A DNA stretch of 64,000 nt from NCBI GenBank assembly GCA_026552855.1, contig JAPMTX010000143.1, positions 1 through 64,000 on the forward strand, written 5' to 3'. This DNA is from Candidatus Methanoperedens sp. GTDB taxonomy: Archaea; Halobacteriota; Methanosarcinia; Methanosarcinales; Methanoperedenaceae. Under the pieces are notes generated by a model. That model had not been told where the DNA came from, ran no database searches, and worked only from the letters and a program-made list of their open reading frames with translations. Shown here in pieces: positions 1-64,000 of the stretch. Position 1 is the first letter of the stretch, and each line of letters begins with the position of its first letter. The position numbers and the translations under genes are program-made.

Positions 1-99
1 AAAAGAAGGGTGAGTGATAGGGATATCTTAAAATTGATTGAGCAAAAACATAAAGCTCGATATTCGGCTAAATTATCTCACCATAAAAGAGGGAGGTAA
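1..99 (+). CDS. C-terminal tail of an unidentified protein, cut by the window edge
   Basis: Frame 1 is open from the first base to a TAA at 97-99 and gives a basic tail of about 32 residues ending KLSHHKRGR. A charged helix (RDILKLIEQKHKARY) can be seen but the family cannot be recognised. It lies about 110 bases upstream of the Doc-like toxin gene on the same strand, so it could be the end of an antitoxin. The gap is larger than usual for such pairs, so this is only a possibility. Confidence 0.3.
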   Translation, partial: KRRVSDRDILKLIEQKHKARYSAKLSHHKRGR

Positions 100-208
100 T
101 CTGACAATGTCAAGTTAATCCTAGTTTTTTAATTCTTAAAATCTGAGGTATATCGGGAAAGTTTCTTGGAGTGAGTGGTGCATCAGATGGGATTGGAAGA
201 GGAATTGG

Positions 209-577
209 ATGGAATACATTACAGTAGCGGAAATAATCGAAATCCATAATGAGATTATCAAAAGATATGGCGGAACCCGAGGGATTCGTGATGAGGGAAC
301 GCTCCAATTATTGGCTTATAAGATAAACCGGGAAAAAGATATTTTCAGGCGGGCTGCCCTGGCATTGCATATGATAGCTGTGGGACACCCTTTTTTCGAC
401 GGGAATAAGAGAACTGCGTTTGCTATGGCAGAAAACGAGCTTGGCGAGGCTGGTCATTATTTTGATGCCGGGACTGAAGAAGTTATTGACCTGATGCGGG
501 ATATTGCTGAGTATAAATGCTCTCTAAAGGCTGTTGAAAAAAGGATTAAAGGATTAGCCAGGTCACATATTGGCTAA
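209..577 (+). CDS. Doc/Fic-family protein (death-on-curing type toxin)
   Basis: The 122-residue product has the size of phage P1 Doc. The Fic-fold signature is clear in HPFFDGNKRTAF around residues 55-66 (H, F, D, G, N, K, R all present). Known Doc proteins phosphorylate EF-Tu and are held by a small antitoxin; other Fic proteins AMPylate targets. The DGNKR form here is Doc-like rather than the GNGR of AMPylating Fic enzymes, so a kinase-type toxin is the better guess. The ATG follows a purine-rich stretch (GGAAGAGGA at about 194-202). No complete antitoxin gene is adjacent; a partial ORF ends at 99. Family assignment is firm, the activity is inferred. Confidence 0.85.
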   Translation: MEYITVAEIIEIHNEIIKRYGGTRGIRDEGTLQLLAYKINREKDIFRRAALALHMIAVGHPFFDGNKRTAFAMAENELGEAGHYFDAGTEEVIDLMRDIAEYKCSLKAVEKRIKGLARSHIG

Positions 578-829
578 CATTTTGAAGGCTTTATTGTGCC
601 GGCGCATCGTTTCTTCCAGGATTTTCTTTCTCTTGGGAGTTAATCCTCTTTCCCCTTCTGCGGCTATTGGGGGCCGGGGTGATGCGGCGGGGGTTTCTTC
701 AGTTTGTTTTTTTGAATATGATTCCATTGTAAGTTTAAATTTATCCTCATTCTATTTAAGATATGCTTATTACGTTTCTATAGCATATTTTAAAAGTACA
801 AGCCAAATTGACTTCATAAAAGAAGAACT

Positions 830-1033
830 ATGAATGAAAAAAATACAAATTCTGAACGCATTCTTATAGAGGGGACAACTGCACTAATAAAACGTCTAGG
901 ATATGCAAATACAGCGCGGTTTATTTCAATGCTGGGCGGTAAAGGTAATATGGTAGAAGAGATACGGAAAAAACGGGAAAGTGAAAGTATCGAAGATATT
1001 GTGAAAAGAATTAGAAGCAAGACAGGCTCTTAA
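830..1033 (+). CDS. Small hypothetical protein, antitoxin-like
   Basis: A 67-residue, highly charged protein. The first half reads ILIEGTTALIKRLGYANTARFI and resembles a group of small bacterial and archaeal proteins with an 'eALvk.LG.v.airFl' core, often found near toxin genes; this resemblance is from memory and unverified. The C-terminal half is a basic amphipathic helix (EEIRKKRESESIEDIVKRI). A purine-rich AAAGAAGAA precedes the ATG. It stands alone between the Doc-like gene and the convergent chorismate mutase gene. It could be an antitoxin whose toxin is missing, or a partner of the Doc-like gene separated by about 250 bases in which no gene was seen. Confidence 0.5.
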   Translation: MNEKNTNSERILIEGTTALIKRLGYANTARFISMLGGKGNMVEEIRKKRESESIEDIVKRIRSKTGS

Positions 1034-1056
1034 GATATTTTTAGCACCCAATACCG

Positions 1057-1341
1057 TTACGGCAAATTCCCTTCCCCGCTCAATTCATGCTGCCGCTCGA
1101 TATTCATCTGGATAAGTATCTCAAAAATCCTCTTCACCGATTCCCCGTCCAGCCCTCTCTCGGTCGCAGAGTTCGCCACCCTATTTAACACCACGATGTT
1201 CTGGTCCACATCATTGATAGGCTTGCCCTCGGCTTTTTTTGCCTCAAGCACGTCCTTTGCCAGCGCGGTCCTCTGCTCGATCAAGTTGAGCATCTGGGCA
1301 TCGATCTTCTCTATCTTCGCTCTGACCTCTTTCAGCGGCAT
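1057..1341 (-). CDS. Chorismate mutase, AroQ class (94 aa)
   Basis: Converts chorismate to prephenate, the branch point to phenylalanine and tyrosine. The short all-helical product matches stand-alone AroQ mutases (about 90 aa): it starts with the typical 'R.kIekID.qmlnLieqR..la' helix, with active-site candidates R9, R24 and K34, and a C-terminal helix ending ERQHEL. Its ATG lies inside the 3' end of the shikimate kinase gene (10-base overlap), so the two are translationally coupled. It is the last gene of the minus-strand aro operon. No prephenate dehydratase or dehydrogenase domain is fused. Archaeal monofunctional mutases are often named aroH or pheA, so no symbol is given. Confidence 0.88.
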   Translation of the reverse strand: MPLKEVRAKIEKIDAQMLNLIEQRTALAKDVLEAKKAEGKPINDVDQNIVVLNRVANSATERGLDGESVKRIFEILIQMNIERQHELSGEGNLP

Positions 1342-2183
1342 GTTTTTCCACCCGTATTATTCACTTTTGTCCTTATCACCTTTCCGCCCATCCTGCCCCA
1401 TACGCGCTCAAGCCTGTCGAGCTGTTCAGGATTTCCAAGCGCAGTATATGCTGGTCCTGTGCCTGAGAGGCTCACGCCCTCGATACCAGCCTCAAGCGCT
1501 GCCATCATGGGCTCGGTGCTAAAGCCAAGCGCTGCACAGTACAGGAAGCCGTTCAGCGTCATGGCTTTCTCATAATTCCCGGAAAGCGCCTCGGTGTATG
1601 CCATCTCAACCCAGGGCGCGATGAGCCGCGAATGCGCAACATTGGTGCCCGAACTGAAGACCTTTTTATCAGGCGCAAGGATGAGCACCTCCGAGTCGCG
1701 CTCCACTCTTTTGATAAGCTCCTTTCTCTTATTATCCGTTATCACGAACCCACCGAGCATCGAGGCGCACGCATCGTCGAATGCGCCCGTTATCGTTACC
1801 TTTACCTCAAGCGCCGCCTGAACGCCGATTTTAACAGCTTCAAGAGTATCGAGCTTTTCCCCGAGCGCGTCCAGCGTAGCAAGAACGGCTGCATTTGCAG
1901 CCGCGCTTGAGCTTTTAAGCCCACTCGCTATCGGGATCTCGCTCTTCGTCGCCACGTTTGCGCCGCAATCACAGCCGAAGTGCTGGAGGGTAAACCTGAC
2001 GCAGTGCTCGATAAGGGCGGTGTCTCCTCCCCCTTCGATATACCCCTTTATTTTTTCTGAATCGGTCAGCGTGACCTCAGCCTCTGTCCTCAGGTCAATG
2101 CCGAAGGCTACCCCTTTCCAGGTGGCGATTGCGTTGATTATCGTTCCTGCCCCGAGGGCGTAAGCGTATCCGGTTTGCTTCAT
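1332..2183 (-). CDS. aroK: Shikimate kinase, archaeal GHMP type
   Basis: Phosphorylates shikimate in the route to chorismate. At 283 residues it has the size of the archaeal GHMP-superfamily enzyme, which is unrelated to bacterial P-loop AroK. Visible motifs are the ATP-binding P-x3-G-x-x-SS-A motif (IPIASGLKSSSAAANA, about residues 84-99) and the C-terminal glycine motif SLSGTGPAYTAL. It overlaps the chorismate mutase gene by 10 bases and starts 15 bases after the nuclease-like gene, within the operon that begins with aroC. Substrate choice rests on these motifs plus the aro context; other GHMP kinases such as mevalonate or homoserine kinase are less likely here. Confidence 0.9.
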   Translation of the reverse strand: MKQTGYAYALGAGTIINAIATWKGVAFGIDLRTEAEVTLTDSEKIKGYIEGGGDTALIEHCVRFTLQHFGCDCGANVATKSEIPIASGLKSSSAAANAAVLATLDALGEKLDTLEAVKIGVQAALEVKVTITGAFDDACASMLGGFVITDNKRKELIKRVERDSEVLILAPDKKVFSSGTNVAHSRLIAPWVEMAYTEALSGNYEKAMTLNGFLYCAALGFSTEPMMAALEAGIEGVSLSGTGPAYTALGNPEQLDRLERVWGRMGGKVIRTKVNNTGGKTCR

Positions 2184-2198
2184 ATCATTTGCTTCGTA

Positions 2199-2750
2199 TC
2201 ATTTATTTGACTGTTCTATTTTGTCGTGTAGAGTCTTCAGTTCTTTTATAGCAAGTTCCCTTGTAAACTCGGCAGGGTTCTCCTGGCGGTCGTATTTGCT
2301 TAAAAGCCAGTTGATATAATCAAGTTCTTCAAGTGCAGATTCAAATTCAGGCATGTAACCTGCAAGCTCATTAAGCGGAATCACAGCCGCAGTCCCTTTT
2401 TCAGCCCTCTGGTCGATGCCGTTGACCACGATGATAAAATTATACCTCCTGAAACCAAACGCCCTGGCAATATTCCTGGAAATACCCTTTATCTGCTGCG
2501 CCCGTTTAGCCTCAAGATTCTTATATACCGACGGTGAGTCTTTGTATTCGATGAACAATATCGCTTCATTGTTCCAGAGAACCGCATCGAACTCAACTTT
2601 ATTTGCCATATTCTTGAACGCCATTACGTTAAACAACACACCTCCGCACCACTGGAGGTTCAGGTTGGAGCGCAGCGACAGCTCGGATTTCTGAACATCA
2701 GGTCGCAGCTTCAGGGTGTACGGTTCAGCTTTCAGTTCCATCGTTGACAC
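2199..2750 (-). CDS. PD-(D/E)XK nuclease-fold protein of unknown role
   Basis: 183 residues. The core EFDAVLW (53-59) followed by AILFIEYKDS fits the PD-(D/E)XK pattern with D55, E68 and K70 as candidate metal-binding residues. Downstream come a basic helix (AKRAQQIKGISRNIARAFGF) and a hydrophobic strand YNFIIVVNGID, as seen in restriction-endonuclease-like and NERD-type domains. No HTH or helicase is fused. It sits 7 bases after sepS and 15 before shikimate kinase, so it is co-transcribed with amino acid genes, an unexpected place for a nuclease. It could instead be a non-catalytic nucleic-acid-binding member of the fold. The fold is a moderately safe reading; the role is unknown. Confidence 0.6.
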   Translation of the reverse strand: MSTMELKAEPYTLKLRPDVQKSELSLRSNLNLQWCGGVLFNVMAFKNMANKVEFDAVLWNNEAILFIEYKDSPSVYKNLEAKRAQQIKGISRNIARAFGFRRYNFIIVVNGIDQRAEKGTAAVIPLNELAGYMPEFESALEELDYINWLLSKYDRQENPAEFTRELAIKELKTLHDKIEQSNK

Positions 2751-2757
2751 TTATCTT

Positions 2758-4377
2758 TTATTTATTAATGATCTCCATCCTTACGGTTGTAAAAACCGGT
2801 CCACGTGTATCTATCTTTCTCTTGTTGCCGGTTATATAGCGCTGTGCGATAGGGTCTATCCTGATATTTATCTCGGAGGGCACCTTGATTATCCTTACAC
2901 GGGTCTCACAGCCTTCGCCTTTCCTGGCAGCTTCCTCTATGTCCCTTGCACAGCGAGCAGCAAACGCATCTATGTACCTTATGTCAGTGCTCGTCCCGTT
3001 ATTAAAAGCATCGTCCCACCTGGATGTCCTCGGCAGCCCCAGGATATCGTTCCTGTAGGATATTACCTCATTCATCGCAGCAGGACCGCAGAGTTTGGTG
3101 TTCTCCTCAGGTTCTACTATCTTTACCCTGATGTTCCTGTCGAACAACTGCCCTTCCCATGCTGTGAATTCGCACGGGCTCTGGGTATTCCCGTATTCTT
3201 CGCAGGCTCTGATGATGGCTTTCTGTATCTCTCTTCCCGACTCTGTCGCCGGCACATCTTCAACGTATATCATGGAAGCGATATCGCTGTCAGATAATAC
3301 CCAGTTTGTCTTGTACTGGAACTGCGGGTATGTGAGCGCGCGGACATCCGTAGAATCGTGAAGTATCATCGCCAGGCGCTCGACGCCCATGCCCAGATTC
3401 ATCACAGGGTAGGGGATGTTGTATTGAGCGAGCGCGGATGGCGAATATATGCCGAACGTAGCAACCTCGACCCAGCCGTCCTTGTACTTCGTCTTTGAAC
3501 CCACAAGTTTCGGATGGTAGGCAAATACCTCGGTCTGGGTATCTGGCACATAGTACTTGCTCCTCTTATCATCTGGCATGAATTTGAAATTTGAGAAGCC
3601 GAACTGGGAAAGGAGACCTGCAGCTACGGCTTTCCCGTCCTCGACGCTCGTGTTCTCGTCCATTATGACGCATGAGGCTGAGTAATAAGCCATAAGGCGC
3701 GTGGCATCCTCAGCCTGCTCGCGCCTGAAGCACCTGTCCACTGAAAAAAGCCGGAGGGGCGGTGAACGGTAATCGCACATCTCACCGAGGCTTATGAACC
3801 AGCCCGAAGTCATGTGGCTTCGAAGCGTATTCTGGGAACATACCGGGACAAGCGACTTAAATTCCGGGAATACCCGGTCTATCATCACAGCCACTTTCGA
3901 GTCCGAGACCTTCAGCTCAGCCGCTATCTCCGGCACCAGGTCATCCCCTTCTATCTCGCCTTTCTTGTAAGCATGAAGTATCTGTCGTATCTTTTCCACT
4001 CCCTCATCGCTTAAATCGCCCAGGATGCCCTTTATCCCTTCAATCCTCTCATCCGATATTCCCACATTGGGTCTCGGTAGCCCGCCGATGTAGAAGCAGC
4101 GGTCAAGCACAGCCAGAGCCTCGTATCCGAACTGCTTGTGGATATCCCTGTCCTCCACTATGATGGGGTTCATGAACTCCTCAAAACCCATGCGCATGTA
4201 CGCTTCGCGCAGGCGCTGGATCGTGGCAAATACCGGGTGGGGTTTGCCATACTTTAATGCGAACCGCGGATACTTCTCATTAACCCCGGGATTGGAGACG
4301 TATTTTTTTCCATCGTTCCACGCAGCATCAAAATCTCTCTTTGTTGCCTCTTTGATTTCATCGGGATTGAATTTCAT
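2758..4377 (-). CDS. sepS: O-phosphoseryl-tRNA(Cys) ligase
   Basis: Attaches O-phosphoserine to tRNA(Cys); SepCysS then converts it to Cys-tRNA(Cys). This is the cysteine route of methanogens and a few relatives. The 539-residue length is exactly that of the family. It is a class II synthetase related to PheRS alpha: motif 2-like FSVDRCFRREQAEDATRLM, motif 3-like NLGMGVERLAMIL, and the phosphoserine-pocket segment RSHMTSGWF. The N-terminus (MKFNPDEIKEATKRDFDAAW) is typical, which fixes the start. No SepCysS gene (pscS) is in the window. Located in the aroC-to-chorismate-mutase operon, which links it to amino acid supply. Confidence 0.95.
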   Translation of the reverse strand: MKFNPDEIKEATKRDFDAAWNDGKKYVSNPGVNEKYPRFALKYGKPHPVFATIQRLREAYMRMGFEEFMNPIIVEDRDIHKQFGYEALAVLDRCFYIGGLPRPNVGISDERIEGIKGILGDLSDEGVEKIRQILHAYKKGEIEGDDLVPEIAAELKVSDSKVAVMIDRVFPEFKSLVPVCSQNTLRSHMTSGWFISLGEMCDYRSPPLRLFSVDRCFRREQAEDATRLMAYYSASCVIMDENTSVEDGKAVAAGLLSQFGFSNFKFMPDDKRSKYYVPDTQTEVFAYHPKLVGSKTKYKDGWVEVATFGIYSPSALAQYNIPYPVMNLGMGVERLAMILHDSTDVRALTYPQFQYKTNWVLSDSDIASMIYVEDVPATESGREIQKAIIRACEEYGNTQSPCEFTAWEGQLFDRNIRVKIVEPEENTKLCGPAAMNEVISYRNDILGLPRTSRWDDAFNNGTSTDIRYIDAFAARCARDIEEAARKGEGCETRVRIIKVPSEINIRIDPIAQRYITGNKRKIDTRGPVFTTVRMEIINK

Positions 4378-4413
4378 GGTTTTGCGTCTCTCCGATATCT
4401 GTGTAGCCTTATA

Positions 4414-4578
4414 TTACTTCTGCAAAATGTGCCCCATTAATTCAACGGATCTGCGTTCATCGGCGACATGCCCGCCGCCATGCATAGACACGTATGCACC
4501 GCAGGGGCATACGTGGATGCGCCCTCCCGAGGCGCGACTCGGGGCGTTCATCAGCGGTTTAATTCCTATAATAATCAT
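4414..4578 (-). CDS. Small conserved-looking protein coupled to aroC (54 aa)
   Basis: A 54-codon ORF whose ATG overlaps the aroC stop in an ATGA arrangement (4575-4578), a hallmark of translational coupling. It ends 36 bases before the sepS start, so it fills the only large gap in the operon. The product begins [15 protein letters not shown] and contains a compact Cys/His cluster ([16 protein letters not shown]) that could bind a metal, then a charged helix ([13 protein letters not shown]). No family is recognised. Thirteen bases of its 3' half (4448-4460, ATCTGCGTTCATC) match a unit of the dispersed CGCAGAT repeat, which may be chance. A real gene is favoured by the coupling, but conservation has not been tested. 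Confidence 0.55.
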
Positions 4579-5669
4579 CCCACCGCCGATGTTTTTATAA
4601 ACCCGCCTCTCATCATCATGTCTACAAGCACAAGCGCCACCATGGCTTCTGCCACTGGCACTATGCGCGGCGGGATCGAGGGGTCGTGGCGTCCGCGTAT
4701 CTTTATTTTAGCTTCTTCCATTTTGCCCAGGTCAACGGTGCACTGCTCTTTTGAGATGGAAGGCGTGGGTTTAACCGCTATCCTGCATACAATCGGCTCG
4801 CCTGTACTTATGCCCCCAAGGATACCGCCAGCATTGTTGGTAAGCATCCCCGGCTTTCCTCCGCGAACTACTATCGGATCGTTCATCTGGCTTCCTCTCA
4901 TAGCTGCAGAGCTAAATCCTGCACCTATCTCAACGCCTTTCACGGCGCCTATGCTCATCAATCCCCTTGCAAGCTCAGCGCTCAGTTTATCAAATACAGG
5001 CTCTCCCACGCCTGCGGGAACGCCGGGGCTTATTATCTCCACTACCCCGCCCACGCTGTCGCCTTCGCTCCGCGCAGCCTGTATCATGGAGTACATCTTG
5101 AGAGATGCATCAGTGTCTGCGCATCTCACCGGGTTTTTTTCCGTGTTCTCGCGTATATCTTCTATGTTTGCGGACTTTGCGCGAATACCTCCGAGCTCTA
5201 TAACATGACCGAGGATTTCGATTCCATGGATCGCCAGAACCTTCTTTGCGACCGCGCCTGCTGCAACACGCCCTGCGGTCTCCCTTGCGGATGATCTTCC
5301 TCCTCCCCGCCAGTCACGGAAGCCGTATTTCAATTCATACGTCAAATCCGCATGCCCCGGACGCGGGGTGCTTCGGAGTTCCTCGTACTTGCTTGAGTCA
5401 ACGTCCCTGTTACTTACCATTATCGAGATCGGCGCACCTGTTGTTTTTCCTGAGAATACACCTGACAGGATCTCAGCCATGTCTTCCTCTTTCCGCGGAG
5501 TGGTTATATCGCTCTGTCCGGGGCGGCGTCGGTCAAGCTCTTTCTGGATATCAGCTTCGCCAAGCGCAATTCCGGCAGGGCAGCCGTCAATTACAACGCC
5601 TACGGCGGGACCGTGGCTCTCGCCCCAGGTCGTTATTCTAAAGAGCGTGCCAAAGGTATTTCCAGACAT
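4575..5669 (-). CDS. aroC: Chorismate synthase
   Basis: Final enzyme of the shikimate pathway: EPSP to chorismate, using reduced FMN. The product has 364 residues, the normal length. It shows all three family signatures: [19 protein letters not shown] near the N-terminus, DRRRPGQS followed by [12 protein letters not shown], and [19 protein letters not shown]. The start codon is fixed by the invariant MSGNTFG. First gene of the operon aroC, small ORF, sepS, nuclease-fold gene, aroK, chorismate mutase. The TATA-like TTATATAA centred about 27 bases upstream of the ATG suggests a leaderless transcript, shared divergently with the ferredoxin gene. Confidence 0.97.
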
Positions 5670-5692
5670 GAACCTTAATTAAGTTTGATTGT

Positions 5693-5700
5693 TTATATAA
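5693..5700. promoter_or_regulatory. Symmetric TATA box between aroC and ferredoxin
   Basis: TTATATAA reads the same on both strands. Its centre lies about 27 bases from the aroC ATG and about 25 from the ferredoxin ATG. Archaeal TATA boxes are centred about 26-27 bases upstream of the transcription start, so both mRNAs would start at or next to their ATG. No second TATA-like box is evident in the 51-base intergenic gap. The call is inference from spacing. Confidence 0.55.
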
Positions 5701-5720
5701 CTGCTTGGATTATTACAATT

Positions 5721-5927
5721 ATGATCGAGATATACGTGGACGCTGAAAAATGTACAGGATGCGGGGAATGCATCAGGGTATGCCCCAAGGGTCCGAGGAT
5801 ATACCGCATCATAGAGAAAAACGGCAGGAAAGTGGCAGAGGTCGTTGACAGGAGCTTCTGCATAGGATGCACTACCTGCGTTGCGGCATGCAAGCCTGGG
5901 GCGATACGGCTTGTGCGGAACTGGTGA
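5721..5927 (+). CDS. Small 2x[4Fe-4S] ferredoxin
   Basis: A 68-residue electron carrier with two complete cluster motifs: C11-x2-C14-x2-C17-x3-C21-P and C47-x2-C50-x2-C53-x3-C57-KP. An upstream in-frame ATG at 5685 would add 12 hydrophobic residues and lies inside the TATA region, so 5721 (MIEIYVDAEKC) is preferred. The gene is divergent from aroC and monocistronic. The typical bacterial-type two-cluster ferredoxin fold is certain; the partner enzymes are unknown. Between its stop and the next gene (6576) lie about 650 bases without genes, holding a palindromic element and a repeat cassette. Confidence 0.9.
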   Translation: MIEIYVDAEKCTGCGECIRVCPKGPRIYRIIEKNGRKVAEVVDRSFCIGCTTCVAACKPGAIRLVRNW

Positions 5928-6241
5928 ATCGTGACTATAATATGATATAGATGGCTATATATTGCTATAGCTATGTGGCGCATTATAGTGGTTTTTGGAA
6001 ATAGATTTGATTATCAAGCCTCTATTGGATCCGGTACAGTACGGCAATCACTGCGCACCATACCCCCGTCTGTATGGATATTTCATCAACAGGTTTCGGG
6101 CGCTTTTTTCAAGGATACCTCCGGTTTTTTCTCTTAATATATAGATCTATCTGCGGTTCCTTTCTCTAAAAATCCAGATCATGACATATTACTGCATGCA
6201 TAGCATTTTGCCTAGATACATATATTATATAATATATGTCA

Positions 6242-6281
6242 ATTCAATTAATGCATATTCTTATAGTTTAAAAACTATAAC
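6242..6281. repeat. 40-bp intergenic element with near-perfect palindrome, copy A
   Basis: ATTCAATTAAT (6242-6252), an 8-base spacer, then TTATAGTTTAAAAACTATAA (6261-6280) followed by C. The same arrangement with the same spacing occurs at 57952-57991. Both lie in long gene-free stretches. The function is unknown: it could be a regulatory site, a terminator or a small mobile repeat. Confidence 0.6.
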
Positions 6282-6298
6282 CGATATGATTGTTAAAT

Positions 6299-6539
6299 AC
6301 CGCAAAGTTCGCAAAGAACGCAAAGCATAGCAGCAAAGTCCTTTCAAACTTTGCGCTCTTTGAGTTCTGATGTGGAAAAATCTGGATACAAACAACGAAC
6401 TCGTACGAACTGATACGAACTCAATCATCCAGAGTTCGTACGAGTTCGTATTAGTTCGTTGTTAATGTACATTCTGTTGCACTTTTTCATTGTCATCTAT
6501 GAACACCGTTCATAGCCGACTTTGCAGTGTTTAGTCTTA
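6299..6539. repeat. Nested palindromic repeat cassette, copy 1
   Basis: A composite of short periodic arrays arranged as inverted repeats. The left arm is a 9-bp-period array (CGCAAAGTT, CGCAAAGAA, CGCAAAGCA from 6301) that can pair with AAACTTTGCGCTCTTTGAG (6347-6365). Next comes a 10-bp-period array ACGAACTCGT, ACGAACTGAT, ACGAACTC within 6391-6422, inverted as GTTCGT units to 6463 around a 9-base loop. A third block has ATGAACACCGTTCAT (6509-6523) and ends CTTTGCAGTG (6530-6539), an imperfect outer partner of ACCGCAAAG. The same parts recur at 25223-25335 and 54439-54775. No long ORF with protein character was seen. Confidence 0.85.
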
Positions 6540-6575
6540 TCAACCTACTGCAATAGGTACGTTAACCCGATTGTT

Positions 6576-8768
6576 TCACCTGACGACCGCATCCCTCATG
6601 TTCGCCCCGAAGACCTGTGCAATCCCGCAGGCAGCCCATGCGTTCAGCACCCATGCGAAGCTTATGAATACGGGCATCCCTTCACCGAACGCATAGCTCC
6701 ACAAACCGCTCACAGCTCCGAGCAGTTCCATCGAGCCCCCCAGCACGACAGCGACAATGACGAAGGCGAAGTTCCATTCAAGACCCTGCCTGTTATTATA
6801 GAACATGCCAAGGACGGCGAACGCAACGTACATCGCAACGACCTGTGGAGTGGCAAGCGCAGAGTAGCCTTCGAACACCATAAAGATCGCAAAAGCGAGC
6901 AGGACCAGGACAGCCGGGAAAATCCTTAATCTCTTACCCTTCAGGTTCACGAACGCGAACACATGCTGCAGGTATGATGTGATCCCCAGTATCGCAATAA
7001 TAAAGAGCGGGGTTGAGAAAAGAGCAAAGAGTGGAGGCGCACCGCCGTCGATGTAGCGCCACATGCCTGCCAGCACTGCATAGCGCTCCACGATAAACGA
7101 TACTAAAATTGAGGCTAAAAATATTGAAACAAGATGCCTGGTCTTCATCCTTCTCGCGAACAGGGCTCCGAGAACGATAGCAGCCAGGAAGCCGAGTGAG
7201 AACTCAAGCGATGAGCTTGAGATAAACCCTTCTGAAATGAAGCCAAAAAGCGATAGAACCGCGAGAACGATCACCACCATGAGGTTTATTCTCTTTCTCT
7301 TTTTGCTCTGGGGCGTATCGGGCTTCCTGTCCATCGTCCATTTGATGACATCGTTGAGTATGGACAAAAATCCCGGAGTGAAATATTTAATTAGTGGCAG
7401 CCTTGATGCATCGAAAAGGAACACGTCTGAGCCCATATTGAAGAAGGTATTCCAGCCCGGGATCTGAAGCAGCATATGCGTGCTCTTTACGTAGAGCTTT
7501 GCTACCTCCGGGTCGGGAAGGGTCCATTTGCCGTCCGAGATATGAGGAGGAATGGATGAGATATCGAATTTCACGGATGCGTCCCCAAGACCCCTCTCAT
7601 GCGCGAGCCTGAGATGGTCGATTTCTTTTACCGGGTCGCTGTAGCCCATGAGCTGCGAGGCTATCGCATCTGCTGCCACCACGCTGTTGGATGCAATTAT
7701 GGTCCGGAAATCAACCGGCTCGCAGGAGAGGGGACCGACCGTCTCTCCTCCTATGGTCCCGTCAATGATCGTGAGATTGGGCGTGAACGCATAATTCACC
7801 CAGTATATCACCTCGTCTATGCCGAGCTTGTGGTACTTTGCCTTATCTATCTCAGGGAACGTACCGTACATGTTCTTCATCCCCAGCGTCACGCTCGTCA
7901 TGAGATGCGTCTTCATTGCAGGTACGGAGATGATCACGTCAGCGTTCACTATCTCTTTCGAAACGCGCTCCCTGTGCAGCAGGCTCTCCTCACCGAAATC
8001 GAAATTGACTATCCTTGTATCAGAGAGGTTTACAAGCTTCACTCCCTTCTGCGCAGCCCATTCTATCCATCCCTCGTCCTTTGCATTGCTCCAGAACTTC
8101 GTCCACACCATGTCAGCGTCGCAGAGGAAGGGTTCGCCTCCAGCCTCGCGCACCATGTCCACTACGTAGCCTGCGACTTCCCTGGTCGTATAAGTCCCTG
8201 CCAGCTCAGGCACGCCGCCGCAGATATTCACTTTGATCATGACCTTATCGCCCGGCTTTACGAAGCTCTTCATCCCGCTAAGAGCCTCGACCGCCGCTCT
8301 CACAGCCTGTTCGGGGTCGCTTATACCGCGCCCTGTATCAGGATAACGGACAACCGAATATTTCAATTCAGGGTTAGTCCTGCGGCTCTTCACATCTTTG
8401 TAGGAATACATCTCTTTTGAGAATCTCCTGCGCTTTGAGAACATGAGCGCAGAGGCATAGCCGAAATATATCCACAGGGGATATAGCGCAAAGAGGAAGA
8501 GCACAACGAGCAGGGGAACGTCTTTTTTGTAAATGCCTGTAATGTCCGAGTGGAACATGAACTCAGAGCCGCTCATGCCATTGCAGAGCACGGGGAAAAC
8601 GCAGCGGAACGTATCCGTATACAGCAGCAGGCTGAAGAATATGAAAGCAAATACGATCAGCAATCCTATGATTATCTTGGCAAGCCTCTCTATCCTCAGT
8701 CTGTTGCCTGCAAGATAGAGCGCAACACCTAAAACGAACAGCGCCGGCGGGTCTAACAGGAAACTCAT
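6576..8768 (-). CDS. DUF362 protein flanked by membrane domains (730 aa fusion)
   Basis: Three parts can be seen. Residues 1-110 hold about three membrane helices. Residues 140-420 are a DUF362 domain (VKPGDKVMIKVNICGG, then VSKEIVNADVIISVPAMKTH, MTSVTLGMKNMYGTFP, and TIIDGTIGGETVGPLS). Residues 490-725 are a block of six or seven membrane helices. Stand-alone DUF362 proteins are soluble, often with a ferredoxin domain; that domain is absent here. The C-terminal block is not recognised. The gene is monocistronic, bounded by repeat-rich DNA on its 3' side. The GC-rich coding sequence matches its core neighbours. A membrane-bound redox or maturation role is possible but unproven. Confidence 0.75.
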   Translation of the reverse strand: MSFLLDPPALFVLGVALYLAGNRLRIERLAKIIIGLLIVFAFIFFSLLLYTDTFRCVFPVLCNGMSGSEFMFHSDITGIYKKDVPLLVVLFLFALYPLWIYFGYASALMFSKRRRFSKEMYSYKDVKSRRTNPELKYSVVRYPDTGRGISDPEQAVRAAVEALSGMKSFVKPGDKVMIKVNICGGVPELAGTYTTREVAGYVVDMVREAGGEPFLCDADMVWTKFWSNAKDEGWIEWAAQKGVKLVNLSDTRIVNFDFGEESLLHRERVSKEIVNADVIISVPAMKTHLMTSVTLGMKNMYGTFPEIDKAKYHKLGIDEVIYWVNYAFTPNLTIIDGTIGGETVGPLSCEPVDFRTIIASNSVVAADAIASQLMGYSDPVKEIDHLRLAHERGLGDASVKFDISSIPPHISDGKWTLPDPEVAKLYVKSTHMLLQIPGWNTFFNMGSDVFLFDASRLPLIKYFTPGFLSILNDVIKWTMDRKPDTPQSKKRKRINLMVVIVLAVLSLFGFISEGFISSSSLEFSLGFLAAIVLGALFARRMKTRHLVSIFLASILVSFIVERYAVLAGMWRYIDGGAPPLFALFSTPLFIIAILGITSYLQHVFAFVNLKGKRLRIFPAVLVLLAFAIFMVFEGYSALATPQVVAMYVAFAVLGMFYNNRQGLEWNFAFVIVAVVLGGSMELLGAVSGLWSYAFGEGMPVFISFAWVLNAWAACGIAQVFGANMRDAVVR

Positions 8769-8938
8769 ACCATCACCTCGGCGTAAAATGCCAGTTCACT
8801 ATTTAAAAGTTCCCATGCCCTTACTTCCCAACCTGCCCGTGCGATACCACCACCAGGATTCAGGTAACCTGCTGGTTAAATGATATCATAACGTAGTTAT
8901 ACCTGACTATTACGAATGTATTACAGAAGTGGCATCAA

Positions 8939-8976
8939 AGTATTAACATAATACTATTAGTATTACGCGTAATACT
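8939..8976. promoter_or_regulatory. Tandem inverted-repeat operator upstream of the RHH-like gene
   Basis: Four half-sites form two inverted repeats: AGTATT-AACAT-AATACT (8939-8955) and AGTATT-ACGCGT-AATACT (8959-8976, a perfect 18-bp palindrome). Immediately after lies a TATA-like TTTTAAAT (8976-8983). The next gene (9038) begins with a ribbon-helix-helix-like segment, and such proteins often bind tandem inverted half-sites in their own promoters. Autoregulation is the inference. Confidence 0.6.
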
Positions 8977-9037
8977 TTTAAATCATTAATTATAATAGAC
9001 GGGTATAATCCTGTCGGATACGATAGAAGGGAGATTT

Positions 9038-10578
<1,541 letters not shown>

Positions 10579-10587
10579 CGGGGGAGT

Positions 10588-10896
10588 ATGACAGAACCGA
10601 TCACTTTAAAAGACTATATTGAGTACAGCAGTGGAGCAGTGGTGAGCAAGACCTTGAAGGAGAACAGGGCTGGTACGATAACCCTGTTCGCTTTCGACGC
10701 AGGGCAGGGATTGAGCGAGCATTCCGCACCTTTCGATGCAGTCGTCCAGGTCATCGACGGGGAGGGGCAGTTCATTATCGGAGGAGAGGAGCATAATGTT
10801 AAAGCCGGGCAGTTGATCATAATGCCCGCGAACGTGCCTCATGCAGTCAGGGCAAAGCAAAGATTCAAGATGCTGCTCACCATGCTGCGGGCATAA
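10588..10896 (+). CDS. Small cupin-domain protein
   Basis: 102 residues forming a single cupin_2 barrel: cupin motif 1 appears as GQGLSEHSAPFDAVVQVIDGEGQFIIGG and motif 2 as KAGQLIIMPANVPHAVRA. Candidate metal ligands are the His in SEHSA and the His of PHAV, so the site may be incomplete. A GGGGGAG ribosome-binding site precedes the ATG. It follows riboflavin synthase by 9 bases. The substrate is unknown; many such proteins are small metal-dependent isomerases, oxygenases or stress proteins. Confidence 0.85.
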   Translation: MTEPITLKDYIEYSSGAVVSKTLKENRAGTITLFAFDAGQGLSEHSAPFDAVVQVIDGEGQFIIGGEEHNVKAGQLIIMPANVPHAVRAKQRFKMLLTMLRA

Positions 10897-10971
10897 ACGT
10901 ACATTAACAAAGCATTAACAAAAGGCTTAAATCAGAGTATGACTGTTTAGAGTCGTTCGTATCTGGGATGT

Positions 10972-11044
10972 GCCGCCATAACTCAGTTGGTAGAGTGCCT
11001 GGCTGTTAACCAGGATGTCACAGGTTCGAGCCCTGTTGGCGGCG
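10972..11044 (+). tRNA. tRNA-Asn (GTT)
   Basis: A full cloverleaf can be drawn: acceptor GCCGCCA/TGGCGGC, anticodon stem CCTGG/CCAGG with loop CTGTTAA (anticodon GTT), T-loop TTCGAGC, discriminator G at 11044. No intron; the CCA is not encoded. A TATA-like TTAAAT lies about 45 bases upstream. Confidence 0.95.
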
Positions 11045-11064
11045 TCCGGACAAGCTTAATTTTT

Positions 11065-11139
11065 GGGCCCGTAGCTTAGTCCGGTTAGAGCGCCCGGCTC
11101 ATAACCGGGCGGTCACCGGTTCAAATCCGGTCGGGCCCA
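11065..11139 (+). tRNA. tRNA with CAT anticodon (tRNA-Met, possibly tRNA-Ile2)
   Basis: Acceptor GGGCCCG/CGGGCCC, D-loop with AGTCCGGTTAGA, anticodon stem GCCCGG/CCGGGC around CTCATAA (anticodon CAT), T-loop TTCAAAT, discriminator A. The acceptor does not look like an initiator, so elongator Met is the first choice; a lysidine/agmatidine-type tRNA-Ile cannot be excluded by eye. It lies 20 bases after tRNA-Asn, probably in one transcript. Confidence 0.93.
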
Positions 11140-11726
11140 TGACTCTATATTTAATTCATGCTGTAATTTTAGCGGTTTTTGGCTGAGGATCAAGCGGTAG
11201 ACCACCATATTATATTTCTGAATAAGAGTACTATTGGTAACCGTCTTTTGACGGTTAAAGAAAACCAATCGAATTTTTACGATTGAATTACGGGGACAGC
11301 ACAATATAAATTCTATATAATCCCTCTCAGTAGAATTTCTTCATAACCTCCCACTTCCACTTCCCAACCTGCCAGAGCAAACATACGGCAGGCTTGTTTA
11401 TATATTTATGTATGGATAATAACCATGTTAATGAGCATTAGCCCAAAATATTATTTTAAATCAGGAAAGATATAAATTAGATGTGGGCAGGTTGGGGAGT
11501 GGGGGTTAGTGTATTAAAAAAGTTATTTGCCTGCCCACAAATCTGCAATACAATCTCATCCTATATAAAAGTAGCGAGGGGGAAAATCCCCCCTGATGAT
11601 TCCCCGATTCCCCAACCTGCCCGCTTATCTATAATTAGCGAAGCACGTCTATTTTTGGACAGGTATATGTTATCACTAATGGTATTTAAAAGTATCCCAG
11701 TCTCTTCGGGCAGAGGCTTTACAAAA
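11140..11726. other. Gene-free stretch with hairpins and a repeated CCCAACCTGCC motif
   Basis: No convincing gene. Hairpins: TAACCGTC-TTTT-GACGGTTA (11238-11257), CAATCG...CGATTG (11266-11285), CCTGCC...GGCAGG (about 11368-11392), and TGTGGGCAGG (11482-11491) pairing with CCTGCCCACA (11530-11539). The string CCCAACCTGCC occurs at 11363 and 11611, inverted around 11486-11496, and once more at 8827. The first hairpin could end the tRNA transcript. Confidence 0.5.
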
Positions 11727-11915
11727 TCAGAAAGTGAGCGCGAATACTGTTACGTGTTTTACAGTTTTAATGCCTGTTACACCCTTTGGGCAAACCCATG
11801 AATTTGATCCATCCTGGTTCCATATTTCACCGCATTTTTCACACATTAGAATTACATGATTTTGTAATTCCAGTACCCTAACTCCAAGCTTAGCTAACTG
11901 GTTTTCTGAGTCCAT
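11727..11915 (-). CDS. Small protein with a partial zinc-ribbon-like motif
   Basis: 62 residues. The middle reads VILMCEKCGEIWNQDGSNSW followed by VCPKG, giving C-x2-C and one later Cys, like half of a zinc ribbon. The start is supported by a very strong ribosome-binding site (GGAGGAGGAGG, nine bases before the ATG). The last 20 residues (GIKTVKHVTVFALTF) look ordinary. No family is recognised. A 25-base gap separates it from the VOC fragment upstream, in the same orientation. A small DNA- or protein-binding role is a guess. Confidence 0.5.
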   Translation of the reverse strand: MDSENQLAKLGVRVLELQNHVILMCEKCGEIWNQDGSNSWVCPKGVTGIKTVKHVTVFALTF

Positions 11916-11941
11916 CCTTATCAGCCTCCTCCTCCTTTAAT

Positions 11942-12145
11942 CTACTTTTCCTTATATTTATATCTGGCGATACTGCTCAGACAGTTCAATATTTCAGTCA
12001 GGTTGCCACCCAGGTCGCGCACATAGAAAGACTCAATAGGTCCTATGGCTCCTTGTCTGCCCACTGGTCCGTCCACAATCTCAATGCCGGCTGATTTAAT
12101 GTGACCTGTTACGTATCCAGAGGAACCGATGTAATAAATTATCAA
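11942..12145 (-). pseudogene. C-terminal fragment of a VOC (glyoxalase/dioxygenase-fold) protein
   Basis: The 67-residue ORF matches the last third of small VOC-family proteins: HIKSAGIEIVDGPVGRQGAI followed by ESFYVRDLGGNLTEI, with the usual final metal-ligand Glu. The N-terminal half is missing: bases 12146-12200 hold no related reading frame but contain the promoter of the divergent regulator. Intact members are about 120-130 residues. It is therefore read as a decayed remnant. Expression as a half-domain is possible but unlikely. Confidence 0.65.
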
Positions 12146-12168
12146 GAGAATTGTCTATAGAAGCTTCT

Positions 12169-12196
12169 TATCGAAAGATTAAAATAATAACAATGC
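12169..12196 (+). promoter_or_regulatory. Promoter element shared by two paralogous regulator genes, copy 1
   Basis: A 28-base stretch starting TATCGAAAGATTAAAATAAT is identical at 18152-18179. Each copy ends 21-22 bases before the start codon of a paralogous HTH gene. It contains a BRE/TATA-like CGAAAGATTAAAAT, so it probably holds the core promoter plus a shared operator. Flanking bases are not conserved. Confidence 0.6.
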
Positions 12197-12218
12197 GGAA
12201 TATACCGTGGGAGAATTT

Positions 12219-12593
12219 ATGAAAACCCTTAATATCAAACAACTTGACGAAAAAGACGAAGAAATCGCAGATGCACTTATTTCTTTGGGGATGAGCAGGA
12301 ATATTGCTACAACACTGGCTTACCTTCAGAATATGAATTCAGCCACCTCTGTAGACCTTGAGAGAGGAGCCAGAATGCGCCAGCCGGAAGTAAGCATTGC
12401 TATGAAGGAGTTAAAGCAACATGGCTGGATAAACGAGAGGGAAGAGAAGAAGACAGGCAAAGGAAGACCTTATAAGATTTACTCTCTTAAAGTGGGTTTT
12501 AGTGATATAATCAGCCAGCTTGAGTCACAAAAGAAAAAGGCTGTTGATGAGGATCAGTACAGGATAGAGCGGCTGAAAGAATTAGGGCGATAA
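12219..12593 (+). CDS. Winged-helix transcriptional regulator, paralog A
   Basis: 124 residues from the ATG at 12219; a GTG at 12207 would add four residues, but GGGAG lies correctly before 12219. The core is a winged helix: ATTLAYLQNM, then a recognition-helix region RQPEVSIAMKELKQHGW and a wing EREEKKTGKGRPYKIYSL, followed by a dimerising coiled helix. This layout is seen in MarR/TrmB-like archaeal regulators. A close paralog is at 18201-18593, with an identical 28-base promoter element. The effector is unknown. The gene sits divergent to the VOC fragment and alone, in an AT-rich region. Confidence 0.75.
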   Translation: MKTLNIKQLDEKDEEIADALISLGMSRNIATTLAYLQNMNSATSVDLERGARMRQPEVSIAMKELKQHGWINEREEKKTGKGRPYKIYSLKVGFSDIISQLESQKKKAVDEDQYRIERLKELGR

Positions 12594-12727
12594 GCGGTTA
12601 ATTACTCGCGATCTTACAGTCCCTTTCTATCGCACAGTCCTTAACTATTATTAATTTTAATTATTATTTATTTGCAAATATCTTTAAATAGACAGAACAC
12701 TCTCTATGCTCTGGAGGAGAGATAAAA

Positions 12728-12886
12728 ATGGACATATTTGAAGTATTGACCGCTATCTCAAAGAGAAAGAAAGCATTCATGCATAGCGGTATAAACGAAC
12801 ATGAAGCCCTGATTAAAGCTGAACTTGATGTATCTAAAGAATATCACATATCGCTTTTTGACATCAAGAGGTTAGTTAGAGCATAG
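12728..12886 (+). CDS. Small hypothetical protein (52 aa)
   Basis: A 52-codon ORF with an excellent ribosome-binding site (GGAGGAGA) seven bases before the ATG. The product begins MDIFEVLTAISKRKKAFM and continues as a charged, helical peptide ending SLFDIKRLVRA. It has no membrane segment or cysteines. Upstream bases 12640-12690 are very AT-rich with TTTAAATA (12683-12690), a plausible TATA box about 40 bases before the start. No family is recognised; the strong start signal is the main evidence that it is real. Confidence 0.5.
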   Translation: MDIFEVLTAISKRKKAFMHSGINEHEALIKAELDVSKEYHISLFDIKRLVRA

Positions 12887-12993
12887 ATCAACCGAAGCCT
12901 GAAAACGGGCTTCATACTCTTTTTCCAGATCTCCAGTATCGATATTTTTCTTCCCGCTCTTCCATATCCATACTGAAAGAAGCTCCTTGATTA

Positions 12994-13485
12994 TCACCCA
13001 CCCACGGCACATTTCTTTAGCCCCATGGAAAAAGCCGTCAATATCATCTGTTCCAGCGGTAGATCAAGAGGTATATTCGATAGTACGATATCGAAATTTG
13101 TTCTCTTATTTCTGTCGCATAGAACAGCGTTTCCATTGGCAAGAATCAGGATTTTAATCCACCTCCTGACATTTGCATCAAAGAGATTGAATTTAAATTT
13201 CATAATGTCCAGGTCCTCGAACTCAATGTGAAGGATTATCCATGCTTCACGTTCGTTCAAATCCCCATTGATGGCAGACCACTTGCTCTTCATTGTGATA
13301 TCGATATATTTATCTTTGTTTTTGAGTCTTTCTTTAAGAAGTATTACAGGAATTGTTATTTCCTGGTTGCTCATGTAGGTGTATCTTGAGAAGACATACT
13401 CCGCATCCATACAGTCTTTTAATTCCTTTTCCAGGATCCTTTTCCCTTCTTCCTGGCTCACGGTATTAAACCTGGTACTCATCAA
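12994..13485 (-). CDS. Hypothetical protein (163 aa)
   Basis: A soluble mixed alpha/beta protein with no recognised family. It begins MMSTRFNTVSQEEGKRILEK; M2 at 13482 is an equally good start. Middle strands include EITIPVILLKERL and EAWIILHIEFEDLDIMKFKFN, and the end reads CDRNKRTNFDIVLSNIPLDL. There are no clear catalytic motifs, signal peptide or membrane helices. It stands alone, convergent with the 52-residue ORF upstream, in AT-rich DNA. A real gene is likely because the frame is long and the composition is protein-like. Confidence 0.5.
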   Translation of the reverse strand: MMSTRFNTVSQEEGKRILEKELKDCMDAEYVFSRYTYMSNQEITIPVILLKERLKNKDKYIDITMKSKWSAINGDLNEREAWIILHIEFEDLDIMKFKFNLFDANVRRWIKILILANGNAVLCDRNKRTNFDIVLSNIPLDLPLEQMILTAFSMGLKKCAVGG

Positions 13486-13639
13486 TAATCACCGTTATTT
13501 ATCACAGGGCTGGAGGCTGGTATAGAGTTTGAAAGTCACTTCGTCACCAACCTATCACTTTATAAATAAAATCCTAAAGCATATATATTTATGCATTTAA
13601 ATAATAATAGTTATAGTTATCATTATGACGAAGTTGCGT

Positions 13640-13752
13640 ACAGCCTGTCCGAATACATACAGCCTGTCCGAATATCTCCATATGTAGGTGGACTTCCCCT
13701 TTTGATTACTGACATAAAAAGAGTAGGGAGAGGGTGGGAGGGGGAAGTCCAC
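13640..13752. repeat. Short tandem repeat followed by a long-loop perfect inverted repeat
   Basis: ACAGCCTGTCCGAATA occurs twice in tandem between about 13640 and 13676. It is followed by GTGGACTTCCCC (13688-13699), whose perfect inverse GGGGAAGTCCAC is at 13741-13752, with a 41-base purine-rich loop. A 79-codon ORF (13591-13830) runs through both but looks like chance. The structure may be an RNA hairpin or a protein-binding site. Confidence 0.5.
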
Positions 13753-13850
13753 AGTTACTTCTTAAAAACCATGTATATAAATAGAGTTGTGAGTCGCGTG
13801 CCAATCATACTTAATACTGTGCCAAACTGATAGAATGCAGGTAAAAACGT

Positions 13851-13979
13851 ATGAAAATTGTACATATCCAATCAGTGCTTCCAGAAGAAGATGTAATTGC
13901 ATTGAAGAAAAAGACCGGTGAATCCTCCATCAAAGAGGCAATTTCAAAGGCTGTATACCATTATTTGAAGTGCAACTGA
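13851..13979 (+). CDS. Very small protein, DUF5371-like (42 aa)
   Basis: A 42-codon ORF beginning MKIVHIQSVLPEEDVIALKK, then KTGESSIKEAISKAVYHYLKC. The pattern beta-strand, 'LPEEDV..LKKKTGESS.KEAI..AV.HYL.C' recalls the small DUF5371 proteins of Methanosarcinales; this is from memory and needs a profile search. The strand-helix-helix order also resembles a ribbon-helix-helix domain. No strong ribosome-binding site is seen. A gene-free AT-rich stretch (13980-14315) follows, in which nothing is recognised apart from AT-rich stretches. Confidence 0.55.
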   Translation: MKIVHIQSVLPEEDVIALKKKTGESSIKEAISKAVYHYLKCN

Positions 13980-14315
13980 GAGGTGTAAGATACAGTAAAT
14001 ACAGCTCTGTTTTTACCTGTAATCCTTCTTTCAGGTTGAATATACCACAGATTGCCCTTTTGATACTATATAGGTTTATATTAAGACCCCTTTATTTCAA
14101 TTGGAATTGTATATATAGATTATATACATTTGGATAATGCACATCATTAAGCTTTTTTATTTATTTCTCGCCTCAAACTTCTCTTTTCTTAGCTTGATAA
14201 TTTCATATTCTCCTCTATATGGATATCAATAATTGAGAATATACCAGTGCAATAACCCTATCAGCGATGGAAACATTTAATTCCAAAGAACAGCAAACGC
14301 CATGGAAAGGTAAAT

Positions 14316-14948
14316 ATGAGTAACTCAATGAAAGAACACTGGGATGAAATTTATGCGGCATTAGACGTAGATGAACTGACCTGGTACGAAGAAGTACCTG
14401 AGCCGTCTATAAGATTACTATCTGAATGCCGTATAAATAAAGATGAATCTGTATTAGACGTGGGAGCTGGCGCATCAACATTTGTTGATCATCTTATTAA
14501 TCAAGGGTTTAGTAATATCATTGCTACCGACATAAGTGAAATTGCTTTGAACAAGCTAAAGGAGAGATTAGGTAAAGAGAAAGCCTCCTCAGTAAGATGG
14601 ATAGTAGATGATATTACCCAGCCGATCCATATCCAAAATTTAAGAGATACTGCTGTGTGGCATGATCGGGCGGTATTGCATTTTTTATTAGAAGAGAAAC
14701 AGCAGCAAATGTATTTATCTACACTAAAGAAAGTAGTTAAAAAAGGTGGTTATGTTATTATTGCTGCCTTTTCGCTAAAGGGTGCAAAAAAATGTAGTGG
14801 TTTAACTGTCAAAAATTATGACCAAAACATGCTGGCAAAATTCTTAGGAGAGGATTTTAGTCTCCTTGATTATTTTGATTACACTCATCACATGCCTTCG
14901 GGCCAGCCAATGCCGTATATATATGCGTTGTTCCAAAGAGATCAGTAA
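14316..14948 (+). CDS. Class I SAM-dependent methyltransferase
   Basis: 210 residues. It begins with the HWDEIYA..LTWYEE segment typical of a group of small-molecule methyltransferases often annotated as 'SAM-dependent methyltransferase'. Motif I is VLDVGAGASTF (about residues 48-58), the acidic end of strand 2 is ATDIS, and motif II/III are seen as RWIVDDIT and GGYVIIAAF. The substrate is unknown; some relatives modify thiols or metalloids. Its codons are AT-rich compared with the core genes, as in the rest of this region, which may point to transfer. Confidence 0.85.
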   Translation: MSNSMKEHWDEIYAALDVDELTWYEEVPEPSIRLLSECRINKDESVLDVGAGASTFVDHLINQGFSNIIATDISEIALNKLKERLGKEKASSVRWIVDDITQPIHIQNLRDTAVWHDRAVLHFLLEEKQQQMYLSTLKKVVKKGGYVIIAAFSLKGAKKCSGLTVKNYDQNMLAKFLGEDFSLLDYFDYTHHMPSGQPMPYIYALFQRDQ

Positions 14949-15124
14949 AAAGGCTAAGTGCCATAAAAGGAAAATGACATGTATCGCAATCTGTGGATTT
15001 GTTCCACCAGATAAAATTCACTACTTTATTTTCTATGCAAAGATTTAGTATTTATAATGTATGAATTTACATAAAAGCTTAGATATGTAAATATATATAC
15101 GATTTAAAAGCGTATTTTAGTATT

Positions 15125-15307
15125 ATGGGCAAACTATCAGTCACTATAGATGATAAACTTGAAAAAGAGCTTAGAGTAGTTATTGCGCAAAAAGGCAGAA
15201 AGCACGGAGATCTGAAAGTCACTATCGAGGACAATATAAAATTGTGGCTTAAACAAGAAAAGAAGGCAGCTGCGCAGGGGGGGGTAAGATGCCGAACGAA
15301 CGGTTAG
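15125..15307 (+). CDS. Small ribbon-helix-helix-like protein (60 aa)
   Basis: A 60-residue basic protein. MGKLSVTIDDKLEKELRVVI is a typical RHH strand and first helix; KHGDLKVTIEDNIKLWLKQEKK would be the second helix and a tail. RHH proteins of this size act as DNA-binding repressors or antitoxins. It overlaps the next small ORF (15289-15450) by 19 bases, and the poly-G ribosome-binding site of that ORF lies in its 3' end. TATA-like AAATATATAT is at about 15090-15099, giving a short leader. Confidence 0.65.
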   Translation: MGKLSVTIDDKLEKELRVVIAQKGRKHGDLKVTIEDNIKLWLKQEKKAAAQGGVRCRTNG

Positions 15308-15450
15308 AGATCAAACAGAAAATAAAGCAAAGTGCCATTAGAGGCCTCACGGATCATATCAATGAGCTACGGAATGAGTTGGACTCTTGTGAGCAGAAAC
15401 TTGAGCGAAGGAAAAAAGAACTTGCAGAATTGGAGCCGGTATCAGAGTGA
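15289..15450 (+). CDS. Small coiled-coil protein overlapping the RHH gene (53 aa)
   Basis: A 53-codon ORF whose ATG lies inside the end of the RHH-like gene, preceded by GGGGGGGG as ribosome-binding site. The product (MPNERLEIKQKIKQSAIRGL, then a long charged helix ENELRNELDS-type heptads to ELEPVSE) is predicted to be mostly coiled coil. Overlap plus small size suggest a two-gene unit such as a regulator with a partner, or an antitoxin pair. No family is recognised for this half. Confidence 0.5.
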   Translation: MPNERLEIKQKIKQSAIRGLTDHINELRNELDSCEQKLERRKKELAELEPVSE

Positions 15451-15596
15451 GAGCTATAGTCTGCCCTATTTTCACTCTGCAAGCCGGCGCGTGGGAAACT
15501 GAAATGATACGAATAACGGAATATCTGCAATGAGTTACAATTCTAATTACAAAAATCCGGATATTAAACATAGATTCTCGATTATACTTATTTATT

Positions 15597-15715
15597 CCCC
15601 ACAAACCACTCTTTGAAACTGCTTTATTTTATCTCATCAATTGTTGCTGTTTTTACCACCAGATCTTTATCCGGCTTCTCCTTCCGCAACCTTAATATGT
15701 ATCTTGCTAGAAGTT
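15597..15715 (-). pseudogene. Gene fragment A ('KEKPDKDL ... FKEWF' family)
   Basis: On the minus strand a broken frame reads ARYILRLRKEKPDKDLVVKT, then ATIDEIK, a stop, and SSFKEWFVG. The same signature occurs in two nearby minus-strand pieces: KIATIDELKQRCFKEWFGVN (16433-16492) and RFTFRLGKEKPDKDLMVKI (17404-17461). The three are related remnants of one unknown protein family's C-terminus. Their spread across about 1.9 kb suggests duplication and decay. The parent function is not recognised. Confidence 0.5.
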
Positions 15716-15840
15716 AAATCGTTTTGGCTCAGAGTTAAACAATCAATCCACCATGCCTGTTCACTGTAAGCGAGATCTTACTGATAATTAGTCAAAATCA
15801 ATATATAAGGTAAATCCATGTGGGAAGGAAAGCAAACGTT

Positions 15841-16416
15841 ATGAGAAGCTTAAAGTTAGTACTCCTGATATTAGTAATATTTTCTATATTGATTTCAGGG
15901 TGCTTACAGGAAAACTACGGCGCACAGAAGAATTACAGTGTACAGGAAAACCATAGCTCGCAGAGAACATATAAAACCCTCTCTGAATCTCAAATAGATC
16001 AGTTCCTTGCCGGAAAAAACGTGACACCCTTAGCAATTCGAACTATTGAAAATTCTACCGTAGTTTTGTATGAGACTAAATTAGAAATGGGAATTTATCG
16101 CTTATCGATTGATGAAAACGATAAAATGTCTCTGACTCAAATCTCATGGCAAAATAATTCTGCTTTTACTCCAGTTTCAATCGGCGGTACAGCAACCGGA
16201 ATTCCGTTTGTAACAGTTATTATCAACGACGAGCAGATATTAAAAAAAGCTTATAAGGCTATCGTGGTATTTGTAAACAAAGATGAAGTAACCGAACTGG
16301 TTAACAATAATAAAGGAATCATTATTCCTGATGAGAATATACGGAATGCAAATGTGGGATGGTCTTCAGTTACCATACTTGATGAAGATGATAAAGTGAT
16401 ATTTAAAAAAGCTTAG
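15841..16416 (+). CDS. Exported lipoprotein of unknown function
   Basis: 191 residues from ATG 15841; a GTG at 15820 would add seven residues before the signal sequence and is less likely. The N-terminus MRSLKLVLLILVIFSILISG followed by C is a signal peptide with lipobox L-I-S-G-C. Next comes a short repetitive linker with ENYGAQKNYSVQENHSSQR. The rest (about residues 55-190) is beta-rich and unknown, with no metal or heme motifs. It is monocistronic with AT-rich codons. Homologs may be found only in close relatives. Anchored outside the membrane is the safe statement. Confidence 0.7.
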   Translation: MRSLKLVLLILVIFSILISGCLQENYGAQKNYSVQENHSSQRTYKTLSESQIDQFLAGKNVTPLAIRTIENSTVVLYETKLEMGIYRLSIDENDKMSLTQISWQNNSAFTPVSIGGTATGIPFVTVIINDEQILKKAYKAIVVFVNKDEVTELVNNNKGIIIPDENIRNANVGWSSVTILDEDDKVIFKKA

Positions 16417-16432
16417 GCTATAGATTCACCCC

Positions 16433-16492
16433 AAACCATTCCTTGAAACATCTCTGCTTTAGCTCGTCAATTGTGGCTATTTTAGAGCCTTT
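16433..16492 (-). pseudogene. Gene fragment C ('FKEWF' tail)
   Basis: Minus-strand reading KIATIDELKQRCFKEWFGVN without a start or a complete gene around it. It aligns with the tail of fragment A at 15597-15715 (ATIDEIK...FKEWFVG). See that entry. Confidence 0.45.
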
Positions 16493-16532
16493 CCAAAAAG
16501 TCGATTAGTGGCATGTTTAAAGAACCACAAAT

Positions 16533-16558
16533 AATTTAATTTTTTAAAAAATTAAATT
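16533..16558. terminator. AT-only perfect palindrome, probable bidirectional terminator
   Basis: A 26-base perfect palindrome made only of A and T, centred on TTTTTTAAAAAA. It lies between the convergent ends of the lipoprotein gene (plus, 16416) and the cytochrome gene (minus, 16590). T-runs on both strands fit archaeal termination signals. Confidence 0.55.
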
Positions 16559-16589
16559 AAAAATTAAAAAAGACAGAGCTTTTGAGGAA

Positions 16590-17168
16590 CTATGGTATGT
16601 TTGGCGGGCTCGATGGCAAGGTGTATTTTATGTACGGGAATCCGGTGGCAATATGACAGCTATTGCACCCATCTATAGTGTTATTGTACGCGGTCTGGAA
16701 TGCGTTAAAGTCTTTTGCATTAATGGTATTATTCAGTGTGCCAAGGAAAGACGATTCGAAGGCTTTAAGCATCGGTGCTCTAGCAGGTCTCGTAGTTTCT
16801 CCGACTTCCTGTATCTCTATTGCTTCTTTCAACTGGTACCCTGCGAGGTCCCAATTATTGCTCTTGGCTGCATAGTACATAGACCAGAACCTGTTGGCGT
16901 ATTCCATCATCACAGTACCGAGTCCGGGTTGGATTTCAGCGAGCTGTGCCAATGTTATGTTACCATGTGAAGTATTTATTTTAAATTCTGCAGGATTAAT
17001 CGTCGGGGCTGGTGATGGTGGTAATTGTGTTGGTACGTTTATTTTTATGTCTTGATTTTTTTGTCGCACTTCTATTTGTGATATTGCAGTATTCACTGTC
17101 AATAAGGCGATTATACCCAATACAAGCAGCAATCCGCCGGTGTACAGTATTTTCTTTTGTCCTTTCAA
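16590..17168 (-). CDS. Membrane-anchored monoheme c-type cytochrome-like protein
   Basis: The frame is open from 17516, but the first 116 residues hold a gene fragment and lack signal features. A TTG at 17168, six bases after GAGGGAGTGA, starts a protein (192 aa) that makes sense: a positive N-terminus, a membrane helix (ILYTGGLLLVLGIIALLTV), a Pro-rich linker, and a helical domain ending in C-N-S-C-H (about 25 residues from the end), a heme c attachment motif. Axial ligands beyond that His are not obvious; WSMYYAAKSNNWDLAGYQ is a helical bundle-like segment. It resembles small cytochrome c proteins of ANME/Methanosarcinales. The heme motif is direct evidence; the start is inferred. Confidence 0.7.
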   Translation of the reverse strand: MKGQKKILYTGGLLLVLGIIALLTVNTAISQIEVRQKNQDIKINVPTQLPPSPAPTINPAEFKINTSHGNITLAQLAEIQPGLGTVMMEYANRFWSMYYAAKSNNWDLAGYQLKEAIEIQEVGETTRPARAPMLKAFESSFLGTLNNTINAKDFNAFQTAYNNTIDGCNSCHIATGFPYIKYTLPSSPPNIP

Positions 17169-17472
17169 TTTCTCACTCCCTCTAATTTTTGAAGAATAAA
17201 ACCATTCTTCAATTGGGGTTTGATATTGGTTATATTTAGAGTTTAGCTTGGATGGGTTTCTTGGGGGTGGCACCATAAAAACACGATATCCGTTTAACCT
17301 GTTTCGAGCGTAATCGAAATAAATCTGACCAAGTGGAAATATAATATTTGTACAATAGAATCTATCCCTAAAATCATAAGCTCGAATGGACATGTCTATT
17401 TTTACCATTAAATCCTTGTCAGGCTTTTCCTTTCCTAGCCTGAATGTAAATCTTACTGCTTTTCGCGTGCCG
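17169..17472 (-). pseudogene. Gene fragment B upstream of the cytochrome gene
   Basis: In the frame that runs into the cytochrome gene, residues read RFTFRLGKEKPDKDLMVKI, matching fragment A at 15597-15715, then diverge into low-complexity sequence (FYCTNIIFPLGQIYF, YRVFMVPPPRNPSK). No start with a ribosome-binding site is seen, and its 5' end overlaps the end of the LURP-one-like gene. Probably a decayed remnant whose frame happens to stay open. Confidence 0.4.
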
Positions 17473-18000
17473 CTATTGCTGCTTAGAACGCTGATGCCTC
17501 TCATGCTCAATGGCATCTATACAGACCGCAGCAGCCAGGATAAGATACCTGTCAGCTTTCCCAATAATATCTATTCCATATGAATCTCTTATGGAGAGCC
17601 ATTTCTTGCTAATATGCGCCAGAGCATTACCTGCACTGTCTGTTATCTGATATTCATATGCCAGAAAATCGCCTTTGGCACGCATTATTTCCTGCCCTTC
17701 AGGGTTCTCGAACCAGTACTGGCTGCCGAGAAATGTAAGTAGTTTTTTCTTGAGTGTAGCGATCAAATTTCCATTCGTGTCGAGAATGCTGTATGTCGGT
17801 CTTAGCGCCAGTACCTTTCCTTCGATCCTCCCTGCCTCTACGCCGCTATGGTCGTAAAATGTATACTTTGGACCTATACTCAAAAGTTTCTTTTCAATCT
17901 TGCCCAGTTCATTGCCTTCCGGGTCACGAATTATATATGTGTCCCTTATAGACAACAGTTTCTGGTCCATTATATATTTCGAGTAATCAAACAACCCCAT
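17473..18000 (-). CDS. LURP-one-related / scramblase-fold protein
   Basis: 175 residues with the repeated beta-strand pattern of the LOR (DUF567) family: MDQKLLSIRDTYIIRDPEG, LGKIEKKLLSIGPKYTFYD, GRIEGKVLALRPTYSILD, ISKKWLSIRDSYGIDI, and the closing helix RYLILAAAVCIDAIEH. Members fold like Tubby and phospholipid scramblases and are probably membrane-associated by lipid binding. The function in archaea is not known. Single gene; its 3' end abuts fragment B. Confidence 0.85.
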   Translation of the reverse strand: MGLFDYSKYIMDQKLLSIRDTYIIRDPEGNELGKIEKKLLSIGPKYTFYDHSGVEAGRIEGKVLALRPTYSILDTNGNLIATLKKKLLTFLGSQYWFENPEGQEIMRAKGDFLAYEYQITDSAGNALAHISKKWLSIRDSYGIDIIGKADRYLILAAAVCIDAIEHERHQRSKQQ

Positions 18001-18151
18001 GTTCCTTCCTTTAGAGGTAGTATTTAACCGATATTACATATGTGCATGATAATCTCTCGTTGAATTGCTCTCTTATGCTCCTGTTTTATCAAAAACGCTA
18101 TCGATCCCGTAATGAACTATAGGAAGAATAATGTATAAGCTAGAAATTAGC

Positions 18152-18179
18152 TATCGAAAGATTAAAATAATAACAATGC
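18152..18179 (+). promoter_or_regulatory. Promoter element shared by two paralogous regulator genes, copy 2
   Basis: Identical over 28 bases to 12169-12196; ends 21 bases before the ATG at 18201. See copy 1. Confidence 0.6.
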
Positions 18180-18200
18180 ATATTTCGCTTGGGGGTCATT

Positions 18201-18593
18201 ATGAAGACCATCACTATCAAACAATTCAACGAAAAGAATGAAGAAATCGCAGACAAACTCATCTCTCTGGGAATGAGCAGACCTATTGCCAGAGTCCTGA
18301 GCTATCTCAAACATGTGGATAAAGCCACAACTGTAGAGCTTGAGAGAGGCTCAGGATTACGCCAGCCTGAAGTCAGCATTGCCATGAGAGAGTTAAAGGG
18401 ACATGACTGGATAGCTGAGAGAGAAGATAAGAAGCCAGGTAAAGGCAGACCGTATAAGATATACTCGCTCAAAGTCGGATTTATTGATATAGTAACTCAT
18501 CTTGAAAAACAGAAGCAAAAAGCTGTTGATGAGACGCTACTTAAGATTAATCGGCTGAGAGAGCTGGAAAATATCTCACCTGTCGGATTATAA
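18201..18593 (+). CDS. Winged-helix transcriptional regulator, paralog B
   Basis: 130 residues from the ATG at 18201, with GGGGGT as ribosome-binding site; the TTG at 18189 is less likely. Highly similar to the protein at 12219-12593 throughout (shared KTxxIKQxxEK, EEIAD.LISLGMSR, LERG...RQPEVSIAM.ELK, GKGRPYKIYSLKVGF). Same winged-helix reading. The two genes keep an identical promoter element, so they may bind each other's promoter. It is convergent with the NDH-2 gene, whose stop is only 7 bases away. Confidence 0.75.
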   Translation: MKTITIKQFNEKNEEIADKLISLGMSRPIARVLSYLKHVDKATTVELERGSGLRQPEVSIAMRELKGHDWIAEREDKKPGKGRPYKIYSLKVGFIDIVTHLEKQKQKAVDETLLKINRLRELENISPVGL

Positions 18594-18599
18594 TAATAT

Positions 18600-19904
18600 T
18601 CAGGATTTTTCCTGATGTTTTTCTGATAGCGGTTTAGCAGGCAATATAAGGCGCACGACGCGCTCATAGTAGATATAATCCCATGCCCAGTTGGTCAAAA
18701 CCAGGAGCCTGTTCCGGAAACCAATAAGCCTGAACAGGTGTATGCCCAGCCAGATAATCCAGGCAGGGAATCCCGTGAAACCAAAGCGGTTATATAGATA
18801 GGCTACCGCTGCCCTTCGCCCGATAACCGCCATAATGCCCTGGTCGTTGTAATGGAACGGTACCTGAGGTTTACCGGATATCTGGCGGACAATGTTCTCT
18901 CCTGCTGCTACCCCCTGCTGGATCGCAACAGGTGCAACCATTGGTAATGGATGCCCGCCTTCCTCCAGATACGCAAGGTCTCCTGCTGCATACACATTGG
19001 GATGGTCAGGGATTTGAAGTGTATTCAGAACAGTCACTTTCCCGTTCGGATTTACAGGCAGTCCCCAACTATTCAGTGCAGGCTCACCTCTTACTCCCGC
19101 GGTCCATACAGTTGTATAAGTCCGGATCACAGAGCCGTCAGTAAGTTTTACTTCGTCGGGTCCGACTTCGCTGACCTTTGAATTAAAGCGAACTTCCACC
19201 TTTATCCTGTTAAGCCTCTCACGGGCATAATTACCAAGACGGTCAGGCAGGTTTGGAAGCAGTTTTCCCGCTGCTTCCAGGAGTATTACCCTGACTTTTC
19301 CGAAATCCAGGCTCCTGTAATCCCTTTTCATGTGACCATAAATCAATTCAGCAAGCGTACCTGCAAACTCCACCCCGGTTGACCCGCCCCCTACGATAAC
19401 AAAGGTCAGCAGGCTTTTTTGGAAATCCTCATCCGTCTCATATGATGCTCTTTCAAAACAGGTCAGGATCTGATTGCGAATATCTACTGCCTGCTCAAGA
19501 GTTTTAAGAGGGTAAACGTGTTCACTGGCTCCTTTAATGTTGAAAAAGTGAGTTAAGCTCCCAATGGCAACGATCAGGAAATCGTAAGGGACGGCACGAG
19601 CATCTGTTTCTACAATCTGTGCTTTCAGGTCGATTTTAGTTGCTCTTCCAAGTAAAAAATGAACGTTTGGGAATTTACGAACAATACTTCTAACAGGATA
19701 GGCTATGTCCTCAGGTTCCAGCTCCGCTGATGCAACCTGGTACAGCAGGGGAAAGAAGGTATGGTAGTTGTTCTGGTCTATAAGGCATATGTCTACAGGG
19801 TAGCGGACAAGGGTTTTTATTGCCCACAGTCCTCCAAAACCTGCGCCCAGGATCACTACTCTATAGCGCTCATTTTCTCTCCGGTGACCACGTATTTTAT
19901 CCAT
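18600..19904 (-). CDS. ndh: Type II NADH dehydrogenase (NDH-2) family flavoprotein
   Basis: 434 residues with two Rossmann sites: FAD motif VVILGAGFGGLWAIKTL (about residues 16-32) and NAD motif FVIVGGGSTGVEFAGTLAEL (about 168-187). The FAD-binding ATG motif near the end (NVYAAGDLAYLEEGG), the quinone-site AIQQG, and the C-terminal amphipathic part (FPAWIIWLGIHLFRLIGFRNRL) match membrane-bound single-subunit NADH:quinone oxidoreductases, which do not pump protons. Such an enzyme implies a quinone pool, unusual for classical methanogens. Divergent promoter region upstream is AT-rich. The family is certain; the electron acceptor is inferred. Confidence 0.88.
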   Translation of the reverse strand: MDKIRGHRRENERYRVVILGAGFGGLWAIKTLVRYPVDICLIDQNNYHTFFPLLYQVASAELEPEDIAYPVRSIVRKFPNVHFLLGRATKIDLKAQIVETDARAVPYDFLIVAIGSLTHFFNIKGASEHVYPLKTLEQAVDIRNQILTCFERASYETDEDFQKSLLTFVIVGGGSTGVEFAGTLAELIYGHMKRDYRSLDFGKVRVILLEAAGKLLPNLPDRLGNYARERLNRIKVEVRFNSKVSEVGPDEVKLTDGSVIRTYTTVWTAGVRGEPALNSWGLPVNPNGKVTVLNTLQIPDHPNVYAAGDLAYLEEGGHPLPMVAPVAIQQGVAAGENIVRQISGKPQVPFHYNDQGIMAVIGRRAAVAYLYNRFGFTGFPAWIIWLGIHLFRLIGFRNRLLVLTNWAWDYIYYERVVRLILPAKPLSEKHQEKS

Positions 19905-20063
19905 TTATTAACTCTCGTTCTCTACTCCTTACTCAAAGCATTAATATATAATTAATCTATAATTTTTCAGATCTTTTAACTTGATTGTGGCTGTCCAGTC
20001 ATACTTTGCATCGTATTATACGCCGCGGTTGTCACATGTATCAGCCCCGGTAGCGATACGCTC

Positions 20064-20098
20064 CAAAAAAAATAAAGAGGTGCTAAGAACAGCCTCTT
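20064..20098 (-). terminator. Probable terminator after the DUF1540 gene
   Basis: On the minus strand AGAGG...CCTCT (20093-20097 with 20076-20080) forms a short stem followed by TTTATTTTTTTTGG. It lies just beyond the stop of the minus-strand DUF1540 gene. Confidence 0.5.
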
Positions 20099-20109
20099 AT
20101 AAAGCTGCT

Positions 20110-20394
20110 TTAAGCCCTCGACTCATATGTCCGGCAATCGGCATGGGCTTTGTGGGTACCCACGTCAATGTTGCCAGCCTTGCATTCTAACTGTTCGTTG
20201 AACTTGCAATCCGATGCAACGCATGCCCCTATTTTTCCTGTAGTTTCCTCAAATCCGCCCTGATCCTCTGCCCTGTAGTAAAAGGTATCACACTCTGCGT
20301 GCGGACCAACACTTATGGCAAAGGTATGGCACTGGTTTCTCATGTTGTATGAACAGGAAGTCATATCGCAGCTGTCTATATTGGATATCTCCAT
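20110..20394 (-). CDS. DUF1540 protein with two Cys-rich repeats
   Basis: 94 residues from the ATG at 20394, chosen because GGGGGAGGTGA lies seven bases before it; an ATG at 20412 lies within that signal. It has two copies of a C-x4-C-x7-C-x12..15-C module (C9, C14, C22, C35 in the first), the DUF1540 pattern. The spacing suggests metal binding, probably zinc or iron. The function of the family is unknown. Single gene with its own terminator. Confidence 0.88.
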   Translation of the reverse strand: MEISNIDSCDMTSCSYNMRNQCHTFAISVGPHAECDTFYYRAEDQGGFEETTGKIGACVASDCKFNEQLECKAGNIDVGTHKAHADCRTYESRA

Positions 20395-20606
20395 TTTTAT
20401 CACCTCCCCCATATTAGAGTGGGTATCTTTAGTACTTATTTTTTCCGATTATACAGGGCTTAGCAAAACAGCCAGGGTAAAAAATATCAGGTTGTAGAAA
20501 TGCAGACAGATCTTCAGGGGATTTCTAATGAATGCGGTGCAACTTCCTTTCATTTCCTCTATCGGAAGAAAGAATAAAAGTAGTTAGAGAGTAATATATC
20601 AAAAAT

Positions 20607-20858
20607 ATGGAATGGTTCATAATAGGCATTGCGGCTGCCCTTCTCACCACCTTCGGGTTCGTGCCGCAGATAATAAAGATGCACAGGACGAAATCCTCAA
20701 GGGATGTGAGCCTTGCCACGCTGGTTCAGTTCAGCGCGGGCGTTTTCCTGTGGGCTCTGTATGGTATCCATCTCGGTGACCCCATCCTCATTGCAGCCAA
20801 TGTTATCAGTTTTATAACCCTTGCCGCAGCAATAGTTTTGTACTATTATCTGAAATAG
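20607..20858 (+). CDS. SemiSWEET-type small membrane transporter
   Basis: 83 residues with three membrane helices and the PQ-loop signature GFVPQIIKMHRTKSSRDVS. This is the three-helix SemiSWEET fold, which dimerises to move sugars in bacteria. A matching length and the second conserved segment (FLWALYGIHLGDPILIAANVI) make the family clear. The substrate in this organism is unknown. Followed after six bases by a methyltransferase gene, so possibly co-transcribed. Confidence 0.88.
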   Translation: MEWFIIGIAAALLTTFGFVPQIIKMHRTKSSRDVSLATLVQFSAGVFLWALYGIHLGDPILIAANVISFITLAAAIVLYYYLK

Positions 20859-20864
20859 ATTAGT

Positions 20865-21464
20865 ATGATGATATCGGGTATAGAGAAATTCTACTGCAAA
20901 TCCAGGCTGCATGCGTACCTCTGGAAGTTACTGGCGAACAGGATATTCCCTGATTTTCTGCCGTATTTCCCCCCTTCGCCTTTCGTACTTGAGATAGGGA
21001 CAGGTCAGGGTCTCGGGGCTATTTTCCTGGCTGAGAGACTTGAAGGTTCAAGGTTCGTAGCTATCGATAACGAGCATGATATGGTCGAGGCGGCAATCAG
21101 GAACGTCGGGAAAAAAGGTCTTCAGGACAGGATAAAAGTGGGATGGGGAGATGCCCTTTCTCTGAATTTCCCGGATAACAGCTTCGATGCTGCAGTCTCA
21201 ATAACTGTGCTGCATCACGTACCGAACTATGAAAAGGCGATAGCCGAGGCAGCACGCGTATTGAAGCGGGGAGGGATATTTTTCATCGTGGATTTTGATT
21301 TCAAGGCAAGCATCTTTCCGCGGCTGGAGATACTGATTGGACGCCCTGCAAGTATATTTACCTGGAGCGGTATGTCGGATGCTCTGGAAAAAGCCGGGTT
21401 TGAGACGCTTAAAGTCAAATCCTATGGTATGGGTATGTTCGGTTCGGTATCTATGAAACGGTGA
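20865..21464 (+). CDS. Class I SAM-dependent methyltransferase (UbiE/MenG-like)
   Basis: 199 residues. Motif I is VLEIGTGQGLGAIFLAE, strand 2 ends FVAIDNEH, then DALSLNFPDNSFDAAVSI and VLHHVPNYEKAIAEAARVLK, the post-motif pattern of Methyltransf_11 enzymes acting on small molecules. The C-terminal part ends early, so the protein is about 30 residues shorter than UbiE. Possible substrates include quinones or lipids; this is not decided by sequence. It begins six bases after the SemiSWEET gene. Confidence 0.85.
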   Translation: MMISGIEKFYCKSRLHAYLWKLLANRIFPDFLPYFPPSPFVLEIGTGQGLGAIFLAERLEGSRFVAIDNEHDMVEAAIRNVGKKGLQDRIKVGWGDALSLNFPDNSFDAAVSITVLHHVPNYEKAIAEAARVLKRGGIFFIVDFDFKASIFPRLEILIGRPASIFTWSGMSDALEKAGFETLKVKSYGMGMFGSVSMKR

Positions 21465-21494
21465 AATGAATGATATATCACGCTATATGCTGTA

Positions 21495-22133
21495 TTATGT
21501 TGATCCTTTCCCGTATCTGCTCAATAATCGTGCCGATATTTCACGCAGGGATTCATAGTTCCCTGCATCCTTCAGATAGCCTGCTTCTTTGAGCTTACCG
21601 ATCCTGGTACCAAGTTCGCGCTCGGAGATACCAAGGCTTAAAGCAGCTATCTCTATTGTATCGCTGTTCGAAAGTGCGGTGAGCACTTTAATATCCTCCT
21701 CAGATGGCGGCTCTTCTGGAATCGGTCTCATACCGAATTCATCAAGCACGTCCCGCATTGCTTTTCTTACAATGATTTCAAGCTCCTCCGGCTCAAGGAG
21801 CATGTAAAACTCGCTCATCTCTATCACATCTACTCCCAGTTCTCCTGCAACTACCCTGGCAGCCTCATTGGCAAAGCCCTTGCATACCAGCATGGGCACA
21901 TGACCGAGAAGTTTTGCATTGGCATATACCTGCCGTACTGAGCCTACGTCCGCCTTACCAGCCTTTACCTCGACAGCATATGTCCTGTTATCATCCTGGA
22001 CTATGAGGTCTATCTCGCCGATTTCAACGCCCTGCACAGTTATTTTCGGGTTGGTTTCCAGTATTTTGAACCCCTTTTCCTCAAGTATTCCGCTTGCTAT
22101 CCTTTCTGCGCTCATACCTTTGCGCTGCATCAT
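21495..22133 (-). CDS. RecB-like PD-(D/E)XK nuclease with C-terminal winged helix
   Basis: 212 residues. The N-terminal half has the YraN/archaeal RecB-family pattern: GEIDLIVQDDNRTYAVEVKA, with D42, E55 and K57 as catalytic candidates, followed by QVYANAKLLGHVPMLVC. The C-terminal half (SEEDIKVLTALSNSDTIEIA...RIGKLKEAGYLKD) is a winged-helix domain. This two-part layout occurs in archaeal proteins of unknown function annotated as recombinase RecB. M7 is an alternative start. Divergent from the O-methyltransferase gene. Probably a DNA-processing nuclease; the target is unknown. Confidence 0.75.
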   Translation of the reverse strand: MMQRKGMSAERIASGILEEKGFKILETNPKITVQGVEIGEIDLIVQDDNRTYAVEVKAGKADVGSVRQVYANAKLLGHVPMLVCKGFANEAARVVAGELGVDVIEMSEFYMLLEPEELEIIVRKAMRDVLDEFGMRPIPEEPPSEEDIKVLTALSNSDTIEIAALSLGISERELGTRIGKLKEAGYLKDAGNYESLREISARLLSRYGKGST

Positions 22134-22177
22134 ATCCCTCCTGTAATTTAGCTACTTATTTAGTAGCGTTTGACCAT

Positions 22178-22825
22178 ATGAGTAATAGTATGAGAAAGAT
22201 TGTACCGGAAGTAATAGAACGTTACTGTACTGAGAATACGACCCCCGAATCGCCGCTCCTTCGCGAACTTGTAGCTGAGACCTATGCGCGGACGGCATTC
22301 CCTGAGATGCAGGTAGGACACCTTGAAGGCGCACTCCTGAGGATGCTTGTCCGGCTTATCCGGGCAAAGCGGGTTCTTGAGCTCGGAACGTTCACAGGGT
22401 ACAGTTCTCTCGTTATGGCTGAGGGATTACCCGAAGACGGTAAATTGATCACATGCGATATAGACCCGCAGGTCACTGAGATAGCGAAAAAATACTGGAG
22501 CCGCAGCCCTCATGGAAAGAAGATCGAATTGAGGCTGGGTTATGCCCTTGAAACGCTCAAAACCATCGAGGGTCCCTTCGACCTGGTGTTCATCGATGCG
22601 GATAAGGAGAACTATGTTAATTACTGGGAATCTTGCATGCCAAAAACACGCTCAGGGGGTCTGTTGGTCGTCGATAATGTGCTCTGGAGCGGCGATGTCC
22701 TTGATCCAAAAGACAGAACAGACAGAGCGATCGCTGAATTTAACAGGCATGTGCGTAATGATAAGCGCGTTGAGATCGTCATGCTCCCTGTTAGAGATGG
22801 GATAACTCTTGCGTGGAAATTTTGA
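22178..22825 (+). CDS. O-methyltransferase, CCoAOMT-like
   Basis: 215 residues from the ATG at 22178; the longer frame from 22094 overlaps the divergent nuclease gene and adds nothing family-like. Typical motifs of class I cation-dependent O-methyltransferases: RVLELGTFTGYSSLVMAEGL, LITCDIDPQ, FDLVFIDADKENYVNYWE, GGLLVVDNVLWSG. D (of FIDAD), D and N (VDNV) are the expected metal ligands. Family members methylate catechol-like hydroxyls; the archaeal substrate is unknown. Single gene. Confidence 0.92.
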   Translation: MSNSMRKIVPEVIERYCTENTTPESPLLRELVAETYARTAFPEMQVGHLEGALLRMLVRLIRAKRVLELGTFTGYSSLVMAEGLPEDGKLITCDIDPQVTEIAKKYWSRSPHGKKIELRLGYALETLKTIEGPFDLVFIDADKENYVNYWESCMPKTRSGGLLVVDNVLWSGDVLDPKDRTDRAIAEFNRHVRNDKRVEIVMLPVRDGITLAWKF

Positions 22826-23025
22826 GCACAGCAGGGAGCGGTAAACGCTGTTGGTTCTGGAGAAATATATTTTTTAAATCCTAAAATAACTTATTTGTAT
22901 TGCTAAATATACTATTTAAAAAATCCAAAAGCTATATCGTTCAGGAATAACCAGTTTTAATTGGGATAATTGCAGCGTGATTAAAGAGGCTGGTCTTGCT
23001 GCAATAATTTCTTATGGGGGTAAGT

Positions 23026-23484
23026 ATGAGAATAGTTAGAAGGATTAATAGGATAATTGAATTCCTGGCAGTAATATCTGCAATATTGCTGGTATTCGGC
23101 ACTGTATTGGGGTTTGCTCAAAATGTTACTCCCACCCAGCCTGCAGGTACGCCAGCAGCAACGGCAACAGAAACTCCGGCGGTAATTGAAACTCCGGCGG
23201 TAACTGGAGCTCCAGGTGCAATAGTGACACCAGGAGTAACAATAGAAGTACCGTCAATAACAGTAACAGTACCAACAGTAACAGTACCAACGGTAACTGT
23301 ACCGACGGTAACAATACCAACAATAACGGTACCAACAGTAATAGTACCAACAATAACGATACCAACAATAACCGGCATACCCGGAGTACAGGTAGCCGTC
23401 CCGGAGTTCCCAACTGTTGTTCTACCTGTTGCGGCAGTAATGGGTCTGGTAATGCTACTACTCTACAGGAGAAGGGACAATTAA
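23026..23484 (+). CDS. Secreted Thr/Pro-rich repeat protein with PEF-CTERM sorting signal
   Basis: 152 residues from the ATG at 23026, with GGGGGTAA before it. Signal peptide with helix IIEFLAVISAILLVFGTVLG, then a low-complexity stalk: Thr/Pro/Ala stretch followed by about nine copies of a four-residue unit T(V/I)-P-T-(V/I) (residues about 83-117). The end reads VPEFPTVVLPVAAVMG plus hydrophobic residues and RRRDN, a textbook PEF-CTERM tripartite signal recognised by an archaeosortase. The stalk is probably O-glycosylated and exposed at the cell surface. The repeat DNA is imperfectly periodic at 12 bases. No archaeosortase gene is in the window. Confidence 0.85.
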   Translation: MRIVRRINRIIEFLAVISAILLVFGTVLGFAQNVTPTQPAGTPAATATETPAVIETPAVTGAPGAIVTPGVTIEVPSITVTVPTVTVPTVTVPTVTIPTITVPTVIVPTITIPTITGIPGVQVAVPEFPTVVLPVAAVMGLVMLLLYRRRDN

Positions 23485-23516
23485 ATTATTTAATTTTGTC
23501 CCAATTTTTTATTTTT
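23474..23516 (+). terminator. Intrinsic-type terminator after the PEF-CTERM gene
   Basis: GGGACAA (23474-23480) pairs with TTGTCCC (23496-23502), with extra AT pairs inside, followed by AATTTTTTATTTTT. The stem includes the stop codon region. Confidence 0.7.
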
Positions 23517-23556
23517 AAGAAAAAAGCTAAGTACATATCAAACATTGTTATTCAGA

Positions 23557-24447
23557 ATGCTCTCATTAACTCTGACGGGATTGAAACTGAAGAACCCTCT
23601 TATGCTTGCCGCAGGCATCATGGGCACGACTGGAGGATCATTAAAAAGGATAGCCCAGGCTGGGGCAGGCGCAGTTGTCACAAAATCCATCGGGATCGAG
23701 CCAAGGAGCGGTCACAGCAATCCGAGCATGGTAGAGGTTGATTGCGGTTATCTGAATGCAATGGGTCTTCCCAACCCATCGTATAAGAATTTCCAGGAGG
23801 AGATCGACTTAGCAAGAGAGGGGGACGTGCCCGTGGTCGCAAGCATCTTCGGCGGGTGCTCCCTTGATTTCTCAGAGATTGCAGGTGCTCTGGATGCAGA
23901 TGCTTTTGAGCTTAACGTGAGCTGTCCCCATGCCCATGGATACGGCACCGAGATTGGCACCGACCCCGCCCTTGTGGAGGATATCACGCATGAGGTAAAA
24001 GAGGCTGTGAAAGTGCCTGTCTGGGTGAAGCTCACGCCCAACGTGACCGACATAAAGAGCATTGGACTGGCTGCTCAGCACGGCGGGGCTGATGCCGTGG
24101 TGGCTATAAACACTGTACGGGGCATGGCTATCGATATCGAGAGCGGATATCCGATACTCGGCAACAGGTTCGGCGGGCTCTCAGGCAGAGCTATTAAGCC
24201 TGTGGCTGTAAAGTGCGTCTACGACCTCTACGAAGCCTTGGATATACCTGTGATCGGCGTCGGAGGAATTACCGACTGGAAGGACGCTGTCGAATTCATT
24301 ATGGCAGGCGCAAAGGCAGTGCAGATAGGCTCTGCCGTGGGGAACAACATAGATATTTTCAGTGACATCTCTTCATGCATGGAGGCGTTTTTAGCAGAGA
24401 AGGAATGGACGCTGGACGACATATACGGGATGGCGCATGAAGTATGA
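23557..24447 (+). CDS. pyrD: Dihydroorotate dehydrogenase, class 1B catalytic subunit
   Basis: Oxidises dihydroorotate to orotate in pyrimidine synthesis. From ATG 23557 the product has 296 residues; an upstream TTG at 23545 is unlikely. FMN/substrate motifs: [50 protein letters not shown] with the active-site Cys, [11 protein letters not shown], and [26 protein letters not shown]. Its stop overlaps the ATG of pyrK, so the two subunits of the NAD-dependent heterotetramer are made together. The class 1B assignment follows from the Cys base and the PyrK neighbour. Confidence 0.96.
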
Positions 24448-25190
24448 AACCTGTTAACGCTGTTATCACAAAAATCGTTGATGAAGCTCCCACGATAAGG
24501 ACGTTCTTCTTTGATACTTCGTTTGAATCAGTTCCGGGTCAGTTCGTAATGGTCTGGATACGCGGCGTGGATGAAATCCCGATGGCGCTCTCCTATGAGA
24601 ACGCTATTACTGTGCAGAAAGTGGGACCTGCCACCTCTGCTCTGTTCAAGCTTGAGGTATGCGACTCAGTAGGCATCCGCGGACCCTTCGGCAGCGGATT
24701 TAGGATAGAGAAAGGGCATATCCTGCTTGTTGCAGGCGGGGTCGGCGCTGCTCCCCTTGCGCCACTGGCTGAAAAGGCAGCCTTGGAAGGTACCAAGATA
24801 ACAACTCTGCTTGGAGCTAAAACAAGAGAGGAACTGCTGTTCAGGGAGAGGTTTGAAGCCGCTGGAGAAGTGCGGATCGCCACTGATGATGGCTCGGAAG
24901 GGATGCACGGGTATGTTACCCAGCTTATCGACGATGCGAAAAGGTACAGCCAGATATACTGCTGCGGACCTGAGATAATGATGAAAAAGGTGCTCGATAA
25001 GATCGAACCACCAAAAGCGCAGTTCAGCCTTCACCGCTACATCAAGTGCGGCATAGGGATTTGCGGGGCGTGCTGCGTTGATGGGCTGCGCGTGTGCAGG
25101 GATGGTCCGGTGTTCTCAGGGGATGCGCTGAAGAAGAGTGAGTTTGGGATTTACAAGAGGAATGAGTGCGGGGAGAGGCTCAGAGTATAA
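24444..25190 (+). CDS. pyrK: Dihydroorotate dehydrogenase electron-transfer subunit
   Basis: 248 residues carrying FAD and a [2Fe-2S] cluster that pass electrons from PyrD to NAD. The FAD domain shows [19 protein letters not shown], the nucleotide part [20 protein letters not shown], and the C-terminal cluster motif [20 protein letters not shown] with four Cys ligands. It overlaps pyrD by four bases (ATGA). It is slightly short but complete. After it comes a repeat cassette and the convergent flavoprotein gene. Confidence 0.95.
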
Positions 25191-25222
25191 ATAGAAGGGT
25201 TTTTGAATATATAATATTCAAA

Positions 25223-25335
25223 CACCGCAAAGGGCGCAAAGTACGATTTCTATAATCTTTGCGCCCTTTGCGTTCTGGTGTGAAAGACTTTTCATCGTCA
25301 TCTATGAACCACAGTTCATGGCTGACTTTGCGGTG
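25223..25335. repeat. Nested palindromic repeat cassette, copy 2 (short form)
   Basis: CGCAAAGGGCGCAAAG (25226-25241) pairs perfectly over 16 bases with 25257-25272, leaving a 15-base loop. Then ATGAACCACAGTTCAT (25304-25319) and an outer CTTTGCGGTG (25326-25335) that mirrors CACCGCAAAG (25223-25232). So one hairpin and a smaller one are enclosed by an outer 10-bp inverted repeat. The middle array (ACGAACT) of the other copies is missing. It lies between the convergent pyrK and flavoprotein genes. Confidence 0.8.
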
Positions 25336-25369
25336 GGTTATTTGGAAATGGAGCTACTAATACGTATTA

Positions 25370-26713
25370 TTATCTCCCTTTCTCCAGTTTCCTCACCGCA
25401 AAATCCGCCGCCTTGTTCAGTACGTCGTAGCTCTCAGCTACCATCGGGCAGTAAGCCATCTCTGTCTGGCTCAGGGAATAAACACCCATGCCGCTCTTGA
25501 TAGCAAGGGATATGACATTTATGCGCGCCCCTGCGCCCTCCTCACCCACGACCTGTCCGCCCAGTATTCTGCCCGTCCTGGCATCCGCTATTATCTTGAC
25601 CGTGATGTCCTTAGAGCCAGGATAGTACTCAGGCTTGTTCTTGCCGCGCGCTTTTCCGGAGATAATCATATAACCTGACGATTCAGCGAAATCCCCGGTA
25701 AAACCTGTCGCTCCTACCTCAAGGTTGCCGATGAGCGACACGTACGTTCCAAGCGCACCTTCATACGTATCGTATCCTCCAGCAGCGTTCGTGCCAGCCA
25801 CTATTCCCTGCCTGTAGGCTGCCGAGGAAAGCTGCATAACCGTTGGTCTGTGATTGATGAGGCTTACTGTCTCGATGCAGTCCCCGACCGCATAAATGCC
25901 CTTGATACTGGTCTCCATCCTTGAGTTGGTCTTAATGCCCCACCTTCCTATCTCGATACCTGCATTCTTTGCCAGGTCAATGTTTGCCTTCACCCCTGCG
26001 GCAAGGATGACCATATCGGTTTCGATAGTCTCTTCTCCAACAGTGACAGATTCTACAGGCGGACCGTTGATACTGCTGACCATTTTCTTCATGATCAGTT
26101 TTATCTGCCTGTCCTCGAGTGATTGCTCCACGAGCTTAGCCATATCTTTATCCAGGGCGCGGGGCAGTGCGTAGGGCAGCATCTCCACTACAGCAACATC
26201 AAGCCCCCTCTCCTTCAGAGCCACTGCGATCTCAAGACCTATCGGTCCTGCGCCCACGACCACCGCTCTTTTTGAGTTCCCGGCATATTCCATGATTCTG
26301 TGCGCACTCTCAAGGTCGTGCAATGTGAAAACACCTTTATCCAGGTTTTCTTTTGCACCTTTTATCGGAGGAATAAGCGGCTGTGCGCCAGTAGCAATAA
26401 TAAGTGAGTCATACTGGATTGTTATAATCTCCCCGGTCCTCAGGCTCTTTACGGCGATACTTTTCTCAGCAGGATTTATTGATTGTGCCTCATGCTCCAG
26501 CAGTTTCGTTGTTTGCTTATCTTCAGGCAGGGAAAATCTCAGCTTATCAAGGCTTATTATGCCTTCTATTGCAAAAGGCATACCGCACGGAGAGTACATA
26601 TCGTATGATCTTCTCTCTATAATCGTGATATGTGCATCCGGATCTGTCCTCCTTATCGCAAGGGATGCCGGAAAACCACCGCTTCCAAGACCTATTATTA
26701 CTATTTTTGCCAT
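25370..26713 (-). CDS. FAD-dependent pyridine nucleotide-disulfide oxidoreductase, CoA-disulfide reductase-like
   Basis: 447 residues. FAD motif IVIIGLGSGGFPASLAIRR at the start, a single redox Cys in YSPCGMPFAIEG (about residue 43), NAD motif AVVVGAGPIGLEIAVALKERG, and ATG motif GIYAVGDCIETVSL. The C-terminal dimer domain ends with MAYCPMVAESYDVLNKAADF. The single-Cys SxxCGxP form is that of CoA-disulfide reductase, NADH oxidase and NADH peroxidase. Its reaction could be CoA disulfide, peroxide, sulfur or polysulfide reduction; the sequence alone does not decide. Minus strand, 10 bases beyond the secreted-protein gene, so it may be in that transcript. Confidence 0.85.
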   Translation of the reverse strand: MAKIVIIGLGSGGFPASLAIRRTDPDAHITIIERRSYDMYSPCGMPFAIEGIISLDKLRFSLPEDKQTTKLLEHEAQSINPAEKSIAVKSLRTGEIITIQYDSLIIATGAQPLIPPIKGAKENLDKGVFTLHDLESAHRIMEYAGNSKRAVVVGAGPIGLEIAVALKERGLDVAVVEMLPYALPRALDKDMAKLVEQSLEDRQIKLIMKKMVSSINGPPVESVTVGEETIETDMVILAAGVKANIDLAKNAGIEIGRWGIKTNSRMETSIKGIYAVGDCIETVSLINHRPTVMQLSSAAYRQGIVAGTNAAGGYDTYEGALGTYVSLIGNLEVGATGFTGDFAESSGYMIISGKARGKNKPEYYPGSKDITVKIIADARTGRILGGQVVGEEGAGARINVISLAIKSGMGVYSLSQTEMAYCPMVAESYDVLNKAADFAVRKLEKGR

Positions 26714-26723
26714 AGTTAATCAT

Positions 26724-27341
26724 TTACGGTGAACTTATTATAACCTTTCGATTGCGCTTTGCAGAGATCAGTACCAGAAAGACTGCTGCTGCTTCAAATC
26801 CTGGCGTTCCCTGGATTTTTGTCTGTGCAAGGATATCTGATACCGGTATAACTGACTCTATCTGCTGCAGGAATTCCAGCAGTGGAGTTTTCTCACTCCC
26901 GGATCCGATCAGAACGCCGTTCTTGAGGGTATACTTACCCTGTGCTAAACCCACGACCCTGTACTCTTTTCCATCTCTCTTCAGGAAAACCAGCACTTTT
27001 TCATCTTTAAGGAAGGTCGGAGTATCTTCTACCCAGATAAAAAGACTGCCTACTCTTCCACCATCGCTGATTATTGTCAGCGTTTCCTCGCCGTTACCGC
27101 CTTTAATGTACCTGTTAACCGAGATTGTTGAATATGTGTAAATTATAGATTTGTTAATACCCCATCTGCTCTCGGTATCTTTGATATCCCCTATGGCGAT
27201 CACATTAGCCTCCCCTGTCAATTCCCCTACGCTCATCGGTTTCATTAAAGCCAATGCTACAGGTTGTATACCCAGCAGTACGGATATTGAAAAAATAATT
27301 ATAGCTGCCGCTCCTATTGATACCTTCCTGTCTTTAGCCAT
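26724..27341 (-). CDS. Secreted protein with PGF-type C-terminal anchor
   Basis: 205 residues from the ATG at 27341, which lies inside the end of the HTH gene (overlap of 8 bases). Signal-peptide helix VSIGAAAIIIFSISVLLGI, a beta-rich domain (about residues 35-175, e.g. VIAIGDIKDTESRWGINKSI, EKVLVFLKRDGKEYRVVG), and an end TPGFEAAAVFLVLISAKRNRK, resembling the PGF-CTERM signal cut by archaeosortase A. The extracellular domain is unknown. Co-transcribed with the HTH gene, which may sense it or control it. Confidence 0.65.
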   Translation of the reverse strand: MAKDRKVSIGAAAIIIFSISVLLGIQPVALALMKPMSVGELTGEANVIAIGDIKDTESRWGINKSIIYTYSTISVNRYIKGGNGEETLTIISDGGRVGSLFIWVEDTPTFLKDEKVLVFLKRDGKEYRVVGLAQGKYTLKNGVLIGSGSEKTPLLEFLQQIESVIPVSDILAQTKIQGTPGFEAAAVFLVLISAKRNRKVIISSP

Positions 27342-28224
27342 TTTTCCGCCTCCTGTGGTAATCCAATACCATAAGCAAGACGACTGCAAAAAGACAGCCG
27401 AGAAGGAACACGATGCCCGGGTGGGCTGAGATCGTATCGGCTGCTCTCGTGAGAATATCTGGTACAGCCTTGCTCATGGTACCGCCTTCCGGCATAGAGA
27501 CAGGAGCCGGGGAAGGGATAGCCGTGGTATTTACATCCCATGAGGCAGGCTGCGCGGGGGCAACTACTGCCGATGTTGCGGCAGGAGTCACGGATTCCCT
27601 CGTTATTGCAGCCGCAGGAGTAACATCCGGCGGTACAGCCGCGCCTTTGTAGCTCTCTATTCCTCCTGCAGTCTCATTAACCACCGAATACGGTACTCCC
27701 GTGGCACCGGGCAAAGGCACAGCCGAATCGGGAACTGGCGCGCCGGTTAAAACATGGTCTGTGGATTCAGCCATTTTCATGCTCCTGCCCATTCTCCTTG
27801 TAAAGAATTCTATCAGGCTCGATGCAAGCACAGCAGCCAGTATCACTCCCAGGTATTTCCTGAGTAAATCCGTAACGGAATTTCTGTCCGTCTTCTCAGG
27901 CACAACAACGATGAGCTTCCTGACGGGCGCATAGATCTTGACTTCCCTTCCCTTCTCGCTGTATTTTATCCTTTCCACCCTGATAAGCCCAACGCTATCA
28001 AGTTTCTCAAGGTTGTAAACAACCGTGGTGATAGGAGCGGAAAGCTTCTCCGCAATATCAGAAGCGGAGAGCGGCGCATCAGCCAGAAGTTCTATTATCT
28101 GCCGCGCGGTATCGTTGGATATAATCTGAGCTATCTTTTTGGATTCCTCGCCAAGAGGCAGTATAAGGAGCTTCTCTTCTCCAGGTCTGGCATCGTTCTC
28201 AGGCATTGTCATTATAATTGTCAT
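27334..28224 (-). CDS. Membrane-anchored ArsR/winged-helix regulator
   Basis: 296 residues. Residues about 25-110 form a winged helix: ISNDTARQIIELLADAPLSA, SDIAEKLSAPITTVVYNLEK (recognition helix) and a wing ending KIYAPVRKLIVVV. Then a hydrophobic segment (LGVILAAVLASSLIEFF), a long Ala/Pro/Thr-rich linker, and a C-terminal membrane helix (GIVFLLGCLFAVVLLMVLDY) with RRRKNG. The low-complexity linker between two membrane helices would lie outside the cell. This is a one-component membrane regulator with a predicted extracytoplasmic stalk. It overlaps the secreted-protein gene. MTMPEND at residue 5 is an alternative start. Confidence 0.75.
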   Translation of the reverse strand: MTIIMTMPENDARPGEEKLLILPLGEESKKIAQIISNDTARQIIELLADAPLSASDIAEKLSAPITTVVYNLEKLDSVGLIRVERIKYSEKGREVKIYAPVRKLIVVVPEKTDRNSVTDLLRKYLGVILAAVLASSLIEFFTRRMGRSMKMAESTDHVLTGAPVPDSAVPLPGATGVPYSVVNETAGGIESYKGAAVPPDVTPAAAITRESVTPAATSAVVAPAQPASWDVNTTAIPSPAPVSMPEGGTMSKAVPDILTRAADTISAHPGIVFLLGCLFAVVLLMVLDYHRRRKNG

Positions 28225-28300
28225 GGATATTAAAAGAGATTGCTATAACTCCGAACCGGTTTGAATCTATAGAAACCCTTACATCATTTCACCGCAAAGT

Positions 28301-29143
28301 ATGCCTGCCATGTCCATTAATGACAAGATGCAGTCCATTATCGATACCCTGAGGGGGAAAGGTGGCGTTCTCGTGGCTTTCTCCGGCGGCGTGGACAGCT
28401 CGGTCCTCGCCGCGCTGTCTTACAGGGCGCTTGGGGATAAGGCTGTCGCAGTTACGGCAGATTCGCCCACGCTCTCACCGGGCGAACTTGAATGCGCAAA
28501 AGAGGTCGCAAAGGAGATAGGGATCAGGCATATCGTCATATCCTACGATGAACTCGATGAGCCTGAGTTCGCAAAAAACCCGGTAGACAGGTGCTATTAT
28601 TGCAAGAAGGGACTGATCAGGGAGTTAAAGAATATAGCAGAGGAACAAGGTATAGGTACTATCGTTGAGGGGACGAACATCTCGGAGCTAAAAGGGCACA
28701 GACCCGGTCACAGGGCGGTAGCAGAGGAGGGGGTATGCAACCCGTTCATCAAGTTCGGCGTGACAAAAGAGGAAATCCGCGGGATGGCGCGCGAACTCGG
28801 TCTGTCGGTCGCGGATAAGCCTTCGATGGCATGTCTCTCATCACGTTTTCCTTACGGGCAGGCAATAACGCACGGGGCGCTAACGCGCGTTGGCGGGGCT
28901 GAGGCATATCTCCAGAGCCTTGGATTCGGGGTCGTGCGGGTGCGCGACCATGCGGGGATTGCGCGGATAGAGATAATGCCGGATGATATGGCGCGCTTTC
29001 TGGGGGTACGGGAGGCTGTGGCTTCCAGGCTTAAGAGGCTTGGGTTCTCCTATGTTACCCTCGATGTCATGGGCTTCAGGAGCGGGAGTATGGATGAGGT
29101 TCTGGCGCGTACGAAACAGGATAGAGATGACACAAAGGATTAA
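28301..29143 (+). CDS. larE: LarE-like ATP-dependent sulfurtransferase
   Basis: 280 residues. PP-loop motif VAFSGGVDSSVLAALS at residues 24-39, Cys-rich RCYYCKKGL, HRPGH and the segment SMACLSSRFPYG, which in LarE carries the sacrificial Cys. LarE supplies sulfur to the nickel-pincer cofactor of lactate racemase (LarA); LarB/LarC are not in the window, so its client may be different. An internal ATG at 28310 is a second possible start. A CACCGCAAAG string at 28290-28299 matches a unit of the dispersed repeat. Confidence 0.85.
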   Translation: MPAMSINDKMQSIIDTLRGKGGVLVAFSGGVDSSVLAALSYRALGDKAVAVTADSPTLSPGELECAKEVAKEIGIRHIVISYDELDEPEFAKNPVDRCYYCKKGLIRELKNIAEEQGIGTIVEGTNISELKGHRPGHRAVAEEGVCNPFIKFGVTKEEIRGMARELGLSVADKPSMACLSSRFPYGQAITHGALTRVGGAEAYLQSLGFGVVRVRDHAGIARIEIMPDDMARFLGVREAVASRLKRLGFSYVTLDVMGFRSGSMDEVLARTKQDRDDTKD

Positions 29144-29299
29144 TATTGAGGCAATACAACTATTAATGTTAAAAAACAGGGATGGAGCCGCTTGAGGTTA
29201 ATATGGTCATATCTCGGTAGGCAATCGCGTGCTGACCTCCTTTCTCCGAGGCAACTTAAGAAATAGGTATTTGTAGTTTGATAATAGAGATATGATAAG

Positions 29300-30172
29300 A
29301 TGGCTGTTAATATAAACGACATACTTAATATCGTATGGATACTCCTGCTGCTCCAGTTCTTTTTGCCGCTGCTGCAGAAGCGTATGCTCTCAGCCCGCCG
29401 CCTTTCGATAATTCAGAGCCTGGAGAAGCAGCGCCAGTCCAGGGTGATCACCATGATCCACCGCCAGGAGACCATGAGCTTCCTTGGCATTCCCATAGCC
29501 CGCTACATAGATATCGAGGATTCGGAGGCAGTACTCCGGGCTATACGCCTGACGCCGCCTGAGATGCCGATAGATATAGTGCTGCATACGCCGGGCGGGC
29601 TTGTCCTTGCTTCTGAGCAGATAGCCTGTGCACTGAAGCGGCATCCTGGGAAGGTCACGGTTTTAATTCCACATTATGCGATGTCCGGCGGCACCCTTGT
29701 AGCCATGGCTGCAGATGAGATAATCATGGATCCCAATTCAGTCTTGGGTCCTGTAGACCCCCAGTTAGGCGGTCAGCCCGGAGGCTATTATCCTGCTGCC
29801 TCCATCCTCAAAGCCTTAGAGCAGCCGAACCCCCATCGCGATGACCAGACACTCATCATGGGCGACGTGGCAAGAAAAGCTATCGACCAGGTCTATAATA
29901 CGGTCTACAATCTCCTGCTTGAGCACAATACGCCTGAAAAAGCCTCCGAGCTTGCCAGGATGCTGAGCGAAGGCAGGTGGACGCACGATTATCCTATCGA
30001 CTTTGAGCAGGCAAAGGAAATGGGTTTGCCCGTGAACGATAAGATGCCCATGGAGGTCTACGACCTGATGGAATTCTATCCTCAGTCAGGGTTGCGCAGA
30101 CCCTCTGTAGAGTTCGTTCCCGCTCCCTACCTGCCGCCTACGCGTTCGCCGGGCAAGGGCGGTCACAGGTAA
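29300..30172 (+). CDS. Membrane Clp-fold serine protease (SDH family)
   Basis: 290 residues. An N-terminal membrane helix (DILNIVWILLLLQFFLPLL) is followed by a ClpP/SppA-like fold: DIVLHTPGGLVLASEQIACA, then HYAMSGGTLVAMAADEIIMD with the nucleophile Ser, and SVLGPVDPQLGG. The family uses Ser-Asp-His, and is distinct from SppA, which uses Ser-Lys. The C-terminus is Pro-rich. Probably a membrane quality-control protease whose substrates are unknown. Single gene between larE and a DUF308-like gene. Confidence 0.9.
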   Translation: MAVNINDILNIVWILLLLQFFLPLLQKRMLSARRLSIIQSLEKQRQSRVITMIHRQETMSFLGIPIARYIDIEDSEAVLRAIRLTPPEMPIDIVLHTPGGLVLASEQIACALKRHPGKVTVLIPHYAMSGGTLVAMAADEIIMDPNSVLGPVDPQLGGQPGGYYPAASILKALEQPNPHRDDQTLIMGDVARKAIDQVYNTVYNLLLEHNTPEKASELARMLSEGRWTHDYPIDFEQAKEMGLPVNDKMPMEVYDLMEFYPQSGLRRPSVEFVPAPYLPPTRSPGKGGHR

Positions 30173-30297
30173 GCAGGCGGCACAAACCGATACCCGGAAT
30201 ATCTATATACGAACTTCTCAAGGTAAATTTAAATAGCAATAATCAAAAACATAATAAATGTAGGTTTAATTTAACGAAAAGGGGGTGACTTTCATAT

Positions 30298-30543
30298 ATG
30301 GCTGAGACAATAGAAGAGGGTGCTGCCCAGATGCCAGGATGGATGCGGGCACTGGCTATAATCGTCGGCATTATCTCGATAATAGCAGCTATTATAGTTC
30401 TCCTATATCCAGCAATTGCAGTAGCTACACTGATAACGCTTTTAGCAATTGGATTGCTTCTCATAGGCATAGAAAGGCTTGCCATTGGAATTTCAGGAAG
30501 ACCGTATAGACCCGCAGCTCATAGAAGAGTCGCGACTGCTTAA
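30298..30543 (+). CDS. Small DUF308/HdeD-like membrane protein
   Basis: 81 residues with two membrane helices (MRALAIIVGIISIIAAIIVL and VATLITLLAIGLLLIGIERLA) of the repeated HdeD-type motif 'GI...iaGi..l..P....tl..lig..ll..Gi..l..g'. Full HdeD proteins have six helices, so this is a short one-repeat form, perhaps an oligomer. GGGGGTGA lies before the ATG. Monocistronic, with TATA-like TTTAAATA (30227-30234) about 70 bases upstream. A T-rich run follows the stop. Confidence 0.7.
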   Translation: MAETIEEGAAQMPGWMRALAIIVGIISIIAAIIVLLYPAIAVATLITLLAIGLLLIGIERLAIGISGRPYRPAAHRRVATA

Positions 30544-30589
30544 AGCTCGGATACATGTTTTCTTCTTTTTTCCTGCTATAATGTACAAA

Positions 30590-31480
30590 TTATACATATT
30601 TCCTGAACATCATTGCCTCCCCCCGGCTTATATCCAGAAGCCTTTCCAGCATCCTGATATCGCCGCCATCCAGGGGGATGACTTTTCCCATCGCTTTTCC
30701 TTTAAGGATTATCGCTCCTCCCTTCATGTTCGCGCCGACGTAGCCTTTTGATTTGCCCGAAACGATAAGGGTGCCGCCCCTCATGTACGCCCCCGCGAAT
30801 TCCCCCGCATCGCCCACCGCAAGCGTGCCCCCCTCAAGCAGTACTCCTGTGTTCATCCCCGTATCTCCGCGCACGTGGACAGTCCCCCGCCTCATCAGGA
30901 TGCCCGTGCTCATGCCCGCATCCCCTTCCACAATGACCTTAACATCTGAATCAAGCCTGGCTGCTATTGTATCCCTCACCAGACCGTCCTTTATAAGCAG
31001 GCAGTTCCCGGTCAGAACGTTCGGAAGAACAAGCGTCTCTTTCAAGCCCTCCTGCAGTATCCCTGTAATCGACCTGTATTTATGATAGCCCGGGCGGTCT
31101 GATTCTACCTCGATAACATTACCCAGGGGCTGCTCAACCCTCCCTTTAACATATATAGCCCCTGAGACCATGCTGATGCCCATGCGTGTACCAGCACTGC
31201 CGTCCAATGTAATCGAGCCAACCTTTTGAGCCCTTCCTGTCCCGCCAAAGAATTTAAGATCAACGCCGAGACTGCTGCCAAGTCTTTTTCCAGCATCGCC
31301 TTTTATGCTTACATCCCTCCCCTCCTTGAGGCATTCCGCGAGGTCCTCATACGTGTAAGATGTCCCTTTCTGGTGCGGTATAACGCTTGAGGGAGAGAGG
31401 CGCCTGCCCCTGTGCTGCCAGTAGAAATCGTACGTAAAATCGCACAGACAATCGACAGGCTCAGATAATTCTATGTCCAT
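30590..31480 (-). CDS. GXGXG-domain protein related to FwdC/GltB-gamma
   Basis: 296 residues. The C-terminal two-thirds is a right-handed beta-helix of G-x-x-(M/V)-x-x-G repeats: VEGDAGMSTGILMRRGTVHV, RGDTGMNTGVLLEGGTLAV, AGEFAGAYMRGGTLIVSG, SKGYVGANMKGGAIILKGKA. This is the fold of the FwdC subunit of formylmethanofuran dehydrogenase and of the glutamate synthase gamma domain. Other Fwd/Fmd or glt genes are not adjacent, so it is a stand-alone member; similar genes in Methanosarcina carry older 'tributyrin esterase' names. The role is unknown. Confidence 0.8.
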   Translation of the reverse strand: MDIELSEPVDCLCDFTYDFYWQHRGRRLSPSSVIPHQKGTSYTYEDLAECLKEGRDVSIKGDAGKRLGSSLGVDLKFFGGTGRAQKVGSITLDGSAGTRMGISMVSGAIYVKGRVEQPLGNVIEVESDRPGYHKYRSITGILQEGLKETLVLPNVLTGNCLLIKDGLVRDTIAARLDSDVKVIVEGDAGMSTGILMRRGTVHVRGDTGMNTGVLLEGGTLAVGDAGEFAGAYMRGGTLIVSGKSKGYVGANMKGGAIILKGKAMGKVIPLDGGDIRMLERLLDISRGEAMMFRKYV

Positions 31481-31669
31481 GTGCCAGTCACTTCCATATT
31501 ATTTATTAAAATCTGGTATCAATTTGGGTATAATCTTGGGAAATCGCTTTAAATACTCGACTACTTTAGTTATATTGAGGAACCTGAATTTCTATCCTAT
31601 CCTATCCAATAAATTCTGATTTTTTGGTTCCTCATTCCTTTCAACCTGAAATCATTCTTTGTTAATAAG

Positions 31670-32392
31670 CTATTGTATTTTGTCCGCTGCTATACCCTGC
31701 TCCACTTTCGTTGGCTTATCGCTTGCTATCCTTCCATCGCGCATGGTGATTATCCTTGAGGTACGCGCCGCCACAGCCGTATCATGCGTGACAACAAGTA
31801 TGGTCTGTCCTTTCTCGCAAAGACTTTTCAGGATGCCAACTATCATATCCCGCGTCTTTGTATCCACTTCTCCTGTCGGCTCGTCTGCGAGTATTATCGC
31901 AGGATGGTTCGCCATAGCCCTGGCAATGGAGACGCGCTGCTGCTCTCCTCCCGATAACTCCGATGGTTTATGGTTCATCCGTTCACGCAGTCCCATCTGC
32001 TCCAGGAGCTCGATAGCTCTTTCTCTCCTCCTGCCTTTCGGTACCCTGGCAAAACGCATCGCAATATCGACGTTCTCAAGCGCCGTGAGCGTGGGTATGA
32101 GGTTGAAATGCTGGAACACGAAACCGATCTTCTCGCGCCGTATCCTTGGCGCTTCACTCTCACTTGCTCTCGTGATCTCTATTCCGTCGATGAGAACGCT
32201 GCCGCCTGTGGGCTTATCCAGAAGCCCTATCATCGAGAGGAGCGTGGATTTCCCCGAACCGCTCGGTCCTACTATGCTTAAGAACTCGCCTTTTTCAACG
32301 TCGAACGAAACGTCTGTAAGTGCGTTCACAGGTATTTTGCCCTGCATGTATGTTTTCGAAAGATTCCTGACCTTGAGGATTGGCTCACTCAT
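31670..32392 (-). CDS. ABC transporter ATP-binding protein, MacB/LolD type
   Basis: 240 residues. Walker A VGPSGSGKSTLLSMIG, Q-loop FVFQHFNLIP, signature PSELSGGEQQRVSIARAM, Walker B AIILADEPTGEVDT, and the H-loop VTHD, all in order. The MacB/LolD subfamily is recognised from LTDVSFDVEKGEFLSIVGPS and IGLLDKPTGGSVLI. Its ATG lies inside the permease stop (8-base overlap). Part of a three-gene minus-strand operon: secreted PGF-type protein, FtsX-like permease, ATPase. Confidence 0.95.
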   Translation of the reverse strand: MSEPILKVRNLSKTYMQGKIPVNALTDVSFDVEKGEFLSIVGPSGSGKSTLLSMIGLLDKPTGGSVLIDGIEITRASESEAPRIRREKIGFVFQHFNLIPTLTALENVDIAMRFARVPKGRRRERAIELLEQMGLRERMNHKPSELSGGEQQRVSIARAMANHPAIILADEPTGEVDTKTRDMIVGILKSLCEKGQTILVVTHDTAVAARTSRIITMRDGRIASDKPTKVEQGIAADKIQ

Positions 32393-33539
32393 ACCTCAGA
32401 GCCTCCATGGGGCTCATTCTCGCTGCCCTATAGGCTGGATATGTCCCTGACAGGACACCGAGAAGAGTGGCAAAAACAATGGCGATTACAAGAAGCCTTG
32501 GGGTAATTGTAAAAAGGACCGTCCCGCGGGATGCGAGATAATCGTTCAGGCGGTATACAAGCGCTCCGCCGCCGATAATCCCGAAAATACCGCCCAGTAT
32601 CCCCATAAATGCAGCCTCTCCCATGGTCATGAATAGAATATCTCTTGTCTCGGCTCCCAGTGCTTTCATCAGCCCGAACTCCTTTGTTCTCTCAGAGACC
32701 GACATCAGCATAGTGTTCATAACGCTCAATCCCCCGATTATGGCTGCAAGTACGGCTGCGCTTACGGTGATCAGGCTGAAGACGATAAGGGACTGCTCTA
32801 TCTGTCTCTTTAGCTCTGCCGGCGAAAAAGTTGTAACTTTTTCAACACTCAAGGCTATTCTCTTCGAAAGATCTTCGGGATCGGCGCCCGGGTCCGGAAC
32901 TGCAAAAATCAGGGAAACAGTATCCCCTCTGTTATAGAATTTCTGAGCTCTGTCAAGTGGAACTGCCACGCTGTTGTCAAAAAAGGAACCTGTGTATTCA
33001 AGGATGCCCACGACAGTAAAATTCCTTTTGTCGGTTATGGAAGTGGTCCGAAGCGCTCGTTTGCTTTTAATCTCGATCTCATCCCCGACATTAAGATTGA
33101 ATTCCCGCGCCACACTGCTGCCAATCACTGCTCTATATCCGTCGCCGGCAGCGAGGAACCTGCCCTCTGTGAGCTTTGTGTCCTTCAATGCAGATTGAAG
33201 CTTCTCAGGAGGGATCCCGATGATGGTATCTCCGCCGAAAGCCCCAAGACTCTCAGGGTCAAGAGGCGCCTGCAGTATCCCGTATGCGTCTGCGACCCCT
33301 GGAACCCTTCTAACTTCCCTGACCTTTGATTCGTTAAGACTGGCGCCAAAGAATCCACCCTCAGGCAGCACGCGGATTTTATCAGCAGTGAGACTTATCG
33401 ACTTATCGAATGTAAGGCTGAAATGCTCTGACATCCCGCCCATTACAATGATTGCGAAAATACCTAGTGCTATGCCGAACACTGTAAGCCCGGTACGGAG
33501 CTTTCTCTGGGTAATGTTCTTGAGGATAAGATCAAACAT
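32385..33539 (-). CDS. ABC transporter permease, MacB/FtsX family
   Basis: 384 residues: one N-terminal membrane helix (LTVFGIALGIFAIIVMGGMS), a large extracytoplasmic MacB_PCD domain (about residues 45-260), then three C-terminal helices with the FtsX core (SVMNTMLMSVSERTKEFGLMKALGAETRDI). It ends MSPMEALRYE, the family terminus. Such pairs export lipoproteins, peptides or antimicrobials, or work mechanically at the envelope. It begins directly after the stop of the secreted-protein gene, without a gap. Confidence 0.93.
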   Translation of the reverse strand: MFDLILKNITQRKLRTGLTVFGIALGIFAIIVMGGMSEHFSLTFDKSISLTADKIRVLPEGGFFGASLNESKVREVRRVPGVADAYGILQAPLDPESLGAFGGDTIIGIPPEKLQSALKDTKLTEGRFLAAGDGYRAVIGSSVAREFNLNVGDEIEIKSKRALRTTSITDKRNFTVVGILEYTGSFFDNSVAVPLDRAQKFYNRGDTVSLIFAVPDPGADPEDLSKRIALSVEKVTTFSPAELKRQIEQSLIVFSLITVSAAVLAAIIGGLSVMNTMLMSVSERTKEFGLMKALGAETRDILFMTMGEAAFMGILGGIFGIIGGGALVYRLNDYLASRGTVLFTITPRLLVIAIVFATLLGVLSGTYPAYRAARMSPMEALRYE

Positions 33540-34619
33540 CTACCCACCTTTTTGCCGGCGTGCGGCTGCAAGAAGCACTGCTATAAGAAGATATGCTGTA
33601 AATCCTGGAGTTCCTTTGGCAGTAGCTGTTGCTGTAGCATTTGTATATTCAGGGATGCGCAGGACTGTCTCGTATTTATCAGCAGTAATGTTTTTATTAT
33701 CTTCAGCCCGTATCACCACATCATAAATACCGGGCACAAGCCCTTTCCATACAACCCCTGCTGTGGTTTCTTTACCTGAGACCAGAATGTCTTCCAGCTG
33801 CACGCTATATGTTTGTGTTCCATTTGTTGCCCTGTTCCTGTTTTCTACAACTAAGTAACCATCAAAAGGCACCTGGGATTTACCGCGGATCGTGACGCTT
33901 GCACCGTATTCATCAACTTTGACATCATCCGGAAGAATCCCGACATCTTCAGTTGCAGTAAAATTGGAAATATATGTGTTGATCAGCGGGGCAGCGTACA
34001 GCCTGTGCGTGAATATCTTCGCTCGTACGGTGTAATTTTTATTATTGGTAAGCAGGAACGTCCATGGCGTTATTATCTCCGTGTTCGCGGTCAGGGATGT
34101 ATCATCATTTGCCTTCTCGTAGATGATGTCGTTATTATCCAGCAGTTGTATCTTGATGTCAGCCACGCTCGGGTTGAAAGGTCTGAGCAGCAACTTCGCT
34201 CCGCTGTTCGTGGGTGAGAAATCCACGACGTGGAAACTCGGCAGCGAGACCGTGCCGTACGACACCTGGTAAGCCCTGGATGCCAGTACCTGGCTGTCAT
34301 TGTAAATACTTACTCTGGCAGTGTAATAATCTTGCTGGGGTTTTTTCTCCCATATTATGACCTTGGTCACAGCCTCACCCGCTCCTACAGTTATCGGTAC
34401 CTCATGCGATTCCACTGTACTTCCGGAATATGAAAGCTCAAAAACCGCCCTGCCCCGGAGATCCTGGCTTGAGCTGACTGTAACATCGCTGCTTGTAAAG
34501 TCTGAGAAAAAGTCCGTTATCGCGACCGCAGATGCTGAACCGGTGAACATTAACAACATCACGAACGGTAATACGATCCTTATTGTTATTTTTCTTTTAT
34601 TTGAATACATACTGCTCAC
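33540..34619 (-). CDS. Secreted protein with PGF-type anchor, partner of the ABC exporter
   Basis: 359 residues. Signal peptide with helix IRIVLPFVMLLMFTGSASA; then three or four immunoglobulin-like beta domains (for example VFELSYSGSTVESHEVPITV, YTARVSIYNDSQVLASRAY, GIYDVVIRAEDNKNITADKY); a Thr/Ala linker; and GTPGFTAYLLIAVLLAAARR, a PGF-CTERM-like tail. First gene of the operon with the MacB-like permease and ATPase. It may be an adaptor or binding protein of that transporter, or its cargo. Such operons occur in Methanosarcinales; the function is not established. Confidence 0.75.
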   Translation of the reverse strand: MSSMYSNKRKITIRIVLPFVMLLMFTGSASAVAITDFFSDFTSSDVTVSSSQDLRGRAVFELSYSGSTVESHEVPITVGAGEAVTKVIIWEKKPQQDYYTARVSIYNDSQVLASRAYQVSYGTVSLPSFHVVDFSPTNSGAKLLLRPFNPSVADIKIQLLDNNDIIYEKANDDTSLTANTEIITPWTFLLTNNKNYTVRAKIFTHRLYAAPLINTYISNFTATEDVGILPDDVKVDEYGASVTIRGKSQVPFDGYLVVENRNRATNGTQTYSVQLEDILVSGKETTAGVVWKGLVPGIYDVVIRAEDNKNITADKYETVLRIPEYTNATATATAKGTPGFTAYLLIAVLLAAARRQKGG

Positions 34620-34718
34620 AATTAATGATTAATTTAACATCATGCTATTTAAAATTTCTTAATTAAACCACTTTAGAGTTGTTTATATTATGGCTATTAT
34701 AACCATCCTGAAATACTG

Positions 34719-35024
34719 ATGCCTCGAATCTGCTGGCTCCTTATGTACTCAAAGACAAGCAGTTTTGAAAGGTCTTTATCATTTTCATTGCTTTTTGCCA
34801 CAACGACCATTATATTTTTTATTGTCTTTTATCGGGATGTTCCGCATCGCTTCATCCTTAATCAGGTTGTATGCCAGCTCTCCCTTCTGTTCTCCAAAAT
34901 ATTAGAGGAGTGCAGTTTTAGTCGGAAAATAATTGAACAATGTGCCCTTTGCTATCCCGGCTTCCCTGTAATCTCATCGACAGTATCCAGAAATCAATCC
35001 ATTAAGTGATTCAGTAATTCTATC
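34719..35024 (-). pseudogene. TetR/AcrR-family regulator, decayed
   Basis: On the minus strand, starting at the flavodoxin stop, frame A reads LKDRITESLNGLISGY, then after a frame change VDEITGK, then again frame A EAGIAKGTLFNYFPTKTALL, a stop, and YFGEQKGELAYNLIKDEAM. A further frame change gives MVVVAKSNENDKDLSKLL followed by VFEYIRSQQIRGI. GIAKGTLFNYFPTKTALL is the TetR recognition helix region. At least two frameshifts and one stop break it, and a piece of the first helices is deleted. A clear remnant of a regulator. Confidence 0.75.
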
Positions 35025-35451
35025 TTTTAATCTTATCCGCGATCATCTTTCCGAGCTTCCTGCACTCCTCTATGCCCTCAGCCTCAGGGATACGTTTTAT
35101 CCGCAACGGAGGCTCGATTACATCCATGCCGTATCCTTTGAGCGTATTTGCTACGACGATAGGCCCCTCTCCGCTCCATCCGTACGACCCGAATGCTGTT
35201 CCCACTTTACCCTTGAGCTGAAGCTTTGATAGGCTCTGAACATATTTTATAACGGTCGGCATCCCTGCGCCCTTGTAGGTAGCTAAACCTATTGCTATTG
35301 CATCTGCTTTCTCCACGTCGGCGGGGGATGCTTCATCCACCTTCTTTATCAGCACTTCAAGCCCCGCGCTTCTTGCGCCCTCTTCTATCGCCTTTGCCAT
35401 TATACCGGTGTTCCCGAAGCCGGTGCCGTATATTATCGCAAGTTTCGCCAT
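35020..35451 (-). CDS. Flavodoxin-like protein
   Basis: 143 residues. The FMN phosphate loop is IYGTGFGNTGIMAKAI (residues 8-23), followed by IAIGLATYKGAGMPTVI and a second FMN loop FGSYGWSGEG (residues about 87-96), as in flavodoxins and the FMN domain of flavodiiron protein FprA. It carries electrons for unknown partners. It starts nine bases after rubrerythrin and is probably co-transcribed, which suggests a role in oxygen or peroxide reduction. Confidence 0.9.
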   Translation of the reverse strand: MAKLAIIYGTGFGNTGIMAKAIEEGARSAGLEVLIKKVDEASPADVEKADAIAIGLATYKGAGMPTVIKYVQSLSKLQLKGKVGTAFGSYGWSGEGPIVVANTLKGYGMDVIEPPLRIKRIPEAEGIEECRKLGKMIADKIKR

Positions 35452-35460
35452 GCTCCCACC

Positions 35461-35955
35461 TCAATCGATCTTTTTGAACATCTCTTTCGGGGCATTGCAG
35501 ATGGGGCACCGCTCAGGGGCATTCTTCTCCACTGTATTGCCGCATACCTGGCACACGTAGTAATCGACTTCCTCATTCTTGCCAAGCTTATCAAGCGCCT
35601 TCTTGTAGAGTTCAGCATGTATTTTCTCGACCTTGTTCGCCACGTCAAAGCTCAGGATTGCAGCATCAGAAGCCTTCTCCTTTTTAGCAGCCTCTATGAA
35701 CTTAGGGTACATCTCCCTGAACTCAGACGTCTCTCCTGCTATAGCGCTCTTCAGGTTGTCGGCTGTTTTTGCCACGCCTCCCATCACCCGCAGGTGGTTG
35801 AGAGCATGCACGGTCTCAGACGCAGCCGCAGCACGGAACAGCCTTGCTACCTGTTTATACCCTTCCTGGTCAGCCTTCTCTGCAAAGGAGAGGTATCTTC
35901 TGTTCGCCTGCGATTCTCCGGCAAAAGCCTCTTTCAGATTATCCTGGGTTGTCAT
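35461..35955 (-). CDS. rbr: Rubrerythrin
   Basis: 164 residues. The N-terminal four-helix domain has the diiron Glu/His ligands (FAGESQANRRYLSFAEKA; ASETVHALNHL; GETSEFREMYPKFIEAA; EKIHAELY), and the C-terminal rubredoxin knuckle YVCQVCGNT...RCPICNAPKE holds one iron. The protein reduces hydrogen peroxide in anaerobes, with electrons from a rubredoxin or flavodoxin. It is shorter than classical rubrerythrin (about 190 aa), like many archaeal forms. Pairs with the flavodoxin gene downstream. Confidence 0.95.
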   Translation of the reverse strand: MTTQDNLKEAFAGESQANRRYLSFAEKADQEGYKQVARLFRAAAASETVHALNHLRVMGGVAKTADNLKSAIAGETSEFREMYPKFIEAAKKEKASDAAILSFDVANKVEKIHAELYKKALDKLGKNEEVDYYVCQVCGNTVEKNAPERCPICNAPKEMFKKID

Positions 35956-36063
35956 GGTTTCACCTTGTTTTTATGCCACTCTGGTAACCAATCTATTGCT
36001 CTTCTTGATATATTTTTTGTATGAACTCCCCGCTGCTGTGCAGGCACCCGGTATTCAACCGAC

Positions 36064-37350
36064 CTATCCCTGCAATAACCGCGCCGGAAGCCTCTGCTTT
36101 GCCATCAAATCCTCGATATCCTCACGGCTCCGTATCACATCCGCTTCCCCATCTTTCACCAGTACCTCCGCGCATCTCGGTCTTCCGTTGTACTGGCTGC
36201 TCATGCTGAACCCGTAGGCACCCGCATCCAGCAGGGCTATAATATCGCCTTTCTCTATTCGCGGAAGCTCCCTGTCCTTAGCGAACACGTCGCCTGTTTC
36301 GCATATCGGTCCCACGATGGTATAGGTCTCCTCAGGCTGTGATGAGGCTTTGTTCGCCACGACCACATAATGGTATGAGTCGTACATAGCCGGGCGGATG
36401 AGCAAATTAAAGCCTGCATCCACGCCCACGAAATTCTTCGCCGCTTTCTTTACCGTATTAACGCGGGTAAGAAGGATGGTCGTATCGCCGACGATGTAGC
36501 GCCCTGGCTCAAGGATGAGTTTCGGCGATATCCCAAGCGCCTGGGTTCTTTCATTGAACACCGGCAGGATAGCATCTGCAAGATCGCCCGGCGTCGGCGT
36601 TCTCTCACCCTTCTTGTAAGGGATGCCAAGACCTGAGCCCATGTCCACGAATTTGAGGTCTATTCCGATACCTGCAAGCTTCTCAACAAGGTCCATCATT
36701 TTCTGCGCGGCTTCGATGAAAGGCTCGGTATCGAGAATCTGGGAGCCTATGTGGCAGTGTATCCCGCACGGCGCAATGCCGGGAAGATCAGCAGCTTCAC
36801 GGTATATATCGACTACTTCCTCAGCCGGTATCCCGAACTTGGAGGTCTTAAGCCCGGTCGATATCTTCGGGTGCGTAGGTGTGGAAACATCCGGGTTCAC
36901 ACGGAATGCTATTTCGGCTGTTTTTCCTGCCCTCCCAGCTATCCCGGACAATGTATGCAGTTCGTCCCTCGAATCGACAGATATCCTTACGCCAAGCTCA
37001 ACTGCTTTCTGAAGCTCAAAGTCGGTCTTTGAATTCCCGTTAAAGAGTATTTTCTCTGCAGGTACCCCTGCAAGCAGCGCCATATACAGTTCACCGTAGC
37101 TGAACACATCCGCGCCTGCCCCTGCACGTGCGAGCAGTCTCAGGAGCGCAAAGCTCCCGTTGGCTTTGGCTGCGTAGTAGATATCAGCATCAGGGAATGC
37201 TTCTCTGTATGCTGAGAAATTCTCGATAACGCGCGTCTCGTTTGTGACATACAGCGGCGTGCCGTATTTTTCAGCAAGCTCTGCAGCATCTGCGCCGCCG
37301 ATTATAAGATGGTTATTCTGGATTTCAAGATGGTTTTTTACCGTGAACAT
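36064..37350 (-). CDS. lysA: Diaminopimelate decarboxylase
   Basis: Makes lysine from meso-diaminopimelate with PLP. Family signatures: YYAAKANGSFALLRLLARAG (PLP lysine in AKAN), GIHCHIGSQI, LEPGRYIVGD, and CETGDVFAKDRELP with the active-site Cys, then DAGAYGFSMSSQYN. From the ATG at 37350 the product has 428 residues; the frame is open to 37431. TATA-like CTATAATATA (about 37370-37380) lies too close for the longer start, so a leaderless or near-leaderless mRNA with start 37350 is proposed. Single gene. Confidence 0.93.
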   Translation of the reverse strand: MFTVKNHLEIQNNHLIIGGADAAELAEKYGTPLYVTNETRVIENFSAYREAFPDADIYYAAKANGSFALLRLLARAGAGADVFSYGELYMALLAGVPAEKILFNGNSKTDFELQKAVELGVRISVDSRDELHTLSGIAGRAGKTAEIAFRVNPDVSTPTHPKISTGLKTSKFGIPAEEVVDIYREAADLPGIAPCGIHCHIGSQILDTEPFIEAAQKMMDLVEKLAGIGIDLKFVDMGSGLGIPYKKGERTPTPGDLADAILPVFNERTQALGISPKLILEPGRYIVGDTTILLTRVNTVKKAAKNFVGVDAGFNLLIRPAMYDSYHYVVVANKASSQPEETYTIVGPICETGDVFAKDRELPRIEKGDIIALLDAGAYGFSMSSQYNGRPRCAEVLVKDGEADVIRSREDIEDLMAKQRLPARLLQG

Positions 37351-37501
37351 AGTGCCACAATTAACAGGCATTATATTATAGCTTCTCTTACGGTCAGAAA
37401 AGACAACCTTCTTTTCACACGTATTTCCCACTCACATTTAAAACTTTGTTCAACGTACTATTCAGAACCAAGAGAAACGTATCTCTTTGAAGGAGGGTAA
37501 A

Positions 37502-37699
37502 ATGGGTCAATTACTCGAACTCTCTAAAAAAATAGATGACATAATCTCAGAAAAAGGATTGGACAGGTTGACAACCAGAGGAAAAATCGGCTTAAAATCG
37601 GGTGTATTGATGGCATTTAACGATAATACGCCGGATGATGCCGAAAAGATACAGAAGATAAAGGAAGCTTCCAAGGAAATACTTGGAGTAGCCATTTAG
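37502..37699 (+). CDS. Small helical protein upstream of the Cache-HAMP receptor
   Basis: 65 residues from the ATG at 37502, six bases after GGAGGG. The product MGQLLELSKKIDDIISEKGL then TTRGKIGLKSGVLMAFNDNT is a charged helix-turn-helix of no recognised family. It ends eight bases before the receptor gene and so must be co-transcribed with it. Because the receptor has no output domain, this protein could be its signalling partner. An in-frame ATG at 37487 lies upstream but before the ribosome-binding site. Confidence 0.6.
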   Translation: MGQLLELSKKIDDIISEKGLDRLTTRGKIGLKSGVLMAFNDNTPDDAEKIQKIKEASKEILGVAI

Positions 37700-37707
37700 G
37701 AGCGATT

Positions 37708-38871
37708 ATGAAAATAAGCGTAAAATTCAAACTGCTGCCCATAATAGTCATCGGCATAGTACTGCTTACCGGCGTATTCTACTATACTTTCATGAGCGCC
37801 ATGGAAAAAAACCAGCATACTGTGAGCGACGACGCTATTATGACATCAAAGGAGATGTTCTACAATATTGAAGATAACGATGTAAAGATGTTATCCAGTA
37901 CGCTTGAGGCTCTCCTGGTCAATAAGGAATTAAAAGAGATATACCTGAAGAAGAACCGGGATGGATTGTATAACTACAGTGCGCCTCTCTTCAATACATT
38001 AAAAACTGAATTCGGAATAACACATTTCTACGTACACCTGCCCAACGGTACTAATTTCATAAGGATTCACAGCAAATCACAGTTCGGCGATAAAATTACA
38101 AGAAAGACATTTGAGAAATCAGTTCAGAGCAACGGATTTGGCACAGGGCTGGAACTTGGCAAGACTGCATTTGCGCTCAGGGTAGTCCATCCGTATTATA
38201 ACGGTTCTGAGCTCATCGGTTATATAGAGCTCGGAGAAGAGATCGACCATTTCCTGAAAGTAATGAAAAAGCAAACAGGGAATGAATTCGGTATTTTCAT
38301 CAAGAAAGAGTACATAAAGCATGAAGACTGGAAATCGATGATGGATAACAAGGGTCTTAGAGATAACTATGACGACCTGAAAAATTACGTAGCTATAGAT
38401 ACTACCACAGATACAATAAGTTCCTTTGCTGCCCGCAGCGAAGATAAATTATCGAGCGTACCTGATGAAGGCGACACGCTGGATAAATTCCAGACGGGCT
38501 CATCAACTTATGTCACCGGCGGATTCCCGCTGTACGATGCGGGGGGAAAGGCTGTCGGAACTGTTGTCGTTGTTAAGGATGTAACCCTGCTTGAGAATGC
38601 TGCCAGAGAGAGCACATGGTTCGTGCTGGTCATTTCCATAGTATCCGCTGTCGCTATCAGCCTGGTCGTGGTACTGCTGGTGAACAGATATATTCTCAAG
38701 CCGTTAGATAACATAGTCGAGGCAACAACAAGGGTAGCAGGCGGGGACTTCTCGGCTGAGGTCAAAGCCCAGTCCGACGACGAGATAGGAGACTTGGCTG
38801 TGATGATCGAAGGGTTCAAGAGAATACTTGTGGGAACTGCGAAAGATCTGGAAGAGGCGCAAAAGAGATAG
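37708..38871 (+). CDS. Orphan Cache-HAMP membrane sensor lacking an output domain
   Basis: 387 residues. Membrane helix 1 at residues about 7-29 (LLPIIVIGIVLLTGVFYYTF), an extracytoplasmic double-Cache-like domain (about 30-300; e.g. VHLPNGTNFIRIHSKSQFGD and HPYYNGSELIGYIELGEEID, FPLYDAGGKAVGTVVVVKDV), membrane helix 2 (about 306-328), and a HAMP domain (LKPLDNIVEATTRVAGGDFSAEV). The protein stops just after HAMP, without a kinase, cyclase or chemotaxis signalling domain. A terminator hairpin overlaps the stop, so the truncation is not a window artefact. Likely works with the small protein before it. Ligand unknown, possibly a small organic acid or amine. Confidence 0.85.
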   Translation: MKISVKFKLLPIIVIGIVLLTGVFYYTFMSAMEKNQHTVSDDAIMTSKEMFYNIEDNDVKMLSSTLEALLVNKELKEIYLKKNRDGLYNYSAPLFNTLKTEFGITHFYVHLPNGTNFIRIHSKSQFGDKITRKTFEKSVQSNGFGTGLELGKTAFALRVVHPYYNGSELIGYIELGEEIDHFLKVMKKQTGNEFGIFIKKEYIKHEDWKSMMDNKGLRDNYDDLKNYVAIDTTTDTISSFAARSEDKLSSVPDEGDTLDKFQTGSSTYVTGGFPLYDAGGKAVGTVVVVKDVTLLENAARESTWFVLVISIVSAVAISLVVVLLVNRYILKPLDNIVEATTRVAGGDFSAEVKAQSDDEIGDLAVMIEGFKRILVGTAKDLEEAQKR

Positions 38872-38892
38872 AGCCTCTTCTTTTGTTTTTTT
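38851..38892 (+). terminator. Intrinsic terminator at the end of the receptor gene
   Basis: GAAGAGGC (38851-38858) pairs perfectly with GCCTCTTC (38873-38880), followed directly by TTTTGTTTTTTT. The stem includes the last codons of the gene. Confidence 0.7.
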
Positions 38893-38914
38893 ATTTAATT
38901 CTAACTATCTAATT

Positions 38915-39475
38915 TCATACAGGGATATCCCATAGCGGGAACCACCGTTCTACATCCTTCTCTATGGGCAGCTCTTTTTCCATGATTGCGCGAAGCCTGA
39001 ATTCGTAGGGTATGTCCCGCTTTTTATCGCCACTTGGCACAAAGGGGTAAAAAGTTCCCTGCTTATAATTGTATATCCAGTAAACATCGGATTCGCCCCT
39101 GAACTTAAAGACCGCGCACAGCAGTTGTTCGCCGAACCCGTGCTCAGTCAGCGTCTCGCTCACCATGTACAGCGTGGTCACAAGGTCCTCAAAATCGGGA
39201 TCGTTCAAGACTATCCACATGTACCCGTAGGAATCTTTTTTTATGCTGTACTGGGTATTCGTCTCCTTGCAGCTCTGCTGGAGCAGTTCCCTTATCTCGA
39301 TCTCAGCCCTTGCGAACCTTGAAGCCTCAAGGGGTTTAAAGCATATGCCTGCGCCCGTTGATACCAGTGCGAGATTGGTGTTCAGGGTAACGTAGGCTGT
39401 AGACATGGCGAACAACTTATCGGGTTTTGGTTTCGGGAGTTTGCTCCTGCCCAGCAGCGTATCCAGCAAACCCAT
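38915..39475 (-). CDS. PspA-associated protein PspAB-like
   Basis: 186 residues beginning MGLLDTLLGRSKLPKPKPDK, then LFAMSTAYVTLNTNLALVST, the start pattern of PspAB. In actinobacteria and archaea this family is usually encoded beside HtpX, as here: the HtpX stop and this ATG are adjacent. A soluble domain with no catalytic motif seen; WIYNYKQGTFYPFVP near the end is a conserved-looking segment. Likely works in membrane-stress response with HtpX. Family naming is from memory of the conserved N-terminus and context. Confidence 0.75.
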   Translation of the reverse strand: MGLLDTLLGRSKLPKPKPDKLFAMSTAYVTLNTNLALVSTGAGICFKPLEASRFARAEIEIRELLQQSCKETNTQYSIKKDSYGYMWIVLNDPDFEDLVTTLYMVSETLTEHGFGEQLLCAVFKFRGESDVYWIYNYKQGTFYPFVPSGDKKRDIPYEFRLRAIMEKELPIEKDVERWFPLWDIPV

Positions 39476-40363
39476 CTAAAACTCCATCTCCCGCTCCATC
39501 CTTTCAAGCGCCCGTATGCGCGCCTCAACTGAGGGGTGTGTTGAGAAAAGCTCCATTATCGCCTCACCGGATATAGCAGGTACGATGAAGAACGCGTTCA
39601 TGGCTTCCACTTCCCTTAAGTCCCGCGACGGCACCCGTTCCATCGCTCCGCTTATCGCCATGAGTGCTGAGGCAAGGTACGAGGGACGACCTGTGATTAT
39701 GGCTGAGCCCCTGTCAGCCGAGAACTCGCGGTACCTTGAGAGGGCGCGGATGAGAAGAAAACTCAGGATCCACACCACGATAGAAACGATCCATATGATT
39801 ATCGCTGCGCCCGCCCCTCTGCGTTCCCGGTCTTCTCCCATCCCGAAGAAGAGCATGTTCCGCACCAGCAGGGCTGCAACTGTGGATAGGAAACTTGCAA
39901 TGGTGATAACTACCATGTCCCTGTTCTTGACATGGCTCAGTTCGTGCGCCAGTACGGCTTCAAGCTCAGGCTGGCTCAACCGCTGCTTCAGAGCCGTTGT
40001 GACAGCAATGACTGCGCTGCCTTTGCTTTTTCCTGTCGCGAAGGCATTGGGAACGTCGCTATCCACGACGGCGATCTTCGGCTTCGGGAGGTCGGCTATG
40101 GCGCACAGTCTCGCTACAGTCTCATGGAGCCGGGGCTCTTCTTGCTCGCTGACAATGCGCCCGCCCATGCTCCAGAGCACTAGCCTATCAGAGAAGAAGA
40201 ACTGGATGAACAGGAAAATCCCTGCGAATACTACAAGACCGTACGTCCCTACCCCTCCGTAAGCCCAGAGCACAGCCAGGAAGAAAAGATAAACTACAGC
40301 AAGCAGGAACATGGTAAGTATCATGCGCGCCTGCAGCCCGTAATCGTGGTACCATTTTCTCAT
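39476..40363 (-). CDS. htpX: Zinc metalloprotease HtpX
   Basis: 295 residues. Two N-terminal membrane helices, then EAVLAHELSHVKNRD (HExxH, zinc His and catalytic Glu), two further helices (VITIASFLSTVAALLV and IIWIVSIVVWILSFLL), and the third zinc ligand region FSADRGSAIITG. Degrades misfolded membrane proteins. First gene of a two-gene operon with the PspAB-like gene. The start codon MRKWYHDYGLQARM is typical of archaeal HtpX. Confidence 0.95.
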   Translation of the reverse strand: MRKWYHDYGLQARMILTMFLLAVVYLFFLAVLWAYGGVGTYGLVVFAGIFLFIQFFFSDRLVLWSMGGRIVSEQEEPRLHETVARLCAIADLPKPKIAVVDSDVPNAFATGKSKGSAVIAVTTALKQRLSQPELEAVLAHELSHVKNRDMVVITIASFLSTVAALLVRNMLFFGMGEDRERRGAGAAIIIWIVSIVVWILSFLLIRALSRYREFSADRGSAIITGRPSYLASALMAISGAMERVPSRDLREVEAMNAFFIVPAISGEAIMELFSTHPSVEARIRALERMEREMEF

Positions 40364-40429
40364 CTTATATACCTCACAGAATAATGTTGTAGCTGCATGT
40401 ATTAAAGATTGGCGATGGCATTCTTATTT

Positions 40430-41455
40430 TTAAATCTTAATCCTGACCTCGTCCAGCAAGAATGGCGGATAGAACACCCCGTTCTCCGTTATAATTGCGC
40501 TCACGTTCTCCATAGGCGTCGCATCGAACGCAGGATTGTACACTTCAACGTTGAGAGGCGCGATCTGGTGGTTCCCGAAAAACCTCAGTTCATCCGGTTT
40601 CCTCAATTCTATCTCTATCTCGTCCTCAAGGTGCTCGAAATCGAACGTAGAAACGGGTGCAGCCACATAGAACGGTATATCATGCTCTTTTGCGATGACT
40701 GAATGTGTATATGTCCCTATCTTGTTGAACACTGCATCCTGTGTTATCCTGTCCGCACCCACTATCACTTTATCCACCATGCCCTTGCGCATAACGTGAC
40801 CCGACATGCTATCAGTGATGAGTGTAACGGGAATTTTATCCTCCAGTAGCTCCCACGTCGTGATACGGCTACCCTGGTTCAGCGGGCGTGTCTCGCATGA
40901 TATCACTTTGATGTCTTTCCCCTCCTCGCGCGCCGAGCGGATGACGCCGAGCGCAGTGCCCCAGTCAACGCACGCGAGCCTGCCTGCATTACAGTGGGTC
41001 ATTACTGTATCGCCGTCCTCAAGCAGCTCTGCTCCGTATTCCCCAAGCCGCCTGTTCTTTTCCACATCCTCGTCCGCTATGGCTTTTGCTTCTTCCAGGG
41101 TGAACATCCTTGCCTCTTTGATATTATTCGCATCCTCTGCCGCCCTGATAGTGCGCCTAACGCCCCATGAGAGGTTCACGGCAGTAGGTCTTGTGGCGAT
41201 AATGGTCTCACCGGCAGACTTGATATATTTCATTAACCCCTCAAGTGATTGCACGCTGCTCCTCTGGGCGGAAAGGGCGACGCCGAATGCTCCAGCCGCC
41301 CCGAGCGCGGGTGCGCCACGGACGCGCAGCGATTTTATCGCCTCGCACAAGGATTCGATGGTCTTGCATTCGATTATCTCATACCTTCCTGGAAGGAGGG
41401 TCTGGTCTATCATAATAATATCGTTCTTTTCATAATTCCAGTCTATGGTTCTCAT
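40430..41455 (-). CDS. mtnA: S-methyl-5-thioribose-1-phosphate isomerase (aIF2B-like fold)
   Basis: 341 residues. MtnA motifs: LRVRGAPALGAAGAFGVALS, RPTAVNLSWGVRR, MTHCNAGRLACVDWGTALG (active-site Cys), NQGSRITTWELLE, and VIVGADRITQDAVFNKIGTY (active-site Asp). It isomerises methylthioribose-1-phosphate in methionine salvage. Archaeal relatives include ribose-1,5-bisphosphate isomerase of the AMP pathway, which is shorter and lacks parts of these motifs. No other salvage genes are adjacent. Divergent from the KAP NTPase gene. Confidence 0.92.
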   Translation of the reverse strand: MRTIDWNYEKNDIIMIDQTLLPGRYEIIECKTIESLCEAIKSLRVRGAPALGAAGAFGVALSAQRSSVQSLEGLMKYIKSAGETIIATRPTAVNLSWGVRRTIRAAEDANNIKEARMFTLEEAKAIADEDVEKNRRLGEYGAELLEDGDTVMTHCNAGRLACVDWGTALGVIRSAREEGKDIKVISCETRPLNQGSRITTWELLEDKIPVTLITDSMSGHVMRKGMVDKVIVGADRITQDAVFNKIGTYTHSVIAKEHDIPFYVAAPVSTFDFEHLEDEIEIELRKPDELRFFGNHQIAPLNVEVYNPAFDATPMENVSAIITENGVFYPPFLLDEVRIKI

Positions 41456-41533
41456 TTAAATCGGGTTTTATATCGTGCCAATACGTATTTAAATACTGCC
41501 GTGTATGTTTAATCAGAAACAGCTGGGTGGATT

Positions 41534-43954
41534 ATGATAGAAAACGAGATTCAGATACTGGATGATCAACCGATAAAGGATGCAAAATTTTTCAATTTTG
41601 ATGCTTATGCGGAGGCTTTATCAAGAATAATCAAGCGCGAAGAGACTAATACGCCTCTTGTTGTCGGCATATTCGGGGAATGGGGAAGTGGTAAGACAAG
41701 CCTGATGAAAACTTTAGAGCAAAACATTATAGAAAATAAAGATGGCTATCCTGCTCAAACCATCTGGTTCAATGCATGGAAATTCGACAAAGAGGATGCT
41801 ATATGGCGTGCTCTGTTAATGCGAGTTCTGGAGGAGCTTAAATCTGAAGCAAAAAAGGAGTATAATGAGGATTTAAAAAAGGTCCTTGATGACCTCCAGA
41901 CCAGCCTTTACCATGAAGTTTATCGCGAAGAACTAGGCACTTTAACCTTTGATTGGGGCAAGGCGGCAAAAGGAACATTCAAGCTTGGCATCTCAGTGCT
42001 GCCAGTTATAGGCGGTAATCTCACAAAATTAGTTGAAAAAAGTGCCAATGAGAAAGAGGCTATAAATAACATCTTAGATTCATTACAGAGAGAGAAAAAA
42101 ACCATCAATATAGAGAAAGTTCAATTCTTAGAGGAATTCCAGTCCAGGTTTGAAAAGATCATTGACGAGCATTATGTTAAAAAGAACAAAAGGGCGGTAA
42201 TATTCATTGATGACCTCGACCGCTGTATTCCAGAAAAGGCTATTGAGGTTCTTGAAGCTATTAAGCTCTTTCTGGATGCTAAGGGCTGTATCTTTATCCT
42301 GGGAATTGATAGGCGTGTAATATCTCAGGGTGTAGATATCAAATACAGGGATTTTACTATTGGAGGAGGAAAGATCCCTATCTCCGGCGATGATTACCTT
42401 GAAAAGATTATCCAGCTTAGCTTTATGCTCCCTCCCATAGCACCCAAGAAGTTAGAGGCGTTTATTAAAGGCTTGAAGGTTCCAGTAGAGTTCTATGAAC
42501 CATATCTGGGTATGATCATAAAGGGAATAGGACAAAATCCACGAAAGATAAAACGTTTCATCAATGCCATAGAATTCCAGCGCAATCTTGCCGATTTGAT
42601 TCCAGAAATTAAGGAACATGTTACTACACCAGAACTTAAAGAAAGCTTTACCGCGTTGCTGATAGAGTGGCAAATCCTGAGCAATAGCAGTAATATTGAA
42701 TACAGTGATTTCAGAAAATACGTGTCTAGAAAACCCGAACTTTTGCTTAAAATGCATGAATACCTAGGATCTGAGCAGCCTGGGGAAATTACTAAAGAAC
42801 TTAGTCCTTTTTCAAAGAACGAATCGCTTCAGGAATTAATAAATGCGTTCCCCAAAAAGGACAAACTAAAGTTAGATGGTATCGAGGAAATAATAAGACA
42901 GGTTATACATCTCAGCAGTGTAACGGAAACAAAACGAATAATAGAAACCGAAGAAGAGGGACCCTTGACACGTGAGAAAGTTGAGGAAATAATAAGGAAA
43001 GGGATGAGTTTAGAAGGGAAAGATCTAAGTGGGATTGATTTAAGAGGATTTACTTTGAAGGGAATGAATTTAAACGGGGTAATTCTAGAGAATGCAAATC
43101 TGTCTAAAACGGACCTTTCTGAAGCTAGATTGGTAGGAGCCAATCTTAGACATGCAGATCTTTCTGGTGCGACACTTCTTAAGACAGACCTCTCAAAAGC
43201 CAAGCTTTATTTTACAATTCTCAATCATGCAGACCTCTCAGAAGCAATTCTGAACAATGCAATTCTTTCAGGGACTCATCTCAATAATGCGACCCTTTAT
43301 AAAGCTGATCTCACAACGGCCTATCTGAGTGGTTCAGATTTCTCCTATGCAAAACTTTCTGGAGCTAAACTCCCTGGAGGTCTTGGCGGAAATGATTTCA
43401 CCGGAGTTGACTTCTCTGAAGTGGATCTCTCTAACACGGAACTTGGTACGAAACTCTCAGGGGCAATATTATCTGGACGAGATCTCTCTCATAAATCTTT
43501 TGAGGGAGCAGACCTCTCAAATGCAAAACTTAGAGAAGCAAACCTTTTTAATGCAAAACTTATGAGAGCAAACCTTTCTAATGCAAACTTTTCTAAAGCA
43601 ACACTAAATGATGCAGACTTTTCTGACGCAAATCTTGAACATACGAACTTCTTCGAAGCAAAACTTATTAATGCATATTTTTGCGATTCTACTCTTATTA
43701 ATGTAAAACTACTTGGTGCAGATCTATCAGATGCAAGATTAATCGAAACAAAAACGACGGGGGTAGAAGTCAATAAAGAAACAAGGGCAGCAGGTGTAAC
43801 ACTGGTTAGAGAGGAAGATAATCAAGATGAAGCCAAAATAAAGAGAGCTTTGGATGATATTAATGAAGAATTAAGGGATATAATACTCAGAGATAACGAG
43901 CGCTACCGCAATATCTATAGTGGTTCCAAGCATACTTCTGCTCCTCCTGATTAA
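41534..43954 (+). CDS. KAP-family P-loop NTPase fused to a pentapeptide-repeat domain (806 aa)
   Basis: Residues 1-480 are a KAP NTPase: Walker A GIFGEWGSGKTS (45-56), the KAP motif WFNAWKF (78-84), and Walker B AVIFIDDLDRCIPEKAIEVL (221-240). The usual membrane insert of KAP proteins is weak here (LGISVLPVIGG around 151-161). Residues about 495-740 are a long right-handed beta-helix of pentapeptide repeats (A(D/N)LS.A pattern, for example LVGANLRHADLSGATLLKTD), about 50 units. A charged tail follows. KAP proteins include F-plasmid PifA, which excludes phage T7; pentapeptide domains mimic DNA or protein surfaces. A defence or stress-signalling ATPase is plausible but unproven. Its codon use is more AT-rich than its neighbours mtnA and mfnE. 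Confidence 0.9.
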   Translation: MIENEIQILDDQPIKDAKFFNFDAYAEALSRIIKREETNTPLVVGIFGEWGSGKTSLMKTLEQNIIENKDGYPAQTIWFNAWKFDKEDAIWRALLMRVLEELKSEAKKEYNEDLKKVLDDLQTSLYHEVYREELGTLTFDWGKAAKGTFKLGISVLPVIGGNLTKLVEKSANEKEAINNILDSLQREKKTINIEKVQFLEEFQSRFEKIIDEHYVKKNKRAVIFIDDLDRCIPEKAIEVLEAIKLFLDAKGCIFILGIDRRVISQGVDIKYRDFTIGGGKIPISGDDYLEKIIQLSFMLPPIAPKKLEAFIKGLKVPVEFYEPYLGMIIKGIGQNPRKIKRFINAIEFQRNLADLIPEIKEHVTTPELKESFTALLIEWQILSNSSNIEYSDFRKYVSRKPELLLKMHEYLGSEQPGEITKELSPFSKNESLQELINAFPKKDKLKLDGIEEIIRQVIHLSSVTETKRIIETEEEGPLTREKVEEIIRKGMSLEGKDLSGIDLRGFTLKGMNLNGVILENANLSKTDLSEARLVGANLRHADLSGATLLKTDLSKAKLYFTILNHADLSEAILNNAILSGTHLNNATLYKADLTTAYLSGSDFSYAKLSGAKLPGGLGGNDFTGVDFSEVDLSNTELGTKLSGAILSGRDLSHKSFEGADLSNAKLREANLFNAKLMRANLSNANFSKATLNDADFSDANLEHTNFFEAKLINAYFCDSTLINVKLLGADLSDARLIETKTTGVEVNKETRAAGVTLVREEDNQDEAKIKRALDDINEELRDIILRDNERYRNIYSGSKHTSAPPD

Positions 43955-43960
43955 GTAAAA

Positions 43961-44557
43961 ATGATAGTCATTAAACTTGGCGGAAGCCTTATACATAGAT
44001 CAAAAGGGCTTGTAAAAGAGATTATTTATTATTCAAATACAAGCGGAGATAGAATACTGATCGTTCCAGGCGGCTCAGTCTTCGCAGATGCGGTGCGAAA
44101 AGTAAATGCCTCACAGGAAGCTGCCCACTGGATGGCTATACTGGCGATGGAGCAGTACGGCTACTACCTGGCTGACGGGACTGATATCAAACTAACTGAC
44201 GACCTGAATATTGATGCGGAAGTATCTATTCTTCTACCTTATGCTCTTATTAAGAAAAAAGACGAGCTACCCCACACCTGGGATGTCACCTCGGATACCA
44301 TCGCCGCATGGGTCGCGCATCATTCCGGCGCAAGGTTTATCAAAGCCACGGACGTGGATGGGGTGTACATTAACGGTTCACTGAAAAAAGAGGTTTCAGC
44401 CTCCGAAATTGCAGGCATGGAGACCTGCGTGGACGCTGAACTTCCCCGTTTTCTCACTGAGAACAGGATGAACTGCGAGATAATCAACGGCAACTGTCCC
44501 GGCAGGCTGACCAGTGCACTTAAGGGCATTGCAGCCGGGACTCTTATAAAGGGATAA
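43961..44557 (+). CDS. mfnE: Amino-acid-kinase family protein, probable MfnE
   Basis: 198 residues of the aspartokinase-like fold: MIVIKLGGSLIHRSKGLVKE at the start, VPGGSVFADAVRK, HTWDVTSDTIAAWVAHHSGA, and FIKATDVDGVYI. It matches the archaeal COG2054 group, which includes MfnE: phosphorylation of 5-(aminomethyl)furan-3-methyl phosphate in methanofuran synthesis. The cluster kinase, zinc-ribbon gene, EF-1beta is known from other methanogens and supports the assignment. Begins six bases after the KAP NTPase stop, so that gene was probably inserted upstream of an older cluster. Confidence 0.75.
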   Translation: MIVIKLGGSLIHRSKGLVKEIIYYSNTSGDRILIVPGGSVFADAVRKVNASQEAAHWMAILAMEQYGYYLADGTDIKLTDDLNIDAEVSILLPYALIKKKDELPHTWDVTSDTIAAWVAHHSGARFIKATDVDGVYINGSLKKEVSASEIAGMETCVDAELPRFLTENRMNCEIINGNCPGRLTSALKGIAAGTLIKG

Positions 44558-44605
44558 ATTTAATAACATTAGATTCTATGGAAGTCCCAACATTAGGAGA
44601 ATACT

Positions 44606-44776
44606 ATGGCAAGAAATGAAGCAAAAAAATGTGTATCATGCGGAGTAAATCTTATCGAGCGCGGCTACGCGCGATTCCCCTGTCCGCAGTGCGGAACAGA
44701 GCTTGGAAGATGCGTGAACTGCAGGCACCAGAGCAATCCCTATAAATGCCCCAACTGCGGGTTCCAGGGACCGTGA
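44606..44776 (+). CDS. Small zinc-ribbon protein, HVO_2753 family (56 aa)
   Basis: A 56-codon ORF with eight or more cysteines in four CxxC pairs: CVSCG, CPQCG, CVNC and CPNCG, a double zinc ribbon. It matches the small archaeal zinc-finger proteins known as HVO_2753 family, reported as nucleic-acid-binding. A GGAGAA precedes the ATG by six bases. It lies between mfnE and EF-1beta, ending five bases before the latter, which is a conserved arrangement in archaea. Confidence 0.85.
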
Positions 44777-44781
44777 GAACA

Positions 44782-45048
44782 ATGGGTGAAGTAGCCGCCA
44801 AAATAAAAATAATGCCGTCCGGCATGGATATCGATCTGAACCGGCTCAAAGAAGATATCAAAAAAGCAATACCGCCGGGGGCACGGCTGCACGGTTTCTC
44901 GGAAGAACCTGTGGCTTTCGGTCTAAAAGCCCTTATAGCCATTGTGAAAGTAGGCGACATCGAAGGCGGGACAGAGAAGGTCGAAGAAGCGTTCGGTAAA
45001 GTAAAGGGTGTTGAGAGCGTATCAGTAGTGGAATTAGGCAGGATGTAG
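44782..45048 (+). CDS. ef1b: Elongation factor 1-beta (aEF-1B)
   Basis: 88 residues from the ATG at 44782 ([20 protein letters not shown]); the longer frame from 44746 overlaps the zinc-ribbon gene and is not used. The guanine-exchange factor for EF-1alpha. Conserved segments: [11 protein letters not shown] at the start, [20 protein letters not shown], and [13 protein letters not shown] at the end. Typical archaeal length (about 90 aa). It is followed after 35 bases by tRNA-Ala. Confidence 0.93.
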
Positions 45049-45083
45049 AAAGTATTATCTCCTGCGTAACTATTATTTTTACC

Positions 45084-45155
45084 GGGCCTGTAGATCAGGG
45101 GTAGATCGTTGCGTTCGCAACGCAAAGGCCGCGGGTTCGAATCCCGCCGGGTCCA
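45084..45155 (+). tRNA. tRNA-Ala (CGC)
   Basis: Acceptor GGGCCTG/CGGGTCC with two G-T pairs, D-arm GATC...GATC, anticodon stem TTGCG/CGCAA around TTCGCAA (anticodon CGC), T-loop TTCGAAT, discriminator A. No intron. The start is 18 bases upstream of the glycosyltransferase gene's ATG at 45174. Confidence 0.93.
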
Positions 45156-45173
45156 TACATCACCAGATAAAAA

Positions 45174-45935
45174 ATGCAACTAAAAAAGATGGCTCCAGAA
45201 CTCTCAGTTATAGTTCCTGTCCTTAACGAAGCCAGATACCTTGAGGCAACGCTTGGCTCGATTACGAACCAGAACACGAACGTGCCTTACGAGGTGATAG
45301 TATCAGATAACGGCAGCACCGACGGGAGCCTTGATATTGCGAAGAAATTTGCAGACAGAGTGGTCCAGTGCGAGGAGCGCGGGATAGGACCGGCAAGGCA
45401 TTTCGGGGCAGTGAATGCGGACGAGAACAGCAAATTCCTCGTGTTCATCGATGCGGATACCATTGTCCCGGGTTATTACCTCGCTTATTCGTACGAGATG
45501 TTCAAGATAAAGCCAGATCTCATTGCGTTCTCTACAGGCTTCCGGTTCTCAGAGCGGTCAGAGCAGATCAGGCTTGCCGAGAGCGTTGCTAATAAATATT
45601 TCGTAATGCGCGATAAATTGCGTTCAGCCACGCTCCCAGGTTTTAACACAGTCGTCAGGCGCGAGGCATATTTTACGTGCGGCGGCTACCAGAACGTCCT
45701 GCTTGAGGACGTTGATTTCAGCAGGAGGGTAGACAGGCTCGGCACGGTGAGGTTCTTCCCTCACGTAAAGGTGATGAACTCATCACGGCGCCTGGAAGCT
45801 ATGGGGCTTCTCGGAACGCTGTATTATTACGCGCAGATGGATCTGGGATGGGAACTCAATTCCACATGGGTAGATAAGCTCACAAAGAAGCTGGGGATTG
45901 CGGATCTGAGAGAGTACATCGGTATCCGCAGATGA
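45174..45935 (+). CDS. Family 2 glycosyltransferase
   Basis: 253 residues. GT2 features: LSVIVPVLNEARYLEATLGS, EVIVSDNGSTDGSLDIAKKF, VFIDADTIVPGYYL (the DxD motif as DAD), and GFNTVVRREAYFTCGGYQ with LLEDVDF (the acidic ED motif). No membrane helix, so it acts on the cytoplasmic side, perhaps on lipid-linked sugars. M6 at 45189 is a possible second start. The first codons overlap the region right after tRNA-Ala. Substrate unknown. Confidence 0.9.
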   Translation: MQLKKMAPELSVIVPVLNEARYLEATLGSITNQNTNVPYEVIVSDNGSTDGSLDIAKKFADRVVQCEERGIGPARHFGAVNADENSKFLVFIDADTIVPGYYLAYSYEMFKIKPDLIAFSTGFRFSERSEQIRLAESVANKYFVMRDKLRSATLPGFNTVVRREAYFTCGGYQNVLLEDVDFSRRVDRLGTVRFFPHVKVMNSSRRLEAMGLLGTLYYYAQMDLGWELNSTWVDKLTKKLGIADLREYIGIRR

Positions 45936-46128
45936 GCCTCAGAGCGATTACCTGAGAGTTTCCCCTGCTACCCGATTCCCATTGATTTTTCGACAGTACG
46001 AATTGATCATTATCATATATCTGCGTACATTGCAAAATTAACTATAACTAAGATTTATATATTAATAACTGCAGTTAAATATGAATGGGTACAACCTCTA
46101 AAAAGGAGGGACAATACAGGTGAATAAA

Positions 46129-46224
46129 ATGAATCAGGAAGAAAGTAAGAATTTGATTAAAGGTGACTTCAAGAGCTTTTTGAATCCTAAGATATTCTCT
46201 AGGTCCCCGGTATTTAACCTTTAG
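46129..46224 (+). pseudogene. Possible truncated gene start, or micro-protein (31 aa)
   Basis: A short ORF MNKMNQEESKNLIKGDFKSF from GTG 46120 or ATG 46129, ending in a TAG at 46222-46224. It has a strong ribosome-binding site (AAGGAGGG) but only 31 to 34 codons. The AT-rich upstream DNA includes TTTATATATT (46051-46060), a good TATA box. The promoter, leader and start look real, but the product ends soon; the frame may belong to a gene that lost its remainder. Confidence 0.35.
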
Positions 46225-46300
46225 AAAACCTATATCATCAAGAGAAGAGCTCAATTAAGAACCTGGAAAAGAAAATATACTCTACCTGGAGCAAACTTAA

Positions 46301-46702
46301 ATGACAAAATTCCATGCCCACATAGTCTCACGCGGACGCGCAGGAGGAGAGGCGCTTGTAACCTCCCAGCCCGTATCGTTCCTGGGCAGCGTGGATCCGA
46401 GAACAGGCATAGTTGTTGAAAAAGAGCACGAACTTGCAGGAAAGAGCATAACAGGAAAGGTACTTGTATTCCCTGGCGGAAAGGGTTCAACCGTAGGTTC
46501 TTATGTTATCTACCAGCTCAAAAAGAACGGCACAGCGCCCGCAGCCATGATAAACATTAAAGCTGAGCCAATAGTGGCGGTCGGAGCCATAATCTCAGAT
46601 ATTCCGCTCGTAGACAGGATGGAGAAAGACCCCACTGCGGCGATAAGAACAGGGGATAAGGTTTTAGTGGATGCGATTGTAGGAAGTGTGGAGATTTTAT
46701 GA
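46301..46702 (+). CDS. Phosphomevalonate dehydratase small subunit (aconitase-X swivel domain)
   Basis: 133 residues, the DUF126 swivel domain: HAHIVSRGRAGGEALVTSQP, SFLGSVDPRTGIVVEK, HELAGKSITGKVLVFPGGKG, STVGSYVIYQLKKNGTAP. With a large subunit it forms the Fe-S phosphomevalonate dehydratase of the archaeal mevalonate pathway, which supplies isoprenoid lipids. The large-subunit gene is not adjacent, although both are often fused or neighbouring. The stop overlaps the next ATG by four bases. Confidence 0.9.
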   Translation: MTKFHAHIVSRGRAGGEALVTSQPVSFLGSVDPRTGIVVEKEHELAGKSITGKVLVFPGGKGSTVGSYVIYQLKKNGTAPAAMINIKAEPIVAVGAIISDIPLVDRMEKDPTAAIRTGDKVLVDAIVGSVEIL

Positions 46703-46917
46703 ACGGTGAGAAAGGATTTATGGAAATAAAGATGAGCTCTGGCTGGTTTATGACCATCTCGCTCCAGAAGAGCGACAGGTTTGAGGAAGAGAAAGAGTAC
46801 GTGGAGATAGCTAAAGAGAGAAGCGGGCAGAAGCGCGGACGGTTCAACCTCAACCCCAAGTACGTGAGGGCTCTGGGAGAGGCGCTCATGAAATTTGCGG
46901 ATGAGAACGGGCTTTAA
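46699..46917 (+). CDS. Small hypothetical protein coupled to the dehydratase subunit gene
   Basis: 72 residues. The ATG overlaps the preceding stop (ATGA), which argues for translational coupling. Sequence MNGEKGFMEIKMSSGWFMTI, then SLQKSDRFEEEKEYVEIAKE and a basic middle (RSGQKRGRFNLNPKYVRAL); ends with the helix GEALMKFADENG. No known domain. An unusual operon position for an isoprenoid enzyme; a regulatory or assembly partner is possible. Confidence 0.55.
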   Translation: MNGEKGFMEIKMSSGWFMTISLQKSDRFEEEKEYVEIAKERSGQKRGRFNLNPKYVRALGEALMKFADENGL

Positions 46918-46956
46918 CCGCAAATAATATTATTTTTGAAAAATATCATAAGAGTA

Positions 46957-47166
46957 ATGAGAGAGCTGCCAGAAATTATTACATATTTTTTTATCGGTGT
47001 ACTTATAGGACAAATAAAATTATTCGATTTTATGTTTCCTTCAATATCGGTTTCTATTGTTTATTTTGTTCTCCTCTCTATAGTTCTCATACCCAGGCTT
47101 GGAGAAAAAGGAGTTTATCTAATACTGGGTTTCTACATATCAAATTTATACAGCAGGTTTTTTTAG
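46957..47166 (+). CDS. Small two-helix membrane protein
   Basis: 69 residues from the ATG at 46957; a TTG at 46936 would add seven residues. Two hydrophobic segments (EIITYFFIGVLIGQIKLFDF and VYFVLLSIVLIPRLGEKGVY) with a short loop, then FYISNLYSRFF. No family. A good ribosome-binding site is not seen, so expression is uncertain. It lies 39 bases after the previous gene. Ends 37 bases before the convergent infB gene. Confidence 0.45.
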   Translation: MRELPEIITYFFIGVLIGQIKLFDFMFPSISVSIVYFVLLSIVLIPRLGEKGVYLILGFYISNLYSRFF

Positions 47167-47203
47167 CCGCATCTCTGCAGTAAAGGGCTAAAAACTTTAT
47201 AAT

Positions 47204-48973
47204 TTACTTTCCCCAGAACGGGTTCCCTCTCCTCTTTATCTCCATGAAAGCCATGAGCGCCTCCTTATCCGCAATAGGCATTGATTCGAAAAGCTCCTGT
47301 TCCGCTATCTTGGCATGCTTCTCTGGCACGTCTATGTAGAGGATATCCCCTTCCTTTATCTGCCTTCCCACGATAGGTCCGTCGATCGCCACAGCCACTT
47401 CCTTTCCGGTTGCTGCCTCGCTCAGGTTCTCGCTGTGCTCCTGGATGCCCTTTATCTTCCCCACGACCGCCCCGTCCTCCCGCATCACGTCCAGGTTTGT
47501 CTTAATGACGCCGCCCATCACGCGCACGCCCACGACTGCGGGCTTGCTCTGCCTGAACGTGCAGTCGGGCAGTATCTGGAACCTGGCTGGCTTGATAATT
47601 GTCTCATAGCGCCTCTTCTCGATAAGCTGCTTCTGTTCAGTTACCCATTTCTTGTAATCCTCGATAAGCTGGTAGATGACATCGTTTATGAACACCTTGA
47701 TGTTTGAGCCCGCAAGCTCTTCTTTTGCGTCGGGAAGGACATCCACATCGAATCCCACGATAACCGACAGCAGCGGGTCTTTTATGGTCTTTACTTCAGC
47801 CACGTCCCGCTTTGTAATATCGCCAATATCAGCCCTGCGTATCTGTATGTTCTCTTTCTTAAGCTCGTTCACAAGAGCCTCAAGTGAGCCGAGGGTATCT
47901 GCTTTGATCAATATCCCGTTTGATTCGGTTTCGATCCTTACAGCATCCACTTCTGATTTTATCTGGGCAGCCACTTCGCTGATGTTATTCTGCGCCACCC
48001 GTATCTGTGAGCCCGCAAGCGCGCCTTCAAGACCCGGAGCCGCGATCTTGATACCCGACGCAGCCACCACTTTCTTTACCTGCATGAACTTCTCCTCTGC
48101 GCGCATCTCGGAGAGCGGGCGCGGTTTCAGGAGAGCCCGTATTTTTGTAACGATAGGATTTCCCAGGCTCCCCACAACTATAGTATCCCCGACGTTCAGC
48201 TCCCCCTCGTACAGGATCACATCCAGCGTGGTGCCAAGACCGACCTCTTCCTTCACCTCAAGAACTGTGCCTACGCCGGGTCCGACTGCCCTGTACTCAA
48301 GGTCTTTTTCAAGGAACCTCTGCGCAAGTCCCATCAATATCATTAGAAGGTCGGGTATCCCTTCACCCGTTTTCGCACTGAGCGGTACCACGCCTATATT
48401 GCGCTGGAAATCGCGTACCCTGTCGTACCTGTCAGAGCTGAACCCAAGTTCGTAGAGCTTTCCTATGAGAATGTATATTTTATTGTCCAGCGCGGTTTTC
48501 ACATGCTCAGCCTGTTTCGGGTACGATAGTATGAACGGCTGCCCGGGCTGTGGGTTCCAGCCTGAGAGCCGGTCTATCTTGTTAGCAGCAACTACGAACG
48601 GCGTCTTGAACCTCTTAAGTATCTCAATGGCTTCAAGGGTCTGGGGCTGGAATCCCTCGTTTATATCGATCACAACAATGGCAAGGTCTGCCAGTGCACC
48701 GCCTCTTGCCCGGAGCGTGGTAAACGCCCTGTGACCCGGCGTATCGATGAAAAGCAGCCCGGGTACGTTCGTCTCTCCCCTGAAAATTGGTCCGCATACC
48801 CGCCTTATCACATCGAGGGGCACCTCTGTCGCGCCGATATGCTGCGTTATCAGACCAGCCTCACGCTCGGCTATAGTAGTACCCCTGATCCTGTCAAGAA
48901 GCGAGGTCTTGCCGTGATCGACGTGCCCCATGACGCATACTATGGGCGTGCGCAGATTTTGTGCCATAATCAT
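47204..48973 (-). CDS. infB: Translation initiation factor aIF5B
   Basis: 589 residues. GTPase motifs G1 VMGHVDHGKTS, G3 DTPGHRAF, G4 NKID, followed by the barrel and helix domains of aIF5B (LSAKTGEGIPDLLMILMGLA; GVGTVLEVKEEVGLGTTLDV; GFDVDVLPDAKEELAGSNIK; ILPDCTFRQSKPAVVGVRVM). It joins ribosomal subunits at initiation. It lacks the bacterial IF2 N-terminal extension, as expected for archaea. Last gene of the minus-strand operon L7Ae, S28e, ndk, infB. Confidence 0.97.
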   Translation of the reverse strand: MIMAQNLRTPIVCVMGHVDHGKTSLLDRIRGTTIAEREAGLITQHIGATEVPLDVIRRVCGPIFRGETNVPGLLFIDTPGHRAFTTLRARGGALADLAIVVIDINEGFQPQTLEAIEILKRFKTPFVVAANKIDRLSGWNPQPGQPFILSYPKQAEHVKTALDNKIYILIGKLYELGFSSDRYDRVRDFQRNIGVVPLSAKTGEGIPDLLMILMGLAQRFLEKDLEYRAVGPGVGTVLEVKEEVGLGTTLDVILYEGELNVGDTIVVGSLGNPIVTKIRALLKPRPLSEMRAEEKFMQVKKVVAASGIKIAAPGLEGALAGSQIRVAQNNISEVAAQIKSEVDAVRIETESNGILIKADTLGSLEALVNELKKENIQIRRADIGDITKRDVAEVKTIKDPLLSVIVGFDVDVLPDAKEELAGSNIKVFINDVIYQLIEDYKKWVTEQKQLIEKRRYETIIKPARFQILPDCTFRQSKPAVVGVRVMGGVIKTNLDVMREDGAVVGKIKGIQEHSENLSEAATGKEVAVAIDGPIVGRQIKEGDILYIDVPEKHAKIAEQELFESMPIADKEALMAFMEIKRRGNPFWGK

Positions 48974-49039
48974 TAGATTATTACTGAAAGTATATAAGTT
49001 CTCAAGATGCGCTGCTATCTGGCAAAGCGTTTTTCAGGA

Positions 49040-49489
49040 TTACTCGTATACCCAGGTCTCGTCTATCCGCGAGTACCCTGTCATCTCGGATTCCCTGAAA
49101 TGTATGGCTATCTCTCTCTCTGCTGATTCGGGCGAATCGCTGGCATGCACCACGTTGCGCCCGGTATCAAGAGCAAAATCACTACGTATGCTTCCAGTTG
49201 CTGCGTTCACGGGATTCGTGGCGCCGTTTATCGCACGCATCACCACGACCGCGTTTTTGCCCTCCACTACCATTGAGACCGAGGGTCCTGATGTTATAAA
49301 ATCGATAAGCGAGTTAAAAAAAGGTTTCTGGGCATGTTCAGCGTAGTGTTTCTTTGCCATTTCCTTAGTGATAGTGTTCATGCGCAGAGCAATGATCTTA
49401 AGCCCGCGCCGCTCGATCCTGTGGATCACTTCGCCTACAAGCCCGCGCTGCACGCCGTCGGGTTTGACCATAACATACGTGCGCTCCAT
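49040..49489 (-). CDS. ndk: Nucleoside diphosphate kinase
   Basis: 149 residues. The active site reads [20 protein letters not shown] with the catalytic His, and the N-terminus [20 protein letters not shown] and [20 protein letters not shown] are invariant family segments. It equilibrates NTP and NDP pools. In methanogens this gene usually follows S28e and L24e and precedes infB. Here L24e is absent and S28e is only 16 bases upstream. Confidence 0.97.
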
Positions 49490-49505
49490 GGCATCACCTT
49501 AGACT

Positions 49506-49721
49506 TCACCTTGACATTAGTTTCTTTGCTTCCCTGGATGTCTCAAGCAGCATCAGGATATCGCCGTTCTTGATTGGTCCGATCACGTTGCGGGTTATGA
49601 TCCTGCCTTTATCCCTGCCTTCAAGTATCCTGCACTGTACCTGCATGGCTTCCCCATGCATCCCTGTCTTGCCGATCACTTCGATAACTTCGGCAGGAAA
49701 CCCATTCTCTTCATCTGCCAT
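49506..49721 (-). CDS. rps28e: 30S ribosomal protein S28e
   Basis: 71 residues, exactly the family size. Conserved segments [20 protein letters not shown] and [20 protein letters not shown], ending [11 protein letters not shown]. Between L7Ae (4 bases upstream) and ndk (16 bases downstream) in one operon. Confidence 0.96.
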
Positions 49722-49725
49722 ACTC

Positions 49726-50094
49726 TCACTTCTTCAGTGCCTGGACTTTCTGCGCAACTTCTTCTACCAGTTCCTTGCCCTTTCCAGGTTCTACTATCGC
49801 CGCTGCGCCGCTTCCGACGCTCAACCCGGCTGCTGCGCCAAGCTCCACCTGTTTTTTGACAAAGATATAAGGCGTGTTCTTTTCATCGCACAGAGCAGGC
49901 ATGTGAGCCACTATCTCAGGCGGATTAACGTCCTCGCCTATTATTACAAGCTTTGCGATTCCTCGCTCGATTGCTTTTGTAGTCTCGTTCGTTCCTTTTC
50001 TAATCTTTCCTGTATCCCGAGCCATCTCTAAAGCTTCCAGGGCTTTATTGGATAAATCTGCGGGAACTTCAAATTTAATGTATGTTTGTGCCAT
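49726..50094 (-). CDS. rpl7ae: 50S ribosomal protein L7Ae
   Basis: 122 residues. Binds kink-turns in 23S rRNA, box C/D and H/ACA RNAs and archaeal RNase P. Conserved core: [60 protein letters not shown]. First gene of the operon. Four bases separate its stop from the S28e start. Confidence 0.97.
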
Positions 50095-50189
50095 ATCAAT
50101 TACTTCCTTCAGGATTTATTATCCTTCATCATTCACTTGATTAAAAGTATCGGCGTTCTTTATAGCATGAAGTGGTATATATTTTGCGC

Positions 50190-51098
50190 TTATGAAGTCT
50201 CTTCACTTATCACTCCGAACATATCCTGCCCGGTTATCTTAACTATGGTATAGTTTCCGCTTTTGGTTATATTGTACTGCAAGATGCCTCTCTGCGTACT
50301 GTTGTCTTTTAACTGGTTAAGTTTTTTCAAAGTGCTTGAGTTTAAATTCAGGTAAGCTGCTGTTTTCTCATAACTTCCATTGCTCAATCTGATACCCGTG
50401 TAGTACTGTTTCGCAAAGCTCACGTTCGAACTCAGGGTCTGGAAAGGCGCGGGTTCTACCCTGCTTAGCAATCCCTCGTACTGGTCGTAAGCTGTAGCTG
50501 TTTTGTTCAGGCTTGTGGTTATATCTATCACGTCGATAGCAGTCTGAGGCTGCGCAAATACCGTTGGGCTTCCCATCACATTAAATATGCCGTTTATCCC
50601 CGGCTCCTGTCTTATGAGAACATATTGGTTCTTATATGGAGCCCATGGGGGAACGATATATTCGAAATCGTTCCTCTCAGGAGACATAGTGCTGAGCAGC
50701 AGGAACGATTCGTTCATATCCTTCTTAAGGTGACCATAGTAAGCCTTTGTGGTATTAGATTTATAGAGGGAATCCATCCAGGTAATGAACGGATAATCTA
50801 TTAGATCGATTTTTACCTCTTTTGACCACTGCGTCATCTGCGGTGTCATGCTCTCAAGATCTATATAACTTGCTGATACTGCGTCCGGGGGCGTCATGTT
50901 CAAAGCGTCCGAGATCGAGTTAAAGGGCTGGTTCATGGTCCAGAACTCAGGATTATATTTTTCCTGCTGGGATTCCGGTTTCTGGGTCTCCTGTTCCGTA
51001 TTGCTTCTCGGACTGGTAGCTACATATGCCATAGGTACAATTATCATGACGAGAATCATAAATGCAGCGAGTAATTTGTATGCAGTTTGCTGTTTCAT
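50190..51098 (-). CDS. Exported or membrane-anchored protein of unknown function
   Basis: 302 residues. The N-terminal helix (YKLLAAFMILVMIIVPMAYV) is a signal peptide or anchor, followed by a Gln/Glu/Ser-rich linker (SPRSNTEQETQKPESQQEKY) and a soluble outer domain of about 250 residues. That domain contains repeated Asn-X-Ser/Thr sites (NTT, NES, NKT, NVS, NGS, NSS, NST, NIT, NYT), suggesting heavy N-glycosylation. No family is recognised and no C-terminal sorting signal exists. Divergent from the trp operon, so control by the same intergenic region is possible. Confidence 0.6.
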   Translation of the reverse strand: MKQQTAYKLLAAFMILVMIIVPMAYVATSPRSNTEQETQKPESQQEKYNPEFWTMNQPFNSISDALNMTPPDAVSASYIDLESMTPQMTQWSKEVKIDLIDYPFITWMDSLYKSNTTKAYYGHLKKDMNESFLLLSTMSPERNDFEYIVPPWAPYKNQYVLIRQEPGINGIFNVMGSPTVFAQPQTAIDVIDITTSLNKTATAYDQYEGLLSRVEPAPFQTLSSNVSFAKQYYTGIRLSNGSYEKTAAYLNLNSSTLKKLNQLKDNSTQRGILQYNITKSGNYTIVKITGQDMFGVISEETS

Positions 51099-51152
51099 GC
51101 TCTCAACTAGTGCTTTTAAGATATTAAACCATCGCGTAACTTTTATATACGA

Positions 51153-51188
51153 TGTACTCGTTTATACATTGATGTACAATTTTGTACA
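51153..51188 (+). promoter_or_regulatory. TATA box and phased TGTACA boxes of the trp operon
   Basis: TATA-like TTTTATATAC is at 51141-51150. TGTACT (51153-51158), TGTACA (51173-51178) and TGTACA (51183-51188) follow, spaced by 20 and 10 bases, that is, on one face of the helix. TGTACA is the TRP-box consensus bound by TrpY, the tryptophan repressor of Methanothermobacter. A TrpY-like repressor is the inference; no such gene is in the window. Confidence 0.65.
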
Positions 51189-51197
51189 GTGATAATC

Positions 51198-52226
51198 ATG
51201 AAGGAATTTATCCAGAAACTCATTCAGAAGCAGGATTTGACATCCGATGAAGCTGAAGTCGCTGTATCGAAAATATTTACTGAGGCTACAGATGCCCAGA
51301 TCGCAGCTTTTTTAACGGCGCTGAAGCTGAAAGGAGAGGCGCCTGCTGAAATCGCGGGGCTTGCACGCGGTATGAAAAAGGCTGCTAACAGGATCTCCCC
51401 GAAAGTTAAGGGAGTCCTTGTGGATACCTGCGGGACAGGAGGGGATTCGACAGGTACGATCAACGTAAGCACCGGAGCCGCGATAATCGTGGCATCCTGC
51501 GGCGTCCCTGTCGCAAAGCACGGGAACTATTCCATTACCTCAAAGTCGGGAAGTGCTGATGTGCTCCGTGAACTTGGCATCCGGATAGATCTTCCTCCGC
51601 CTGAGGTCGAGAGCGTGATCGAGAAAGTGGGTATCGGGTTCATGCTTGCGCCTGTATTCCATCCCTCGATGAAAAGGGTGGCGCAGATAAGGCGCGACCT
51701 GGGTTTCCGCACGGTATTCAATATCCTCGGACCTCTCACCAATCCTGCAAGCGCACAGGCGCAGGTGATAGGGGTCTTTGACAGCTCCCTGTGCGAGCCG
51801 ATAGCAAACGTCCTGAAGATCCTGGGCACCAGGAGAGCTATGGTAGTCCATGGGAGCGGCATGGATGAGATATCTAATATTGGCGAGACTTCGATAGCCG
51901 AGCTGAACGGCAGCAGGATCACAAAGTACACTGTATCGCCTGAGAAACTGGGCGTCAGGAGAGCATCGGCCGGTGATATTGCAGGCGGTGCACCTGAAGA
52001 TAACGCAAGGGACATAGTGGACGTATTGAAAGGGAAAAATGGGGCAAAAAGGGATATCATAGCGATCAATGCAGGTGCAGCCCTGCTTGTGAGCGGGAAG
52101 GCAGCGGACCTGAGTTCAGGGATAAAGATGGCGAACCGGTCTATCGACAGCGGCGCAGCCCTGGATAAGCTGAAGGAATTCGTTGGTGCCGCAGGTGAGC
52201 CGGGAAAGCTTGATAGATTCCTGTAG
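51198..52226 (+). CDS. trpD: Anthranilate phosphoribosyltransferase
   Basis: 342 residues from the ATG at 51198; a GTG at 51189 would add three residues and overlap an operator box. PRPP/anthranilate motifs: VDTCGTGGDSTGTINVSTGA, AKHGNYSITSKSGSADVLRE, GFMLAPVFHPSMKRVAQIRR, RTVFNILGPLTNPASAQAQV, VHGSGMDEISNIGETSIAEL. It attaches phosphoribose to anthranilate. First gene of trpD-trpF-trpE-trpG. Regulated probably through the TGTACA boxes. Confidence 0.97.
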   Translation: MKEFIQKLIQKQDLTSDEAEVAVSKIFTEATDAQIAAFLTALKLKGEAPAEIAGLARGMKKAANRISPKVKGVLVDTCGTGGDSTGTINVSTGAAIIVASCGVPVAKHGNYSITSKSGSADVLRELGIRIDLPPPEVESVIEKVGIGFMLAPVFHPSMKRVAQIRRDLGFRTVFNILGPLTNPASAQAQVIGVFDSSLCEPIANVLKILGTRRAMVVHGSGMDEISNIGETSIAELNGSRITKYTVSPEKLGVRRASAGDIAGGAPEDNARDIVDVLKGKNGAKRDIIAINAGAALLVSGKAADLSSGIKMANRSIDSGAALDKLKEFVGAAGEPGKLDRFL

Positions 52227-52236
52227 AGAGCCACAG

Positions 52237-52887
52237 ATGAAGGTAAAAATTTGCGGTATCAAGACCGAGCGCGACCTTGACATGGCACTGATCGCCGGGG
52301 CAGATGCTGTAGGGTTTATTACCGAGGTGCCTGTGGATTCACCGCGGAAGATAAGTCTCCCGGAAGCATCACGATTGATATCAAAAGTGCCGGTGTTCGT
52401 GGCATCGGTGCTTGTTATCATGCCTGAAAATGCAGAGCAGGCGATACGTATGGTACGGACTGCGAGACCGACTGCTGTGCAGGTCCATAATGCACTTGGG
52501 ATCCAGGAATTGAAGAAGATCAAGGATTCGGGGGTAATGCTCATTAAAACGATCCCTGTAGCCCAGAACGCTGATATTAAAACCCTTGTGAAACAGGTAA
52601 GAGAGCTGCATGGAATCGCTGATGCTGTCCTTCTGGATACCGCGCTGGGCGGGAAAACAGGCGGGACCGGAGTGCCACATAACTGGGAGATAAGCTCGGA
52701 GATCGTTCTCAGCTCCGGCGTGCCCGTGATACTGGCAGGCGGGCTCTCCCCTGAGAATGTCAGCGATGCCGTAAGGAGCGTTCGACCTTACGCCGTCGAT
52801 ACCGCATCAGGCGTTGAGAGCGAAGGGAGAAAGGACGAAAAGAAAGTGATGGCTTTTGTCAGAAATGCGAGGACGCATGAGATTTGA
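52237..52887 (+). CDS. trpF: Phosphoribosylanthranilate isomerase
   Basis: 216 residues from the ATG at 52237. TIM-barrel motifs: KVKICGIKTERDLDMALIAG with the catalytic Cys, AVQVHNALGIQELKKI, AVLLDTALGGKTGGTGVPHN with the catalytic Asp and phosphate loop, ILAGGLSPENVSDAV, and AVDTASGVES. It opens the ring of phosphoribosylanthranilate. The stop overlaps the trpE start by 11 bases. Confidence 0.95.
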   Translation: MKVKICGIKTERDLDMALIAGADAVGFITEVPVDSPRKISLPEASRLISKVPVFVASVLVIMPENAEQAIRMVRTARPTAVQVHNALGIQELKKIKDSGVMLIKTIPVAQNADIKTLVKQVRELHGIADAVLLDTALGGKTGGTGVPHNWEISSEIVLSSGVPVILAGGLSPENVSDAVRSVRPYAVDTASGVESEGRKDEKKVMAFVRNARTHEI

Positions 52888-54412
52888 TATCGATGAGAAG
52901 AAGTTCCTGAGCCTTGCAAAAGAGAAGCCTGTTATAATCCAGTTGATGGCAAAGGTGGGGGCATGCTGCACGCCTCTTGAACTTTATGCCTCTCTTGATA
53001 AAAAGTGCGCTTACCTTCTTGAATCGGTTGAGAAAGAGAAAAAGCATGCGCGGTTCTCTTTCGTGGGCGCTGATCCGGATGCGACTGTCACTGTCAAGAA
53101 TAGAACTGTAACCCTTGATTATACGCAGAGAACAAACCTGATAGGATTTATCGAATCATCGCTCTCGAAAATCTGCGATACGGGCGACGTGGGTGATAGA
53201 AGGGTGGGCAAACTCAAATCAGGCTTTGATACCATGGATGCCATCCGTTCGGTTTTCGCAGCTTCTGGCGTGAAGTTCATCGGAAAGGGCTTTGACAGGC
53301 AGACGTTCCTTGGGGGAGCTATCGGATTTTGCGCCTACGATATGGTGTACGACTGCTGGCTTGATATCCCCGCTAAAAAGACCCGTACTCCTGAGGCGCA
53401 GTTTGCGCTCACTACAAAGACCGTTGTTTTTGATCACTTGACAGATGAGACGTACGTGGTCATGACGCCGTTAGTGCTGGACGGAGATGATGCAAAAGAT
53501 ACGTACCGTACTGCGCTGGCGGATGCAGAGAAACTTGTATCAGCGGTGGAATCGGCAAAACCGCTTGCTGTGCGGAAGAACAGACCTGAGCAGATAACGT
53601 GCAATATGGAGAAAACAGAGTATGAAGACGCTGTCAGGAGAGCAAAAAAACACATAATCGACGGGGATATCTTCCAGGTAGTGCTCTCGCGCAGGTACGA
53701 GGTAACAACAGACCAGACTCCGCTTGAGCTGTACACTGCCCTGCGCAGCGTCAATCCGAGCCCTTACATGTACCTTTTTGAATTCAACGGGACAAGCATC
53801 ATAGGCGCAAGCCCTGAGACCCTGCTCTCAGTCCATAACCGGAAGGTCATAATCAACCCTATCGCAGGCACATGCCCGCGCGGGAAGACGCTGCAAGAGG
53901 ATGAGGAATTCGCAAAAGAGATGCTGGGGAGCGAGAAAGAGCGGGCTGAGCATGTGATGCTCGTTGACCTGGGGCGCAACGACGTGCGCATGGTCTCACA
54001 GGGCGGGACTGTTAAGGTCGATGATTTCATGTCTGTTCTGAAGTACTCGCATGTGCAGCATATAGAGAGCACAGTATCAGGCATGCTCCGCGACGGGTGC
54101 GACCAGTTCGATGCAACGCGCGCAATATTCCCTGCAGGCACGCTCTCGGGTGCGCCCAAGATAAGAGCCATGGAGATAATAAACGACCTTGAAAAAGACG
54201 CAAGGGGCATATACGGCGGGGGCGTGGGATACTATTCCTGGAACGGGGATGCGGATTTCGCCATCGTGATAAGGACGATAATCAAGAACGGCAGGAAGGC
54301 GATAGTGCAGGCAGGCGCGGGGATCGTGGCGGACTCTGACCCGGAGTATGAGTACAACGAGACCGAGCGCAAGATGGCGGCGATGATAAAGGCGATAGGA
54401 GGGGGGGCATGA
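52877..54412 (+). CDS. trpE: Anthranilate synthase component I
   Basis: 511 residues from the ATG at 52877. Converts chorismate to anthranilate with TrpG. Chorismate-binding motifs: GDIFQVVLSRRYEV, SPYMYLFEFNGTSIIGASPE, INPIAGTCPRGKT, EKERAEHVMLVDLGRNDV, PAGTLSGAPKIRAMEII, and IYGGGVGYYSWNGDADFAIV. The feedback region (LLES near residue 50) is present. The next gene in the pathway, trpG, is separated by the 390-base repeat insertion, unlike the usual tight coupling. Confidence 0.96.
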   Translation: MRFDIDEKKFLSLAKEKPVIIQLMAKVGACCTPLELYASLDKKCAYLLESVEKEKKHARFSFVGADPDATVTVKNRTVTLDYTQRTNLIGFIESSLSKICDTGDVGDRRVGKLKSGFDTMDAIRSVFAASGVKFIGKGFDRQTFLGGAIGFCAYDMVYDCWLDIPAKKTRTPEAQFALTTKTVVFDHLTDETYVVMTPLVLDGDDAKDTYRTALADAEKLVSAVESAKPLAVRKNRPEQITCNMEKTEYEDAVRRAKKHIIDGDIFQVVLSRRYEVTTDQTPLELYTALRSVNPSPYMYLFEFNGTSIIGASPETLLSVHNRKVIINPIAGTCPRGKTLQEDEEFAKEMLGSEKERAEHVMLVDLGRNDVRMVSQGGTVKVDDFMSVLKYSHVQHIESTVSGMLRDGCDQFDATRAIFPAGTLSGAPKIRAMEIINDLEKDARGIYGGGVGYYSWNGDADFAIVIRTIIKNGRKAIVQAGAGIVADSDPEYEYNETERKMAAMIKAIGGGA

Positions 54413-54438
54413 GGGTATTGATTGGAGAAAATAACGAA

Positions 54439-54775
54439 CCGCAGATAAACGCAGATGAACGCAGATGCATTCTCACAACGAATTACATCAAAACAACCCA
54501 CCGCAAAGGACGTAAAGAGCGCAAAGGAGTGCAGCAGGAACCTTTGCGCTCTGGTGTGGATAACAGATATTCTATTAACAACGAACTCGTACGAACTGAT
54601 ACGAACTCAAACTATTCAGAGTTCGTACGAGTTCGTATCAGTTCGTTGTTGATGTCCATTTTGTCGTTCTCTTTGCGTCCTCTGCGCTCTTTGCGGTTGG
54701 ATGTATTTTCCACTCCGGAGCGGGCGATAAGGGCACTGCATGGAGTATCTGCGTTTATCTGCGTTCATCTGCGGC
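54439..54775. repeat. Nested palindromic repeat cassette, copy 3 (full form), inside the trp operon
   Basis: Three concentric inverted repeats. Outer: CCGCAGATAAACGCAGATGA... (54439-54468) against the inverse at 54747-54774, in units of CGCAGATNAA with 10-bp period. Middle: CGCAAAGGA-CGTAAAGAG-CGCAAAGGA (54502-54528, 9-bp period) against 54671-54696, with its own extra partner (54542-54556). Inner: three ACGAACT units at 10-bp period (54577-54608) against 54619-54650 around a 10-base loop. It interrupts trpE-trpG. A 132-codon ORF through it is an artefact. Confidence 0.9.
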
Positions 54776-54803
54776 TAATTTCAATCAAAGTTGCTGGAGG
54801 AGT

Positions 54804-55376
54804 ATGAGAATCTTATTCGTTAACAACAAGGATTCTTTTGTCTGGAATCTTGTAGACTACGTATCCATTTTTGAGCCTGATACTGTTGTGGTTCCTAACA
54901 CCATCCCGCTGAAAGAGGTTGAGAGTATTAACCCCGATGCCATAGTGATATCCCCTGGTCCCGGTCATCCTGCAAACCCGAAGGACATCGGAAGCTGCCT
55001 CGATATCATCAGGGAATCGACCGTGCCGCTCCTTGGAATATGTCTGGGTCACCAGGCGATAGGCGTGGCTTTCGGCGGCGATGTTAGCCATTCGCCCTCA
55101 GGACCCGTGCACGGGAAGACCGCGCTTATCAACCATAATGGCAACAGCATATACCAGGGCTTGCCCAATCCCCTTGTCGGAGGGCGGTACCATTCTCTAG
55201 CTATAACAAAGCTGCCGCGCGAGCTTGAGGTCACCGCGAGGACGCAGGACGGCATAATAATGGGAGTGAAACATAAGCAGAGACCGATATTCGGGCTGCA
55301 GTTCCACCCCGAGTCTGTGCTTACGCCGGAGGGGTTGGGGATAATTGAGAATTTTCTGAGGATGGCACATTTATAA
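54804..55376 (+). CDS. trpG: Anthranilate synthase component II (glutamine amidotransferase)
   Basis: 190 residues. Type I amidotransferase triad: Cys in LLGICLGHQAIGVAFGG, His and Glu in GLQFHPESVLTPEG. SPGPGHPANPKDIGSC and GPVHGKTALINHNGNSIYQG are typical. It feeds ammonia to TrpE. A good ribosome-binding site (GGAGGAG) is directly before the ATG, probably to restart translation after the inserted repeat. The 3' end overlaps the convergent membrane-protein gene by 56 bases. Confidence 0.96.
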   Translation: MRILFVNNKDSFVWNLVDYVSIFEPDTVVVPNTIPLKEVESINPDAIVISPGPGHPANPKDIGSCLDIIRESTVPLLGICLGHQAIGVAFGGDVSHSPSGPVHGKTALINHNGNSIYQGLPNPLVGGRYHSLAITKLPRELEVTARTQDGIIMGVKHKQRPIFGLQFHPESVLTPEGLGIIENFLRMAHL

Positions 55377-57132
55377 AGGACATTGGTCGTAACTCATTTT
55401 TAAAATGTCCGATCGTGAAAATCTCATTGGTGTGCCTGGTATCCCGCCAGTGCTTTATGTAAGCCATCCATTCATCGTCCTCAAGAGTATCTAATATTAC
55501 TTTGAACCTGTTGATTGCACCAATATCTTTGGTTCCTGTTTTTTTCTCTATTTTTTCTTCTAATTGCTCCAGCAGGATATTACCACGACCATCGCCCCGT
55601 TTATTGGCTACTTCATATGCCCGAATCAGGTCGGTCGCAGTGCGTATGCCATATGCACGCAAACCCTCTCTGATATCTTCAGAACCATCCAGGTGCAAAT
55701 ACAGGATAGCCTGATCGACCCAATCCACGAGGCACGGCACAGGGATACGTGTTTGAAGCATTAAATCAATCAAATCATAGTTCGCCAGGTTTTCGATATT
55801 TTCAACACCCTCCTCCACTAACTGTGTCCTCTGGTAAAAGTTTATTCCGTCAAGTTTTTCGAGGGTTTTTTCTTCTTTAATGTAGAATCTGTTTTTAATT
55901 ACAGTTTGCAGATATTCCTGAATAATTGCGATAGCTGTAGCCGGGAAAATGCCAATCATGAAGGCAAGAGGTAAAAGTACTGAATTATTCCCTTTAATCA
56001 TGGGAATTTCACTCAGCACCCATACAAGAATAATTACCATTAAGATGCGGACCGTGATATGGCTGTAGGCTTTTGGTCTGAGATCTACACGTGCATAGCG
56101 ACGGAATAACATATTCAATCCGAAGAAATAAGCACCGAGAAAACCAAAAACTATGGGTGTCGGACTTGGCATGAAGAAGTCTCCAGCCCGGCTGATATCA
56201 CCAAATGGGTGCAGTGTCAGGATCCATCCGACCGTAATGATTAATGTGGCTACAAATATTGGTGACTGCACGCCGTATAACCGGCTGCTGCTGGATTCTT
56301 CAGCGCCGTAAACAGACCTGACCTTGTCCTCATATAAACTTCGTGCATCCTCCAGCGTTATAACTCTGGGATCGAGCTGGACTATCTCGCGGAAAAAACT
56401 CACCTGTAGCGTTCCTAGTTTCTGGTGTGTGAAAAGAAAATACATCAAAGCAGGCAGTAGAGAAACCGTGGCAATGAAAACAAACTGCATGCCGCGACCC
56501 AGCATATCCGGGGAGGGTACCGCGGTCGTCTGGGTCAGCAGGTCTTTCCCACCGCCAAAGAAGAATATTACAAGTGCCGGCAACCCAACCCCGATTGCCA
56601 GGATGAGTATAAGGCTTAGAACCAGTGCCCCCCATTGTCTGATGTTTTTTAATCCATCGATAAATCTTTCTTTTATCTCCTTTTTCAGTTTATACAAAAT
56701 TGATAATACTACTATTAATGCGATTATACCCCATACATTTAACCAAAAATCAGGTTTGTTAAAATATCCAAAAAAAGAACCTACTGCCCTTAAAATTGCC
56801 GCTATTATCAAGATAATGATGCTTGCACCGAAGGCAAAATATAGTGCTTCTGAAGATGATTCGTCTTCTTTCGGTAATTTCTCGATTCTAATGAGATTTA
56901 ATTGTTGCCAGGATTCATAGTCGAGTTCTTCAGATTTGAAAGTCCCTTTGCCAAAAGGAGGCAGGACAAATAATCCCAAGTCGTCTTTCCGTATTTGCGA
57001 TTCATTGCAATCGATGCTTTTATTTTTTTTAATACCTATTCGCCTTGCCGTTAGATTATGGATGATGATTCTAGTATCGTAATTAACGGTCACTGAGGCT
57101 TCTTCAGTGTTTCCGGATTCCTGGTGACTCAT
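55321..57132 (-). CDS. Large multi-pass membrane protein with cytoplasmic C-terminal domain (603 aa)
   Basis: No known family. An N-terminal soluble segment (1-90; TVNYDTRIIIHNLTARRIGI) is followed by about nine membrane helices (about 95-405, for example YFAFGASIIILIIAAILRAV, ALVLSLILILAIGVGLPALV, VFIATVSLLPALMYFLFTHQ, PTPIVFGFLGAYFFGLNMLF). The C-terminal 190 residues are soluble, with KLDGINFYQRTQLVEEGVEN and IENLANYDLIDLMLQTRIP, a helix-hairpin-helix-like pattern also seen in cyanobacterial homologs (from memory), then TDLIRAYEVANKRGDGRGNI. Monocistronic, convergent with trpG. Bases 57133-58053 upstream are gene-free. Function unknown. Confidence 0.6.
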   Translation of the reverse strand: MSHQESGNTEEASVTVNYDTRIIIHNLTARRIGIKKNKSIDCNESQIRKDDLGLFVLPPFGKGTFKSEELDYESWQQLNLIRIEKLPKEDESSSEALYFAFGASIIILIIAAILRAVGSFFGYFNKPDFWLNVWGIIALIVVLSILYKLKKEIKERFIDGLKNIRQWGALVLSLILILAIGVGLPALVIFFFGGGKDLLTQTTAVPSPDMLGRGMQFVFIATVSLLPALMYFLFTHQKLGTLQVSFFREIVQLDPRVITLEDARSLYEDKVRSVYGAEESSSSRLYGVQSPIFVATLIITVGWILTLHPFGDISRAGDFFMPSPTPIVFGFLGAYFFGLNMLFRRYARVDLRPKAYSHITVRILMVIILVWVLSEIPMIKGNNSVLLPLAFMIGIFPATAIAIIQEYLQTVIKNRFYIKEEKTLEKLDGINFYQRTQLVEEGVENIENLANYDLIDLMLQTRIPVPCLVDWVDQAILYLHLDGSEDIREGLRAYGIRTATDLIRAYEVANKRGDGRGNILLEQLEEKIEKKTGTKDIGAINRFKVILDTLEDDEWMAYIKHWRDTRHTNEIFTIGHFKNELRPMSFINVPSSENSQLSPTPPA

Positions 57133-58053
57133 TTTACCCTCCGTTTTATGCTTATGTTATTTCCCAAGCCAGCTTCTGTACAACATGTGATCGAGCTGAT
57201 AATTATAGCTATCAATAACCTGTTTTTCATTAATATACCACCAATTCCAGAGTAGAGGAACCAAAGATTATACATGATTAATATATATAAACGTTGTGCT
57301 GCCCTTTTTCAAAGTACGGATGCATGGAAAGTATTGTCGTTAATTTAAGAACCAGTACGAACTTTTTGAGGATGGCGCGGGAAGGAGCAGATTAGTCCTT
57401 CCCGTAAATATCTCTTATTTAGCCAGGATGTTATAGGCGGCTACCACAGTCGCTACAGTACAATATAAATCGCTATAGTTTGCTATAGCATCACAGCGCA
57501 GGTGCTGGATTTTATGATTCAATGTAATACCATTCAAAAATTAAACTGAGCGCCAGCTTACATCCAGGATATATACCGCTTAAGTTTAACCTGTTTATTC
57601 CCATGAACGACCGTTTAACTGTCCTGGGCTTTAAAAGGCATATTTTAATTCATTCGGGTCCGATGTACCTTTTGATCTCTATATTTTAGTACATCTATCA
57701 TTCCCGACATGCTACGCCAGCCCCTTCAGAGACTGTAGTGCATTCCAGCGGGGTACGATGCTTATCTGAGATATTATGTCCGCTGGCATGATACCCGGTG
57801 CTCACGGAAAACATTTGGTGTTCAGGCTGCGGTTTAATCTCTGCTAATGGTTATTCGAGGGACATAGCTGTTTATCAACTCAATGACAATCCATCAAGCT
57901 CTACGCTTTGTGCTTTATTAAACCGCATTATATCATATATACAACGTATCTATTCAATTAATCACATCATTTATAGTTTTAAAACTATAACGTAATCCCT
58001 CCGATGCAGAAGGATAAGATGCAGGGTGATCAGCAGCGACCCATCATCAGGAC
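57133..58053. other. Gene-free intergenic region with palindromic element copy B
   Basis: No convincing gene over about 900 bases. It holds short AT-rich tracts, GCTATAG-type sequences (CGCTATAGTTTGCTATAGC, 57470-57488) and, at 57952-57991, the 40-bp element with the perfect palindrome TTATAGTTTTAAAACTATAA (57971-57990). A 65-codon plus-strand frame (57798-57995) runs into that palindrome and is considered chance. Similar GCTATAG strings and the same element lie at 5946-6281. Confidence 0.5.
57952..57991. repeat. 40-bp intergenic element with perfect palindrome, copy B
   Basis: ATTCAATTAAT (57952-57962), an 8-base spacer, and TTATAGTTTTAAAACTATAA (57971-57990) plus C. Same layout as copy A at 6242-6281. 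Confidence 0.65.
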
Positions 58054-59226
58054 CTACTTCACTGCCACTATCTTCACTATATCCCCGTCCTTCAGTTCAT
58101 GCTTCTCCCCCAGCCTCATCTTGGTGCGCGCATCCACAGCATACAGGAACCCTTTGCCTATGTCGGTATGGATCATAAAAGCCAGGTCTTTCGGCGTGCT
58201 CCCCCTCTTCAGCAGGAAGGCATCAGGCAGTATGTTTCCTTTCTTATCCGTGAACTTGTTCTCATCCTCGACCGGATAGACCACGATCAGGTCAAGAAGC
58301 CTTAATACCGTCTCATTGATACATTTCTGTACACCAGTGCCTCCGTATTTCTTCATGAGCGCGCGTATCTTTGAGAGCGCCTCTTTCTGCGCTTCGGAGA
58401 GGTTGGGTGATTCGATAAAATCGGCATCTCCTGGTATGTATTTTACAGCCCCGCTCTTATCCGCAAGGCGCAAAGCAACTTCAGCCGCCGCGCTGGCAGG
58501 TATCGCGCCTTTCTTAACAAGGCGCTCTATGTTCTCAGCCGATGCCGCATCAATTTTGTTCGCCGTGATGATCAGGGGTTTGCTCTCAGCCCTGAGCATG
58601 TCAGAAAGCTCGATGATCCGTTCGTCAGTCCACATGTGGGGTTTGTCGCGCGGGAGCTTGAGCCTGGTCAGCGCTGTTCTCACATGGGATTCCGTGATCC
58701 CTGCGCCCTCAAGCTGCCCTGCTATCGTTTCCTCTATTTTAAGCCCTTCTGCCTGGACTTTGCGCGACAGCCTCTCCCAGTTGCGCTTCAGTATCCCGAA
58801 CAGCCACATCGTTATCTCATGTTCAAGGAACTGTATGTCTTCAAGAGGATCATGCGAGCCCACAGGAACGGGCGCACCCTCGATATCGGTGCCGCCCGAT
58901 GCATCGATCACATGTATTATCGCCTTCGCCTGCCTGAGGTTATCAAGGAAGGCATTTCCAAGCCCGCGCCCTTTATGCGCGTCGGGCACGAGTCCTGCCA
59001 CGTCTATCATACCTATCGGGACGAACCTCACACCGTCCATGCAGTTCCCGCAGATGAGCTTTAATTCCCTGCACGGGCAGGTAGTTCTGACATATGCCAC
59101 ACCGTGGTTGGCGTCGATTGTCGTGAATGGATAGTTCGCAATTTCGACATTTGCCAGGGTTGCCGCTTTAAAGAATGTTGATTTTCCGCAGTTCGGTTTT
59201 CCCGCGAGCGCTATTGAGACAGCCAT
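58054..59226 (-). CDS. ychF: Redox-regulated ATPase/GTPase YchF (OBG family)
   Basis: 390 residues. G1 LAGKPNCGKSTFFKAATL, G2 IANYPFTTID, G3 DVAGLVPDAHKGRGLGNAFL, G4 NKID, and a C-terminal TGS domain (AFLLKRGSTPKDLAFMIHTD). The archaeal form carries a Cys-containing insert (CPCRELKLICGNC) that could bind metal. It associates with ribosomes and may control translation under stress. Monocistronic; nothing convincing lies between it and the next gene upstream. Confidence 0.95.
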   Translation of the reverse strand: MAVSIALAGKPNCGKSTFFKAATLANVEIANYPFTTIDANHGVAYVRTTCPCRELKLICGNCMDGVRFVPIGMIDVAGLVPDAHKGRGLGNAFLDNLRQAKAIIHVIDASGGTDIEGAPVPVGSHDPLEDIQFLEHEITMWLFGILKRNWERLSRKVQAEGLKIEETIAGQLEGAGITESHVRTALTRLKLPRDKPHMWTDERIIELSDMLRAESKPLIITANKIDAASAENIERLVKKGAIPASAAAEVALRLADKSGAVKYIPGDADFIESPNLSEAQKEALSKIRALMKKYGGTGVQKCINETVLRLLDLIVVYPVEDENKFTDKKGNILPDAFLLKRGSTPKDLAFMIHTDIGKGFLYAVDARTKMRLGEKHELKDGDIVKIVAVK

Positions 59227-59357
59227 GCTTCTTAATACAGTTCTTGTGAACTTAATTCTTATCTATGAGGCATGAGGAATATTGAATCGACGATAAATGA
59301 ACCCTGCCGTGAGAACGGGCTGAAAAAATATATACCCCTATCTACAACACCCAGTCA

Positions 59358-60536
59358 ATGCATCCCAAAGTATCAAAAACCCATTCAATATTTAAAGATT
59401 TATTCGAAAAACGTAAAAGTCTGGCTATCAAGGTTGGACTTACCGGTATCATCCTTATTCTTATATCACTGCTTGCCCGGGAAATAATGCCAGTCCAGCA
59501 ACCGACTGGTATCTGGCATATCCTGAACGTTATCGTAGAATTATTCGGGAGAGCCGGCGAAGCTTTTATCCTGTCAGGATTTGTGGTTTTTGTCCTGGAA
59601 GAGCACCCTCTGGCGCTTATGGTGAAGGATGTCTCCAGATCCATTATCGACGAGATTATAGACAGGCATTTTACTGAAAAAGAACTTATAGAGTTCATAT
59701 TCAGGGGCATCAAAAATCTGAACAAATTCGAACGTATAGACGAAGAAATATACGATTTATACAAGAAGCACGGATTACTTGAACTGATGGACGAGCCACG
59801 GAGATCCAATGTTTCGATCATATTCAAAAAAGAGGGCGATGTTGAAGGTGAAAAAGACAAGATGCTGCTGAACAGGATATATGACTACAGGGCGACAAAC
59901 GAAGCTCGCGAGGGCGGCAGTTCGAAACTTGTGAACAGGGACGGTCTGGTGGCTTTCTTCGATTCCCCCATCCCTGAATCGGCTGAGATAGGGGATGAAT
60001 TATTAGATCACATCAGTAAATATCTGAACGTCGAATTCAAATTCTCCACTTCGTTTGAAATAAGCGGCTCGATGTGCCATAAAAATCTCCTGCCGCTCGC
60101 TCCAGCTTTTATCTCTCATAAAGATTTTGATGTAGAAAATTGCAGGCCGAGAAATTATAGGAACGGAACTAAAGATTTCAAACCTGAATTATATGCTGTC
60201 TATGAGCTGCTGAGCCAGAGCGATGCCAGTAAAGTCCTTAAATTAAATCTGTACCTCAATGTCAGAATACCTCCGGGAGAGTTCATAGATGTATGTTTTG
60301 CTGTAAAAGGAATTGTGTCTGATTATGACCTGTGGACATACGAATTTATCTCGTACACTAAAGGCGTTACTTTTGAACTGCAATTCGGAGAGGAGTTTGA
60401 GACCAAAATAGAGGAAGTACTGGTAGGTGTTCCGAATCCACCTATTAAATCCAATACAAAACTAAAATACAACGGGTGGATAATGCCCCATTCTTCGATA
60501 TCAGGTTCGTGGAGAAGAAAAGTGCAGTCTGATTGA
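59358..60536 (+). CDS. Hypothetical two-helix membrane protein (392 aa)
   Basis: Two N-terminal membrane helices (SLAIKVGLTGIILILISLLA and FGRAGEAFILSGFVVFVLEE) are followed by a long soluble part of about 310 residues. That part has a helical stretch (DVSRSIIDEIIDRHFTEKEL), a mid-domain (RIYDYRATNEAREGGSSKLV) and a beta-rich end (LNLYLNVRIPPGEFIDVCFA, TYEFISYTKGVTFELQFGEE). No family or catalytic motif recognised. TATA-like AAATATATAC about 27 bases upstream suggests a leaderless mRNA. Single gene, convergent with nothing; 48 bases before trmJ. Confidence 0.6.
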   Translation: MHPKVSKTHSIFKDLFEKRKSLAIKVGLTGIILILISLLAREIMPVQQPTGIWHILNVIVELFGRAGEAFILSGFVVFVLEEHPLALMVKDVSRSIIDEIIDRHFTEKELIEFIFRGIKNLNKFERIDEEIYDLYKKHGLLELMDEPRRSNVSIIFKKEGDVEGEKDKMLLNRIYDYRATNEAREGGSSKLVNRDGLVAFFDSPIPESAEIGDELLDHISKYLNVEFKFSTSFEISGSMCHKNLLPLAPAFISHKDFDVENCRPRNYRNGTKDFKPELYAVYELLSQSDASKVLKLNLYLNVRIPPGEFIDVCFAVKGIVSDYDLWTYEFISYTKGVTFELQFGEEFETKIEEVLVGVPNPPIKSNTKLKYNGWIMPHSSISGSWRRKVQSD

Positions 60537-60583
60537 GGCGAAGCAAAATATCAAAGAGCTAAAAAACCATTAAGTCAAAAATT

Positions 60584-61297
60584 ATGCCTCCACTCACCTT
60601 TCGCGTTGTCCTTGTTGAGCCCATCTACAGCGGTAATGTGGGCTCGGTAGCCCGGGCGATGAAGAATTTCGGTTTCAGCGAGCTTGTACTGCTGAACCCG
60701 TGCGTGCTTGATAATCCTGCGCGCGTGATGGCTGTACATGCCTACGATATCATCGAGAACGCCAGGATTGAGTTCTCCCTTGAAGATGCACTTGCAGGCT
60801 CGAATACCATTATCGGCACGACCGGGCTTGCAGGAAAAACCGATAATGAACATATGAGGATACCTGCCCTCTCCCCGCGTAAGCTCAGGGAGAAGCTCAC
60901 AGGTAAAAGCGGGGTGGTTTCTCTGCTCTTCGGAAGGGAGGACGATGGACTGAAAAATGAGGAGCTTGAACTTTGCGACATTATAGTGAACATACCAGCA
61001 AGCCGTGATTACCCAAGCATGAACCTGTCCCACGCTGTCGCTGTCATCTTATATGAACTGAGCGACATATGCGGCGGGGAAATATACCTTGCAGACCATT
61101 TTGATATCGAGCTTTTATACGAACATATCGAAGAGATGCTTTCGGATATTGAGTATAAGGAACATAAAAAAGGTAAAACATTGCTTATGCTGAAGAGAAT
61201 ACTCGGCAGGGCTGAACTGACGGGGCGCGAGGTACAGACCTTAAGAGGCATTCTGCGCCGCATACAGTGGAAATTGAACCGGACAAGGGAGTTATGA
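60584..61297 (+). CDS. trmJ: tRNA 2'-O-methyltransferase, TrmJ type (SPOUT)
   Basis: 237 residues. Methylates the ribose of position 32 in the tRNA anticodon loop. SPOUT-fold motifs: VVLVEPIYSGNVGSVARAMK, LVLLNPCVLDNPARVMAVHA, SLLFGREDDGLKNEELELCD, and IPASRDYPSMNLSHAVAVIL (the SAM-binding knot). A C-terminal helix domain (LMLKRILGRAELTGREVQTL) binds tRNA. The Arg in VARAMK is the catalytic candidate. Assignment among SpoU enzymes rests on the length and NPCV segment. Confidence 0.88.
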   Translation: MPPLTFRVVLVEPIYSGNVGSVARAMKNFGFSELVLLNPCVLDNPARVMAVHAYDIIENARIEFSLEDALAGSNTIIGTTGLAGKTDNEHMRIPALSPRKLREKLTGKSGVVSLLFGREDDGLKNEELELCDIIVNIPASRDYPSMNLSHAVAVILYELSDICGGEIYLADHFDIELLYEHIEEMLSDIEYKEHKKGKTLLMLKRILGRAELTGREVQTLRGILRRIQWKLNRTREL

Positions 61298-61371
61298 GAT
61301 TGTAGTTAGGTTTTTAAGTTAAAGTATGATTATGACCATATCTATCAAACCAGAGAAATACAAGGAATAAT

Positions 61372-62880
61372 ATGGAAAACCCTGTTAAATTGATTCTCGG
61401 CTGCATATTAGGTCCCAAGCCCAGAATCGCCGAAAGCCAGCGCATCAGTCCTGTCGAGCTCAAAGGCGACCCGAAGATGGTGGCTGAGGTCGTCCCCTAC
61501 TTCATCGTGGCGTCCATTGAGGTCGGGAACACCACTACCAAATGCATCCTGACAGCTACTAATATGAAAGACGGGCGCACGCGGATTTTGAACAAGACCG
61601 TAAAAATGACGCGCGATGTAAGGAAACCCAAGCCCAGCGAGAGGATATTCGGCACGACCCTGAGCGGCGTATCGCTGACAAGGGAATCGATCGCTGAGCT
61701 GGTGCGCGACACCCTTCTCGAAGCGCATGAGGCTGTAAATCTGGATGTTAAGACGCATCTTGATTTCGCTGTGAGGTCCACGGGCGTTGTCGCCGGGTTC
61801 TCATCCCCACATGAGGTAGGGGAATTTATAAAAGCGCTGGCTGACGGCTGTCTTCTTGCAGGCATACCGCCGAAAAAGATGGTGCCTGCGATGTCTATCA
61901 ATAACATACCTGTAAAATTCAGGAACCATACTCTTATCGATAAGGTAATATTCACGGGCGCTGTCGGAGGCGTTCTCCCTCCTGTGGGCTCAACTGGCGT
62001 TGAGATTGTGGCAAACGAGATGGAAGGCGAGCTTTCAACTGCCGGTATCAAGGAAGGTGCCAAGTGGGCTGGTGTGGACTACAGGAACCCTGTGTTTTCC
62101 ATGGATTTCGGCACCACTCTTAAAGGACGCATCACTAACGATGATATCCCATACGCAAGGACGATCGCCAACCTCTGCGGTTATGCAGGCGCGGTCCCTG
62201 ATGCCGTAATAAAAGGCACGGGATTGGTGGATAAAAGGTACGGCGCAGCTCTTGATCTGTACAGAAGTGATAAGGAGATCATGGTATGGCTTACGAAAAG
62301 CAAAACTATAAAGAAATATGCTGATGCGATCCATGAGCGGATATCGATCGAGATCGTGCCTGAGGACAGGAACAGGTACGGGAGCGTGCCTGTCGATCCC
62401 GGAGCTGCAAAACAGATCGGCGTTACGCTTATTGGCTGCGATGTGGGGATTGACGGAAGCCTTATGCCGGAACTGACTGATATAGGTGCCCAGATATATT
62501 CCGGGTACGGTTTAAAGGCTATGTTCGCTACACTTGATCTTGTTTCCGCTATGATGGTCGAGAGGCTTGTAAAACTGAGCATCGATAATAAACTTATTTC
62601 CGGGAAGACCTCGATAGGGCTGACGGGAAGGGCAGCCATCACAGGCTGCAAACCGTACCTGATCTTGAAAGCCATCGAGAAGCTTGGGCTCTACAAAGAG
62701 CCGGGAGACCGTGTGGTGTTTGTTGATGACGGGCTGGCACGCGGAGCGGCAGTCATGGCGCGCTGCATGAACTCGATGGGAACGCCTGCAAATCCTGTAG
62801 GCGGCATACGCGGCGGGGGATGCGTGCTCAGCAAGCGCATCGAATATTATAACCAATCAAAAGAGAGGAATCCAGCATGA
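61372..62880 (+). CDS. mmp14: Methanogenesis marker protein 14
   Basis: 502 residues. One of the proteins of unknown function found in nearly all methanogens and ANME. It has an ASKHA/hydantoinase-like ATPase look: IASIEVGNTTTKCILTATNM, FSMDFGTTLKGRITNDDIPY, and LTGRAAITGCKPYLILKAIE with VVFVDDGLARGAAVMARCMN. The end reads GGIRGGGCVLSKRIEYYN. It overlaps the DUF1890 gene by four bases and so begins a three-gene operon of methanogen-specific genes. Confidence 0.92.
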   Translation: MENPVKLILGCILGPKPRIAESQRISPVELKGDPKMVAEVVPYFIVASIEVGNTTTKCILTATNMKDGRTRILNKTVKMTRDVRKPKPSERIFGTTLSGVSLTRESIAELVRDTLLEAHEAVNLDVKTHLDFAVRSTGVVAGFSSPHEVGEFIKALADGCLLAGIPPKKMVPAMSINNIPVKFRNHTLIDKVIFTGAVGGVLPPVGSTGVEIVANEMEGELSTAGIKEGAKWAGVDYRNPVFSMDFGTTLKGRITNDDIPYARTIANLCGYAGAVPDAVIKGTGLVDKRYGAALDLYRSDKEIMVWLTKSKTIKKYADAIHERISIEIVPEDRNRYGSVPVDPGAAKQIGVTLIGCDVGIDGSLMPELTDIGAQIYSGYGLKAMFATLDLVSAMMVERLVKLSIDNKLISGKTSIGLTGRAAITGCKPYLILKAIEKLGLYKEPGDRVVFVDDGLARGAAVMARCMNSMGTPANPVGGIRGGGCVLSKRIEYYNQSKERNPA

Positions 62881-63329
62881 ACGCACTTCTTATGATGGGA
62901 TGCCCGGAACTGCCAGTCCAGACCGCGGCTGCGCTGTATATTGCCAATAGACTGAACCGTGAAGGTTTTGAGGTCATTGCGGCAGGGAACAATGCCGCTA
63001 TAAGCCTTCTCCTCAATTCCGATCCAGACAGACATTACGTCAAAAAGGTACTCGACCTGGACAGGTGCATAGCAAACCTGGCAGAAAAAAAAATGGAGTT
63101 CGACCTCTGCTTCGTTTTCATCCACAGCGACAGCGGCATATCGTACCTTGCCACGGTCAAATCCCTTTCAAAAGCAAAGACCGTGGCGATCATATTCGGA
63201 AAGGAGATAGCACCGCTCATCGAAGCCAGCGGTGATTCGATCATCATGGCTGCAAAGGCTGTGCATAATCCCACGCCCCTACGGGCGAAAATAGACGGGG
63301 TGAAGTCATGGGCTGCATTGATGAAATGA
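62877..63329 (+). CDS. DUF1890 protein
   Basis: 150 residues. Starts with MNALLMMGCPELPVQTAAAL, a strongly conserved beginning of the methanogen-specific DUF1890 family; later LCFVFIHSDSGISYLATVKS and VAIIFGKEIAPLIEASGDSI. A Rossmann-like alpha/beta fold is suggested. Starts in an ATGA overlap with mmp14 and overlaps the DUF1894 gene by 22 bases. Function unknown, likely in C1 metabolism or cofactor handling by distribution. Confidence 0.88.
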   Translation: MNALLMMGCPELPVQTAAALYIANRLNREGFEVIAAGNNAAISLLLNSDPDRHYVKKVLDLDRCIANLAEKKMEFDLCFVFIHSDSGISYLATVKSLSKAKTVAIIFGKEIAPLIEASGDSIIMAAKAVHNPTPLRAKIDGVKSWAALMK

Positions 63330-63580
63330 ATTATGAAATACTGCTGCCCAACAGCTCTTTTAAGGAATGCGCGGATTTTATAAAGAAAAACTTCAGGGAA
63401 ATATATTATGTGGATGCGGGGTATAAGATATTTGACAACTATCTGGTAGGAGTTCCTCCCATCCCTATCGCTGTGGAGAACGAGGACGTTATTATGCCGT
63501 ATGTTAAGCCGTGCCATGGGTGTTTTGTGCTGAGGATTCCGGGGAAGGAGGAAGTGGGGAGGCTGAGGAAGGGAAAGTGA
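63308..63580 (+). CDS. DUF1894 protein
   Basis: 90 residues (MGCIDEMNYEILLPNSSFKE, CADFIKKNFREIYYVDAGYK, VPPIPIAVENEDVIMPYVKP, CHGCFVLRIPGKEEV). A member of the methanogen-specific DUF1894 family that accompanies DUF1890. It contains CHGC near the middle of the C-terminal half. It overlaps the DUF1890 gene by 22 bases and is the last gene of the operon. Role unknown. Confidence 0.88.
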   Translation: MGCIDEMNYEILLPNSSFKECADFIKKNFREIYYVDAGYKIFDNYLVGVPPIPIAVENEDVIMPYVKPCHGCFVLRIPGKEEVGRLRKGK

Positions 63581-63585
63581 GAAAT

Positions 63586-64000
63586 TTATTCCGCAAAAAT
63601 CTCTTTTTCAACTTCAATGCTTATTGAGAGGTTATCAGCATCCTTAATTCGCTCAAGAATCTGCTTCACCTCATTTTTGCTCTTTATTTTCTTCTTCCAG
63701 ATGGCTTTCAACACAGCCTGTAGAGATAAAACTAAAACCCCATGCTTTTTTGCAACTTCCCTTGCCTTTTTATCGTTAGTTACAAATATGCAGTTATTCT
63801 TTTTGCAAAAAGCGATTGCTTCAAGTTCCCCTCTCCCAAGAGTTAGTTTCTTTAATCTCTCATATTCTTCTATTACGTCTTCACTCAGTGTGATTGTTCT
63901 TATTTTTGAGAAAATATTTAGTGGGTAGGCGTAGCCATACTCTACAGGTACTGAAAGCTCGTCATATATCTTCGGTGTAATAACAATTTTGTTAGCAAAA
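63586..64000 (-). CDS. PIN-domain nuclease, cut by the window end
   Basis: 138 codons of the C-terminal part are present; the N-terminal strand with the first catalytic Asp lies beyond the window. Visible: RTITLSEDVIEEYERLKKLT, then LGRGELEAIAFCKKNNCIFV, TNDKKAREVAKKHGVLVLS, which is the PIN pattern (Glu of GELEA, Asp of TND). It is convergent with the DUF1894 gene, five bases apart. The long helical tail (KSKNEVKQILERIKDADNLS) fits the DUF3368-like subgroup. Probably a VapC-like toxin or an RNA-processing nuclease; any partner gene is outside the window. Confidence 0.75.
   Translation of the reverse strand, partial: FANKIVITPKIYDELSVPVEYGYAYPLNIFSKIRTITLSEDVIEEYERLKKLTLGRGELEAIAFCKKNNCIFVTNDKKAREVAKKHGVLVLSLQAVLKAIWKKKIKSKNEVKQILERIKDADNLSISIEVEKEIFAE

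Follow-up and report, generated by a model that had tools for sequence, protein, structure and literature searches.

Several described systems resemble the locus reported here, which lies between the trpE and trpG genes of an archaeon. Rickettsia palindromic elements (RPEs) are dispersed, translatable palindromic repeats that occur in frame inside open reading frames (ORFs) (review PMC10969869). The repeats examined herein are likewise palindromic and present in many genomic copies. They also lie in frame within a U32 peptidase (L159), FlpD-type subunits (L227, L252), and one TrpG (L059), although by crude gene calls the sites of the repeat termed family A are otherwise mostly intergenic or bridging. 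However, RPEs extend existing proteins, whereas the main pattern in Methanoperedens is a new cistron between coupled genes. The organism also differs, several families are nested, and the two systems are likened by description.

Prokaryotic MITEs such as Chunjie, reported from a Geobacter operon according to the same review (PMC10969869), are short dispersed palindromic elements inserted inside an operon, as is the present cassette. Unlike MITEs, the cassette has no clearly established target-site duplication, terminal inverted repeat, or transposase. Borg tandem repeats are also associated with Methanoperedens and also keep reading frames inside ORFs. They are described (PMC9879509) as perfect head-to-tail repeats of extrachromosomal Borgs that host genomes are said to lack almost entirely. 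In contrast, the host chromosome carries the repeats considered here, which are dispersed palindromes, and the passages that describe the Borg repeats do not mention bridge cistrons.

A fourth point of comparison is termination-reinitiation coupling, which occurs at ATGA overlaps in archaea (PMC6728339). In Haloferax and E. coli, little of it is left once the spacing reaches ~20 nt, and pairs encoding heteromeric complexes are enriched for it (PMC10666635). The junctions described below share this geometry, the archaeal setting, and the association with heteromeric-complex genes. Known coupled pairs are directly adjacent, whereas here an ORF built from repeats lies between the two genes and overlaps both. 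We found no published description of such bridge ORFs in full-text searches of an open-licence library, which leaves out most subscription journals.

The trpE-trpG spacer

The window is the whole stretch of 64,000 nucleotides analyzed, and sequence comparison places its genome in Candidatus Methanoperedens, with relatives of the same genus available. TrpE and TrpG, like the parts of glutamate synthase, form a heteromeric-complex pair, and translation of the trpE and trpG genes is normally linked. The junction comprises the following features:

52875..54412, + strand: trpE, anthranilate synthase component I (ORF list; Pfam, NCBIfam matches)
54398..54402, + strand: GGAGG, Shine-Dalgarno (SD)-like, within the trpE 3′ end, 6 nt upstream of the bridge ORF start (sequence)
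54409..54807, + strand: bridge ORF, 132 codons plus stop (ORF list; stop counts; dinucleotide shuffles)
54439..54466, + strand: outer repeat (family A), left arm, read PQINADERR (inverted-repeat search; further genome copies)
54490..54526, + strand: middle repeat (family B), left arm (inverted-repeat search)
54574..54608, + strand: inner repeat (family C), left arm (inverted-repeat search; copies elsewhere in the genome)
54619..54653, + strand: inner repeat (family C), right arm (inverted-repeat search)
54671..54707, + strand: middle repeat (family B), right arm (inverted-repeat search)
54747..54774, + strand: outer repeat (family A), right arm, read SAFICVHLR (inverted-repeat search)
54796..54800, + strand: GGAGG, trpG SD, within the bridge ORF 3′ end (sequence)
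54804..55376, + strand: trpG, anthranilate synthase component II, glutamine amidotransferase (ORF list; Pfam, NCBIfam)

The trpE frame, which is open also from a TTG at 52856, ends with the TGA at 54410-54412. Its product matches Pfam Anth_synt_I_N and Chorismate_bind (1e-91 for the latter) as well as NCBIfam TrpE-arch (610 bits, over the cut-off), and the trpG product matches Pfam GATase and NCBIfam trpG_papA. An earlier note on this DNA had described 391 bases between the two genes, a nested palindrome of 337 of these bases, and a separate ribosome-binding site for trpG directly after it. We find the same arrangement: the gap to the trpG ATG at 54804 is exactly 391 bp, the outer arm pair spans 336 bp, and the GGAGG follows at 54796-54800.

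Absent from that note is the fact that the whole spacer is a single uninterrupted ORF. Its ATG at 54409 overlaps the trpE stop as ATGA, and its TGA at 54805-54807 overlaps the trpG ATG, again as ATGA. The stop/start distance is therefore -4 at both ends, within the range of ~-8 to +10 nt used to define coupled pairs. Within the window cassette there are no stops in the bridge frame and five and six in the other two sense frames, and dinucleotide shuffles give a probability of 0.002 that the bridge frame would be open.

Three inverted-repeat pairs are nested within one another at 54439-54774, with arms of 28 nt (family A, 93% complementary), 37 nt (family B, 76%), and 35 nt (family C, 86%). These arms are found again across the window genome, and the inner element recurs as copies of ~80-130 bp at 82-91% identity. 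A search for direct repeats at 54300-54900 recovered no family, only inverted repeats, and the perfect head-to-tail arrangement of Borg repeats is not seen in this interval.

The predicted RNA fold of the cassette reaches -172.9 kcal/mol compared to a shuffle mean of -105.8 (z -12.3), and none of 100 shuffles folds as well. Such strength, together with the variable presence of cassettes among species, might suggest a regulatory RNA that tunes trpG relative to trpE, with a hairpin that acts on transcription by attenuation or termination or that masks the trpG start. We judge this improbable. The predicted fold leaves the trpG SD unpaired, the window cassette has no T run longer than 4, and repeat content at the same site varies between species while the open frame persists. 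Furthermore, a known RNA family was rejected, since no curated Rfam family matches the cassette at the gathering score and the listed matches are sub-threshold microRNA models. If the bridge ORF is translated, ribosomes would traverse this strong hairpin.

The junction across the genus

In Methanoperedens species that lack a cassette, trpE and trpG mostly meet in a plain 4-bp ATGA overlap (gap -4), likewise within the coupled-pair range of ~-8 to +10 nt, and in many of them a similar GGAGG tract precedes the ATGA. Judging from these sequences, the 4-bp overlap is the ancestral junction in related species. Cassettes are present at this point in 11 of the 31 genomes compared, which are mostly metagenome assemblies, and they produce gaps of 40-484 nt. 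They begin at the same point or a few codons from it, and their contents differ between species. Comparison of relatives, as the earlier note had proposed, thus reveals a spacer that is not common to all, and the idea of an inserted cassette holds.

On a tree of trpE plus trpG the cassettes are scattered, with 9 Fitch steps (at least 9 changes) and ten maximal filled clades, although the exact number of gains and losses is uncertain because deep branches are weakly supported. Filled and empty sisters are joined with 96-100% support, for example in L048/L054, L039/L040, L052/(L050,L057), and L046/L042. L032 and L045 are not sisters in this tree, yet their cassettes occupy the same site and closely resemble each other. 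At silent sites their cassettes differ less (dS 0.19) than their trpG genes do (pS 0.59). Because a single ancestral cassette inherited by all would require many losses, and because the L032 and L045 cassettes are closer than their trpG genes, we disfavor that history; repeated insertion or transfer is a possible explanation that would fit the likeness better. A long target-site duplication of the whole junction was suggested by eye, but is unsupported beyond the SD/ATGA module. Flank similarity beyond this module is not significant in most cassettes. In L052, ATTGGAGGAACATGA flanks the cassette on both sides, although most of its bases are needed for function in any case.

The frame that ends at the trpG ATGA is free of stops in 9 of 10 tested cassettes (L001, L032, L033, L035, L039, L044, L045, L048, and L052), compared to 0.33 expected from dinucleotide shuffles, although these cassettes are not all independent, since homologs are among them (those of L032 and L045 align over ~220 nt). 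The other two sense frames of the open cassettes contain 1-11 stops. The tenth tested cassette, from L046, holds a relay of two overlapping ORFs, and an eleventh, from L059, forms an in-frame N-terminal extension of TrpG. The earlier suggestion that the cassette uncouples trpG does not fit an ATGA-to-ATGA frame that is open here and kept in other species despite different lengths and repeats, so to say that the cassette splits and uncouples the pair is probably wrong.

Homologous cassettes differ in length by multiples of three in the pairs compared: 9 and 3 nt between L032 and L045, 291 nt (97 codons) between L271 and L270, and 147 nt (49 codons) between L292 and L288. Cassette ORFs have dN/dS values of ~0.3-1.4, calculated from very few sites, whereas pN/pS is ~0.05-0.1 for the downstream genes. 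Because lengths keep phase while amino-acid constraint is weak, the data fit selection acting on openness and phase more than on the encoded peptide, with the caveat that the elements are partly open by design and thus bring some of this openness with them.

The same observations bear on whether the trp operon contains, in the bridge ORF, a genuine gene for a small protein. It possesses a start, a stop, an SD, and a place in the operon, and it stays open. However, a known protein domain was rejected when neither Pfam nor NCBIfam gave a match. Moreover, bridge ORFs range from 24 to 163 aa with a composition that varies by species, they are lacking in 20 of the 31 genomes, and the constraint on their amino acids is weak. 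We therefore regard such a gene as highly improbable.

Other junctions and genome-wide sites

A second, unrelated junction behaves similarly. Here the gene for the FMN domain of glutamate synthase (Glu_synthase) is separated from the GXGXG-domain gene by 4-11 nt in ten species, and fifteen others have spacers of 70-382 nt. Of these 15 spacers, 14 have an open coupling frame, compared to 1.41 expected, and a GTG overlaps the upstream stop in most. In L287, this frame has stops and the ORF ends 6 nt before the start. A loosely spaced pair, CdhC and a CooC-like gene (an unspecific label, based on gene position and on nucleotide-binding matches in Pfam), has long spacers in most species. Considered as a third positive junction, it was rejected and behaved as a negative control: an ORF spans the spacer to the downstream start in only 1 of 11 long spacers.

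Family-A sites, drawn from the window genome and from others in the genus, were grouped into 128 site clusters, with genes called by a simple and crude codon-usage caller. Co-directional gaps of at least 300 nt that carry family A are bridged in 22 of 46 cases, compared to 0 of 46 for the reverse-complemented spacer and ~1 expected from shuffles. Inspection of translations revealed that some of these bridges are real genes carrying the repeat, such as the FlpD-type genes of L227 and L252. We therefore also used a filtered set from which seven loci with ORFs resembling real or called genes were dropped. In this set, 13 of 56 spacers are open in some sense frame versus 3 of 56 antisense (p 0.013), and 1 of 30 is open in convergent or divergent contexts (p 0.029).

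Some copies reside within recognizable proteins. A U32 peptidase-family ORF (L159:3977-6358, G000:C199) includes the family-A repeat in frame (GNEPQMNADERRF). The FlpD-type (methyl-viologen-reducing hydrogenase delta) subunits at L227:911-1444 and L252:842-1372 have a repeat-encoded stretch near the C-terminus, and in both species the gene overlaps the next one as ATGA after this stretch. Family-A arrays (L140-L324) are composed of 10 bp units, with 3 units in 124 arrays, 2 in 23, and 4 in 2; at this period, additional units would tend to leave none of the three frames open. Of 31 Methanoperedens genomes searched, 30 have the three-unit pattern; a sample of 247 genomes from across the phylum yielded it in 3, one of which is the window genome.

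It is conceivable that the open frame is a by-product: if every family of palindromes has one inherently open frame and always enters in the same phase, no selection for coupling would be needed. For example, the homologous frame of the inner element is open in 7 of 11 matches elsewhere in the window genome (two rows of which represent one copy on both strands), arrays of family A nearly always have 2-3 units and thereby leave one frame open, and ~28 codons remain open downstream of family A in every context. However, openness upstream of the repeat depends on context, with a median of 17 codons in co-directional sense orientation versus 3-6 elsewhere, and composite cassettes combine several families and unique flanks, all in one phase. 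Given a one-in-three phase chance per insertion, an outcome of 23 in 25 has a probability of ~1e-9 if the insertions are independent and ~5e-5 for 9 independent events. In addition, the control pair does not show the pattern, a second nested copy of families B and C in a convergent intergenic region of the window (6290-6500) has stops in all three forward frames, and the same is true of same-family copies in the convergent gap at ~25200-25300. Thus, we consider a mere by-product unlikely.

Proposed coupling through a bridge cistron

The explanation we favor, and believe to be probable, is that palindromic repeats accumulate at coupled junctions and that selection keeps only those forming in-phase bridge cistrons that carry ribosomes from trpE to trpG. 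From the comparisons above we infer translation of the bridge, coupling as the selected trait, and insertion followed by purifying selection as the route. Specifically, three dispersed palindromic families would have become nested where the trpE stop and the trpG start overlap as ATGA. Ribosomes ending trpE may reinitiate at the overlapping ATG at 54409, translate through the palindromes and thereby melt the hairpin, stop at the TGA that overlaps the trpG ATG, and then reinitiate on trpG. The GGAGG of trpG counts against this reading to the extent that independent initiation might occur there.

Archaeal polarity has been attributed to FttA (PMC12548453), and an untranslated spacer of hundreds of bases could trigger such polarity. 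Insertions that add a stop or break the phase would either uncouple trpG or favor transcription termination by creating a long untranslated stretch, and would presumably be lost. An in-phase bridge would avoid both the loss of reinitiation and FttA-dependent polarity.

These junctions offer evidence of a natural-experiment kind for selection on translational coupling in an archaeal genus that is hard to culture, in which the many insertions into overlaps appear to be kept only in a translatable phase. They also carry a caution, since a long spacer between genes for complex subunits need not signal lost coupling, and they suggest how mobile repeats might turn into translated ORFs between genes. 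We speculate, with considerable doubt, that dispersed translatable palindromes serve Methanoperedens as recurrent bridge cistrons during genus-wide genome growth, where new translated ORFs between coupled subunit genes might tune the ratio of subunits and could give rise to new genes.
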